Source: an uncultured Lachnospiraceae bacterium
GTDB lineage: Bacteria; Bacillota; Clostridia; Lachnospirales; Lachnospiraceae
Length of the DNA stretch: 44,568 nt
Assembly (NCBI GenBank): GCA_947629545.1
Contig: CANREE010000013.1
Location: 1-44,568, forward strand
Direction of reading: 5' to 3'
Positions 1-44,568 of the stretch are shown here, in pieces. The position numbers and the translations under genes are program-made. Below the pieces are notes generated by a model. The model saw only the letters and a list, made by a program, of their open reading frames with translations, was not told where the DNA came from and did no database searches. Each line of letters starts with the position of its first letter. The first letter of the stretch is position 1.

Positions 1-104
1 CTAAAATATAACACAAAAGAGGGATCTCTGCTTTATTAATTATTCAGTTGTAACACATGTATTGTAAACCTACAGTCTCGTAATGGCGGACTGCGAGGGC
101 AATA

Positions 105-133
105 TTTACAGATTACCGCTTTTTTGCTATACT
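105..133 (+). promoter_or_regulatory. Sigma-A promoter for scpA-scpB
   Basis: A -35 TTTACA (105-110) and a -10 TATACT (128-133) are separated by 17 nt, about 40 nt upstream of scpA. Nothing else recognisable lies in bases 1-104, which are moderately AT-rich. Confidence 0.7.
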
Positions 134-173
134 GAGAGAGTATGCGGACAGGCTGAAAGGAATTTTGGGGACA

Positions 174-974
174 ATGGGCGGCATATCCTACAAGCTGGAA
201 AATTTTGAAGGTCCTTTAGACCTGCTTCTCCATTTGATCGAGAAGAATAAAGTCAGTATTTACGATATACCTATCGTGCTGATCACGGAGCAGTATCTGG
301 AGTACGTCGGCCGTATGGAGACGGAGAATCTGGACGTGGTCAGCGAATTTCTTGTCATGGCGGCTACGCTGATCGATATCAAGGCGCGGATGCTTCTGCC
401 TGCCGATGAGGAAGAGGAAGACGGTGAGGGGGATCCGCGGGCGGAACTGGTGCGGCGGCTTCTGGAATACAAAATGTATAAGCAGATGGCCTTTCAGCTG
501 CAGGAGATGGAACAGGACGCGGAGAAACATTTCTATAAGGATCCGACCATACCGCGCGAGGTGGCCCGTTACGAGCCGCCGGTGGATCTCGACGCGCTTC
601 TTGACGGCCTGACCCTGGCAAAACTGCAAAGTATTTTCCAATCCGTCATGAAGCGTCAGAATGATCGCGTGGATCCGATCCGCAGCCGTTTCGGCGAGAT
701 CCCGAAAGAGCGGGTAAGCCTGGAGAAGAAGATCAGCTCGGTCATTGATTATGCCAGACAGAACCGGCGTTTCAGTTTCCGGCAGATGCTTTCCGGCCAG
801 AGGGACAGGGTGGAACTGGTAGTCACCTTTCTGGCGGTGCTGGAACTGATGCGCATGGGACGGATAAGGCTCACGCAGGCCGCGCTGTTTGACGATATGG
901 ACATTGAAGCGGTGGATACGGAAGGCGGTCTGGACGGACTCGACCTGGACGGTCTGGAAGATTTCGAGGGATAA
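174..974 (+). CDS. scpA: Segregation and condensation protein A
   Basis: This is the kleisin subunit of the SMC-ScpA-ScpB condensin that organises and segregates the chromosome. The family-typical N-terminus is present: FEGPLDLLLHLIEKNKV, followed by IYDIPI and a helical segment through EFLVMAATLIDIKARMLLP. The C-terminal winged-helix part (RRFSFRQML...VVTFLAVLELMRMGRI) binds the SMC head. The length of about 266 residues is normal. I chose the ATG at 174. A TTG at 165 in the same frame is possible because the AAAGG at 156-160 sits only 4 nt before it. scpB follows directly, so the two are co-transcribed. Confidence 0.95.
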   Translation: MGGISYKLENFEGPLDLLLHLIEKNKVSIYDIPIVLITEQYLEYVGRMETENLDVVSEFLVMAATLIDIKARMLLPADEEEEDGEGDPRAELVRRLLEYKMYKQMAFQLQEMEQDAEKHFYKDPTIPREVARYEPPVDLDALLDGLTLAKLQSIFQSVMKRQNDRVDPIRSRFGEIPKERVSLEKKISSVIDYARQNRRFSFRQMLSGQRDRVELVVTFLAVLELMRMGRIRLTQAALFDDMDIEAVDTEGGLDGLDLDGLEDFEG

Positions 975-985
975 AGGTGGCTGTG

Positions 986-1846
986 ATGGACAGAGAATGG
1001 GATGAGGAAACGTTTGATCTGGAGGCCATAATTGAGCGGCAGGAGGAGCTGGAAGCGGCGCTGGCCGCGGAAGAAGACGATACGCCGGAAGCGGGAGCAG
1101 AGGCTGCGGCGGAAGCGGATAATACCGGCTCTGCCGCAGAGGCGCCGGCTGAGGCGAAAGAAGATGCGGAAGACGCGCCGGAACCGGAAACTGCCGGGGA
1201 AGATGCGGTTTCCGGTGAAAAAGATACCCGTGAAACAGGGAAATATCCCGAGAGCGACTGGGAGGCAATCACAGAAGCGGTTTTATTTACCATGGGCAAG
1301 CCGGTGGAACTCGGACAGCTGGCGGCAGCGATCGACCGGGATGCAGACACGGCGCGTAAGGTCGTGGAAGAATTAAGCCGCCGTTATGACGAGGAGAACC
1401 GGGGGATGCAGATCATTCGTCTGGAGGACAGTTATCAGCTCTGCACCCGTGGACGTTTCTATGAGAACCTGATTCGTGTGGCGACAGCGCCCAGGCGCCA
1501 TGTCCTTACGGACGTGGCCTTAGAGACGTTGTCTATCATCGCCTATAAGCAACCGGTAACCCGCATGGAGATCGAGAAGATACGGGGCGTCAATTCGGAC
1601 CATGCGGTCAGCCGTCTGGTTGAATACGGTCTTGTCGATGAGATCGGACGTCTGGATGCGCCCGGCCGGCCGGCGCTTTTTGCGACGACTGAAGAATTTT
1701 TGCGGCGTTTCGGTATCGGTTCCACGGAAAATCTCCCCGCGCTGGATCCCGTGAGGGTCGAAGAGATCCGAAGCGAGGTGGAAGAGGAACTGCAGGTTGA
1801 CCTGAAGGAATTGGAAGCAAAAGACGGACAGGAAGCAGGTCTGTAA
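986..1846 (+). CDS. scpB: Segregation and condensation protein B
   Basis: This is the dimeric winged-helix partner of ScpA in the SMC complex. The core carries the diagnostic stretch EALETLSIIAYKQPVTRMEIEKIRG in variant form (ALETLSIIAYKQPVTR), then VNSDHAVSRLVEYGLVDEIGR and PGRPALFATTEEFLRRFGI. The first 90 or so residues are an acidic, alanine- and glutamate-rich low-complexity extension that precedes the core (starting near SDWEAITEAVLFTMGKPV). Such extensions occur in some clostridial ScpB proteins and are probably disordered. The ATG at 986 is preceded by AAAGGTGG at 5 nt; an in-frame GTG at 977 is the alternative. It starts 11 nt after the scpA stop. Confidence 0.95.
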   Translation: MDREWDEETFDLEAIIERQEELEAALAAEEDDTPEAGAEAAAEADNTGSAAEAPAEAKEDAEDAPEPETAGEDAVSGEKDTRETGKYPESDWEAITEAVLFTMGKPVELGQLAAAIDRDADTARKVVEELSRRYDEENRGMQIIRLEDSYQLCTRGRFYENLIRVATAPRRHVLTDVALETLSIIAYKQPVTRMEIEKIRGVNSDHAVSRLVEYGLVDEIGRLDAPGRPALFATTEEFLRRFGIGSTENLPALDPVRVEEIRSEVEEELQVDLKELEAKDGQEAGL

Positions 1847-1959
1847 TTCATAAAGTCTCTTTTATTTGGGCAAAATAACAATACGTGCCCGCAGTTTTTG
1901 TGCTTTTTATCATAAATTACAAAAAATTTCCGAAAAGGCTATCTAAATTTGCCATTTTG

Positions 1960-1968
1960 TGCTAGAAT
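1960..1968 (+). promoter_or_regulatory. Candidate extended -10 promoter for glgC-glgD
   Basis: TGC directly precedes TAGAAT (1963-1968), which fits an extended -10 element. No good -35 hexamer lies 17 nt upstream. The stretch 1847-1960 is AT-rich and shows no clear terminator hairpin after scpB. Confidence 0.4.
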
Positions 1969-2004
1969 CAACTTAACTCAACAATCTATGAGGGGGAGAT
2001 TATC

Positions 2005-3213
2005 ATGGCAAAAGAAATGATAGCAATGCTTCTTGCCGGCGGACAGGGTTCGCGTCTCTATACGCTGACCCAGAATCTGGCAAAACCCGCGGTTCCCTTC
2101 GGCGGAAAATACAGGATCATCGATTTTCCGTTGTCGAACTGCGTCAATTCCGGTATCGATACCGTGGGGATCCTGACCCAGTATCAGCCATTGGTCCTGA
2201 ATGAGTACATCGGCAACGGTCAGCCCTGGGATCTGGATCGTCTGCACGGAGGGGTCCATGTGCTTCCGCCTTATCAGCAGGCGTCCGGCTCCGACTGGTA
2301 TAAGGGTACGGCCAACGCCATCTACCAGAATATTTCATTCATCCAGAGATATGATCCGCAGTACGTGATCATTCTGTCAGGCGACCAGATCTGCAAGCAG
2401 GATTACAGCGATTTCCTGCGCTACCATAAGGAGAAGGGAGCGGAGTTTTCTGTGGCGGTCATGGAAGTGCCGTGGGAGGAGGCTTCCCGCTTCGGCATTA
2501 TGGTGGCTGACGAGAACGACCGGATCACCGAATTCCAGGAAAAGCCGAAGCAGCCCAAGTCCAATCTGGCTTCGATGGGCATCTACATTTTCAACTGGGA
2601 TATTCTGAAGCAGTATCTGGAGGAGGATGAGGCGGATCCGAATTCAGAGAATGATTTCGGCAAGAACATCATCCCGAACCTGTTCAGGGACAACCGGAAG
2701 ATGTACGCCTACCATTTCAGCGGCTACTGGAAGGATGTCGGAACCATTTCCTCCCTCTGGGAAGCGAATATGGAGGTCCTGGATCCGGAGCACAGCGGCA
2801 TCAACCTCTTTGACGACGACTGGAAGATCTACAGCCGCAACAGCGGCATGCCCGGCCACAAGATCGGCAAGAACGGTGTCGTGGAGAATTCCATGATCAC
2901 CGACGGCTGCCGCATCTACGGCAAGGTGAAGCATTCCATCCTGTTCGCCGGCGTGCAGGTGGAGGAAGGCGCGGAAGTCGAGGACGCCGTCGTTATGGGC
3001 GGCACTGTCATCCGTTCCGGCGCGGTGGTGAAGCACTGTATCATTGCGGAGAATGTGGAGATCGGCGAGAATGCCGTCGTCGGCGCGATGCCGTCCGGAG
3101 ATGAGAAGGGCGTGGCTACCGTGGGCAATAACGTATTTATCGGCGACGGTGCCAAGATCGGCCCCAGCGCCATGGTCAGGAATAATGTGAAAGGCGGTGA
3201 GGAGCAGTGGTAA
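2005..3213 (+). CDS. glgC: Glucose-1-phosphate adenylyltransferase, catalytic subunit
   Basis: It makes ADP-glucose from glucose-1-phosphate and ATP, the committed step of bacterial glycogen synthesis. The N-terminal nucleotidyltransferase motif [14 protein letters not shown] and the substrate region [19 protein letters not shown] are intact. [22 protein letters not shown] and [11 protein letters not shown] also match the family. The C-terminal third is a left-handed beta-helix with hexapeptide repeats ([17 protein letters not shown]). The 402-residue length is normal. A GAGGGGGAG ribosome binding site precedes the ATG. The stop overlaps the start of glgD by 7 nt, indicating translational coupling. 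Confidence 0.96.
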
Positions 3214-4352
3214 AGTCCAACGCAGATGTATTGGGAGTTCTGTTCCCGAACAGTTATGATTCTCTGGTACCGGAGCTGGTGAACGAACGTCTGATGGCCT
3301 CGATCCCCTTCGGCGGCCGTTACCGTATCGTGGATTTTGTGCTTTCCAGCATGGTGAACTGCGGCATCGACAACATTTCCCTGATCGTCCGCAGGAATTA
3401 CCATTCGCTGATGGATCATCTGGGATCCGGCCGTGAATGGGATCTGGCCCGCAAGAACGGCGGTCTGAATATCATCCCGCCTTTCGCGCAGAAGACGGTG
3501 AAGCTCTATAACGGCCGCGTGGAAGCGCTGGCAAGCATTCTGGATTTTCTGCGCACGCAGAAGGAGACTTATGTGGTCCTGGCGGATACCAATATTATCG
3601 CCAATTTTGATTTCAACAAGCTGATCGATCAGCATATCAAAACCGGCGCGGATGTGACGGTTGCCTATACGAGGCAGGAGATTCCGGCTTCCGCCAAGGC
3701 GGTCCACGGCCAGGGCATCGATCTGTATTACACGATCGACATGGATGCGGACAAGCGCGTGACCTATATGTATATGAATCCGACGCAGGACGGCGTCACG
3801 AATTTCTGCATGAATTACTATGTGATCAACCGTGAGCTGCTGATCGAGATGATCAATGTATCCAGCGTCCGCGGCATGCAGTTCTTTGAGCGTGATATGC
3901 TTGCCCCGCATCTGGACAAGGTGAAGGTCTACGGTTATCAGTATGACGGCTATGTGGCGCGCATCAGCGATCTGAAGAGCTACTATGACGAGAATATGCG
4001 GCTTCTTGACGACGCGAATCTGGACGCGCTGTTCGGACCCAGCACGATTTATACGAAGATTCGTGACGACAATCCGACCCGTTACATCGAAGGGGCGAAG
4101 GCGGAGAATGTGCTGGTGGCTGACGGCTGCATCATCGAGGGCGAGATCGAGAACTGCATCCTGTTCAGGGGCGTGCAGGTCGGAAAGGGCGCCAAGGTGA
4201 AGAATTCGATCCTGATGCAGGATACGGTCATCGAGGCTGGCGCTGACGTCGAGTATGTGATCACCGACAAGAAGGTGACGATCACGGCCGGGAAGGAACT
4301 GCGGGGGACAGACAGTTTCCCGGTGTATATCGCGAAGCATAAGGTCGTGTAG
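3207..4352 (+). CDS. glgD: GlgD, regulatory paralogue of glucose-1-phosphate adenylyltransferase
   Basis: GlgD forms a hetero-oligomer with GlgC in Firmicutes and modulates ADP-glucose synthesis. The protein resembles GlgC throughout: [19 protein letters not shown], then a C-terminal beta-helix with [16 protein letters not shown]. It lacks the GlgC catalytic loop: the N-terminus reads [18 protein letters not shown] instead of [13 protein letters not shown], which is the hallmark of the GlgD subgroup. It starts with GTG at 3207, inside the end of glgC, so the two are coupled. Confidence 0.93.
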
Positions 4353-4372
4353 AATTTTGGAAGAATGTCCAT

Positions 4373-4470
4373 AAAATGCCCGTTTTCGGGGCGGCAGGAC
4401 TTTTTGGTTCTGCCTGTTTCCGGGCCCATGATTTGTATGCATGGGCCCGGAACCCGAAGGCGGGCATTTT
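4373..4470. terminator. Cloverleaf-like bidirectional terminator between glgD and nhaC
   Basis: An outer perfect 10-bp stem pairs AAAATGCCCG (4373-4382) with CGGGCATTTT (4461-4470). It encloses two further hairpins. One pairs GGCAGGAC (4393-4400) with GTTCTGCC (4407-4414). The other is an 11-bp perfect stem, CCGGGCCCATG (4420-4430) with CATGGGCCCGG (4440-4450). The A-run at one end and the T-run at the other let the structure terminate both glgD and the convergent antiporter gene. Confidence 0.75.
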
Positions 4471-4520
4471 CCGTAAGGTGCAAAGACGGCTTTTGTGCCG
4501 TCCGGCTGCGGCGTATTGGT

Positions 4521-6191
4521 TTACGTCGTATTAATGGTTTTTGACGTCTTGACCAGACGGTTCGCAGCGATGATCACTCCGGCCAGAAGAACCAGTGTCA
4601 CCGGCAGCGCGGTCATTGCAAGGGGACTGTCCGTAAAATATCCGATTACGCCCGCCAGCAGATATCCGGCCGCGCACACGCCTGCGACCGTGAAAGCGTA
4701 GGGAATCTGCGTCGTTACGTGATTCACGTGATTGGAATGCGCGCCGGCAGAGGCCATGATCGTCGTGTCTGAGATCGGGGAGCAGTGGTCGCCGCAGACT
4801 GCGCCGGCGAGACAGGCGGCGATGCCGATGACAAGCATTTCGTAGGAATCCGTAAATACATTGCATACAATGGGGATCAGGATGGAGAATGTTCCCCAGC
4901 TGGTTCCTGTCGAGAAGGCCAGAAACACCGATACAATGAAAATGATGCAGGGCAGGAAGATCCGGAGCGTTCCCGCGGAAGCGGCTACCACATCATGGAT
5001 ATAAAGATTTGCCCCCAGAAGACCGGTCATGCCGGAAAGGTTCCAGGCCATGATCAGGATGATCATCGGCGCACACATGGAGCGGAAGCCTGCGGGAAGG
5101 CATTCCATGAATTCCGGGAAAGTAACCACGCCGCGAACCATATAGAGAAAGAATGTGAAGATCAGCGTGATCAGGCTGCCATAGACCAGTCCCATAGCGG
5201 AATTGGAATTTGCGAACGCGTCGATAAAGCCTGCGCCTTCAAAGAACCCGCCGGTATAGACGATTCCGATGATGCAGGTGACGATCAGAACGGCTACAGG
5301 CAATACCAGATCGATCACGCCGCCCTTGGATGAGGGGATCTCGTCATCCGCGTCCTGATAGGGGCGGTCGGCTGTGGTGAAAAGGTCGCCTTTTGCGGCA
5401 TTGTCCTCATGGAGTTTCATCGGGCCGTAATCCAGCTTAAGGGTCACGATCAGAAGCATCATCAGAAGGGTCCCAAGCGCATAGAAATTGTAGGGAATGG
5501 TGCGCAGGAACATCTCAAAACCATTGATCCCAAGCTCTTCCGGAACGGAGTATGTAACTGCGGCGGCCCAGCTGGAGATCGGCGCGATGATGCAGACCGG
5601 CGCAGCGGTGGAATCGATCAGGTAGGCCAGTTTGGCACGGGATACCTGATGGCGGTCTGTCACCGGCCGGATCACGGAACCGACGGTCATGCAGTTGAAG
5701 CCATCGTCTACGAAGATCAGTACGCCCAGGGCGATCGCTGCAAGCTGTGCACCGACTTTGCTGTGAATATGTTTTGACGCCCAGCGTCCGAAAGCTGCGG
5801 AACCTCCGGCTTTGTTCATCAGTGCGACCAGTGTCGCCAGAAGTACCACGAATACCAGAATGCTGGCATTTTGCTGGGTGGCGATTTTATTTACAAGGCC
5901 GCCCTCGTCGTTGTAGAGGATCGTCTGAAGGGTCAGTCCAAGGTTTCCGTTGGCATAGAGCAGACCGCCGGTGACGATTCCCATGAATAAAGAGAAATAG
6001 ACCTCTTTTGTGATCAGCGCCAGACTGATGGCGACTACGGGCGGAAGCAGAGACCAGACGGTCTGGTAGACATAGGGCATATGATCCTCAGAGGCCACAG
6101 CCGGCGTCTGCAAGGTGCGGAGAACCAGAATAAGGGCCGCAGCCAGCACGGCCAGCCAGATCCAGATTCTTGATTTCTTTGGAATATTCAT
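4521..6191 (-). CDS. Na+/H+ antiporter NhaC family protein
   Basis: This is an integral membrane protein of 556 residues with about a dozen hydrophobic segments. Family features are SLLPPVVAISLALITKEVYFSLFMGI near the N-terminus, LIFVDDGFNCMTVGSVIRPV in the first half, and FSTGTSWGTFSILIPIV plus CGDHCSPISDTTIMASAGA in the second half. These last two match the duplicated ion-transport motifs of the NhaC group. It probably exchanges sodium for protons, although some relatives carry organic solutes. It has its own promoter, divergent from the barnase operon, and an AAAGGGGGAA ribosome binding site. Confidence 0.9.
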   Translation of the reverse strand: MNIPKKSRIWIWLAVLAAALILVLRTLQTPAVASEDHMPYVYQTVWSLLPPVVAISLALITKEVYFSLFMGIVTGGLLYANGNLGLTLQTILYNDEGGLVNKIATQQNASILVFVVLLATLVALMNKAGGSAAFGRWASKHIHSKVGAQLAAIALGVLIFVDDGFNCMTVGSVIRPVTDRHQVSRAKLAYLIDSTAAPVCIIAPISSWAAAVTYSVPEELGINGFEMFLRTIPYNFYALGTLLMMLLIVTLKLDYGPMKLHEDNAAKGDLFTTADRPYQDADDEIPSSKGGVIDLVLPVAVLIVTCIIGIVYTGGFFEGAGFIDAFANSNSAMGLVYGSLITLIFTFFLYMVRGVVTFPEFMECLPAGFRSMCAPMIILIMAWNLSGMTGLLGANLYIHDVVAASAGTLRIFLPCIIFIVSVFLAFSTGTSWGTFSILIPIVCNVFTDSYEMLVIGIAACLAGAVCGDHCSPISDTTIMASAGAHSNHVNHVTTQIPYAFTVAGVCAAGYLLAGVIGYFTDSPLAMTALPVTLVLLAGVIIAANRLVKTSKTINTT

Positions 6192-6224
6192 AGTGAAATT
6201 CCCCCTTTCTTACTATACCTTACC

Positions 6225-6253
6225 ATTATAGTATGATATACTGCTTTGTGCAA
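6225..6253 (-). promoter_or_regulatory. Sigma-A promoter for the NhaC-family gene
   Basis: On the minus strand a -35 TTGCAC (6253-6248) and a perfect -10 TATAAT (6230-6225) are separated by 17 nt. Confidence 0.75.
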
Positions 6254-6264
6254 CAGAAAAGTTC

Positions 6265-6293
6265 TTGACATTGTGTGGCGGTGATTTTATGAT
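6265..6293 (+). promoter_or_regulatory. Sigma-A promoter for the barnase-barstar operon
   Basis: A perfect -35 TTGACA (6265-6270), a 17-nt spacer and a -10 TATGAT (6288-6293) lie upstream of the lipoprotein gene. Only 11 nt separate it from the -35 of the divergent antiporter promoter, so a single bound protein could affect both. Confidence 0.8.
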
Positions 6294-6335
6294 TGTTATG
6301 GTAAGATTGGCGAAGTGCAGGTGCGAGGTATGCGA

Positions 6336-7226
6336 ATGAAACGTTATGCGGTGCTTTTGTGGGTAATGCTGATGTCGGTCTGCCTGGTTCTGGGCGGCTG
6401 CGGCGCAGGCGACGCAGCGGTTTGGTCCGACAGCGGAGAAACCCTGGATTTTTGGGCAGGAGCTGCGGAAGGGGATACTGCGGAATCGGCGGAGGATAAG
6501 ACCGGCAGTACGGACATGGAAGGTCCGGCAGACGACGCCCCGGGCGCTGGAGTCCAGGCAGACGGTGCCCCGAGGACCGAAGTCCAGTCAGATGACGTCC
6601 TGAGCACTGGAGTCCAGTCAGACGATGCCCTCCTGGGCGCTGGAGTCCAGTCAGACGACGCCCTGAGGGCAGAAGTCCAGTCAGACGACGCCCTGAGGGC
6701 AGAAGTCCAGTCAGACGGTGCTCCGAGCACCGAAGTCCAGTCAGACGACGCCCTGGGCGCTGGAGTCCAGTCAGGCGGCGCCCTGAGCGCCAAAGTACCG
6801 GCAGACGCTGAAGCCGCAGAAAGTGTGGATGTGGAGCAGACCGGTCAGGGAAGCGGAATATCCGTTGCGTACGGCGAAGCGTACGACGATCCGGATCATG
6901 TAGCGCTGTATATTCATCTCTATGGCGAGCTTCCGTCCAATTATATCACAAAAAACGAAGCCCGTGACCTTGGCTGGGATTCCGGTAAGGGGAATTTGTG
7001 GGAGATCGTACCAGGCGCAAGCATCGGCGGCGACCGTTTCGGGAACCGTGAAGGTCTGCTACCGGAGAAGAAGGGCCGCAAGTATTATGAATGCGATGTT
7101 AATTATGAGGGCGGCTATCGCGGCGGCGAACGGATCGTCTACAGTAGCGACGGTCTGGTGTATTATTCCGAGGATCATTATGAGAATTTTGAACTATGGT
7201 ATGATGAGGAGGGGCCGGCAGAATGA
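6336..7226 (+). CDS. Secreted lipoprotein with C-terminal barnase-type ribonuclease domain
   Basis: The N-terminus is a lipoprotein signal (KRYAVLLWVMLMSVCLVLGGC) with lipobox LGGC, so the mature protein should be anchored outside the membrane. A low-complexity linker follows, with eight roughly 10-residue repeats of the type VQSDDALRAE. The last 110 or so residues align with barnase without gaps around the active site. Equivalents of barnase Lys27, Glu73, Arg83, Arg87 and His102 are K206, E252, R262, R266 and H281. The conserved landmarks NYITKNEARDLGW, SIGGDRFGNREG, IVYSSD and EDHYENF are present. It is therefore predicted to be an active RNase. The ATG at 6336 is 7 nt after GCGAGG; an in-frame ATG at 6330 and a GTG at 6315 are less likely. 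The barstar gene overlaps its stop by 4 nt. Confidence 0.93.
   Translation: MKRYAVLLWVMLMSVCLVLGGCGAGDAAVWSDSGETLDFWAGAAEGDTAESAEDKTGSTDMEGPADDAPGAGVQADGAPRTEVQSDDVLSTGVQSDDALLGAGVQSDDALRAEVQSDDALRAEVQSDGAPSTEVQSDDALGAGVQSGGALSAKVPADAEAAESVDVEQTGQGSGISVAYGEAYDDPDHVALYIHLYGELPSNYITKNEARDLGWDSGKGNLWEIVPGASIGGDRFGNREGLLPEKKGRKYYECDVNYEGGYRGGERIVYSSDGLVYYSEDHYENFELWYDEEGPAE
6552..6794 (+). repeat. In-frame tandem repeat, about eight 30-nt units
   Basis: The unit begins with GTCCAGTCAGACGACGCCCT and encodes VQSDDALxAx. One unit has an extra codon (VQSDDALLGAG), and two adjacent central units are identical. All changes keep the frame, so copy number may vary by slippage while the RNase domain stays in frame. 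Confidence 0.9.
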
Positions 7227-7615
7227 GAAAGATTACGCTTGATTTCAGAGGCCTGCCCGGCGAGGCGGAGCTTACGAGAAGAGAGATCCATGAATATATC
7301 GCCGGGAAAATGAGCTTTCCGGCTTATTACGGACACAATCTGGACGCGCTTTACGACTGCCTGACTGATATCACCGAGCCGACGGCGGTCGGCATTGTGG
7401 CTCCGATGCTCCCGCAGGATCCGGAGGAGGCGCTATCAATGGAATGCGCGGCGGCAGGGCGGGAAGGAAAACCCCGACGGGGGAAGGATTTTGACGCCCT
7501 GAATTATTTTGTCAGGGTGCGCAAGACCTTTGCCGACGCGGAGGCGGATAACCCGAATCTGGCGGTATTTGATTTGATGAAGATGGAAGATGCCGGAGGC
7601 ATAAATATTCCGTAA
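7223..7615 (+). CDS. Barstar family RNase inhibitor (immunity protein)
   Basis: This is the cytoplasmic inhibitor of the preceding barnase. The stretch FPAYYGHNLDALYDCLTD matches the barnase-binding helix of barstar: Y35, D41 and D45 correspond to barstar Tyr29, Asp35 and Asp39. It has no signal peptide. At 130 residues it is about 40 longer than classic barstar; the extra part includes a basic insert (GREGKPRRGKDF) before the C-terminal strand. Its ATG overlaps the RNase stop (ATGA), which fits coupled toxin-inhibitor synthesis. Confidence 0.9.
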   Translation: MRKITLDFRGLPGEAELTRREIHEYIAGKMSFPAYYGHNLDALYDCLTDITEPTAVGIVAPMLPQDPEEALSMECAAAGREGKPRRGKDFDALNYFVRVRKTFADAEADNPNLAVFDLMKMEDAGGINIP

Positions 7616-7630
7616 AGTCCGGGAGCAGCC

Positions 7631-8068
7631 CTATCTGGGGGTGTATCCCGGCTTTTCCATCTGGTCCCTCACCAGATCGGATAACGTTACCTGGTCTACG
7701 ACCTGGCTGATCGCGTCATCGATCCGCTTCCAGAGCGACAGGGTGGAGCAGGTATCCCAGTAGTTGCACTGCGGTTTTTCATCTCCGCTTAAACATGCCA
7801 CCGGGGCCAGGTCGCCTTCCATCAGTCGCAGGATCATGCCGGCTGTGTATTCCTGAGGGTCTTTTGTCAGTTTATAACCGCCCTTTGCCCCCCGGACGCT
7901 GACAACGAAGCCTGCTTTCATCAGAACGGACACGATCTGCTCCAGATACTTTTCCGAGATGCCGTGGCGGGCGGCTACTTGACTGAGTTTGGTGCATTCG
8001 TCGGGGTGCAGGGCAAATTCTACCATCATTCGAAGGGCATATTGACCCTTGGTGGAGATCTTCATCAT
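7631..8068 (-). CDS. Rrf2 family transcriptional regulator
   Basis: The protein has 145 residues, with the Rrf2 winged-helix start MKISTKGQYALRMMVEFA, the recognition region ISEKYLEQIVSVLMKAGFVVSVRGAKGGYKL and a C-terminal dimer helix. Three cysteines, C92, C101 and C107 (C-x8-C-x5-C), sit where Fe-S members such as IscR carry cluster ligands, so an Fe-S sensor is plausible. No iscS/nifU genes are nearby. The start is taken at the double ATG (8068/8065), which matches the family; longer in-frame extensions have no support. It is divergent from nadE, so the 200-bp gap may hold its operator. Confidence 0.9.
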   Translation of the reverse strand: MMKISTKGQYALRMMVEFALHPDECTKLSQVAARHGISEKYLEQIVSVLMKAGFVVSVRGAKGGYKLTKDPQEYTAGMILRLMEGDLAPVACLSGDEKPQCNYWDTCSTLSLWKRIDDAISQVVDQVTLSDLVRDQMEKPGYTPR

Positions 8069-8271
8069 GGTTATGAGCCTCATTTCTGTACGTTTGTTTC
8101 TGCCGATCATCATACGATGAAAATCCGGTCTGCTGCTTTCTATCATACAGGAAAAGACGTGAAAAGTAAACTTCCATTTTCGCGGAAAATAGTGTATACT
8201 ATCCACAGGAAAAGCCGTGTTTTCGGAAGGAACGGCAGACAAACCAACAAAGACATGAAAGGAACGGTACC

Positions 8272-10275
8272 ATGGATCAGGGTTATATCCGCGTGGCGGC
8301 GGCGACGCCGAAGATCCGCGTAGCGGATCCCGTTTATAACGGAGAACAGATTCTGGCGCTGATGCGCGAGGGCGCTGACGCGCAGGCAAAGCTGCTTGTA
8401 TTTCCCGAGCTTTGCATCACTGCCTATACCTGCAACGACCTATTTCTGCAGGACAGGCTTCTTTGGGAGGCGAAGAAGACGCTTCAGATGCTCGCGGAGG
8501 CGACGGCCGGACTGGATCTGCTGGCCTTTGTGGGCCTTCCCTGGGAGTGGGGCGGGCGTCTCTATAATACAGCGGCAGCGATCGGGGGAGGAAAAGTGCT
8601 GGGGCTTGTGCCCAAACTCCATATCCCCAATTATTCCGAATATTATGAAGGACGGTATTTCGCATCCGGCAATGAAACGCCGGTCTGGGTGGATTTCATG
8701 GGAGAAAAGATCCCGATGGGATCAAAACTGCTGTTTGTCTGTGAACAGATGCCGGAACTCAGGGTAGCCGCGGAAGTCTGCGAGGACCTGTGGGTGGTCG
8801 ATCCGCCGAGTATCCGTCATGCGCTGGCCGGTGCGACGGTGGTTGTGAACTGTTCCGCCAGTGTGGAGACCGTTGGTAAGGACGATTACCGCCGCTCTCT
8901 GGTAGCTGGACAGTCCGGCCGTCTCATCTGCGGTTACGTTTATGCCAGCGCCGGCGAGGGTGAGTCCTCCCAGGACCTGGTGTTTGGCGGCCATGATCTG
9001 ATCGCCGAGAATGGAACTGTACTGGCCGAGGCGAAGCGCTTTACGACGGGAATGACCTTTGCGGATATGGATCTGTGGCGGCTTAAGAGCGAAAGGCGGA
9101 GGATGAATACGTATCCCGGCAGTCTGGCTGCGGACGGTTATCTGTCCGTACCCTTCCGCCTTGCGCCGGAGAGGCTGAAACTGCGCCGGTTCATTGATCC
9201 GGCCCCGTTTGTGCCGCATGATGCAGGCGAAAGGAACAAGCGCTGCGAGGAGATCCTGAATATTCAGTCGATGGGACTTAAGAAGCGTCTGGAGCATACA
9301 GGGACCGGCTGTGCAGTGCTTGGTATTTCGGGCGGCCTGGATTCGACCCTTGCGCTTCTGGTGACAGCGCGGGCGTTTGATCTGCTGGGGATTCCGCGCA
9401 GACAGATCATTGCGGTTACGATGCCCTGTTTCGGCACTACGGACAGGACTTATCACAACGCCTGCGTGATGACGGAGAAACTGGGAGCGACATTGCGGGA
9501 GATCGATATTCGCAAGGCAGTGACGCAGCATTTTACGGATATCGGCCACGACCCTGAGCGGCATGACGTGACCTATGAGAACAGTCAGGCGCGTGAACGG
9601 ACGCAGGTCCTGATGGATATCGCTAATCAGGAGAACGGCATGGTCATCGGTACCGGCGATATGTCGGAGCTGGCGCTGGGATGGGCTACCTATAACGGCG
9701 ACCATATGTCGATGTATGGCGTGAATGCTTCGGTACCGAAGACGCTGGTGCGTCATCTGGTACGTTATTATGCCGATACCTGCGGGGAGGAAGCGCTTGC
9801 CGCGGTGCTTTTGGATGTGCTTGACACGCCGGTGAGCCCGGAACTTCTGCCGCCGGGGAAGGGCGGAAAGATTTCCCAGAAGACAGAGGATCTTGTGGGA
9901 CCCTATGAACTGCATGATTTTTTCATGTATCATATGCTGCGCTTTGGTTTCGGGCCGGCGCGGATCTATCGGATGGCGCTGGAGGCCTTTGCCGGTGGAA
10001 ATGCAGCGGATCTTGTGCCGGAACAACCTGCCAAAGGCCCGGCGGATGAAGGCAGCGGCCGGAATACAGAGGTTTCCGGCAGTGCGTATACGCCCGAGGT
10101 CATTAAGCAATGGCTTAAGACCTTCTGCAGGCGTTTCTTTTCCCAGCAGTTCAAGCGTTCCTGTCTTCCGGACGGACCGAAGGTGGGTACTGTAGCGCTC
10201 TCCCCGAGAGGCGACCTGCGGATGCCGAGCGACGCCGTCAGCCGGATCTGGATGGAGGAGATCGAACGGTTATGA
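8272..10275 (+). CDS. nadE: Glutamine-dependent NAD+ synthetase
   Basis: It converts nicotinate adenine dinucleotide to NAD+ using ammonia released from glutamine. The N-terminal nitrilase-type glutaminase domain carries the catalytic Glu (FPELCITAYTC), Lys (LVPKLHIPNYSEYYEGRYF) and Cys (VAAEVCEDLWV). The C-terminal synthetase domain has the ATP pyrophosphatase loop ISGGLDSTLAL and the motifs GTGDMSELALGWATYNGDH and VNASVPKTLV. At 667 residues it is the usual two-domain form. The stop overlaps the next gene start (ATGA). Confidence 0.96.
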   Translation: MDQGYIRVAAATPKIRVADPVYNGEQILALMREGADAQAKLLVFPELCITAYTCNDLFLQDRLLWEAKKTLQMLAEATAGLDLLAFVGLPWEWGGRLYNTAAAIGGGKVLGLVPKLHIPNYSEYYEGRYFASGNETPVWVDFMGEKIPMGSKLLFVCEQMPELRVAAEVCEDLWVVDPPSIRHALAGATVVVNCSASVETVGKDDYRRSLVAGQSGRLICGYVYASAGEGESSQDLVFGGHDLIAENGTVLAEAKRFTTGMTFADMDLWRLKSERRRMNTYPGSLAADGYLSVPFRLAPERLKLRRFIDPAPFVPHDAGERNKRCEEILNIQSMGLKKRLEHTGTGCAVLGISGGLDSTLALLVTARAFDLLGIPRRQIIAVTMPCFGTTDRTYHNACVMTEKLGATLREIDIRKAVTQHFTDIGHDPERHDVTYENSQARERTQVLMDIANQENGMVIGTGDMSELALGWATYNGDHMSMYGVNASVPKTLVRHLVRYYADTCGEEALAAVLLDVLDTPVSPELLPPGKGGKISQKTEDLVGPYELHDFFMYHMLRFGFGPARIYRMALEAFAGGNAADLVPEQPAKGPADEGSGRNTEVSGSAYTPEVIKQWLKTFCRRFFSQQFKRSCLPDGPKVGTVALSPRGDLRMPSDAVSRIWMEEIERL

Positions 10276-11069
10276 TGATCACGAGCACCGCGAATAAGCG
10301 GGTAAAAGCAGTGTCGGCACTGATGAAAAAGGCTGAACATCGGAATAAAGAAGGACTTTTCGTGATCGAGGGGCCGCGGATGTTCGCGGAGATCCCTGCG
10401 GACAGGCTGGTCCGTGTCTATGCGACCGAGAAGTTCCTGCGGGAAAATCGGTCCCTGCAGCAGGCGGCCGTAAACGGTCTGGTCGATACGGTCACGGAGG
10501 AGGTCCTTCGGGCAATGTCCGATACGCGGACGCCCCAGGGTGTGCTGGCGCTCGTGAAGCAGTACCGGTATTCCCTTTCATCGATCCTCAGGCAGCAGGG
10601 GACGGCCCATCTGATGCTTCTGGAGGCGATTCAGGATCCGGGAAATCTGGGAACGATCCTGCGGACCGGAGAGGCGGCCGGGATTACAGGCGTCATTATA
10701 GGCGGACGTTCGGCGGATATTTACAGTCCTAAGGTGATCCGTTCAACGATGGGCTCTGTTTTCCGGGTCCCGTTTGTAGAGACGGATGATTTGGGGGCGG
10801 CCGTCGCAGAAGTAAAAAAGGCGGGCGTACGGCTTGCGGCGGCCCATTTGGAGGGAAGTGTGGAGTATGACGCGCCGGACTATACCGGACCGATCGGTTT
10901 TGTGGTCGGCAACGAGGCCGCGGGTTTAAGCCCGCAGACGGCTGAAATGGCTGATGTATGCGTCCGCATACCGATGTATGGCAGCGTCGAATCCCTGAAC
11001 GCGGCGGTAGCGGCTTCGGTATTGATGTATGAGGCGGCGCGTCAGAGACGTCATATGGCGCAAGGCTGA
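10272..11069 (+). CDS. TrmH/SpoU family RNA 2'-O-methyltransferase
   Basis: It is an S-adenosylmethionine-dependent ribose methyltransferase of the SPOUT superfamily. The N-terminal substrate-binding domain (SALMKKAEHRNKEGLFVIEG) is followed by the SpoU motifs: LLEAIQDPGNLGTILRTGEA, RSTMGSVFRVPF, GFVVGNEAAGLS and VESLNAAVAASVLMYE, which form the knot. The exact rRNA or tRNA target cannot be read from the sequence. It is translationally coupled to nadE by a 4-nt overlap. Confidence 0.9.
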   Translation: MMITSTANKRVKAVSALMKKAEHRNKEGLFVIEGPRMFAEIPADRLVRVYATEKFLRENRSLQQAAVNGLVDTVTEEVLRAMSDTRTPQGVLALVKQYRYSLSSILRQQGTAHLMLLEAIQDPGNLGTILRTGEAAGITGVIIGGRSADIYSPKVIRSTMGSVFRVPFVETDDLGAAVAEVKKAGVRLAAAHLEGSVEYDAPDYTGPIGFVVGNEAAGLSPQTAEMADVCVRIPMYGSVESLNAAVAASVLMYEAARQRRHMAQG

Positions 11070-11108
11070 CCGGTTCGCAGGATTCCGAACGGAATTTTAA
11101 GAAAAATG

Positions 11109-11137
11109 TTGAATTCGCGTTGAAATACTTTTATAAT
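11109..11137 (+). promoter_or_regulatory. Sigma-A promoter for the nfeD-SPFH pair
   Basis: TTGAAT (11109-11114), a 17-nt spacer and a perfect TATAAT (11132-11137) lie just upstream of the NfeD start. Confidence 0.8.
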
Positions 11138-11182
11138 AGAAAAAGCGGTACTGTTTATACTATCAGACAGGGGGGATCGCAA

Positions 11183-11623
11183 TTGGCATCTGTTTACTGG
11201 CTTATTTTCTTCGTAATCCTGGTCGGGATCGAGATGGCGACGCTGGCGCTGACGACGATCTGGTTCGCCGGAGGCGCTTTGGTGGCTTTTATTCTCTCCC
11301 TGTTCGGAGCCGGCGTGGAGATGCAGCTGACGGTATTTGTGATCGTATCGTTTCTGCTGTTGTTTTTTACGAGGCCCTGGGCGGCCAAATACCTGAATAA
11401 GCGGACGACGCGGACGAATGTGGAAGGACTTCTTGGCCGCACGGCCCGCGTGACGCAGGAGATCAATAATGAACTCGGTACCGGCAAGGCTGTAGTGGGC
11501 GGCCAGGAATGGACCGCGCGCGCCGGCGAGGATAAGGATGTGTATCCGGAGGGCACGATCGTCGTGATTCAGGGCGTTCGTGGAGTGAAACTCATTGTCA
11601 GGAAGGAACAGGAGGTTATGTAG
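11183..11623 (+). CDS. NfeD family membrane protein
   Basis: This 146-residue protein has two N-terminal membrane segments (VYWLIFFVILVGIEMATLAL and a second after FAGGALVAFILSLFG), a third hydrophobic stretch, and a soluble C-terminal OB-fold domain (LLGRTARVTQEINN...GTIVVIQGVRGVKLIV). NfeD proteins usually partner a stomatin/SPFH protein, as here, in membrane microdomain organisation. The TTG at 11183 is chosen because AGGGGGGA lies 6 nt upstream; a longer reading from 11120 would start inside the promoter. Confidence 0.88.
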   Translation: MASVYWLIFFVILVGIEMATLALTTIWFAGGALVAFILSLFGAGVEMQLTVFVIVSFLLLFFTRPWAAKYLNKRTTRTNVEGLLGRTARVTQEINNELGTGKAVVGGQEWTARAGEDKDVYPEGTIVVIQGVRGVKLIVRKEQEVM

Positions 11624-11624
11624 T

Positions 11625-12551
11625 ATGAAAGCTTTAATGGGGTTACTTGTTTTGATTATCATTATTCTGCTGATATTGTCGACCTGCGTTAAGATCGTGC
11701 CGCAGGCCCATGCGGTGATCGTGGAGCGGCTGGGCGCGTATCTGGGTACATGGTCGGTAGGTCTTCATGTGAAGATGCCGTTTATTGACCGTATCGCCAA
11801 GCGGGTGATCCTTAAGGAACAGGTAGTGGATTTCCCGCCGCAGCCGGTGATTACAAAGGATAATGTCACGATGAAGATCGATACCGTCGTCTTTTTCCAG
11901 ATCACGGATCCCAAGCTTTATACCTATGGCGTGGAGAATCCGATCATGGCGATCGAGAACCTGACGGCCACGACGCTTCGGAATATTATCGGCGATCTGG
12001 AACTTGACCAGACACTCACTTCCAGAGAGACCATCAACACGAAGATGCGCTCGGCTCTGGATGTAGCCACGGATCCCTGGGGTATCAAAGTGAATCGTGT
12101 GGAACTTAAGAATATCATTCCGCCGGCGGCGATTCAGGATGCGATGGAGAAGCAGATGAAAGCGGAGCGTGAGCGCCGTGAGTCCATCCTTCGTGCGGAA
12201 GGCGAGAAACGTTCCACGATTCTGGTGGCAGAAGGCAAGAAGCAGTCTGCGATCCTTGACGCCGAGGCAGATAAGGAATCTGCGATCCTGCGCGCTGAGG
12301 CAGAGAAGGAGAAGCGGATCCGTGAGGCTGAGGGTCAGGCGGAGGCGATCCTTAAGATACAGCAGGCGACAGCAGATGGTATCCGTTTCGTCAAGGCCGC
12401 CGGCGCGGACGATGCGGTGCTGCAGCTTAAGAGTCTGGAGGCATTTGCGAAGGCTGCGGACGGACAGGCGACGAAGATCATCATTCCCTCCGAGATACAG
12501 GGCCTTGCGGGTCTGGTACGCTCGGTGGCTGAGGTAGCGAAGGAAGAGTAG
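11625..12551 (+). CDS. SPFH/band 7 (stomatin-like) membrane protein, QmcA type
   Basis: One N-terminal membrane anchor ([17 protein letters not shown]) is followed by a band 7 domain ([32 protein letters not shown]-like segment, [16 protein letters not shown]). A long charged coiled coil rich in AEGEKR and AEAEK repeats comes next, then a short C-terminal tail. The coiled coil is expected to drive oligomerisation into membrane rings. The ATG at 11625 follows AGGAGG by 9 nt, immediately after nfeD. Confidence 0.92.
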
Positions 12552-12622
12552 ACCGCGGCATTCTTCCGGACGGGCGCACTGCAGACAGACCGGGAGATGT
12601 GTCAGGCTGATCAGAAAAAGGC

Positions 12623-12650
12623 CGGCTCCCCGAAAGGGGAGCCGATTTCG
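12623..12650 (+). terminator. Hairpin after the SPFH gene, weak terminator or attenuator
   Basis: CGGCTCCCC (12623-12631) pairs perfectly with GGGGAGCCG (12636-12644) around a GAAA tetraloop. The following ATTTCGTTCC is only partly T-rich, so termination may be incomplete. argF begins 44 nt downstream. Confidence 0.6.
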
Positions 12651-12687
12651 TTCCACACTGTGGGACTGGATACAGGAGGATAATTAT

Positions 12688-13677
12688 ATGGATCTGAAAG
12701 GAAGAAATTTCCTGACGCTTAAAGATTTTACACCTGAGGAGATCGCATATTTTCTGGATCTTGCGGCGGAATTCAAGGATAAGAAGAAGCGGGGCGTTCC
12801 CACGGACATCCACAGGGGAAAGAATGTGGCCCTGATCTTTGAGAAGACCAGTACCCGGACGCGCTGTTCTTTTGAGGTGGCAGCCCACGATCTGGGTATG
12901 GGGACGACCTATCTCGATCCGGTCAGTTCCCAGATCGGCAAGAAGGAGAGTATCGCCGATACAGCCAGAGTTCTGGGACGTATCTATGATGGTATCGAGT
13001 ACCGGGGGTATGGTCAGGAGATTGTGGAGGAACTGGCCCGTTATGCCGGCGTTCCGGTCTGGAACGGCCTTACAAACGAGTATCATCCGACCCAGATGCT
13101 GGCGGATCTGCTGACGATCCGGGAGCACTTCGGGCATCTGAAGGGCATAAGGCTGGTCTATATGGGCGATGCCCGTTATAACATGGGAAATTCCCTGATG
13201 ATCGCCTGCGCCAAGATGGGTCTGGATTTCGTAGCCTGTGCGCCGAAAAAGTATTTCCCGGAGGAGACGCTGGTGAAACAGTGTCTTACGTACGCTACGG
13301 CGTCCGGATCCACTATTACGCTGACAGACGATGTGATGGCCGGTACAAAAGGCGCCGATGTGGTTTATACGGATGTGTGGGTCTCGATGGGCGAGCCGGA
13401 TGAGGTCTGGGGGGAGCGAATCCGCGACCTGACGCCCTACAGGGTGACCTCGGCGGTTATGAAGAATGCGGGCGAGGGGGCCATTTTCCTGCATTGTCTG
13501 CCTTCGTTCCACGATCTGAAGACGAAGATCGGGAAAGAGATGGGCGAACGTTTCGGCATTTCCGAGATGGAAGTTACAGATGAAGTGTTTGAAGCTCCAT
13601 ACTCGAAAGTATTTGACGAGGCAGAGAATCGGATGCATACGATCAAGGCGGTTATGGCCGCTACGTTAGGGGTATAA
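12688..13677 (+). CDS. argF: Ornithine carbamoyltransferase
   Basis: It makes citrulline from carbamoyl phosphate and ornithine. The carbamoyl phosphate site [18 protein letters not shown], the conserved [19 protein letters not shown] (HPTQ) and [10 protein letters not shown] (HCLP) are intact, with ornithine-loop residues in [14 protein letters not shown]. The 329-residue length is normal. No other arginine or deiminase genes are adjacent, so an anabolic or catabolic role cannot be decided from context. A CAGGAGG ribosome binding site precedes the ATG. Confidence 0.95.
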
Positions 13678-13681
13678 GGCC

Positions 13682-13987
13682 ATGTACGGACAGGAGAGGA
13701 AGAAAGGGCGGCGCAATGCGGCGCTTCTGATGGATGCGGTCCATATCGTATTCGGCGCGCTGATCGTGCTTCTGGCTGTCATTACCTTCCTGAATCCGGA
13801 GGGAAATCAGATACTCCTTCCGGTGATATTTGCGCTGGCTGCCGTGTTGAACGTGATAAACGGGATCCACAAATTTCGTATAAGCGGACGTTCGACCCGC
13901 AAAAAAGCCGCGTCTGCGGCCCAGCTTTTGTTGGTGCTGCTTCTGATTCTTGTGGCAGTGATCAGCGCGATCAGCATCTGGAGGTAA
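13682..13987 (+). CDS. Small membrane protein of unknown function
   Basis: A 101-residue protein with a short basic N-terminus and three predicted membrane helices (ALLMDAVHIVFGALIVLLAV, ILLPVIFALAAVLNVINGI and AAQLLLVLLLILVAVISAIS). A basic loop (RISGRSTRKKAA) lies before the last helix. I do not recognise a functional family. It sits 2 nt after argF and 3 nt before birA, so it is part of that transcript. Confidence 0.8.
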   Translation: MYGQERKKGRRNAALLMDAVHIVFGALIVLLAVITFLNPEGNQILLPVIFALAAVLNVINGIHKFRISGRSTRKKAASAAQLLLVLLLILVAVISAISIWR

Positions 13988-13990
13988 CAG

Positions 13991-14971
13991 GTGAAAGCTG
14001 AGATTATCAGACAATTGAAGGAAACGGGCGGCTATGTGTCGGGACAGCAGCTTTCCGAGAAACTGGGGGTGTCCAGAACCGCGGTCTGGAAAGCGATCGG
14101 ACGTCTCAGAAACGAAGGCTATCAGATCGAGGCGGTGCGCAATCGCGGCTACCGCCTTTTGGAGGCTTCAGACTTGTTGACGGAGACGGAGTGCCGGGAG
14201 GCGCTCACCGGACGCTGGCTGGGGAATTCGGTATACTGTTTTGGCGTAACCGATTCCACGAATCTTCAGGCAAAACTTTTGGCTGAGAAGGGAGCGCCGG
14301 AAGGAACGCTGGTGATTGCTGAAAAGCAGACGGCAGGCAGAGGGCGCCGCGGACGCAGCTGGATTTCGCCACCGGGCGGAGGCCTGTGGTTCAGTCTTGT
14401 GCTGCGCCCGCATATCCGACCTTCTGTGACGCCGATGCTGACGCTGGTAGCGGCGATGGCTGTAGCCGCGGGAATTGAGGATTCCACAGGAATTTCTGCC
14501 TATATCAAGTGGCCGAATGATATCGTGGTTTCCGGGAAGAAAGTCGTTGGAATCTTAACGGAGCTTTCGGCGGAAGCCCAGGAGACCCATTATGTGGTCG
14601 TGGGTATCGGCATTAATGTGAATATTGCAGGTTTTCCGGAGGAGATCCGTACGACTGCAACGTCCTTATATCTGGAAAGCGGGGTTTTCTATAAGCGCTG
14701 TGCGATCGTGGCTGCGATTATGAAGCGGATGGAGCAGTATTATACGACATATATGGAGACCCTCAGCCTGGAGGGGTTGAGAGACGAATACATAGGCAGG
14801 CTTGTGAGTATGAACCGTGAAGTTATAATTCTGAAACCGGAGAGAGAGCAGCGAGGGATCTGTGAAGGAATCGACAGGAACGGCTGTCTGTTGGTCCGGC
14901 GGGAGGACGGAAGCGTCGAGAGGGTAATTTCCGGCGAAGTGTCTGTAAGGGGAATTTACGGTTATGTCTGA
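13991..14971 (+). CDS. birA: Bifunctional biotin ligase/biotin operon repressor
   Basis: The N-terminal winged helix (LKETGGYVSGQQLSEKLGVSRTAVWKAI in family terms) binds DNA. The central ligase domain has GRGRRGRSWISPPGGGLW, which binds biotinyl-AMP, plus KWPNDIVVSGKKVVGILTE. The C-terminal SH3-like part ends in GEVSVRGIYGYV. The protein attaches biotin to carboxylases and, with its DNA-binding domain, probably represses biotin genes. The GTG at 13991 follows GGAGG closely. Its 3' end overlaps mutY by 8 nt. Confidence 0.94.
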   Translation: MKAEIIRQLKETGGYVSGQQLSEKLGVSRTAVWKAIGRLRNEGYQIEAVRNRGYRLLEASDLLTETECREALTGRWLGNSVYCFGVTDSTNLQAKLLAEKGAPEGTLVIAEKQTAGRGRRGRSWISPPGGGLWFSLVLRPHIRPSVTPMLTLVAAMAVAAGIEDSTGISAYIKWPNDIVVSGKKVVGILTELSAEAQETHYVVVGIGINVNIAGFPEEIRTTATSLYLESGVFYKRCAIVAAIMKRMEQYYTTYMETLSLEGLRDEYIGRLVSMNREVIILKPEREQRGICEGIDRNGCLLVRREDGSVERVISGEVSVRGIYGYV

Positions 14972-16106
14972 GAACCCGTATCAGAAACTGCAGGTATTGG
15001 AATCGGAGACGAATCCTCTGAACCGGCAGGACCGTTTGAAAGCCATAACAGGTCCGCTTCTGTTCTGGTACCGGGAACATGCGCGCGATCTCCCCTGGCG
15101 CCGGGAGCCGACGCCTTACGCGGTCTGGATCTCGGAGATCATGCTTCAGCAGACCAGAGTGGAGGCGGTAAGACCATATTTCATCAGGTTTATGGATGCG
15201 CTGCCGGATGTGCGGGCCTTGTCTCTGGTGCCGGATGACCGGCTTCTTAAGCTGTGGGAAGGTCTGGGGTACTATAATCGCGCAAGGAATTTAAAGAGAA
15301 CGGCGCAGATCGTTGTAAATGAATACGGCGGCTGTCTGCCTGATACGAAGGAAGAACTTCAAAAGCTTCCCGGAATCGGAAGCTACACGGCGGGCGCTGT
15401 CGCGTCCATTGCTTACGGGAAGCCTGAGCCGGCGGTGGACGGGAATGTACTGCGCGTCCTGTCCAGGGTATTGGGCAGTCGGGAGGACGTTACCCGGCAG
15501 GCTGTCAGACGTAAAATGGAAGAGGACCTGGCGGCGGCTATGCCAAAGGAGAACTGCGGCGCCTTTAATCAGGGCCTGTTCGAGGTCGGCGCGACCATCT
15601 GTGTACCGAACGGCGCGCCGCACTGTGCAGAATGTCCGCTGCGTTCCCTTTGTCTGGCAGCGAGAGACGGTCTGATCGGCGAGATACCTTATAAGGCGCC
15701 GAAGAAACCCAGACGGGTCGTGGAGCGGACGATCCTGCTGATCCGGTCAGGGGATCTGGTCGCGATTCGGAAACGTCCGGAAAGAGGACTTCTGGCGTCG
15801 ATGTATGAGTTCCCGGGGCTTGAGGGTAAGTATTCCCGCGCAGGGGCGCTGGCGGCCGCGGAGGCGCTGTATTGTGATTCCGATGAGGTCTCGGAAGAGC
15901 CGATGCCGCAGATACGTTCTATCATTGCCGTGCCGGACGCCGTTCACGTTTTTACACACATAGAATGGCACATGACCGGCTATATTCTGGAGGCAGACGC
16001 GATTCCGTCATGTTGTCTGGCGGTGCGGCAGAGGGAACTGGCGGAGCGATATGCGCTTCCCAGCGCGTTTGAAGGGTATAGAAAGCTGATAATTGGAGAA
16101 TCTTAG
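14964..16106 (+). CDS. mutY: Adenine DNA glycosylase MutY
   Basis: It removes adenine mispaired with 8-oxoguanine. Helix-hairpin-helix landmarks are LQQTRVEAVRPYF and LPGIGSYTAGAVASIAYG, followed by the catalytic Asp in AVDGNVLRVLSR. Four cluster cysteines follow as C-x7-C-x2-C-x5-C (CVPNGAPHCAECPLRSLC); the first spacing is one residue longer than in E. coli MutY. The C-terminal NUDIX-like domain (VVERTILLIRSGDLVAIRKR) recognises 8-oxoguanine. Length 380 residues. Coupled to birA. Confidence 0.94.
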   Translation: MSENPYQKLQVLESETNPLNRQDRLKAITGPLLFWYREHARDLPWRREPTPYAVWISEIMLQQTRVEAVRPYFIRFMDALPDVRALSLVPDDRLLKLWEGLGYYNRARNLKRTAQIVVNEYGGCLPDTKEELQKLPGIGSYTAGAVASIAYGKPEPAVDGNVLRVLSRVLGSREDVTRQAVRRKMEEDLAAAMPKENCGAFNQGLFEVGATICVPNGAPHCAECPLRSLCLAARDGLIGEIPYKAPKKPRRVVERTILLIRSGDLVAIRKRPERGLLASMYEFPGLEGKYSRAGALAAAEALYCDSDEVSEEPMPQIRSIIAVPDAVHVFTHIEWHMTGYILEADAIPSCCLAVRQRELAERYALPSAFEGYRKLIIGES

Positions 16107-16124
16107 AGTGGGAGGAACCATATT

Positions 16125-17027
16125 ATGGGAAAGCTTCTGCTGATCGTCAATCCGACAGCCGGTAAGGCAAAGGCGAAAGACCATCTTCTGGAAATTGTCG
16201 ATATCCTGAACCGGGGAGGGTGGCAAACGGAGGTTCATGTGACGCAGTCAAGGCTGGACGCGATGGAGACTGCGGCGGCGCGCGGGAACAGCGTGGATCT
16301 ATTGGTATGCAGCGGCGGCGACGGCACATTGAGCGAAACGATCTCCGGTATGATGCGGCTTCAGAATCCGCCGCGGCTCGGCTATATCCCTGACGGATCC
16401 ACCAATGATTTTGCGGCGAGTCTGGGCATTCCGAAGAAGGCTGCGGACGCCGCCCGCAATATTGTTACGGGTACGCCATGCAGGATCGATATCGGCCAGT
16501 TCTGCGGAAGACGAAACTTTGTCTATGTTGCGGGTTTTGGCGCGTTCACGGAAGTTTCTTATATGACGCCGCAGGAGAAGAAGAACCTTCTGGGCCATCA
16601 GGCTTATATGATCGAGGGTATGAAAAGCCTGGCGAATATCAAGTCTTATCATATGAAGGTGGAATCGGATGAGTTCGCGATGGAGGAAGATTTCATCTTC
16701 GGTATGGTGACCAATACCACCAGTGTCGGCGGCTTTAAGGGACTGGTGGCCAGAAACGTGGCGTTAGATGACGGGCTGTTTGAAGTACTTCTGATCCGGA
16801 CTCCCAAGACAGCCATGGAACTGACCAATATCCTGTCATCAATGATTACCAAGGAGGAATACAATGAGTATGTCCACCGTTTTCTTGCGTCGAAATTGTA
16901 CGTCAGCTGCAACGAACCGGTGGACTGGGTGCTGGACGGAGAATTCGGCGGCGCCGAACATGAGGTGGAAATCGAAAATCTGACGAAAAGAATCGAAATT
17001 CTGGCGGGTAATGTAAAAAAAAGTTGA
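16125..17027 (+). CDS. Diacylglycerol/lipid kinase family protein (YegS/DgkB type)
   Basis: The fold starts with LLIVNPTAGKAKAKDHL and has the nucleotide-binding motif VCSGGDGTLSETI and the motif LGYIPDGSTNDFAASLGIP. The C-terminal half (DWVLDGEFGG) matches the soluble DgkB-like kinases that phosphorylate diacylglycerol or related lipids in the cytosol. The substrate is inferred from the family. Its TGA stop lies inside the -35 box of the rpoD promoter. Confidence 0.9.
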   Translation: MGKLLLIVNPTAGKAKAKDHLLEIVDILNRGGWQTEVHVTQSRLDAMETAAARGNSVDLLVCSGGDGTLSETISGMMRLQNPPRLGYIPDGSTNDFAASLGIPKKAADAARNIVTGTPCRIDIGQFCGRRNFVYVAGFGAFTEVSYMTPQEKKNLLGHQAYMIEGMKSLANIKSYHMKVESDEFAMEEDFIFGMVTNTTSVGGFKGLVARNVALDDGLFEVLLIRTPKTAMELTNILSSMITKEEYNEYVHRFLASKLYVSCNEPVDWVLDGEFGGAEHEVEIENLTKRIEILAGNVKKS

Positions 17028-17052
17028 AAAATGAATTTTGATATTATATAAT
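17024..17052 (+). promoter_or_regulatory. Sigma-A promoter for rpoD
   Basis: TTGAAA (17024-17029), a 17-nt spacer and a perfect TATAAT (17047-17052). The stop codon of the upstream kinase gene (17025-17027) forms part of the -35 box. Confidence 0.8.
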
Positions 17053-17087
17053 CATTTGTTGATGACATAAGCGAAAGGATGTATTTT

Positions 17088-18218
17088 GTGGACAAAACGA
17101 TTTTCTTGGAGAAACTTGGTAAGCTGGTAGAGCAGGGAAAGGCAAAGAGCAATTCCATCGGCATGACGGAGATCAACAATGCGTTTATGGGCGATGATCT
17201 GACCACGGATCAGATGGAGCAGATCTATGCTTATATGGAGGCCAATGAGATCGATGTCTTCCAGGAAGCAGATGAGAATATGATCGCCGAAGTGGAGATG
17301 CTGCTGGCAGCCGATGACGATGACGACCAGTTTCTGAAGGACGATGAGGAAGAGGAGATCGATCTGGATGCGATCGATCTGTTGGATGGTATCGGAACAG
17401 AAGATCCGGTTCGTATGTATCTGAAAGAGATCGGTACGGTGCCTCTTCTGACGGCGGAAGAAGAGATGGAATTGGCCATGCGTAAGGCAGAAGGCGATGA
17501 GGCTGCCAAGGATCGTCTGATCGAGGCCAATCTGCGCCTTGTTGTCAGTATTGCCAAGCGCTATACCGGCAGAGGCATGAGTTTTCTGGATCTGGTCCAG
17601 GAAGGAAATCTGGGCCTGATCAAGGGCGTCGAGAAGTTCGATTATACCAAGGGATATAAATTAAGTACATATGCGACCTGGTGGATCCGTCAGTCGGTGA
17701 CGAGGGCCCTGGCCGATCAGGCCCGGACGATCCGCGTGCCTGTCCATATGGTGGAAACCATCAATAAGATGTCCAAAATGCAACGGAAGCTGACGTTGGA
17801 ATTGGGCTACGAACCATCGGTATCGGAGCTCTCTGAAGCGTTGGAGATGTCTGAGGACAAGGTTATGGAAATCATGCAGATCGCCAGGGAGCCGGCGTCA
17901 TTGGAGACTCCGATCGGCGAAGAGGATGATTCCAATCTTGGCGATTTTGTGGCAGATACCAATGTGCTGACGCCCGAAGGAAATGTGGAGTCTGTAATGC
18001 TCCGGGAGCACATTGACGCGCTTCTGGGTGACTTAAAGGAGAGGGAACGTCAGGTAATCGTGTTGCGCTTTGGTCTGGCAGACGGACATCCAAGGACGCT
18101 CGAGGAAGTGGGCAAGGAATTTAACGTCACCCGTGAGCGTATCCGCCAGATTGAGGCGAAAGCGCTGCGCAAACTCCGCAATCCCGTAAGAAGCAAACGC
18201 ATCCGCGACTTTCTGTGA
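17088..18218 (+). CDS. rpoD: Primary sigma factor RpoD (sigma-A)
   Basis: This is the housekeeping sigma subunit. Region 1.1 is short and acidic. Region 1.2-2 has [21 protein letters not shown], then [20 protein letters not shown] and [20 protein letters not shown], which contact the -10 element. Region 3 begins at [14 protein letters not shown]. Region 4 has [12 protein letters not shown] and the helix-turn-helix [20 protein letters not shown] for the -35 element. GTG at 17088 is preferred because GAAAGG lies 9 nt upstream; an in-frame ATG at 17079 directly abuts that site. dnaG, the common neighbour, is absent upstream. Confidence 0.96.
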
Positions 18219-18232
18219 GCAACGAGCAGCGC

Positions 18233-18456
18233 GCAGATATCGGCGGGGAGCCGGCGCCGTGCTTGCACGGAAGCCGGGTCACAGACGATATCTGCCATGC
18301 GGCGACTGCCGCATGAACGAGAAACCGCAGGTTTCGAGTTGTGAGCGCTGCGTGGCAGCGGGTAACGACCGCGCATGAACGGAAACCGCAGTTTTCAAGT
18401 TGCGGCGCTGCGTGGCAGCGGGAGCCGGCGCCGTGCATGAACGGAAGCCGCAGGGA
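18233..18456 (+). repeat. Hairpin-rich repeat block between rpoD and queH
   Basis: The 245-bp gap is packed with short palindromes. An outer pair GCAGATATCG (18233-18242)/CGATATCTGC (18286-18295) encloses CCGGC-g-CCGTGC-tt-GCACGG-aa-GCCGG (18251-18277). Then come CATGCGGC/GCCGCATG (18296-18315), GAAACC/GGTTTC (18321-18335) and CGCTGC/GCAGCG (18346-18360). The segment 18311-18362 is repeated imperfectly at 18373-18422 and starts again at 18435. GGAGCCGGCGCCGTGC occurs at 18247 and 18421. The first part may also terminate rpoD, but it has no T-run. Confidence 0.8.
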
Positions 18457-18463
18457 GGTATAC

Positions 18464-19090
18464 ATGAACAAACGCAACTACCAGAAGGAACTGGACCGCA
18501 CATTAGATAAGATAAGCGACGGCCTGACGGTGGGCGGCGCGCCCCCCAAACTGCTCCTTCATGTTTGTTGCGCTCCATGCAGCAGTTACGTTCTGGAGTA
18601 TTTGTCCACCTATTTTGAGATGACAGTTTTTTTCTACAATCCGAACATTTATCCGCCGCAGGAGTATGGAAAGCGCGTCGCGGAAGAAAAGCGATTGATC
18701 ATGGAGATGCCTTTGCGCAATCCGGTGCATTTTCTGGAGGGTGCTTATAAGCCGGAAGATTTTTACGAAGCGGTGAAAGGTCTGGAGAAGCAGCCGGAAG
18801 GAGGCGACAGGTGTCGGAGATGTTTTGAACTGCGGCTTTCGGAAACGGCAAGACAGGCCAGAAACGGCGGTTACAGTTATTTTACGACGTCATTGTCGAT
18901 CAGTCCGCTTAAGAACGCAGATGTTCTCAATGAAATCGGCGAACGTCTGGGCCGTGAATATGGCATTGCCTACCTGACTTCTGATTTTAAGAAACGAGAC
19001 GGATATAAACGGTCGATTGAACTGTCGGCGCAGTATGGACTTTACCGGCAGAATTACTGCGGCTGCGCGTTCTCTGTCCGGAACGTGTAA
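18464..19090 (+). CDS. queH: Epoxyqueuosine reductase QueH
   Basis: QueH reduces epoxyqueuosine to queuosine in tRNA, the last step of that modification, and is the non-cobalamin alternative to QueG. The 208-residue protein has the family signatures LLLHVCCAPCSSYVLEYL, NPNIYPPQEY, DRCRRCFELRL, YFTTSLSISPLKN, KKRDGYKRSIELS and YRQNYCGC. The conserved cysteine pairs bind the Fe-S cluster and a second metal. The ATG at 18464 follows GGGAGG. The frame stays open upstream through the repeat block, but that part is not family-like. Confidence 0.93.
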   Translation: MNKRNYQKELDRTLDKISDGLTVGGAPPKLLLHVCCAPCSSYVLEYLSTYFEMTVFFYNPNIYPPQEYGKRVAEEKRLIMEMPLRNPVHFLEGAYKPEDFYEAVKGLEKQPEGGDRCRRCFELRLSETARQARNGGYSYFTTSLSISPLKNADVLNEIGERLGREYGIAYLTSDFKKRDGYKRSIELSAQYGLYRQNYCGCAFSVRNV

Positions 19091-19157
19091 GGGCCCTTCG
19101 GGCGTCCGCGTAAAGAGAATGATTCAAGGCAAATATGAATAAAAGGAGACAGAAACT

Positions 19158-19424
19158 ATGACCAGCAAGATATTAACGGTAGTTAATCCATCCGGGCTGC
19201 ATCTGCGTCCGGCCGGTGTGCTGTCCCAGACGGCAATGAGATTCAAGTCTGATATTATTCTGGAGTGCGGCGATAAGCGGATTCTTGCCAAGAGTGTACT
19301 GAATGTGATGGCGGCCGGCATCAAATGCGGTGCGCAGATCAATGTGGTCTGCAATGGCCCGGATGAGGAGGAAGCGCTTAAGGCCCTTTCGAAGGCAATT
19401 GAAAGCGGATTGGGCGAGATGTAG
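19158..19424 (+). CDS. HPr family phosphocarrier protein
   Basis: An 88-residue HPr-fold protein. The phosphorylation His lies in SGLHLRPAG, equivalent to HPr His15, and a Ser in LAKSVLNVMAAGI corresponds to HPr Ser46, the HPr kinase site. It could therefore act in PTS sugar uptake and carbon catabolite control. No other PTS gene is adjacent. AAAGGAG precedes the ATG. Confidence 0.88.
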   Translation: MTSKILTVVNPSGLHLRPAGVLSQTAMRFKSDIILECGDKRILAKSVLNVMAAGIKCGAQINVVCNGPDEEEALKALSKAIESGLGEM

Positions 19425-19482
19425 CGGTACATAGGCAGAAGGAGAAACGGTTCCGACAGAATATGATACACCGAATGACAGG

Positions 19483-19527
19483 CCGCTGTGAGAGGGTTGG
19501 TTCACTCTCATAGCGGATTTTGTATTT
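19483..19527 (+). terminator. Rho-independent terminator after the HPr gene
   Basis: CCGCTGTGAGAG (19483-19494) pairs with CTCTCATAGCGG (19505-19516) over 12 bp with one G-U pair, followed by ATTTTGTATTT. Confidence 0.85.
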
Positions 19528-19640
19528 CCATGCGGGCAGAAGCGCCAGTGACGCTCTGCCTGTATTTTCATATAAACAGGGCGCCAGTGACGCTTTGCCT
19601 ATATTTCCATGTAAACAGGGCATCAGTGACGCTCTCTCGT
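19522..19640 (+). repeat. Three tandem 40-nt hairpin units of a dispersed repeat family
   Basis: Units start near 19522, 19562 and 19601, each of the form TATTTYCATN...GCGCCAGTGACGCT...GTATTT. Unit 1 folds as GGCAGAAGCG (19535-19544)-CCAGTGA-CGCTCTGCC, with one bulged A. Units 2 and 3 have weaker stems (AGGGCG..CGCTTTGCCT; GGGCATCAGTGACGCT). A further copy lies at 26527-26570 with a different stem. The function is unknown. Confidence 0.75.
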
Positions 19641-19735
19641 ATTTAAAAATATATAAACACATTAAATAATCAATACAATATCATCATAAATGTTGTAATT
19701 ATCTAATTATCTGACAATTATAATAAAAATAAGTC
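19641..19735. other. AT-rich stretch upstream of the gltB promoter
   Basis: About 95 bases are dominated by A and T, with no coding signal. It may act as an UP element for the gltB promoter. I see no clear operator palindrome in it. Confidence 0.4.
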
Positions 19736-19764
19736 TTTACAAATTGCAAAAATCGTAGTATTAT
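19736..19764 (+). promoter_or_regulatory. Sigma-A promoter for gltB-gltD
   Basis: TTTACA (19736-19741), a 17-nt spacer and TATTAT (19759-19764). Transcription would begin near 19771, giving a leader of about 210 nt. Confidence 0.7.
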
Positions 19765-19796
19765 CATTGGCGGGTAAACGGAATATCTGAGAGTGA

Positions 19797-19859
19797 AGCC
19801 AAAGAGGGCTGTTTGTGCGGGAGAAAGTTCTCCTGAAAGCACAGGCGGCATTTTTATTT
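19797..19859 (+). promoter_or_regulatory. ANTAR-type dual-hairpin antiterminator overlapping a terminator, gltB leader
   Basis: Hairpin P1 is AGCC (19797-19800), loop AAAGAG, GGCT (19807-19810). Hairpin P2 is GGGAG (19819-19823), loop AAAGTT, CTCCT (19830-19834). Both hexaloops have A at position 1 and G at position 4, the known RNA signature for ANTAR-domain antiterminators. A competing terminator pairs GCTGTTTGTGC (19808-19818) with GCACAGGCGGC (19839-19849) over 11 bp with three G-U pairs, followed by ATTTTTATTT. The P1 3' arm shares bases 19808-19810 with the terminator 5' arm, so P1 and the full terminator exclude each other. A partial echo of the terminator 3' side (CAGCACGGCGGCG, then TATTTTATTT) follows at 19873-19895. 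The stretch from there to gltB shows nothing else. Confidence 0.72.
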
Positions 19860-19980
19860 CACAGGAAGATTGCAGCACGGCGGCGTATTTTATTTCCGAA
19901 TTGCGTTTTGTAAGGCCCAATATCCCTGTGTAACATGGCGGAGATATGACAGCAAGTTCATATGAGGAGGAAGATGGAAA

Positions 19981-22900
19981 ATGAGTGTGCGAGAGGAGAA
20001 GCTGCCGGGACTCTACGATCCCCGATTCGAGCACGATAACTGCGGCATCGGCGCCGTGGTGAACGTGAAGGGCGTAAAGTCCCGCCAGACCGTGGAGCAG
20101 GCGCTCCATATCGTGGAGAATCTGGAGCACAGGGCCGGCCGCGACGCCGAGGGCAAGACCGGCGACGGCGTGGGGATCATGCTGCAGATCTCCCATAAGT
20201 TTTTTAAGAAGGTGACGAAGCCCCTGGGTTTTGAGCTGGGCGAGGAGAGGGAGTACGGCATCGGGATGTTCTTCTTCCCCCAGGATATGCTGGCCCGCAA
20301 TCAGGCCATGAAGATGTTCGAGATCATCGTGAAGAAGGAGGGACTTAAGTTCCTGGGCTGGCGCGAGGTGCCCATCCATCCGGAGCTGATCGGCGCCAGG
20401 GCCGTGGAGAAGATGCCGTGCATCGTCCAGGGCTTTGTGAAGAAGCCGGCGGAACTGGGGAAGGGCCTGCCCTTCGACCGCCGCCTCTATGTGGTGCGCC
20501 GTGTCTTTGAGCAGAGCAACGACAATACCTACGTGGTGTCCCTAAGCAGCCGGACCATCGTCTATAAAGGAATGTTTTTGGTGAAGGAGCTGCGCCGATT
20601 CTTCCCGGATCTGCAGGATAAGGATTACGAGGCGGCCATGGCCATGGTCCATTCCCGGTTCAGCACCAACACGAACCCCAGCTGGATGCGCGCCCATCCC
20701 AACCGGATCATTGTCCATAACGGCGAGATCAACACGATCCGCGGCAACGTGGACAAGATGCTGGCCCGCGAGGAGACCATGGAGACCGAGTATTTCAAAT
20801 CTGAGATGCACAAGGTCCTGCCCATCATCAACCAGGAGGGCTCCGATTCGGCCATGCTGGACAACGCCCTGGAGTTCATGATGATGAGCGGAATGGATCT
20901 GCCGCTGGCGGTCATGGCCATGATCCCGGCGCCCTGGAGCCACGACAAGTCCATGCCCCAGGAGATCAAGGATTTCTATCACTACTATTCGACGATGATG
21001 GAGCCGTGGGACGGCCCGGCGTCTATCGTATTCTGCGACGGCGATCTGCTGGGCGCGGTGCTGGACCGCAACGGACTGCGGCCGTCCCGCTACTATATCA
21101 CCGACGACGACCAGGTGATCCTGGCTTCCGAGGTGGGCGCCATCGACATCGCCCAGGAGCACGTCGTTAAGAAAGACCGCCTGCGTCCCGGACGGATGCT
21201 TCTGATCGACACGGTGAAGGGCAAGATCGTCCAGGACGACGAGCTGAAGGAATATTACGCGTCCCGCAACCCCTACGGCCAGTGGCTGGATTCCAATCTG
21301 GTGGACATGTCCGATCTGCCGATTCCCAACGTGGCGGTGCCGAAGATGAGCAGAAAGGAGCGGGCGCGGCTCCAGAAGACCTACGGCTACACCTACGAAC
21401 AGTTTAAGACCATGATCCTGCCGATGGCGCAGAACGGCGCGGAGCCGGCCTCGGCCATGGGCTGCGACAGCCCGCTGGCGGTGCTCTCGAAGATGCACCA
21501 GCCGCTGTTCAACTATTTTAAGCAGCTGTTCGCCCAGGTGACCAACCCGCCCATCGACGCGATCCGGGAGGAGATCGTCACCTCCACGACCGTGTATGTG
21601 GGCTCTGACGGCAACCTCCTGGAAGAGAAGCCGGAGAACTGCAAGATCCTTCAGGTGAACAATCCGATCCTGACCGAAACGGATCTTCTGAAGATCAAAT
21701 ACATGAAGAAGCCGGGATTCAAGGTGGAAGTGATCCCGATCACCTATTACAAAAATACGTCCCTGGCCAAGGCCATCGACCGGCTGTTCCTGGAAGTGGA
21801 CCGGGCCCACCGGGACGGCGCCAATATCATCATCCTGTCCGACCGGGACATCGACGAAAACCATGTGCCGATCCCGTCGCTTTTGGCCGTGTCCGCCCTG
21901 CAGCAGCACCTGGTGACGACGAAGAAACGCACCAGCGTGGCGCTGATCCTGGAGAGCGGCGAGCCCAGGGAGGTGCACCATTTCGCGACGCTTCTTGGCT
22001 ACGGCGCCTGCGCGATCAATCCGTACCTGGCCCATGAGACCATCGGATACCTGATCGAGACCGGAATGCTTAAGAAAGACTATTACGCGGCGGTGGACGA
22101 CTACAATTCCGCGGTGCTCCACGGCATCGTGAAGATCGCTTCGAAAATGGGCATCTCCACGATCCAGTCCTACCAGGGGGCGCAGATCTTTGAGGCCATC
22201 GGCATCTCGAAGGAGGTCATTGACAAATATTTTACCAACACGGTCAGCCGCGTGGGCGGCATCTCGCTTGCCGATATCGCCCGCGACGTGGATGTGCTCC
22301 ACTCGGCGGCCTTCGACCCGCTGGGGCTGGATGTGGATCTGACGCTGGACAGTGTGGGAAGCCACAAGATGCGCTCCGGGCAGGAGGAGCATCTGTACAA
22401 TCCGCTGACGATCCATCTGCTTCAGGAGGCGGCCCGCACCGGCAGTTACGAGACGTTTAAGGCGTACAGCCGCGCCCTGACGGAGGAAGGCCAGATGGTG
22501 AACCTGCGAAGCCTTCTGGATTTCAAATTTGACGAGAAGGGCGGCGTTCCCATCGACGAGGTGGAGAGCGTGGACTCCATCGTGAAGCGCTTTAAGACCG
22601 GCGCCATGTCCTACGGCTCCATTTCCCAGGAGGCCCATGAGACCCTGGCGATCGCGATGAACCGCATCGGAGGCAAGTCCAACAGCGGCGAGGGAGGCGA
22701 GAGCCTGGAGCGGCTGGTACCGCAGCCGGACGATTACAACAAATGTTCCGCGATCAAGCAGGTGGCTTCGGGACGTTTCGGCGTCACCTCCCGCTACCTG
22801 GTGAGCGCGAAGGAGATCCAGATCAAGATGGCCCAGGGCGCCAAGCCCGGCGAGGGCGGTCAGCTGCCCGGCGGCAAGGTGTATCCGTGGATCGCTAAAA

Positions 22901-24525
22901 CCCGTCATTCCACCACGGGCGTCAGCCTGATCTCTCCGCCGCCGCACCATGACATTTATTCCATCGAGGATCTGGCGCAGCTGATCTACGACCTGAAGAA
23001 CTCCAACCGGGACGCCCGGATCTCCGTCAAGCTGGTCAGCGAGGCCGGCGTCGGGACCGTAGCGGCCGGCGTGGCCAAGGCCGGGGCCCAGGTGATCCTG
23101 GTGTCCTCCTACGACGGCGGCACCGGCGCGGCGCCCCGCAACTCCATTTACAACGCGGGACTTCCCTGGGAGCTGGGTATCGCGGAGGCGCACCAGACGC
23201 TGATTATGAACGGCCTGAGGGACAAGGTGATCCTGGAGACCGACGGCAAGCTGATGACCGGCCGGGACGTGGCCATCGCCTGTATGCTGGGCGCGGAGGA
23301 ATTCGGCTTCGCGACGGCCCCGCTTGTCACCATGGGCTGCGTGATGATGCGCGTCTGTAATCTGGACACCTGCCCGGTGGGCGTGGCGACCCAGAACCCG
23401 GAGCTGCGCAAGCGCTTTAAGGGCAAGCCGGAGTACGTGATCAATTTCATGCATTTCGTCGCCCAGGAGCTGCGGGAATATATGGCGAAGCTGGGCGTGC
23501 GCACCGTGGATGAGCTGGTGGGTCGCACCGATCTTCTGAAGAAGAAAGAGCATCTGCCTTCCGAGCGGGCGGCCAGCGTGGACATGACCAACATCCTGGG
23601 CAATCCCTACACGGGGATGAAGCTGGCGGGCTACAGGGCGAAGCAGCAGTTTGATTTCAGGTTAAACGAGACCATCGACGAGAATATTTTCTTAAAGAAG
23701 CTGGGACGGGCGCTGGCGGACGGACAGAAGAAGGGACTTCAGATCGACGTTTCCAATGTGAACCGGACCCTGGGAACCATTTTCGGGTCGGAGATCACAA
23801 AACAGTACCCGGACGGGCTGCCGGAGGACTCCTTCACGATCCTCTGCAACGGAAGCGGCGGCCAGAGCTTCGGCGCGTTCATCCCGAAGGGGCTGACGCT
23901 GGAGCTGTCCGGCGACAGCAACGACTACTTCGGCAAGGGCCTGTCCGGCGGCAAGCTGGTGGTCTATCCGCCTACCGGCGTCCCGTTTAAGGCCGAGGAG
24001 AACATCATCATCGGCAACGTGGCCCTCTACGGCGCCACCAGCGGAAAGGCGTTCATCAACGGCATCGCCGGCGAGCGTTTCTGCGTCCGCAACTCCGGCG
24101 CGACGGCTGTCGTGGAAGGCGTGGGAGACCACGGCTGCGAGTACATGACCGGCGGCCGCGTGGTGATCCTTGGCCCCACCGGCAAGAATTTCGCGGCCGG
24201 CATGAGCGGCGGCATCGCCTATGTGCTGGATGAGAAGAACGACCTCTACAAGCGGCTGAACAAGGATCTGGTCTCCATGGAAGAGGTCACCAACAAGTAT
24301 GACGTGCTGGAGCTGAAGGACATGATCAACGAGCACGTGAAATACACCAATTCCTCCCGCGGCAAGGAGATCCTGGAGAATTTCGGCGAGTACCTTCCGA
24401 AATTCAAGAAGATCCTGCCCCACGACTACCGCCGCATGATGAATACGATCGTGCAGATGGAAGAGAAGGGGCTGTCCAGCGAGCAGGCGCAGATCGAGGC
24501 GTTCTACGCCAATACGAGGAAGTAG
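19981..24525 (+). CDS. gltB: Glutamate synthase, large subunit
   Basis: The alpha subunit of GOGAT transfers the glutamine amide to 2-oxoglutarate. A 20-residue propeptide precedes Cys21 (HDNCGIGAVVNV), the N-terminal nucleophile of the class II amidotransferase domain exposed by autocleavage. The FMN-binding synthase domain begins near residue 850 (FKTGAMSYGSISQEAHETLA, GGKSNSGEGGE, GAKPGEGGQLPGGKV). The 3Fe-4S cysteines are in GCVMMRVCNLDTCPVG (about residue 1120). A C-terminal GXGXG beta-helix follows. The full length of 1514 residues is normal. GAGGAGGAAG precedes the ATG. Codon use is strongly biased to G/C in third positions, as in highly expressed genes. Confidence 0.97.
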   Translation: MSVREEKLPGLYDPRFEHDNCGIGAVVNVKGVKSRQTVEQALHIVENLEHRAGRDAEGKTGDGVGIMLQISHKFFKKVTKPLGFELGEEREYGIGMFFFPQDMLARNQAMKMFEIIVKKEGLKFLGWREVPIHPELIGARAVEKMPCIVQGFVKKPAELGKGLPFDRRLYVVRRVFEQSNDNTYVVSLSSRTIVYKGMFLVKELRRFFPDLQDKDYEAAMAMVHSRFSTNTNPSWMRAHPNRIIVHNGEINTIRGNVDKMLAREETMETEYFKSEMHKVLPIINQEGSDSAMLDNALEFMMMSGMDLPLAVMAMIPAPWSHDKSMPQEIKDFYHYYSTMMEPWDGPASIVFCDGDLLGAVLDRNGLRPSRYYITDDDQVILASEVGAIDIAQEHVVKKDRLRPGRMLLIDTVKGKIVQDDELKEYYASRNPYGQWLDSNLVDMSDLPIPNVAVPKMSRKERARLQKTYGYTYEQFKTMILPMAQNGAEPASAMGCDSPLAVLSKMHQPLFNYFKQLFAQVTNPPIDAIREEIVTSTTVYVGSDGNLLEEKPENCKILQVNNPILTETDLLKIKYMKKPGFKVEVIPITYYKNTSLAKAIDRLFLEVDRAHRDGANIIILSDRDIDENHVPIPSLLAVSALQQHLVTTKKRTSVALILESGEPREVHHFATLLGYGACAINPYLAHETIGYLIETGMLKKDYYAAVDDYNSAVLHGIVKIASKMGISTIQSYQGAQIFEAIGISKEVIDKYFTNTVSRVGGISLADIARDVDVLHSAAFDPLGLDVDLTLDSVGSHKMRSGQEEHLYNPLTIHLLQEAARTGSYETFKAYSRALTEEGQMVNLRSLLDFKFDEKGGVPIDEVESVDSIVKRFKTGAMSYGSISQEAHETLAIAMNRIGGKSNSGEGGESLERLVPQPDDYNKCSAIKQVASGRFGVTSRYLVSAKEIQIKMAQGAKPGEGGQLPGGKVYPWIAKTRHSTTGVSLISPPPHHDIYSIEDLAQLIYDLKNSNRDARISVKLVSEAGVGTVAAGVAKAGAQVILVSSYDGGTGAAPRNSIYNAGLPWELGIAEAHQTLIMNGLRDKVILETDGKLMTGRDVAIACMLGAEEFGFATAPLVTMGCVMMRVCNLDTCPVGVATQNPELRKRFKGKPEYVINFMHFVAQELREYMAKLGVRTVDELVGRTDLLKKKEHLPSERAASVDMTNILGNPYTGMKLAGYRAKQQFDFRLNETIDENIFLKKLGRALADGQKKGLQIDVSNVNRTLGTIFGSEITKQYPDGLPEDSFTILCNGSGGQSFGAFIPKGLTLELSGDSNDYFGKGLSGGKLVVYPPTGVPFKAEENIIIGNVALYGATSGKAFINGIAGERFCVRNSGATAVVEGVGDHGCEYMTGGRVVILGPTGKNFAAGMSGGIAYVLDEKNDLYKRLNKDLVSMEEVTNKYDVLELKDMINEHVKYTNSSRGKEILENFGEYLPKFKKILPHDYRRMMNTIVQMEEKGLSSEQAQIEAFYANTRK

Positions 24526-24628
24526 GAGTTAGCAGGTCCGCGCGAATGGCCGTGGCTGTAACGACAGACGTGTCGGAATCGGAGCGCGGGCGTGCCGTTA
24601 CCCTGGAGAGTAGGAGGAAGAAGGAAAA

Positions 24629-26419
24629 ATGGGAAAACCAACCGGTTTTATGGAATATGACAGGGCCAACGCGAAGGCGGCAAGCCCGAAGACGAGAGTA
24701 AAGAATTTCAACGAATTTCACACTCCCTTAATCGAGGCGGAGCAGCGCAGGCAGGGAGCCCGCTGCATGGAGTGCGGCGTGCCCTTTTGCCAGTCCGGTA
24801 TGATGATCAAGGGAATGACCTCCGGCTGTCCGTTAAACAACCTGATCCCGGAGTGGAACGATCTGGTCTATACCGGCAATTGGAAGCAGGCCTACAACCG
24901 GCTGAAACGGACCAACAGCTTTCCGGAGTTCACGTCCCGGGTCTGTCCGGCCCCCTGCGAGGCCGCCTGCACCTGCGGCTTAAACGGCGACCCGGTCAGC
25001 ATCAAGGAAAATGAGTTCGCGGTCATCGAGAAGGCCTACGCCGACGGCCTGGCGGGTCCGAAACCGCCGAAGATCCGCACCGGCAAAAAGGTGGCCGTGA
25101 TCGGTTCCGGCCCCGCGGGCCTTGCGGCCGCGGACCAGTTAAACAAACGGGGCCACAGCGTGACGGTCTACGAGCGGGAGGACCGGGTCGGCGGACTTCT
25201 GATGTACGGCATCCCGAATATGAAGCTGGAGAAGCAGATCATCGAGCGGAAGATTGCCGTCATGGAGGCAGAGGGCGTGACCTTTGTCACCGGCGCGGAC
25301 GTGGGGAAGACCCGGAAGGCGGAGAAGCTTCTGAAGGAATACGACAGCGTGATCCTGGCCTGCGGCGCGTCCAATCCCAGGGATATCAATGCGCCGGGCC
25401 GTGATGCGGACGGAATTTATTTTGCTGTGGATTTCTTAAAATCCACGACCAAATGCCTGCTGGCGGAGCGGGATGCGAAGCTTTCGGCCGAGGCGGCAGA
25501 GGCTGCCGCGCAGGCAGCGAAGGAACGGAAGGCGGCGCCGGTATCGGCGGCCGGGCCTTTCGCGGGAGCCTATGCAGTTGAGCACGGCACAAATGAGGGA
25601 TACGCGGGAGCTTATGCGGCGGAAACCGCCCGCGTCGGTTTAGCAGTACCTGCAGCGGGAAATTTGTCTGGAGACGGAACTGGAAGCATGGCGGGCGTAA
25701 CCGGCGGGATCGGCATATCCGGCACCCCGCGCGGATCGTTGTCCGCGGCCGACACCGCGATGCCGGTCACAAGACTGACCGACGGCAAATACATTTCCGC
25801 CAAAGGAAAGCATGTCATCGTCATCGGCGGCGGCGACACCGGCAACGACTGTGTGGGTACATCCATCCGCCACGGCTGCAAGTCGGTGATCCAGCTCGAA
25901 ATGATGCCAAAGCCCCCGGAGAAGCGGACCGAGGACAATTCCTGGCCGGAGTGGCCCAGGATCCTGAAGACCGATTACGGTCAGGAGGAAGCCATCGCCG
26001 CATTCGGCGGCGATCCGCGGATCTACCAGACGACGGTGAAGGAGTTTAAGAAGAATAAGGAAGGCCGGCTCTGCGCCGCGGTGCTGGTCTCCCTGACGCC
26101 GCAGAAGGACGAGAAGACGGGCCGCACGATGATGGTCCCGGTGGAGGGAAGCGAGCGGGAGGTGCCCGCGGACCTGGTGCTGATCGCCGCCGGATTCCTG
26201 GGCAGCCAGAAATACGTTTCCGATGCCTTCGGCGTGAAGCTGAACGCCCGCACCAACGTGGACACCGCGCCCGGAAGCTATCAGACCAACGTGGAAAAGG
26301 TCTTCGCAGCCGGCGACATGCACCGCGGTCAGTCCCTGGTGGTCTGGGCCATCCGCGAGGGCCGCGAGGTGGCGAAGGAAGTGGACGCGGCGCTGATGGG
26401 GTATACAAATCTGATGTGA
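24629..26419 (+). CDS. gltD: Glutamate synthase, small subunit, with a low-complexity insertion
   Basis: This flavoprotein subunit feeds electrons from NAD(P)H to GltB. N-terminal Fe-S cysteines are in GARCMECGVPFCQSG, SGCPLNNLIPEWND and CPAPCEAACTCGL. The FAD site is VAVIGSGPAGLAAADQL and the nucleotide site is HVIVIGGGDTGNDCVG. At 596 residues it is about 100 longer than the usual 490 or so. The excess is an Ala/Gly-rich stretch at about residues 276-385 (25455-25785), between the two nucleotide-binding motifs. The frame is intact across it. The last 142 bp are duplicated at 28074-28215. It lies 103 nt after gltB. Confidence 0.95.
   Translation: MGKPTGFMEYDRANAKAASPKTRVKNFNEFHTPLIEAEQRRQGARCMECGVPFCQSGMMIKGMTSGCPLNNLIPEWNDLVYTGNWKQAYNRLKRTNSFPEFTSRVCPAPCEAACTCGLNGDPVSIKENEFAVIEKAYADGLAGPKPPKIRTGKKVAVIGSGPAGLAAADQLNKRGHSVTVYEREDRVGGLLMYGIPNMKLEKQIIERKIAVMEAEGVTFVTGADVGKTRKAEKLLKEYDSVILACGASNPRDINAPGRDADGIYFAVDFLKSTTKCLLAERDAKLSAEAAEAAAQAAKERKAAPVSAAGPFAGAYAVEHGTNEGYAGAYAAETARVGLAVPAAGNLSGDGTGSMAGVTGGIGISGTPRGSLSAADTAMPVTRLTDGKYISAKGKHVIVIGGGDTGNDCVGTSIRHGCKSVIQLEMMPKPPEKRTEDNSWPEWPRILKTDYGQEEAIAAFGGDPRIYQTTVKEFKKNKEGRLCAAVLVSLTPQKDEKTGRTMMVPVEGSEREVPADLVLIAAGFLGSQKYVSDAFGVKLNARTNVDTAPGSYQTNVEKVFAAGDMHRGQSLVVWAIREGREVAKEVDAALMGYTNLM
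26278..26419 (+). repeat. Direct repeat copy 1: 3' end of gltD
   Basis: These 142 bp, ending at the gltD stop codon, match 28074-28215 with 8 substitutions by my count (about 94 percent) and no gap. The terminators that follow the two copies are also related. Confidence 0.93.
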
Positions 26420-26485
26420 GAGATCGTTTTAGGAGTTTTGTGTGCACTGGCGCACAAAGCGACGCGACAGAAAGTATTACGTCGC

Positions 26486-26534
26486 GGCGGAACCGGCGGC
26501 TGAGAGAATCAGCGGCCGGTTCCGCCATATTTTC
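26486..26534 (+). terminator. Terminator after gltD
   Basis: GGCGGAACCGGC (26486-26497) pairs perfectly with GCCGGTTCCGCC (26515-26526). An inner GCTGA/TCAGC stem lies inside, and ATATTTTC follows. A related hairpin sits at 28233-28277. Confidence 0.85.
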
Positions 26535-26570
26535 ATGCGAAGAGAGCGCCAGTGACGCTTTCTTCGTATT
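26527..26570 (+). repeat. Fourth copy of the GCGCCAGTGACGCT hairpin family
   Basis: CGAAGAGAGCG (26538-26548), loop CCAGTGA, CGCTTTCTTCG (26556-26566) makes an 11-bp stem with one G-U pair. The core matches the units at 19522-19640, but the outer stem is different and still self-complementary. Confidence 0.75.
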
Positions 26571-26712
26571 ATGTCATGCTGATACGATCAGTGCACAATA
26601 GAATTTCAGAAGGCAGTTTTCTTTTGATTCCGCCTTTTTCATTCTTTCTGAATTATATCTTTGGAGAGTTCCCGGGAGAGAAACACGGTATGAACTTGGT
26701 GAACTAATCTCC

Positions 26713-26741
26713 TTGCGGTTTCCGGGTATTTCCGATATACT
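26713..26741 (+). promoter_or_regulatory. Candidate promoter for the glutamine amidotransferase-like gene
   Basis: TTGCGG (26713-26718), a 17-nt spacer and TATACT (26736-26741). The rest of the 26571-26766 gap shows no gene. Confidence 0.5.
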
Positions 26742-26766
26742 GAATGCAGAGTTTGTGTACTTGTGA

Positions 26767-26873
26767 AATCGGAGCAGGCGGTGACGGACAGCCTGGGGAT
26801 CGTTATCGAGGTGAAATACGCCGAGGACGACAACCGGGAGTCTGCCGCGCAGGCAGCGCAGGGGGATGAATAA
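26767..26873 (+). pseudogene. Possible remnant of a PD-(D/E)XK nuclease-like domain
   Basis: A frame ending at the TAA at 26871-26873 reads DSLGIVIEVKYAEDDNRES. It resembles the IVIEVKYA-type strand of the C-terminal nuclease domain found in ProAAA-type ATPase proteins. Only about 35 codons remain, with no start or upstream domain. The assignment rests on a short motif and is tentative. Its stop overlaps the next start codon. Confidence 0.3.
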
Positions 26874-27592
26874 TGATGAACGCGAATTCGTGCAGAAAGC
26901 CGCTGATCGGCCTGATACCTCTGGTGGATATCGGGAGAGAAAGCCTGTGGATGCTTCCCGGCTATATGGAAGGCATCCGTTTGGCCGGCGGGATACCGGT
27001 CATGCTGCCGCTGACGGACGACGACAGGGAGATCGGCCAGATCGCGGAGCAGATGGACGGTTTTTTGTTCACCGGAGGTCATGACGTGTCGCCGGAGGTA
27101 TACGGAGAGGAGACACTTCCGGTCTGCGGGGAACTGTGTCCGCAGCGGGACCGGATGGAGGAGAAGCTGCTGAAAAAGGTGCTTTCCGCGGATAAGCCGG
27201 CGCTGGGGATCTGCCGCGGGATCCAGCTGATCAACGCGGCGATGGGCGGAACGCTGTATCAGGATCTCCCGACGCAGCATCCATCTGCTATCGAACATCA
27301 CCAGACGCCGCCTTATGACAAGGTCGCGCACGAGGTGCAGATCGAGAAGGGCACGCCGCTGCATGCGCTGCTCGGCATGGAGAGGCTGGGCGTCAACAGC
27401 TATCATCATCAGGGGATAAAGCGGCTGGCTCCTGATTTGAAAGTAATGGCGAAGGCGGACGACGGTATGATTGAGGGCGTTTACTGCCCGGAAAGGCGCT
27501 TTCTGTGGGCTGTGCAGTGGCATCCGGAGTTCTCCTACCGGACGGATGAGAACAGCAGGAAGATATTTGGGGCGTTTGTGAAAAACAGCTAG
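26873..27592 (+). CDS. Gamma-glutamyl-gamma-aminobutyrate hydrolase family protein (PuuD-like)
   Basis: A class I glutamine amidotransferase-fold hydrolase of 239 residues. It shows PLVDIGRESLWMLPGYMEGI and FLFTGGHDVSPEVYGEE. The nucleophile Cys is in LGICRGIQLINAAMGG, and the catalytic His-Glu pair is in WAVQWHPEFSYR, with VNSYHHQGIKRLAP between. The family cleaves gamma-glutamyl amides, as in putrescine breakdown; the real substrate is unknown. It lies inside the segment bracketed by the two gltD tails. Confidence 0.88.
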   Translation: MMNANSCRKPLIGLIPLVDIGRESLWMLPGYMEGIRLAGGIPVMLPLTDDDREIGQIAEQMDGFLFTGGHDVSPEVYGEETLPVCGELCPQRDRMEEKLLKKVLSADKPALGICRGIQLINAAMGGTLYQDLPTQHPSAIEHHQTPPYDKVAHEVQIEKGTPLHALLGMERLGVNSYHHQGIKRLAPDLKVMAKADDGMIEGVYCPERRFLWAVQWHPEFSYRTDENSRKIFGAFVKNS

Positions 27593-27612
27593 TTTGACGG
27601 AGAGCAAAAGCG

Positions 27613-28128
27613 ATGGCAAAAGTCTTTCTCATCTGCGGGAAATTATGCAGCGGCAAAAGTACATACGCAAAGCAGTTACAGGCTGCTCATCAGGCAGTTA
27701 TTCTGTCGGTGGACGAGATCATGCTCGCGGTGTTTGGGCTGTACGCGGGAGAAAAGCATGACGAATACGCAGCCAGTGTGCGCCGTTATCTGTTTGAAAA
27801 ATCGTTAGAGCTGATCCGGGCCGGCGTCGACGTGATTCTGGACTGGGGTTTTTGGACAAAGGCAGGAAGAAACGAGGCGAAAATGTTTTACCAAAGCCGG
27901 AATATTGAATGCGAACTGCATTATCTTACTATCAGCGACGAGGTCTGGCAGGCGCGCATAAGCCAAAGAAATCAGTCTGTCAGAGCGGGCGAAACGACGG
28001 CCTACATCGTTGACAGCGCTCTTGCCGCAAAGTTTGAAGCGATATTCGAACCGCCGGCCGGAGACGAAGCCGACTATCAGACCAACGTGGAGAAGGTCTT
28101 CGCGGCCGGCGACATGCGCCGCGGCTAG
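27613..28128 (+). CDS. P-loop kinase-like ATPase with a gltD-derived C-terminus
   Basis: The N-terminus has a Walker A motif, FLICGKLCSGKSTYAKQL, followed by LSVDEIMLAVFG and GVDVILDWGFWTKAGRNEA, typical of zeta-toxin-like or small-molecule kinase P-loop proteins annotated as ATP-binding proteins. From residue 155 onward the sequence YQTNVEKVFAAGDMRRG is the same reading frame as the GltD C-terminus. It stops at TAG (28126-28128), where gltD has CAG. The native C-terminus has evidently been lost and replaced, so activity is uncertain. Confidence 0.75.
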   Translation: MAKVFLICGKLCSGKSTYAKQLQAAHQAVILSVDEIMLAVFGLYAGEKHDEYAASVRRYLFEKSLELIRAGVDVILDWGFWTKAGRNEAKMFYQSRNIECELHYLTISDEVWQARISQRNQSVRAGETTAYIVDSALAAKFEAIFEPPAGDEADYQTNVEKVFAAGDMRRG

Positions 28129-28215
28129 TCCCTGGTGGTCTGGGCCATCCGCGAGGGCCGCGAGGTGGCGGAGGAAGTGGATGCGGCGCTGATGGGATAT
28201 ACAAATCTGATGTGA
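28074..28215 (+). repeat. Direct repeat copy 2: duplicated 3' end of gltD
   Basis: The counterpart of 26278-26419, with 8 substitutions. One of them turns the Gln codon of HRGQSL into TAG. The last 29 codons of the gltD frame are therefore untranslated here, although they remain recognisable through VVWAIREGREV to the TGA at 28213-28215. Confidence 0.93.
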
Positions 28216-28232
28216 TATACAGTAGAAAGAGG

Positions 28233-28282
28233 ATGGCGAAACCGGCAGCTGAGACAATTGGCGGCCGGTTCCGCCATATTTT
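28233..28282 (+). terminator. Terminator after the second gltD tail
   Basis: ATGGCGAAACCGGC (28233-28246) pairs with GCCGGTTCCGCCAT (28264-28277) with one mismatch, followed by ATTTTC. It is clearly related to the gltD terminator at 26486. A truncated piece of the CATATTTTCATGC repeat follows. Confidence 0.8.
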
Positions 28283-28461
28283 CATGCAGGCAGTGTTTGC
28301 TATTTTTATAAGATGGCGCTATAATAGGGGCACCAGAAAGCTTATGGTCCACATGGAACGGCATTTTTGATCAGTCAGACTATAATGTGCCTGCCGTTAC
28401 AGAGAAAAATACGAGATGGCCTATGCCTTCGAAATAGAAAGATAACAGGGAGGAATTTAGC
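28283..28461 (+). other. Intergenic stretch before the DUF3737 gene
   Basis: It contains a TATAAT (28381-28386) without a good -35, and an open frame ending at the TAG near 28437 that reads DGAIIGAPESLWSTWNGIF. That could be a gene remnant, but I cannot place it in a family. GGGAGG precedes the DUF3737 start. Confidence 0.35.
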
Positions 28462-29340
28462 ATGGAAATCAAAAAAGAAATCAGGCAGGATTATTTAACC
28501 GGGGAACGCGCCTTGTTCGGCAGCGAATACTTACGGGTGATCGATACGATTTTTGACGACGGGGAATCTCCGCTCAAGGAAAGCCATGATATTGAACTGT
28601 CCGGCAGTATGTTCAAATGGAAGTATCCGCTCTGGTATTGTCAGAACGTTGCGGTGAAAAACTGCACTTGGTTTGAAATGGGGCGCGCAGGCGTATGGTA
28701 CACAAAGCACATCCGTGTAGAGGACAGCGCCATCGAGGCGCCGAAAAACTTCCGTCGGTGCGAGGATGTGAACCTGAAAAATGTATCCTTCCCCAACGCG
28801 GCGGAAACCCTGTGGAGCTGCGATGGCGTGATTCTGGATCAGGTTACCGCAAAAGGCGACTATTTTGCCATGAACAGCCAGAACATGAAAATCACCGGCC
28901 TTACGTTATACGGGAATTACTCGTTCGACGGCGCCAGAAACGTAGAGATCCATAATTCGCATCTGCTCTCCAAGGACGCATTTTGGAACAGCGAAAATGT
29001 GACGGTGTATGATTCCTTTATTTCCGGCGAATATCTGGGCTGGAACGCCAAAAACCTTACGCTTGTCAACTGTACCGTCGAAAGCCTGCAGGGGATGTGT
29101 TATATTGACAATCTCGTGATGAAAAACTGCAAGCTCCTGAACACAACCCTTGCCTTCGAGTATTCCACCGTCGATGCGGACATCATCGGGAAAATCGACA
29201 GCGTACTGAATCCGTCGGGAGGAACCATCCGGGCGGACTATATAGAAGACCTGACCATAGAGCGGGATAAGGTCGATCCGTCAAAAACCAATGTGATCTG
29301 CAGGCAGAGCGAACCGCTGCCCGTTCGGATGTGCGTGTGA
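28462..29340 (+). CDS. DUF3737 family protein
   Basis: A 292-residue protein with repeated N-x-(T/S/V)-x-x-(C/S) strands (NVAVKNCTW, DVNLKNVSF, NVEIHNSHL, NVTVYDSFI, NLTLVNCTV, NLVMKNCKL), the pattern of a right-handed parallel beta-helix. It matches the DUF3737 group as I know it. The biochemical role is not established. These genes often neighbour PatB/MalY aminotransferases, as here (40 nt downstream), suggesting one transcript. By eye the base composition is lower in G+C than in the GOGAT genes, consistent with acquisition. Confidence 0.85.
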   Translation: MEIKKEIRQDYLTGERALFGSEYLRVIDTIFDDGESPLKESHDIELSGSMFKWKYPLWYCQNVAVKNCTWFEMGRAGVWYTKHIRVEDSAIEAPKNFRRCEDVNLKNVSFPNAAETLWSCDGVILDQVTAKGDYFAMNSQNMKITGLTLYGNYSFDGARNVEIHNSHLLSKDAFWNSENVTVYDSFISGEYLGWNAKNLTLVNCTVESLQGMCYIDNLVMKNCKLLNTTLAFEYSTVDADIIGKIDSVLNPSGGTIRADYIEDLTIERDKVDPSKTNVICRQSEPLPVRMCV

Positions 29341-29380
29341 TAACACAGAGGTATTACAATCGAAGGAACGGAGACCAACT

Positions 29381-30562
29381 ATGAAATACGATTTTGATTC
29401 GGTCACAGACCGGAGAAATTCAAATTCCTTAAAGTGGGACGTATCAGACGGCGAGCTGCCCATGTGGGTGGCGGATATGGATTTTAAGACTGCGCCGGAA
29501 ATCCTGGCTGCAATCAAAGAGAGGGCGGAACACGGCGTATTCGGTTATTCCGTTGTCCCCGAATCGTGGTATGCAGCGTACAGAAATTGGTGGCAGAACC
29601 GGCATCACTTCGCTATGGAGCATGACTGGCTGATTTTTTGTACGGGCGTGGTTCCCGCCATTTCAAGCATTGTTCGGAAACTGACGACGCCCGCCGAAAA
29701 GGTTCTGATACAGACGCCCGTTTATAACATTTTTTTCAATTCGATACTTAACAACGGGAGGCAGGTGCTGGAAAGCGAACTTAAGTACAAAGACGGCGAA
29801 TACGAAATTGATTTTGAGGATTTGGAGCGGAAGCTCGCCGATCCGCAGACAACGCTTATGATCCTGTGTAATCCGCATAACCCCATCGGGAAAATATGGG
29901 ACAGAGAAACGCTTGCACGGATTGGTTCGCTTTGCAGAAAGCACCATGTGGTTGTCCTGTCTGATGAAATACACTGCGACCTGACCGCGCCCAAAACGGA
30001 GTATATTCCCTTTGCGAGCGTTTCGGATGAATGCCGTGAAAACAGCATCACCTGCATTGCGCCGACCAAGGCGTTTAATCTGGCAGGATTACAGACGGCT
30101 GCAGTGGCAGTGCCGAACCCGGTACTTCGCCATAAGGTCTGGCGCGGACTGAACACCGACGAAGTAGCCGAGCCGAATTCCTTTGCGGTCGAGGCCGCCG
30201 TCGCCGCCTTCACAAAAGGCGCGCCCTGGCTTGATGAACTTCGCACGTATCTGTTCCGGAATAAAGAAATCGCGGCGGATTTCATTCAAAAGAATGATTC
30301 GAGGCTGCATATCGTTCCCTCACAGGCGACTTATCTGATCTGGATCGACTGCAGCAGAATCGCGGACGACGCCGACGAGTTAGTGCAATTTATCCGGGAT
30401 ACGACAGGGCTGATCGTTTCAGGCGGATCGCAATACGGCCGCTGCGGAGAGTCATTCATCCGTATGAATGCAGCCTGCCCGCGCACGGTACTGGAGGATG
30501 GTCTTTCAAGGCTGCTTGCGGGAATCCGGAAATACGAAGCGTTTGTTCAGACCCGCCGCTAA
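29381..30562 (+). CDS. PatB/MalY family pyridoxal phosphate-dependent C-S lyase
   Basis: A fold-type I aminotransferase-like enzyme that cleaves cystathionine or cysteine C-S bonds. It begins YDFDSVTDRRNSNSLKWD, with LPMWVADMDFKTAPEI typical of the group. CNPHNPIGKIWDRETL and VVLSDEIHCDLT carry the cofactor-contacting residues, and CIAPTKAFNLAGLQTA carries the PLP lysine. The C-terminus has a substrate Arg region in GESFIRMNAACPR. The length of 393 is normal. Substrate preference cannot be read from the sequence. Confidence 0.93.
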   Translation: MKYDFDSVTDRRNSNSLKWDVSDGELPMWVADMDFKTAPEILAAIKERAEHGVFGYSVVPESWYAAYRNWWQNRHHFAMEHDWLIFCTGVVPAISSIVRKLTTPAEKVLIQTPVYNIFFNSILNNGRQVLESELKYKDGEYEIDFEDLERKLADPQTTLMILCNPHNPIGKIWDRETLARIGSLCRKHHVVVLSDEIHCDLTAPKTEYIPFASVSDECRENSITCIAPTKAFNLAGLQTAAVAVPNPVLRHKVWRGLNTDEVAEPNSFAVEAAVAAFTKGAPWLDELRTYLFRNKEIAADFIQKNDSRLHIVPSQATYLIWIDCSRIADDADELVQFIRDTTGLIVSGGSQYGRCGESFIRMNAACPRTVLEDGLSRLLAGIRKYEAFVQTRR

Positions 30563-30622
30563 GAGGGAATATCGGAAACTTTCTTTGGAAATCAGAATCA
30601 CGGCTGCAGAGAAGATACGGGA

Positions 30623-31777
30623 CTATGCGGACTGTCGTGGCAGGAGGAAATCTACAAGCTGGTCCAGGACGCATCCGATAAGTACCGGGATGAGCAGACC
30701 GAGTACCAGATAAAACGGTTCCAGCCTGTCGCGGAAAGCGACCGGGAAACCGGAAAGATTGCCTGCCGCGGCCGCAGCAGGCAGGAGGCGCGCGTAGGCC
30801 AGATCGACCAGTTTGAATACGAGAAAGTGAAGGGCCATGATATCAAAGGAATGTCTTCCGAGGAAGGCAAGTCCTTTTGACAGAAGCGGAACCCGCTCCG
30901 CCAGTGCCGAAAGTGAAAGTACGAAATAGATGCCGAGCAGTGAGACCGGATAGTAGCGGATGCCGGGAATGCTCATGGCGCTGATATCGATGAAGATATA
31001 GAGCTTCGTATTGACCAGATACAGCAGAACCGCACTGACGGCGGCGCCGTACCAGGTGGCATAGCGTTTGAAGGAAGGGAAATATCTGCGCATCATCCAG
31101 GCCGCATAGTAAAGCGGTACCACAAGGATCGCACAATGCATATTGTAGGGGAGATAGCATTTTCGGTCATAGAGGAACAATCCGGTAATTCCGGCCGCGG
31201 CGACGCCTAATGCGGTCGCGGCCGCTTCGATCCGTTCAGGGTGACGATGTAGGGAGGCTTTTTCGCCGGGGGTGCGATTTCTGGCGTCGGACTGCAGGAA
31301 GCCGATCTGCAGGGAGCCGAGCCGCCGTCCGGTCATCCGTCCGAACCAGACGATTCCGCCGAAGATGGCCGAGGATAACAGCCATGCGGGTACAAACCAC
31401 AGCGCGCCTTCAATGGTCTCCGTATTCTGCATGGCGGCGCTGTGAAGGACGGAGGTTAGCATGGTGGTGTGATTATAAAGTCCTGTATCCGGATCATAGA
31501 GGCCGCGGGTTACGAAGAAATTGTGCAGCAGCACGCAGCAGGCGGAATAGAAGAAAAAGCGGGGCCAGCTGCCGGCCAGCCGTGCGCTGAAATAGCGGAA
31601 GGGATCGTCGCCGTACCTGGTTTCATTATAAAAATAGCCGGTAACAAAGAAAAATACCGCAAGATGGAACAGATAGACGAAAGCCGGCTGGATCCCGCAA
31701 TGTCCCATCACGACGGCAATGATCGCCAATCCCTTTACAATATCCCAGTAAGCGGAATGTTCCTTTCCCTGGCTCAT
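30623..31777 (-). CDS. Acyltransferase family 3 membrane protein
   Basis: A 384-residue polytopic protein of the acyltransferase 3 (OafA/NodX-like) family, which O-acetylates sugars of surface polymers. Family signs are the N-terminal YWDIVKGLAIIAVVMGHC with its conserved His, FHLAVFFFVTGYFY, LWFVPAWLLSS, and a late LGRHSFDIMALHFLVFKLVD. A hydrophilic loop lies near residues 165-185. It is convergent with the C-S lyase gene and has no linked polysaccharide genes. Confidence 0.88.
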   Translation of the reverse strand: MSQGKEHSAYWDIVKGLAIIAVVMGHCGIQPAFVYLFHLAVFFFVTGYFYNETRYGDDPFRYFSARLAGSWPRFFFYSACCVLLHNFFVTRGLYDPDTGLYNHTTMLTSVLHSAAMQNTETIEGALWFVPAWLLSSAIFGGIVWFGRMTGRRLGSLQIGFLQSDARNRTPGEKASLHRHPERIEAAATALGVAAAGITGLFLYDRKCYLPYNMHCAILVVPLYYAAWMMRRYFPSFKRYATWYGAAVSAVLLYLVNTKLYIFIDISAMSIPGIRYYPVSLLGIYFVLSLSALAERVPLLSKGLAFLGRHSFDIMALHFLVFKLVDLAYARLLPAAAAAGNLSGFPVAFRDRLEPFYLVLGLLIPVLIGCVLDQLVDFLLPRQSA

Positions 31778-31896
31778 AGCGTCTCCTTTGCATTCTTTTG
31801 CACAGATATTCCGGCTCTGCCAAAAGGTTTCCTGTTTTTCTATATTGTACTATGGCACAGCGAAAATGGCAAGGCGGAAAATTGAGAGAGAACCCC

Positions 31897-31925
31897 TTGT
31901 AATTTTGGCGGATCGGTGGTATGAT
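31897..31925 (+). promoter_or_regulatory. Sigma-A promoter for folT
   Basis: TTGTAA (31897-31902), a 17-nt spacer and TATGAT (31920-31925), about 30 nt upstream of the riboswitch. Between the acyltransferase start and this promoter (31778-31896) I see nothing else. Confidence 0.65.
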
Positions 31926-31953
31926 GATACGGTCACGGAAAACAGAATAAAAC

Positions 31954-32157
31954 GCAGAGTAGATCTGTGCGCGTCAAGTGCCCATCGGACGGGGAGTTGC
32001 CGGTGGGACGAAGGAGACAGGGCGTATGGCGTGGGCTGCAGCCGGACGGATGAAAGTATCGCCGGACTGCAGGCAGGGCCGCGGCAAAGCGGTGCGGTGT
32101 GCCGCACTGCAGGCTGGAATGTCATGATCCCGCGGTGCGCAGGTCGCATCCCGCTGC
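31954..32157 (+). promoter_or_regulatory. THF riboswitch (folT type) with an enlarged internal arm
   Basis: The 5' half contains the THF-riboswitch signature GCAGAGTAGAT, then GCGCGTCAAGTG. A P3 arm pairs CCCA with TGGG and carries the loop region GGACGGGGAGTTG, followed by GACGAAG. The 3' half has GCGGTGCGCAGGTCGCATCC and closes with CTGC (32154-32157) against GCAG (31954-31957). The P2 arms TCTGTGC and GCGCAGG pair with G-U allowance. Between GAAG (near 32012) and GCGGTG (near 32132) about 115 nt replace what is normally a very short hairpin. The insert itself is hairpin-rich, with three CTGCAG palindromes. The gene downstream is a folate transporter, which fits. Confidence 0.8.
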
Positions 32158-32163
32158 AATGGA

Positions 32164-32211
32164 AGATAGGATGATTATCTCCTGTTGTGGTAAGAGATCT
32201 GCAAAGGAGGT
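32164..32211 (+). promoter_or_regulatory. Expression platform sequestering the folT ribosome binding site
   Basis: ATCTCCT (32177-32183) can pair with AGGAGGT (32205-32211), which is the ribosome binding site of folT. The competing hairpin AGATA (32164-32168)/TATCT (32176-32180) would free it. This suggests translational control by the aptamer upstream. Confidence 0.55.
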
Positions 32212-32219
32212 AATTTTTT

Positions 32220-32813
32220 ATGAAGAAATTAGCAACTTTGTTTCAGGAATCTTACAGAGAATTCTATACGTATGCGCCGGACGGTAAGACCGTGAAAGGC
32301 GTTCGGGTGCGGACGGTCACGACCCTGGGCCTGTTCGGGGCCATCGCGGTGGTGTTGGGCGCGTTTACGCTGGTATTGGGCGATTACATTAAGATCGGAT
32401 TTTCGGCCATCGCCAACCAGTTTGTGTATTATCTGTATGGGCCGGTGGTGGGCGGGTTCTTCGGCGCCGCTTTGGACATCCTGAAATACCTCGTGAAACC
32501 GACAGGGGCTTTTTTCCCGGGCTGGACTGTAAGCGCCGCGGTGGCCGGTGTGCTGTACGGCTGTTTCCTCTACAAGCGTCCCCTTAGCCTGCGCCGGGTG
32601 CTGGCCGCGGAACTGACGGTGTCGGTGATCTGTAACATGCTTCTTGGTACGCTGTGGCTGACCCTGATGTATGAAAAAGGCTTTCTGGCCCTGCTTCCGA
32701 TGCGGGTTCTGAAGAACCTGATTATGTGGCCGGTCAATTCGGTGCTCTTTTATTCGATGGCGTGGGCACTGGAGCATGGCGGGGTGCTTAAGGCGATCCG
32801 TAGAACGGCCTGA
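32220..32813 (+). CDS. folT: Folate ECF transporter S component FolT
   Basis: A 197-residue membrane protein. It is the substrate-binding component that captures folates and works with the shared energy-coupling factor module (EcfA, EcfA', EcfT), which is not encoded here. Family landmarks are GDYIKIGFSAIANQFVYYLY, GPVVGGFFGAALDILKYL, KPTGAFFPGWTVSAAVAGVL, and a late IMWPVNSVLFY. A THF riboswitch in its leader supports the substrate assignment. Confidence 0.93.
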   Translation: MKKLATLFQESYREFYTYAPDGKTVKGVRVRTVTTLGLFGAIAVVLGAFTLVLGDYIKIGFSAIANQFVYYLYGPVVGGFFGAALDILKYLVKPTGAFFPGWTVSAAVAGVLYGCFLYKRPLSLRRVLAAELTVSVICNMLLGTLWLTLMYEKGFLALLPMRVLKNLIMWPVNSVLFYSMAWALEHGGVLKAIRRTA

Positions 32814-32892
32814 TGCCGCGGCCGGTCGGAAACGTACAGGCGGTGTTTCAAATACGGGCGAATGATTCGTCTGATAAAAAGGAGTAAATAAA

Positions 32893-33759
32893 ATGGCAGA
32901 AGCGATTGAAAACTGTACCCATAACTGTGATACCTGCGGAGCGAACTGTTCCAGCAGGACGCAGGAACGTCAGAGCTTTCTGGAACCGCTGAATCCGGCC
33001 AGCTCGGTGAAAAAGGTTATCGGCGTTGTCAGCGGAAAAGGCGGCGTGGGAAAGTCTCTGGTCACAGCATTGCTTGCGGTGAAAATGAATGCAAAGGGAT
33101 TTAAAACAGCAATTCTGGACGCGGATATCACCGGTCCTTCCATTCCGAAGGCCTTCGGCATCGACAGCGGCATCGGTATGGCGGAGGTAGGCGGATCGAA
33201 CCTGATGATACCGTCTACGACCAGTACCGGTATCCAGATCATTTCTGCAAACCTGCTTTTGGAGAATGACACCGATCCGGTGATCTGGCGCGGGCCTGTG
33301 ATCGCGGGCGCGGTGAAGCAGTTCTGGAACGAAATGTACTGGAAGGATATCGATTATATGTTTGTGGATATGCCTCCCGGCACCGGCGATGTGCCGCTGA
33401 CCGTGTTCCAGTCTCTGCCGGTTGACGGTATCGTGATCGTTACTTCACCGCAGGAACTGGTATCGATGATCGTGGGCAAGGCGGTCAATATGGCTAAGAA
33501 GATGGATATTCCGATTCTGGGTATTGTGGAGAACATGAGCTATCTGAACTGTCCGGACTGCGGGCGCCGGATCGAGGTTTTTGGCGAGAGCCGTATCGAT
33601 GAGATCGCAGTGGATTACGATACCTGTGTGCTGGCGAAAATCCCGATCGAGCCGTCGGTGGCGAGAGCCGTGGACGAAGGTTCCGTGGAGTATGTGGACG
33701 CGTCCTGGATTGACGGGGCGGTGGAGAAGATTGCGGAGCAGTTGTCAGAAAACGCTTGA
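32893..33759 (+). CDS. Mrp/NBP35 family P-loop ATPase (Fe-S carrier)
   Basis: It is predicted to bind and transfer Fe-S clusters. The N-terminus has a Cys-rich lead (CTHNCDTCGANCSS). The deviant Walker A motif is VVSGKGGVGKSLVTALLA, followed by ILDADITGPSIPKAFG and FVDMPPGTGDVPLTV. Toward the C-terminus CPDCGRR gives the CxxC pair used for cluster binding at the dimer interface. Length 288 residues. The TGA stop lies within the -35 box of the next promoter. Confidence 0.92.
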   Translation: MAEAIENCTHNCDTCGANCSSRTQERQSFLEPLNPASSVKKVIGVVSGKGGVGKSLVTALLAVKMNAKGFKTAILDADITGPSIPKAFGIDSGIGMAEVGGSNLMIPSTTSTGIQIISANLLLENDTDPVIWRGPVIAGAVKQFWNEMYWKDIDYMFVDMPPGTGDVPLTVFQSLPVDGIVIVTSPQELVSMIVGKAVNMAKKMDIPILGIVENMSYLNCPDCGRRIEVFGESRIDEIAVDYDTCVLAKIPIEPSVARAVDEGSVEYVDASWIDGAVEKIAEQLSENA

Positions 33760-33784
33760 CAATCCATTAAGATCATGGTATCAT
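33756..33784 (+). promoter_or_regulatory. Sigma-A promoter of the FeoB-associated gene
   Basis: A perfect TTGACA (33756-33761), a 17-nt spacer and TATCAT (33779-33784). The start point would fall at the first operator box. Confidence 0.8.
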
Positions 33785-33789
33785 ATAAA

Positions 33790-33842
33790 TGGTTAGTTAA
33801 TGCTAACCATTTATTTCAGATGAAAGTTAGCGAATGCTAATT
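33790..33842 (+). promoter_or_regulatory. Two metal-regulator-like operator boxes
   Basis: Box 1 is a perfect inverted repeat, TGGTTAG-ttaatg-CTAACCA (33790-33809). Box 2, AGTTAGCGAATGCTAATT (33825-33842), shares the core GTTAGnnAATGCTAA. The arms TTAG/CTAA resemble sites of DtxR/IdeR-type iron or manganese repressors. The position over the transcription start fits repression. The identity of the regulator is inference. Confidence 0.65.
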
Positions 33843-33868
33843 CAAAAGGAAGGAGGATTCGAGTTTCA

Positions 33869-34036
33869 ATGCTGGCATGGCTTTCTGAAAATATGGCGAC
33901 GATCATCGTCTGCGCGATTGTGTTTGGGTTTTTTGCGGTTGCGGTCGTCAGGATCGTGCGTGACAGAAAAAAAGGAAAAAACAGCTGCGGCTGCGGCTGC
34001 GCGGACTGCCCTATGAACGGCAGGTGTCATTCTTAG
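33869..34036 (+). CDS. FeoB-associated Cys-rich membrane protein
   Basis: A 55-residue protein with one membrane helix (MATIIVCAIVFGFFAVAVVRIV), a basic segment, and a Cys-rich tail (SCGCGCADCPMNGRC). This matches the small proteins that normally follow feoB in ferrous iron uptake operons. AAGGAGG lies upstream of the ATG. Neither feoA nor feoB is in this window; the gene stands alone behind an iron-box-like promoter. Confidence 0.85.
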   Translation: MLAWLSENMATIIVCAIVFGFFAVAVVRIVRDRKKGKNSCGCGCADCPMNGRCHS

Positions 34037-34055
34037 GGGCAGCCAGCGTCTTTTG

Positions 34056-34874
34056 TCAGTAGATATAATAAGACAGGGATTCGGTTTCGCGGAACCCTGT
34101 TTTTTTGTAGAGGTTCCGGGCGATGTAATTGAGACCGGAGACCTGAACGGAAACAGTGCGCAAAGTATCGCCGGCCTCCGTTGCGAGCAGGGCCAGCATT
34201 CCCCGCAGGAAATCCCTGCCGTATCCCTGACTTCGGTATGTTTCTTTGATCTGAAACGCGTAGAGGTATATTTCTGTCCTGCAGGGCAGCAGGGCGCAGG
34301 TTCCGATGACTTCTCCGTCAAGAATCGCTGCGTAGAGTCCGCTGGCTGCCTCGCTGCCTTGCGGGACGGAGGGATCTGTTTGCCTGATCGTAAGCGCAGG
34401 CCTGTATTCCCCGTCGCTTTGCAGAAGTTTGCGCGTCATCTTATATTCGGAGTACCAGTATTCAGCGCCGATTGCTTCCAGTACGGCGGAAGCGGCCGGC
34501 GATTTTTCATCGGTCAGGAAACAGAAATCCACCTGACATTGATTGTCCGATTCAAACTGATCGACTGTACGAAGCGCTGCGTTCAGCATTTCGGTGAAAT
34601 ACCCCTGTCTGCGGCGGCCGGGATGCACGAAGGCCGTGTATTCACAGGTGAAGACGCGTTCCGGTTTTGTATCCTCCTGCGGGACAAAAAAGAGAAAGCT
34701 GAATGCCGTAAGTTCGCTGTTATCCGGCTCATTCGCATAGATAAGATAATAATCCAGTCCGTCCTCGGAGGGAGCGGAAAGCGTGATCGGTTCCGCGTTC
34801 CGGCACGCCTCTGTCAGCGTGCGGACGGCTTCTTTCTGTCGGGTGGTTAATCGGGTGGTATGGACCAGTTTCAT
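34056..34874 (-). CDS. GNAT family N-acetyltransferase
   Basis: A 272-residue protein with two GNAT-like halves. The acetyl-CoA loop is ETYRSQGYGRDFLRGMLALL, preceded by EVIGTCALLPCRTEIYLYAFQ. The C-terminal NYIARNLYKKTGFRETESLSYYIY is the typical last strands. The N-terminal half also has a degenerate fold (AFVHPGRRRQGYFTEMLNAAL). The substrate is unknown. It is convergent with the FeoB-associated gene. Confidence 0.88.
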   Translation of the reverse strand: MKLVHTTRLTTRQKEAVRTLTEACRNAEPITLSAPSEDGLDYYLIYANEPDNSELTAFSFLFFVPQEDTKPERVFTCEYTAFVHPGRRRQGYFTEMLNAALRTVDQFESDNQCQVDFCFLTDEKSPAASAVLEAIGAEYWYSEYKMTRKLLQSDGEYRPALTIRQTDPSVPQGSEAASGLYAAILDGEVIGTCALLPCRTEIYLYAFQIKETYRSQGYGRDFLRGMLALLATEAGDTLRTVSVQVSGLNYIARNLYKKTGFRETESLSYYIY

Positions 34875-34952
34875 GGCTGCTTCCTCCTTTGAACCACATT
34901 ATAACGGAAAATAAAGATCTTCGCAAGCCGGATATTTTTCAGTAAAAAGGTA

Positions 34953-35005
34953 TTGACAATTCAGTAGAACGTGCTAATATAAACATATGAATAGTTGTTC
35001 ATATG
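34953..35005 (+). promoter_or_regulatory. Promoter and SmtB/CadC-type operator of the metal resistance operon
   Basis: TTGACA (34953-34958), a 16-nt spacer and TAATAT (34975-34980). Directly downstream is a perfect inverted repeat, CATATGAA-TAGTTG-TTCATATG (34984-35005). This closely matches the operator consensus of zinc/cadmium-sensing ArsR-family repressors. Confidence 0.88.
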
Positions 35006-35082
35006 ATGAACTGAGACGTTTCCCCCTGCAGGGAAAATGCTTTGGCGAGTCGGGATTTCAGGACAGGAAAGAAGGTTTGTTG

Positions 35083-35463
35083 ATGAAGGATTTCACGAAG
35101 ATCGAACAGGAAGTGGCGGACGGCGTCTGTGAGTTTATCCACGTCCATGAGGACATTGTAGAGAAGGTAGAGAAGGTCATGCCGGAGGAAGAGGAACTTC
35201 TGGATCTGGCGGAATTTTTTAAGATATTCGGCGACTCCACGCGGATCAAGATCCTGTATGTGCTGAGTCAGTCGGAGATGTGCGTCTGTGATATCGCTTC
35301 GATTCTGATGATGGGGCAGTCGGCGATCTCTCACCAGCTGCGGGTATTGAAGCAAATGCGTCTGGTGAAGTTCAGGCGGGAGGGAAAGACCGTATTTTAC
35401 TCTCTTTCCGATGGCCATATCCAGACGATTCTGGCCCAGGGGATGGAACATATCAGCGAGTGA
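35083..35463 (+). CDS. ArsR/SmtB family zinc/cadmium-sensing repressor
   Basis: A 126-residue winged-helix repressor (FFKIFGDSTRIKILYVLSQ, QSAISHQLRVLKQMRLVKFR). Two known metal-site signatures are both present. C67-x-C69 in the helix before the recognition helix (SEMCVCDIA) is as in CadC/ArsR. D110-x-H112 with H123-xx-E126 at the C-terminal helix (D-x-H-x10-H-xx-E) is the SmtB/CzrA zinc site. ATG at 35083 is chosen because homology begins there; the frame extends upstream into the operator. It precedes the P-type ATPase it should control. Confidence 0.93.
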   Translation: MKDFTKIEQEVADGVCEFIHVHEDIVEKVEKVMPEEEELLDLAEFFKIFGDSTRIKILYVLSQSEMCVCDIASILMMGQSAISHQLRVLKQMRLVKFRREGKTVFYSLSDGHIQTILAQGMEHISE

Positions 35464-35647
35464 GTCTTCCGGACATCGGCGGGAAGCAAAAAGCCGCGAT
35501 AGGCCCGGCGTAAAGAATTTATCAGGCAGAATGGGCCGGAGATATGGATGGGAGAGTCAGGAAAGATATACAGGAAAGATATAGAAAGAAACAGGACAGA
35601 ATAGGAAGAATTGGAACAGAATAACAGGAGAATCGAGGCAGAAAGCG

Positions 35648-37612
35648 ATGACAAAAAAACAGAAAAAGATGCTTATGCGGCTTGCGGTGAGCGCGGTATT
35701 TCTGGTTGTGGGGATCGTGGCGGAAGGAATTCATCCGGTCGACTGGATCTGTTTTGCGGTTTCGTATCTGGCGGCGGGCTACGATATTCCGCTGAAGGCG
35801 GCCAGGACGATCCGGGGCGGTCAGGTATTCGACGAGAATTTCCTGATGACGGTGGCTACCGTGGGCGCGGTTCTGGTGGGGGCGTATGAGGAAGCGGTCG
35901 CGGTCATGCTGTTCTATCAGGTGGGAGAATTCTTCAATGATTACGCAGTGAATAAGTCCCGCAAATCCATTTCCGACCTGATGGACATCAATCCGGAATT
36001 TGCCAATGTGCTCCGGGACGGCAGAGAGGAGCAGGTTGATCCGGATGAGGTTCAGATCGGCGAGACGATCGTGATCCGGCCCGGCGAGCGGGTGCCGTTA
36101 GACGGTGTCGTGGTGAAGGGAACTTCCAGCCTGGATACGAAGGCGCTGACCGGCGAATCCATGCCGGCGGAGATCGGCGAAGGGGAGAGCATCGTCAGCG
36201 GCTCCATCAATCTGAACGGACTGCTGGAGGTGCGGGTCACGAAGCTTTACGACGATTCCACCGTGGCGAAGATCCTGGAGCTGGTGGAGAACGCCAGCTC
36301 GCGGAAGGCCAAGGCGGAGAATTTCATTACCCGGTTTGCGCGGGTTTATACGCCTGTCGTAGTGTTTCTGGCGCTGGCGCTGGCGCTTCTTCCCCCGCTT
36401 CTGGCTGGGCAGTCCTGGTCGGTGTGGGTGTACCGGGCCTGCAGTTTTCTGGTGGTGTCCTGTCCCTGCGCGCTGGTGATCTCTGTGCCGCTCAGCTTTT
36501 TCGGCGGTCTGGGCGCGGCGTCGAAGCAGGGGATCCTGATGAAGGGCAGTAACTTCCTGGAAGCCATGGGCAATCTGGATACGGTCGTATTTGACAAGAC
36601 CGGAACGCTGACCACCGGGAAATTCGCAGTGACGGACATGGAACCGGTGGGCGTCAGCGAGCAGGAGCTGCTTACGTTAGCGGCTTACGGGGAGTGTCAT
36701 TCGACCCATCCGGTCGCGCTGTCGGTTCTGGAAGCATACCGTACGATGGAAAATGATTCCGCGCAGGCGGCAGATCCATTCGATCAGGACCGCATTGTAT
36801 CGGCGGAGGAGATCGCAGGGCATGGGATCCATGCGGTGCTGAAAGCCGTTGCAAAGGATGGGGTTGATGAGACTGCTTCGGATGAAAATACGGCGGCGGA
36901 GCCTGGGCATGAGACGGATACATTCGACCTTTATATCGGCAACGAGAAACTGATGAACCGCCGGGGTATCGCATTCCGCCCCGTTCAGGATGCGGCCGGG
37001 ACGACGCTCTATGTGGCGCGGAACAATGAATATATCGGCACGATTACGATCTCGGACACCGTCCGTGAAGACGTACCGGCGGCCCTGTCCGGTCTGCGCG
37101 GCGAAGGAGTAAGCAAGCTGGTAATGCTGACCGGCGATAAGGAATCCGTCGGTCAGGCTGTCGGGAGGAAGCTTGGGCTGGATCGTGTATACGGCGGTCT
37201 GCTTCCGGCCGATAAGGTAGCGAAGGTGGAAGCGCTTCTTGCGGAAAAGCCGGAAGGACGAACGCTGGCCTTCGTCGGAGACGGCATCAATGATGCGCCT
37301 GTCCTTTCCCGCGCAGATGTGGGAATTGCCATGGGCGGCATCGGTTCCGATGCGGCGGTGGAGGCTGCCGACGTGGTCATTATGACCGATGAACCGTCGA
37401 AGATCGTGGACGGCATTCGGATTGCCGGAAAGACCGTCGGTATCGTCCGCCAGAATATCATTTTTGCTATCGGCGTAAAGATCCTGATCCTGCTTCTGGT
37501 GGCGCTGGGAGCGGCCGGAATGTGGATGGCGGTTTTCGGCGATGTAGGGGTATCTGTGCTGGCGATCCTGAACGCGATCAGGGCGCTTGGTTACAAAAGA
37601 AACGCCGCGTAA
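35648..37612 (+). CDS. Heavy metal-translocating P1B-type ATPase (Zn/Cd/Pb)
   Basis: It is predicted to export zinc, cadmium or lead. Transmembrane region 1 starts right at the N-terminus, so the usual N-terminal heavy-metal-associated domain is missing. The actuator domain has ALTGESMPAEIGEG. The metal site CPC is in FLVVSCPCALVIS (about residue 271). Phosphorylation motif DKTGTLTTGKF follows at about 315, then the HP motif in ECHSTHPVA, and GDGINDAPVLSRADVG near 545. The 654-residue length fits. A 184-bp purine-rich gap separates it from the repressor gene; I see no terminator there. Confidence 0.93.
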   Translation: MTKKQKKMLMRLAVSAVFLVVGIVAEGIHPVDWICFAVSYLAAGYDIPLKAARTIRGGQVFDENFLMTVATVGAVLVGAYEEAVAVMLFYQVGEFFNDYAVNKSRKSISDLMDINPEFANVLRDGREEQVDPDEVQIGETIVIRPGERVPLDGVVVKGTSSLDTKALTGESMPAEIGEGESIVSGSINLNGLLEVRVTKLYDDSTVAKILELVENASSRKAKAENFITRFARVYTPVVVFLALALALLPPLLAGQSWSVWVYRACSFLVVSCPCALVISVPLSFFGGLGAASKQGILMKGSNFLEAMGNLDTVVFDKTGTLTTGKFAVTDMEPVGVSEQELLTLAAYGECHSTHPVALSVLEAYRTMENDSAQAADPFDQDRIVSAEEIAGHGIHAVLKAVAKDGVDETASDENTAAEPGHETDTFDLYIGNEKLMNRRGIAFRPVQDAAGTTLYVARNNEYIGTITISDTVREDVPAALSGLRGEGVSKLVMLTGDKESVGQAVGRKLGLDRVYGGLLPADKVAKVEALLAEKPEGRTLAFVGDGINDAPVLSRADVGIAMGGIGSDAAVEAADVVIMTDEPSKIVDGIRIAGKTVGIVRQNIIFAIGVKILILLLVALGAAGMWMAVFGDVGVSVLAILNAIRALGYKRNAA

Positions 37613-37638
37613 GCGGGCTGGCTGAAATTCTTTTTCTG

Positions 37639-37667
37639 TTGACATTTTCCTGTTCTGCTGATATGAT
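37639..37667 (+). promoter_or_regulatory. Sigma-A promoter for glnA
   Basis: A perfect TTGACA (37639-37644), a 17-nt spacer and TATGAT (37662-37667). The leader to the start codon is about 125 nt. Confidence 0.85.
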
Positions 37668-37679
37668 TTTCACATATGT

Positions 37680-37716
37680 ATGTAGCAAGGGGGTTACATT
37701 GATTTGTGACACCCTT
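37680..37716 (+). promoter_or_regulatory. Possible ANTAR-type hairpin with competing stem in the glnA leader
   Basis: ATGTAGC (37680-37686), hexaloop AAGGGG, GTTACAT (37693-37699) forms a 7-bp stem with one G-U pair. The loop has A at position 1 and G at position 4. It excludes a second stem, AAGGG-g-GTTACA (37687-37698) with TGTGAC-a-CCCTT (37705-37716), which is followed by CTCTGTTGTTC. A clear second hexaloop hairpin is not evident, so the motif is incomplete. Confidence 0.45.
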
Positions 37717-37799
37717 CTCTGTTGTTCGGAGATGCGGCTGCGACGGGGATCCTGCATCGTTCCGAGACAGAAATCCGACCGGAAAAGGAGATCGTGATC

Positions 37800-39137
37800 A
37801 TGGGAAGATACAACAAAGAAGATATCATCCGTATGGTGGAAGAGGAGGATGTGGAGTTCATTCGTCTGCAGTTTACGGATATGTTCGGGATGCTGAAAAA
37901 TGTGGCCATCACGGCCGGACAGCTCGGCAAGGCGCTGGATAACCTCTGTATGTTTGACGGTTCCGCCATCGAAGGCTTCGTGCGGGAGGAGGAGACGGAT
38001 ATGTACCTGCATCCGGATCTGGACACCTTCGAGATCTTCCCGTGGCGGCCCCAGCAGGGAAAGGTGGCCCGGCTTCTCTGCGACGTTTACTGTCCGGATG
38101 GGACGCCGTTTGAGGGGGATCCCCGGTATGTTTTTAAGAAGGTGCTGAAAGAAGCCGAGGACATGGGGTATTATTTCAATGTGGGGCCGGAGTGCGAATT
38201 TTTCCTGTTCCACGCCGATGAAGAAGGACGTCCCACGACCCAGACCCATGAGACGGCCGGATATTTCGATGTGGCGCCCATTGATCTGGCGGAAAATGTA
38301 CGCCGCGATATCGTGCTGAACCTGGAGGAGATGGGTTTCGTCATCGAATCCTCCCATCATGAGATCGCGCCTGCACAGCATGAGGTGGATATCCAGTATG
38401 AATTGGGATTGAAGGCGGCGGATAACATCGTTACATTTAAGAATGCAGTGAAGACGATTGCCAAGCGCCACGGCCTTCACGCGACTTTCATGCCGAAGCC
38501 CAGGGCGGGGATTAATGGATCCGGTATGCATATCAATATGTCGCTGGAGGACGGCCTCGGCAAGAACCTGTTCTCGGATCCATCCGACAGCATGGGCTTA
38601 AGCCAGCTGGCGTACCAGTTTCTGGCCGGGATCCTGTACCATATTGAATCCATGACGATACTGACGAATCCGCTGGTGAATTCCTATAAGCGGCTGATTC
38701 CCGGTTATGACGCGCCGGTTTATATCGCATGGGCGTCTGCGGCCAACCGTGGCCAGGTCATGCGGATCCCTTCCAATCGGGGGGCCTCTACCAGAATCGA
38801 GCTTAGAAGTCCGGATCCTGCCATGAATCCGTATCTGGCTCTTGCGGCCTGTCTGGCTGCCGGTCTCGACGGCATCCGGCGCGGAATGGTACCGCCGCAG
38901 CCGTTTTACGGCAATGCGTTTTCCCTGTCCAGGGCTGAGATGAGGAGGAGAGGCATCCGTCATCTGCCGGAGACGTTGGGAGAGGCGATCGAACAGTTTG
39001 AAAACGACGAATTTCTGGAGTCGGTGCTTGGCGGAACTGTCTATAATAAGTACCTGGAGGCGAAGAAGAAAGAATGGAATGAGTTCCGCAGTCAGGTAAC
39101 GGACTGGGAACTTGGGGAATATCTGTACAAATTTTAA
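37800..39137 (+). CDS. glnA: Glutamine synthetase, type I
   Basis: It makes glutamine from glutamate, ammonia and ATP. Family motifs: FTDMFGMLKNVAI, FDGSAIEGFVREEETDMYL, GPECEFFLF (metal Glu), NGSGMHINMSL (ATP site), KRLIPGYDAPVYIAWASAANR and RIELRSPDPAMNPYLALAA. Length is 445 residues. I see no Tyr-type adenylylation loop of the enterobacterial (beta) form, so this is the shorter Gram-positive form. ATG at 37800 follows AAGGAG by 9 nt; the frame is open upstream to 37722 but has no family similarity there. Confidence 0.96.
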   Translation: MGRYNKEDIIRMVEEEDVEFIRLQFTDMFGMLKNVAITAGQLGKALDNLCMFDGSAIEGFVREEETDMYLHPDLDTFEIFPWRPQQGKVARLLCDVYCPDGTPFEGDPRYVFKKVLKEAEDMGYYFNVGPECEFFLFHADEEGRPTTQTHETAGYFDVAPIDLAENVRRDIVLNLEEMGFVIESSHHEIAPAQHEVDIQYELGLKAADNIVTFKNAVKTIAKRHGLHATFMPKPRAGINGSGMHINMSLEDGLGKNLFSDPSDSMGLSQLAYQFLAGILYHIESMTILTNPLVNSYKRLIPGYDAPVYIAWASAANRGQVMRIPSNRGASTRIELRSPDPAMNPYLALAACLAAGLDGIRRGMVPPQPFYGNAFSLSRAEMRRRGIRHLPETLGEAIEQFENDEFLESVLGGTVYNKYLEAKKKEWNEFRSQVTDWELGEYLYKF

Positions 39138-39170
39138 GGTTTCACAAATACTCTGAGCTTCGCATATACA

Positions 39171-39191
39171 GGGAGGCTGCCGACACCTCCC
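39171..39191 (+). terminator. Small hairpin between glnA and the ANTAR gene
   Basis: GGGAGG (39171-39176) pairs with CCTCCC (39186-39191). No T-run follows, so read-through into the ANTAR gene is likely. Confidence 0.35.
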
Positions 39192-39226
39192 ATATCATGA
39201 CATGAACAGAGGCCGGGGGTGAACGC

Positions 39227-39772
39227 GTGACCAATATCATCGTGGCGTTCTCGAAACCGGAGGACGCGAGGAATATTAAAAATATCATAGTTAAAAACGG
39301 CTTTCCGGTAGTCTCGGTCTGCTCATCCGGCGCGCAGACGATCAGTGGTCTGGACGGGCTCCACGGGGGGATCATTGTCTGCGGGTACCGTTTCAGCGAT
39401 ATGCTGTATGCGGAACTAAGGGAGCTGGTACCGCCGGAATTTGCGATTCTCTTAGTGGCGTCCGCGCGGCGGATAGGAGATACGCTGCCGGATGGTGTGA
39501 CCTGGCTTCCTATGCCGCTTATGGTCCATGATCTTCTGGAAACGCTGCACGGGCTGGATGAAGAGCAGTTGCGAAAGAAAAAGATTGCCAGACAGAAACC
39601 TGCAGTGCGGAGGGAAGAAGACCGTCAGGCGATCGCGCAGGCGAAAGAGATGCTGATGGCCAGAAATAATATGACGGAGAACGAAGCCCATCGGTATATC
39701 CAGAAATGCAGCATGGACAGTGGAAGTAATATGGTGGAAACGGCGCAGAAGCTGATCCGCCTGATGGCGTAG
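39227..39772 (+). CDS. ANTAR domain antiterminator with degenerate receiver domain, NitR-like
   Basis: A 181-residue RNA-binding regulator. The C-terminal ANTAR domain reads AIAQAKEMLMARNNMTENEA, HRYIQKCSMDS and MVETAQKLIRLM, matching the three-helix family pattern. The N-terminal part resembles a response-regulator receiver (NIIVAFSKPEDARNIKNIIV), but the phospho-acceptor position in GGIIVCGYRFSDM has no Asp and the acidic pair is missing, so phosphorylation is unlikely. A helical linker joins the two. It follows glnA by 89 nt, the arrangement known for nitR in solventogenic Clostridium. It probably prevents termination at nitrogen-assimilation leaders. Start is GTG at 39227 after GGGGGTGA. 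Confidence 0.88.
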   Translation: MTNIIVAFSKPEDARNIKNIIVKNGFPVVSVCSSGAQTISGLDGLHGGIIVCGYRFSDMLYAELRELVPPEFAILLVASARRIGDTLPDGVTWLPMPLMVHDLLETLHGLDEEQLRKKKIARQKPAVRREEDRQAIAQAKEMLMARNNMTENEAHRYIQKCSMDSGSNMVETAQKLIRLMA

Positions 39773-39819
39773 CAGCGGAAAACGCAGCGGCGGGCAATAA
39801 CTGGATTGGGGGAAAGATT

Positions 39820-40623
39820 ATGCGGTTTGTAAAGATGCACGGCGCCGGCAATGATTATGTATATGTGGACTGCTTCCGCGAAACGGTATCCGATCCCGGG
39901 AAGCTTGCGGTGCGGCTGAGCGACCGTCATTTTGGGATCGGCTCCGACGGTCTTGTGCTGATCTGCCCTTCGGAGAAGGCGGACTGCCGGATGCGGATGT
40001 TCAATGCGGACGGGTCGGAAGGAGAAATGTGCGGCAACGCAATCCGCTGCGTCGGGAAATATGTGTATGAACACGGCATCGCGGCAAAGGAGCGCCTGAC
40101 GGTGGAGACGCTGGCGGGGATCAAAACGCTTGAGTTGGAAACAAACGGCGGGAAGGTGAACGCGGCTACGGTCGATATGGGAGTGCCCAAACTGACATCG
40201 GAACTGCCGGAGGAGATCTTCGTAGAGGGACGGACGCAGAACTTTGTGGGGATTTCCATGGGGAACCCGCATGCGGTGTATTTCAGGAAGGAGATTGACG
40301 GACTTGACCTGAACGCGGTCGGGCCGGCGTATGAAAATCACGCGCGGTTCCCGGACCGGGTGAATTCTGAATTTGTGCAGGTGCTTGACCGGGGACATGT
40401 ACGGATGCGTGTGTGGGAGCGCGGGAGCGGTGAGACTATGGCCTGCGGGACCGGGGCTTCGGCCTGCGCGGCGGCTTCCATCCTGATGGGTTATACGGAT
40501 GATACGGTGCAGGTGGATCTGCTGGGCGGGACGCTTTCGATCCGCTGGGACCGGGAAGGCAGCGGGCATATCTTTATGACCGGGCCGGCGGTGGAAGTGT
40601 TTTCCGGAGAGCTCGCAGACTGA
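39820..40623 (+). CDS. dapF: Diaminopimelate epimerase
   Basis: It interconverts LL- and meso-diaminopimelate for lysine and peptidoglycan synthesis. The two catalytic cysteines are in EMCGNAIRCVGKY and ETMACGTGASACAAA. MHGAGNDYVYVDCF opens the protein. Length of 267 is normal. Its partner dapL follows. Confidence 0.96.
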   Translation: MRFVKMHGAGNDYVYVDCFRETVSDPGKLAVRLSDRHFGIGSDGLVLICPSEKADCRMRMFNADGSEGEMCGNAIRCVGKYVYEHGIAAKERLTVETLAGIKTLELETNGGKVNAATVDMGVPKLTSELPEEIFVEGRTQNFVGISMGNPHAVYFRKEIDGLDLNAVGPAYENHARFPDRVNSEFVQVLDRGHVRMRVWERGSGETMACGTGASACAAASILMGYTDDTVQVDLLGGTLSIRWDREGSGHIFMTGPAVEVFSGELAD

Positions 40624-40714
40624 CGGAGCCGTACGGCTGCGCCGGACAGCCGGAAGCCTTTTGGAAGTAATGTAATTTGGATACGAATATGTTTATGATG
40701 GAGGATATGGGATT

Positions 40715-41929
40715 ATGGTCAAGCTGAATGAAAATTATCTGAAACTGCCGGGAAGCTATCTGTTCTCGACGATCGGGAAAAAGGTGGCGGCGTATTCGGC
40801 GGCGCATCCGGATGCGAAGGTAATCCGTCTGGGAATCGGCGATGTGACGCAGCCGCTGGTCCCGGCGATCATTTCCGCGCTGCATGAAGCGGTGGAGGAA
40901 ATGGGACATGCGGAGACATTTCACGGCTACGCGCCGGATCTGGGCTACGCGTTCCTGCGGGAGACCATCGCGGAAAAGGATTATCAGGCGCGGGGATGTG
41001 AGATCAGCGCGGATGAGATTTTCATCTCGGACGGCGCCAAGAGCGACTGCGGGAATATCCAGGAGATCTTCTCGGCGGACGCGAGGATCGCGGTGTGCGA
41101 TCCGGTCTATCCGGTGTATGTGGATTCCAATGTAATGGCGGGGCGGACCGGGGAATATGATGAGAAGACGCAGACCTGGAGCAATGTGATCTACATGCCG
41201 TGTACGGCGGAGAACGGTTTTGTGCCGCAGCTGCCGGAGGAGACGCCGGATCTGATCTACCTGTGCGTGCCCAATAATCCCACCGGGACGGCGCTTACCA
41301 GGGATCAGCTCGCGGTGTGGGTGAACTACGCCAATTCGGTGGGCGCGGTGATCCTCTACGACGCGGCCTATGAGGCGTATATCGCGCAGGAGGACGTGCC
41401 TCACAGCATTTACGAGATCCCGGGGGCCAGGACCTGCGCCATCGAGTTCCGGTCATTTTCCAAGAACGCAGGCTTTACCGGCGTGCGGCTCGGCTTTACG
41501 GTGGTTCCGAAGGATCTGAAGCGCGGCGGCGCAGCAGCCCACAGCCTGTGGGCACGGCGGCACGGCACGAAATTTAACGGCGCGCCCTATATCGTGCAGA
41601 AGGCGGCCATGGCCGTGTATTCGGAGGAAGGAAAGGCCCAGTTAAAGGATCAGGTGGCCTATTATATGCGCAATGCGAAAGTGATCTACGACGGACTGAA
41701 GGAAGCCGGATACGAGGTGTACGGCGGCGTTAACGCGCCCTACATCTGGCTTAAGGTGCCGGAAGGGATGACGAGCTGGGATTTCTTCGATTATCTGCTG
41801 GAGAAGGCCCATGTGGTAGGGACCCCGGGCAGCGGTTTCGGTCCCAGCGGGGAAGGGTATTTCCGGCTGACGGCGTTCGGTAACTACGAAAATACGGTGG
41901 AGGCGATCGGGCGGATCAAAAATCTGTGA
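40715..41929 (+). CDS. dapL: LL-diaminopimelate aminotransferase
   Basis: A PLP enzyme that converts tetrahydrodipicolinate directly to LL-diaminopimelate, bypassing succinylase or acetylase steps. It shows [31 protein letters not shown] and the PLP lysine in [17 protein letters not shown], plus [16 protein letters not shown]. Length of 404 fits. With dapF it forms the final two steps of this pathway variant. The 91-bp gap from dapF holds only an AGCCGTACGGCT palindrome near 40625. Its 3' end overlaps the convergent pdaA by 14 nt. Confidence 0.95.
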
Positions 41930-42836
41930 AATGACCGGCAGAGCTTTCGGAGGCGGAAGAATCCAGGCTCTGCGCTGACGCCGCCAGTTCGTCGAGCGAC
42001 GCGAACCGGTAGCCCATTTCCTCCCATTTCGTCAGAAGGCTGTCGAGGATTTCGGCGTTGGTTCTGGAGGTGCTGTGCAGCAGGACGACGGCTCCGGGAT
42101 GGACGCGGCCCAGAAGCTTTTCATAGGCTTCTGCGTGGGACGGCTGATTGTCCTGATACCAGTCCACATAGGCCAGACTCCAGAAGAAAGTCTTATAGCC
42201 GAGGGCCTGGGCCATTTTCAGGTTGGACTCGCTGTATCTGCCCTGGGGCGGGCGGTAGTATTTCTTCATGGGCTGGCCGGTAGTCTGTGCATAGAGCGTT
42301 TCCAGATCCGTAAGCTCCTTTGAGAACGCCTCCTCAGTGGAGATGGACGACATGTCCGGGTGATGAAAGGTGTGGTTGCCGACGATATGGCCTTCGGACA
42401 CCATACGCTTTACCAGATCCGGCGCGGTCTCGATATAGTTTCCGACGACAAAGAACGCCGCGGGGGCCCGATGCTTTTTCAGGGCGTCCAGAATCGCCTC
42501 CGTGCAGCCGTTTTCATAGCCGGCGTCGAAGGTCAGATAGAGAACTTTTTCGTCGGTCTGGCGCGCGTAGAATGCGTCAAATTGGGCAAGATAATCTGCG
42601 GAGGCATTGGCGACGGGAGGCTTTCCTTCTTCCTGAAAGCTTAAGCCCCAGCTGCCCTCGGAGGAGACGGCAGCTGCGCGCGGATCAGAGGATGAAACGA
42701 AGGAGCGGGCGTCCGGATGCGCGTTCAGCGGATAACGCTCTGCAAGACGTGCGGCCGCGTCTCCCATGCAGAAGCAGAGTACCGCGAGAAAGAAGTATTC
42801 AGCGCCTTTTCGGATGATGCGTGAGGGAGTGTCCAT
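41916..42836 (-). CDS. pdaA: PdaA-type polysaccharide deacetylase
   Basis: A NodB-homology deacetylase of 306 residues with an N-terminal membrane anchor or signal ([16 protein letters not shown]). Motifs in order: [13 protein letters not shown] (metal Asp, in the TFDAGYENG form typical of PdaA), [15 protein letters not shown] (metal His pair), [24 protein letters not shown] and [17 protein letters not shown]. PdaA removes acetyl groups from N-acetylmuramic acid during cortex delta-lactam synthesis, so spore formation is suggested. The C-terminal tail is Ser/Ala-rich. Confidence 0.9.
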
Positions 42837-42973
42837 GGCTTCTCCTGGTGCAAATGACCGGTATTACAGAATATATATGTACTGTTATGCATGATAATAC
42901 CGTGCATTGTGGCGAAAATAAGCCGGAAAAGTATGATAAAATGAGGAAATGCAACGATTTTTCGCTTGCTACG

Positions 42974-43002
42974 TTGACAAATCATTAAAATAGATTTATA
43001 CT
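42974..43002 (+). promoter_or_regulatory. Strong sigma-A promoter for the DUF6465 gene
   Basis: A perfect TTGACA (42974-42979), a 17-nt spacer and TATACT (42997-43002), in AT-rich context. The rest of 42837-43075 shows no gene. Confidence 0.85.
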
Positions 43003-43075
43003 ACATACAATTTATTTTGCAAAAATTTATCAGCTTAAATTTATTTGGAATGCAGAAATTCAGGAGGAAACGATT

Positions 43076-43513
43076 ATGTCAGATGTTGAGAAAGTATTAG
43101 AGGCAACTGTGGGGACGGAGCCGGTCAAGAAGACCAGAAAGCCGAGAACAAAGAAGACGGACACTGAGGCGGCCCCGAAGGCGGCTGAGGCGAAGAAGAC
43201 GGAAGCCGCTCCGAAGAAGACCGCGGCGAAGAAGCCTGCCGTTAAGAAAGAGGCTGCTCCGAAGACTGAGAAAGCGCCTACGAAGAGAACCGCTGCGAAG
43301 AAGGCGGACGCCAAACAGGCGAACGTATATATTCAGTTTGCAGGCCAGGAGGTAGCGGCGAAGGATATCCTTGAGGCCGCGAAGAAGGCGTTTGCGGAGG
43401 CCAACGAGGGCGTCGCGATCGAGACCATCGAGCTCTATGTGAAGCCGGAAGAGGGCGCTGCCTACTATGTAGTGAACGGCGTCGGCGGCGACGACATGAA
43501 GATCGAGCTGTAA
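43076..43513 (+). CDS. DUF6465 family protein with histone H1-like N-terminal tail
   Basis: The first 83 or so residues are a Lys/Ala/Pro-rich tail (repeats such as KKTAAKKPAVKKEAAPK), like eukaryotic H1 tails and bacterial nucleoid proteins. The last 60 residues form a compact domain (NVYIQFAGQEVAAKDILEAA...IELYVKPEEGAAYYVVNG) that I recognise as DUF6465. DNA or RNA binding by the tail is inference. The strong promoter and AGGAGG site suggest high expression. Confidence 0.85.
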   Translation: MSDVEKVLEATVGTEPVKKTRKPRTKKTDTEAAPKAAEAKKTEAAPKKTAAKKPAVKKEAAPKTEKAPTKRTAAKKADAKQANVYIQFAGQEVAAKDILEAAKKAFAEANEGVAIETIELYVKPEEGAAYYVVNGVGGDDMKIEL

Positions 43514-43570
43514 GCCGGAACCGGAAATGCGAAGCCGGACCGAAAGGCCGGAAGTAATCAAAAGGAAAAG

Positions 43571-43602
43571 ACCGCGGGAAGAGAAATCTTTCCGCGGTTT
43601 TT
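43571..43602 (+). terminator. Terminator after the DUF6465 gene
   Basis: ACCGCGGGAAGA (43571-43582) pairs with TCTTTCCGCGGT (43587-43598) around GAAA with one G-U, followed by TTTTT. Confidence 0.92.
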
Positions 43603-43606
43603 GTAC

Positions 43607-43634
43607 TTGATACTTTTCTGCTTTCTGGTATACT
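43607..43634 (+). promoter_or_regulatory. Promoter for the HerA-like ATPase gene
   Basis: TTGATA (43607-43612), a 16-nt spacer and TATACT (43629-43634), just after the terminator. Confidence 0.6.
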
Positions 43635-43738
43635 GGTAGCAGACGGTCATATCTTAGCCGCTTTCTGCGGATCGGAGGGATTGGTTCCTGAGACGGAGGT
43701 ATGACGGAAAACGGAACTGATAAGACGGAGGGTGCGAT

Positions 43739-44568
43739 ATGTTTTATGACGGAAAGATCTGGATCGGAAAAAGTGACAGCGGCAATGAATGTATCCTGCC
43801 GAAGATGGCCAACTGCCACGGACTGATTGCCGGGGCGACCGGCACCGGCAAGACGATCACGCTGAAGGTGCTGGCGGAGTCGTTCAGTGACGCGGGGGTG
43901 CCGGTATTTCTGGCGGACGTGAAAGGCGATCTGGCGGGAACCTGCCGGCCGGGCGCCGACAGTGAGGATATGCAGAACCGGATCGCGAAGTTCGGTCTGG
44001 CGGAAGCGGGATTTTCTTACCGTGCCTATCCGGTCTGCTTCTGGGATATCTTCGGGGAGAAAGGACTGCCGCTTCGGACGACGGTCACTGAGATGGGGCC
44101 CACGCTTCTGGCGCGGCTGATGGATCTGACGGACGCGCAGACGGATATCATGTCTATCGTGTTTCGGATCGCAGACGACGAAGGGCTGCTTCTGCTGGAT
44201 ATCAAGGACCTTCGCGCCATGTTGAATTATGTGGCGGAGAACAATAAGGAGTACAGCGCGAAGTACGGCAATATGCCGAAGCAGAGCATCAACAGCATCC
44301 TGCGGGGGTTGGTGGCTCTGGAGGAGCAGGGCGGCGACAAATTCTTCGGAGAACCGGCGCTGGATATCCACGACTGGTTTCGGACGGATTTCTCCGGGAA
44401 GGGCATGATCAATATTCTCCACAGCGAGAGCCTGATCAACAATCCGATGATGTATTCCACCTTCATGCTGTGGATGCTTTCGGAGCTGTTTGAGGTCATG
44501 CCGGAGGCCGGCGACTGCGAGCGGCCGAAGATGGTATTTTTCTTCGACGAGGCCCATCTGCTGTTTGA
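43739..44568 (+). CDS. HerA/DUF853-like ATPase, 3' end beyond the window
   Basis: An open frame from ATG 43739 runs off the window edge (at least 276 codons). It begins FYDGKIWIGKSDSGNECILP, then Walker A AGATGTGKTITLKVLAE and DVKGDLAGTCRPG, and reaches Walker B MVFFFDEAHLLF at the edge. This is the HerA-like DUF853 (YjgR) ATPase group, whose cellular role is poorly defined. No nurA partner is visible upstream. ACGGAGGGTG precedes the ATG. Confidence 0.9.
   Translation, partial: MFYDGKIWIGKSDSGNECILPKMANCHGLIAGATGTGKTITLKVLAESFSDAGVPVFLADVKGDLAGTCRPGADSEDMQNRIAKFGLAEAGFSYRAYPVCFWDIFGEKGLPLRTTVTEMGPTLLARLMDLTDAQTDIMSIVFRIADDEGLLLLDIKDLRAMLNYVAENNKEYSAKYGNMPKQSINSILRGLVALEEQGGDKFFGEPALDIHDWFRTDFSGKGMINILHSESLINNPMMYSTFMLWMLSELFEVMPEAGDCERPKMVFFFDEAHLLF

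Follow-up and report, generated by a model that had tools for sequence, protein, structure and literature searches.

Comparison of leader sequences indicates that the leader of the glutamate synthase gene gltB in an uncultured Lachnospiraceae bacterium, called a gut bacterium, is a real attenuator which contains one recognition hairpin instead of the two assumed in a first-pass annotation of the same DNA. The window, i.e. the whole stretch analysed, comprises the 44,568 nt of contig CANREE010000013.1 (assembly GCA_947629545.1). We think it rather probable that the hexaloop hairpin of this attenuator, designated P1, is held by the ANTAR protein whose gene lies beside glnA. By default, the nascent RNA would fold into a terminator (19808-19849) with a second hairpin (19819-19834) as its apex and transcription would stop before gltB. 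When active, presumably under nitrogen shortage, the glnA-adjacent ANTAR protein would hold the single P1 hairpin, and P1 held in this way would mask the beginning of the terminator 5' arm, leading to read-through into gltBD. The gltB element may be a divergent member of a nitrogen regulon of the Lachnospiraceae that includes glnA and, in the own genome, a GSIII gene. With moderate confidence we favour the view that this regulon works via antiterminators of about 42 nt with one hexaloop each, which are read by a phosphorylation-independent ANTAR protein, and that the gltB element of the genus has evolved locally as a divergent member. As proposed, the regulon covers GSI, GSIII, GOGAT, P-II/Amt, AsnB, PurF, PyrG and amino-acid transporters, its elements being located mostly at the 5' end of the mRNA.

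All leader elements and genes described for the window lie on its + strand. The gene gltB (19981..24525), assigned by Pfam and NCBIfam as glutamate synthase large subunit, is followed by a gltD-like gene for the small subunit (24629..26419; TIGR01317). It is preceded by a sigma-70-like promoter, TTTACA-17-TATTAT (19736..19764), similar sequence being present in most rows of the genus alignment. Between this promoter and the gltB start codon, as the first-pass annotation had placed them, two hairpins with the hexaloops AAAGAG and AAAGTT are found, and the described spacer of 8 nt (19811-19818) separates them. The first one, P1 (AGCC-AAAGAG-GGCT, 19797..19810), represents a putative ANTAR antiterminator hairpin by virtue of its conservation in attenuator-bearing leaders. 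The second one (GGGAG-AAAGTT-CTCCT, 19819..19834) is best read as the apex of an intrinsic terminator (19808..19849), which is supported by covariation and by the predicted fold. The 11-bp stem of this terminator (19808-19818 paired with 19839-19849) consists of eight Watson-Crick and three G-U pairs and directly precedes the U-tract ATTTTTATTT (19850..19859). Its 5' arm starts within the 3' arm of P1, with which it shares three nucleotides (19808-19810).

The predicted folds reflect this overlap. Folding of the RNA up to 19838 yields both hairpins, while folding up to 19860 yields the terminator, whose apex is then the second hairpin; the evaluated energies amount to -5.0 kcal/mol for P1, -11.3 kcal/mol for the two hairpins and -23.6 kcal/mol for the terminator including the apex. 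P1 and the terminator are predicted to be mutually exclusive, as had been claimed for the first hairpin and an 11-bp terminator with a T-run, whereas the second hairpin is compatible with the terminator. Moreover, this second hairpin is predicted to favour a tetraloop (-7.5 kcal/mol) over the AAAGTT hexaloop (-6.3 kcal/mol). A scan of both strands of the window for pairs of hexaloops with A at position 1 and G at position 4 (A1/G4) on stems of at least four pairs returned the gltB leader as the single case; by chance, about 0.5 such pairs per strand of the whole window are expected, with a P of about 0.0008 per shuffled 250-nt leader. The terminator is absent from the output of a simple terminator scan, presumably because its loop contains a hairpin. 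A search of the gltB leader with the Rfam covariance models returned no family at gathering score and only a chance snoRNA match (E 3.3). Two further candidate elements were rejected upon reading the alignment by eye: a leader peptide across the gltB hairpins, since the open frame is lost between relatives, and a recruitment hairpin upstream of P1, since the heptaloop hairpin predicted in the own genome is not kept.

Further elements in the neighbourhood of gltB and elsewhere in the window may be recorded here. A AATTATCTGACAATT box (19705..19719), which precedes the -35 element of gltB by about 16 nt, constitutes a candidate site of a DNA-level regulator, perhaps a transcription factor site. 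As a loose pattern it is present upstream of gltB at 17 of 20 loci of the genus, both with and without attenuator, some of these matches maybe being located elsewhere. A short interspersed repeat, GCGCCAGTGACGCTCTGC, and variants of it with one and three mismatches occur at 19542-19559, 19581-19598 and 26546-26563, i.e. in two copies upstream of gltB and one behind gltD; a related species has one copy of this repeat type in the region of its glnA leader (L195 and L281, both from genome G011). A THF riboswitch (RF01831, 48.3 bits) is located at 31953-32040, upstream of the next ORFs.

A single-hexaloop version of the switch, missing from the first-pass annotation, is present in front of glnA within the same window. 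The gene glnA (37800..39137; TIGR00653) encodes a type I glutamine synthetase and is preceded by the promoter TTGACA-17-TATGAT (37639..37667), which was read from the sequence and is similar in the genus leaders. The switch itself (37679..37720), recognised from leader comparison and fold, comprises a 7-bp hairpin (ATGTAGC-AAGGGG-GTTACAT, 37680-37699) and a terminator whose 5' arm is made up of the loop and 3' arm of that hairpin; the U-tail of this terminator is weak in the own genome. We examined 77 glnA leaders, 59 from the family and 18 from the genus including the window, and left out the paralogs L199, L201, L202 and L209. The rule applied called for a hexaloop [A/G]A[A/G]G.. with a C-G closing pair and a stem of three or more pairs, the longest stem being preferred among alternatives. 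By this rule a single-hexaloop hairpin is present in 44 of the 77 leaders (27 family, 17 genus), in 42 of them along with an overlapping terminator. Shuffled leaders gave about 3.1 hexaloops and about 0.15 hexaloops with a terminator, and the 77 reverse strands gave none. The 33 leaders devoid of a hexaloop include those of genes which, by eye, seem to reside inside longer operons. A looser rule, which retrieved 34 of 81 leaders against 11.2 expected in shuffles, was too permissive and was replaced.

Covariation at glnA has to be judged against this selection, which required A2, G4, the C-G closing pair and a stem of three pairs while leaving the fourth pair free. Of the 37 distinct rows, 14 have G-C as the fourth pair, nine A-U, seven U-A and two G-U, and five are unpaired there. 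Across the five stem pairs, both sides are changed in 28 cells compared to 11.4 in shuffles, a number reached in none of 500 shuffles; 23 of these cells belong to the two outer pairs, which come nearest to an unbiased test since the inner features were demanded by the selection. Loop position 1 is A or G, while the constancy of G4 results from the selection. Two genomes, G009 and G024, harbour a second, divergent GlnA-like gene (L199 and L201, about 41% identical) that has an ANTAR neighbour of its own and a different leader.

The covariance model R2 was trained on 21 glnA leaders and applied to 100 family genomes, each representing a different genus; L257 was left out of alignment A2, and two of 23 candidate rows were left out of alignment A3. 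The window glnA leader, being itself part of the R2 training alignment, scores 34.5 bits. At E ≤0.1 the model returned 88 matches, 22 at ANTAR-linked glnA genes and 66 elsewhere, of which 65 were read, one member of a tandem pair (G117:C130:9905) being left out. These 65 sites are spread over 43 genomes. The gene downstream belongs to a core of nitrogen functions in 44 of them, namely GSIII (22), P-II/Amt (10), AsnB (3), PurF (3), GOGAT (2) and GlnA, CarA, PyrG and GdhA (one each), the CarA site having an atypical P1 with A-T closure. The core share amounts to 6/8 at E ≤0.001 and to 18/25 at E ≤0.01. Outside this core, the sites precede genes for ATP-grasp (4) and PPDK-N-like (3) proteins, amino-acid ABC ATPases (2) and, once each, a periplasmic binding protein, DapF, PucR, LuxR, TGT, NAGidase, MarR, an EutA-like protein and an amidase; three have no assigned gene. 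The P-II genes (most rows) as well as the EutA-like, MarR and amidase genes were named by eye. One of the 65 sites, L346 at glnA of genome G082, probably belongs to the ANTAR-linked glnA of that genome on a broken contig, and another one, L371, is located 2.6 kb beyond an ANTAR gene. The own genome contains an additional site in front of a GSIII gene (contig C109, 27-71, E 0.47). Within the genus 16 loci were read, two of them before glnA, eight before GSIII and two before amino-acid-type ABC ATPase genes, the remaining four being other or unassigned. For three GSIII proteins NCBIfam at E 1e-20 returned no family, while Pfam did assign them. Rfam applied to nine regulon loci gave two weak matches to eukaryotic-type families, with E up to 1, both outside the elements.

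A few of these leaders are worth recording in their own right. The element stands before circularly permuted ATP-grasp genes (L337, L360, L361, L364), PPDK-N-like genes (L324, L328, L333) and the EutA-like gene (L379, named by eye), of which the EutA-like gene alone is an obvious nitrogen gene. Two R2 matches lie in tandem, 68 nt apart, before a GSIII gene (G117:C130:9905-10014), and by eye the gltB leader L345 of genome G064 (190-280) seems to hold two single-hexaloop switches in tandem, each with a terminator.

The loops of the 65 sites have A1 in 61, A2 in 65, G4 in 64 and G5 in 65 cases. The commonest loop, AAAGGC (39 sites), is of a kind favoured by the model and recurs as P1 loop in L007 and L021, the two more distant gltB relatives. 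At the 50 of 65 sites where both promoter boxes occur within the searched distance, the median distance from the -10 box to the start of P1 is 11.5 nt, and in 44 cases this distance does not exceed 22 nt, which leaves no room for a recruitment hairpin at most sites. None of the 65 sites has a second A1/G4 hairpin of at least 4 bp within 45 nt upstream, where 1.3 would be expected; if 3 bp are allowed, five were found compared to 2.9 expected. In the 60 nt downstream, such hairpins of at least 4 bp are present at eight of the 65 sites compared to 2.5 expected, an excess which is not clean since this segment takes in terminator apices.

The ANTAR protein of the window (39227..39772; PF03861) possesses a degenerate receiver domain and is the only ANTAR protein found in its own assembly, which is rated 83% complete. 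That its gene adjoins glnA had been recognised before; the arrangement recurs in 59 of 60 fetched family loci, the remaining one ending at a contig edge (the 12 lowest-scoring relatives were left out). The homology of the protein to EutV extends across both domains (E 0.00016). We aligned 78 sequences including that of the window and inferred the EutV numbering by letter matching to the paper. Lys149 and Glu160, which contact G4 in EutV, as well as the loop plug Met172 are kept in 78/78 sequences. At the Tyr164 position His is present in 74/78, and at that of Arg142, a further G4 contact, Arg or Lys occurs in only 36/78. Residues contacting the RNA backbone are changed, Arg168 to Gln in 78/78 and Arg175 to Gly in 72/78. 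The position of the phospho-acceptor Asp54 is occupied by Gly in the window protein and by G, S, A or P in all 78 sequences; the window protein lacks the Asp expected of a two-component response regulator of the EutV type.

To assign ANTAR presence in the 100 genomes we used a Pfam domain search, by which 89 genomes have the domain and 11 do not; assignment by similarity to the window protein, according to which 28/100 would lack it, was wrong for 17 genomes and was replaced. R2 sites are present in 55 of the 89 ANTAR-bearing genomes and in none of the 11 ANTAR-lacking ones (Fisher P 7e-5, or 38/72 versus 0/11 with P 7e-4 once the 17 training genomes are removed), figures to be read in view of the fact that the genomes are related, so that the trials are not independent, and that the ANTAR-lacking set includes two assemblies less than 70% complete. 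This distribution bears on the possibility that P1 competes with the terminator as proposed, yet is read by another RNA-binding protein or by a small ligand. Two genomes, G018 and G020, are in favour of such a factor, since they contain gltB P1 together with a GSIII leader of the R2 family (E 0.55 and 3.1e-4) while, at rated completeness of 98 and 99%, no ANTAR domain was detected in them. However, glnA was not found in either genome, and dapF is absent from G018 and only 48% identical in G020; hence, the ANTAR locus may have fallen into an assembly gap or have been lost. That R2 does not score the gltB element would also agree with another factor, whereas the absence of R2 sites from the 11 ANTAR-lacking genomes against their presence in 55 of the 89 others, the conservation of the G4 hexaloop along with two G4-contacting ANTAR residues, and the lack of a relevant family among the Rfam matches argue against it. 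We regard a different reader of P1 as unlikely and the ANTAR protein as the more probable one.

Orthologous gltB leaders allow the number of recognition hairpins to be assessed. A protein search in 26 genus genomes gave gltB-like matches in 22 of them, and 20 leaders from 23 rows were used (L006, L022 and L023 were dropped for want of upstream DNA or on account of about 30% identity). The attenuator is present in ten of these leaders and absent from the other ten. In all ten attenuator-bearing leaders GCCAAAG..GGC is constant, the P1 loop reading AAAGAG in eight and AAAGGC in two, so that A1 and G4 are invariant (10/10), and every one of the ten has a G4 hexaloop supported by three or more pairs. 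The 5' arm of P1 is constant in 10/10 although it lies outside the terminator, while the outermost pair is kept in seven leaders and lost in three. In the terminator helix 97.3% of the cells over the ten sequences are paired, and three pairs are changed on both sides. No compensatory change is seen among the 3-4 bp of the P1 stem in these ten leaders, since P1 hardly varies. An A1/G4 loop in the second hairpin, in contrast, is confined to the own genome (1/10): the AAAGTT of the window corresponds to AAGTTT, AGGTTT, AGGTAT or GAGTCT in seven other leaders, and in L007 and L021, the most distant ones, no A1/G4 hexaloop fits at this position.

Conservation of A1 and G4 in orthologous leaders was the check that the first-pass annotation had set for its dual-hairpin ANTAR architecture, and the two loops answer it differently. 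The first passes in every leader, and the conserved hexaloop hairpin which excludes a covarying terminator stands; the second hexaloop, unique to the own genome among the ten leaders, does not pass, and with it the reading of two recognition hairpins fails. A canonical target at which the protein visits AAAGAG and then AAAGTT before gltB would accord with the A1/G4 identity of both loops in the own genome and with the 8-nt linker, which falls inside the 5-12 nt reported for eut leaders. We nonetheless consider such a target improbable, because its second loop is missing from nine of the ten leaders, no upstream partner hairpin of at least 4 bp exists at any of the 65 regulon sites, and the second hairpin is compatible with the terminator, so that termination should still proceed if this hairpin alone were held. 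Lacrimispora and Hungatella are among the named relatives in a species collection of 80 gltB loci, and the organism is probably a Lachnospiraceae bacterium close to these two. The same search in this collection, of which 77 loci were used (L108, L131 and L167 have little or no upstream DNA), found the dual A1/G4 motif in 0/77 leaders (0.15 by chance), at least four of these loci (L109, L113, L114, L117) repeating the genus set. Just as doubtful is a constitutive weak terminator or a 5'-UTR stability hairpin with P1 conserved through close kinship: eight of the ten leaders, the own one included, do belong to closely related genomes, with at least 97% identity in the gltB part, and the P1 pairs lack compensatory changes, but the flanks vary where GCCAAAG..GGC does not, even in the two more distant leaders, and this design is found again at glnA, where it covaries, and at GOGAT of two other genera (L345, L382).

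A covariance model of the gltB leader, R1, finds the attenuator in 10 of the 26 genus genomes at E <1e-12, all of them training sequences; a weaker match in G019 has E 9.9e-5. The ANTAR domain is present in 23 of the 26. Among 299 family genomes only two, both from the genus of this bacterium, reach the E <1e-12 level, the next-best match being G084 with E 8.8e-5. R2 assigns the window gltB leader 4.6 bits, while a match on the reverse strand there scores 6.6, and of the nine other attenuator-bearing gltB loci only L021 is notable (14.1 bits, E 0.31). Due to this failure of R2 we describe the gltB element as working like the R2 family rather than as belonging to it; yet GOGAT leaders of two other genera, L345 and L382, do score with R2, which makes gltB a plausible member by function. 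Since the element is divergent and unscored by R2, we infer its link to the ANTAR protein. Control by the ANTAR protein is likely on the evidence of comparison, most strongly for glnA and GSIII and less so for gltB.

Several features of the proposed regulon have counterparts in known systems. The dual-hairpin ANTAR motif was established by Ramesh 2012 (PMC3369931) who, in the part of the paper available to us, predict ANTAR sites before genes of other bacteria which serve the synthesis of glutamate and glutamine or encode P-II and ammonium transporters. For Desulfotomaculum and others, the genes of GOGAT, glutamine synthetase, P-II and ammonium transporters are predicted to be ANTAR-controlled much as here, but these sites were found with a dual-hairpin model, and Lachnospiraceae are not named in that part. 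For NitR of C. saccharobutylicum, an ANTAR protein said to be capable of antitermination, the accessible text of PMC6316151 describes induction of GS/GOGAT genes at nitrogen limitation through antitermination and credits it to Stutz 2007. Owing to these predictions and to NitR, the idea of an ANTAR-run GS/GOGAT circuit, also voiced in the first-pass annotation, is not new but already in print. As regards gene order, glnA of the window has the ANTAR gene as its neighbour, and the nitR gene of Clostridium saccharobutylicum, too, is presumably located near glnA.

The eut system of Enterococcus faecalis resembles the leaders studied here, as far as the consulted parts of its literature go, in the hexaloop with A1 and G4, the overlap with the 5' base of an intrinsic terminator, the ANTAR protein and the nitrogen theme. 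The closing pairs of eutP (A27-C28 with G35-U36) are also the commonest in the regulon (C-G in 63/65, then A-U in 49/65), R2 favouring them, while P1 of gltB is closed by C-G and C-G. Unlike eut, the regulon sites have one hexaloop and mostly no room upstream for a recruitment hairpin, and unlike EutV, the window ANTAR protein has no phospho-acceptor Asp and several changed RNA-backbone contacts. According to the available part of Walshe 2022 (PMC8934654), the minimal ANTAR site is redefined as a single hexaloop (G4, stem of at least three pairs) in which G4 is the only base contacted specifically; this fits the constant G4 and the looser position 1 in our leaders. The same source states that antitermination by EutV needs contact with each of two hexaloops, which, together with the 3-4 bp of gltB P1, is a caveat to the ANTAR reading, and that single hexaloops need bioinformatic and experimental work. 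If one hexaloop is sufficient in the Lachnospiraceae, this is perhaps because the loop lies in the terminator 5' arm.

A literature search judged by titles and the beginnings of abstracts returned no paper on single-hexaloop ANTAR antiterminators before terminators, nor one on an ANTAR regulon or ANTAR control in Lachnospiraceae, and a nitrogen regulon of single-hexaloop antiterminators would be a new form of the known ANTAR control. The leaders presented here provide many candidate single-hexaloop cases before terminators; they share an evident physiological theme and offer a short RNA for testing. Should they be confirmed, they would suggest that a receiver without phospho-acceptor takes its signal another way, e.g. 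via a partner protein, as in AmiR-AmiC, where the signal passes through the partner. They would further show that one hexaloop can suffice, and the Lachnospiraceae would gain an ANTAR nitrogen regulon.
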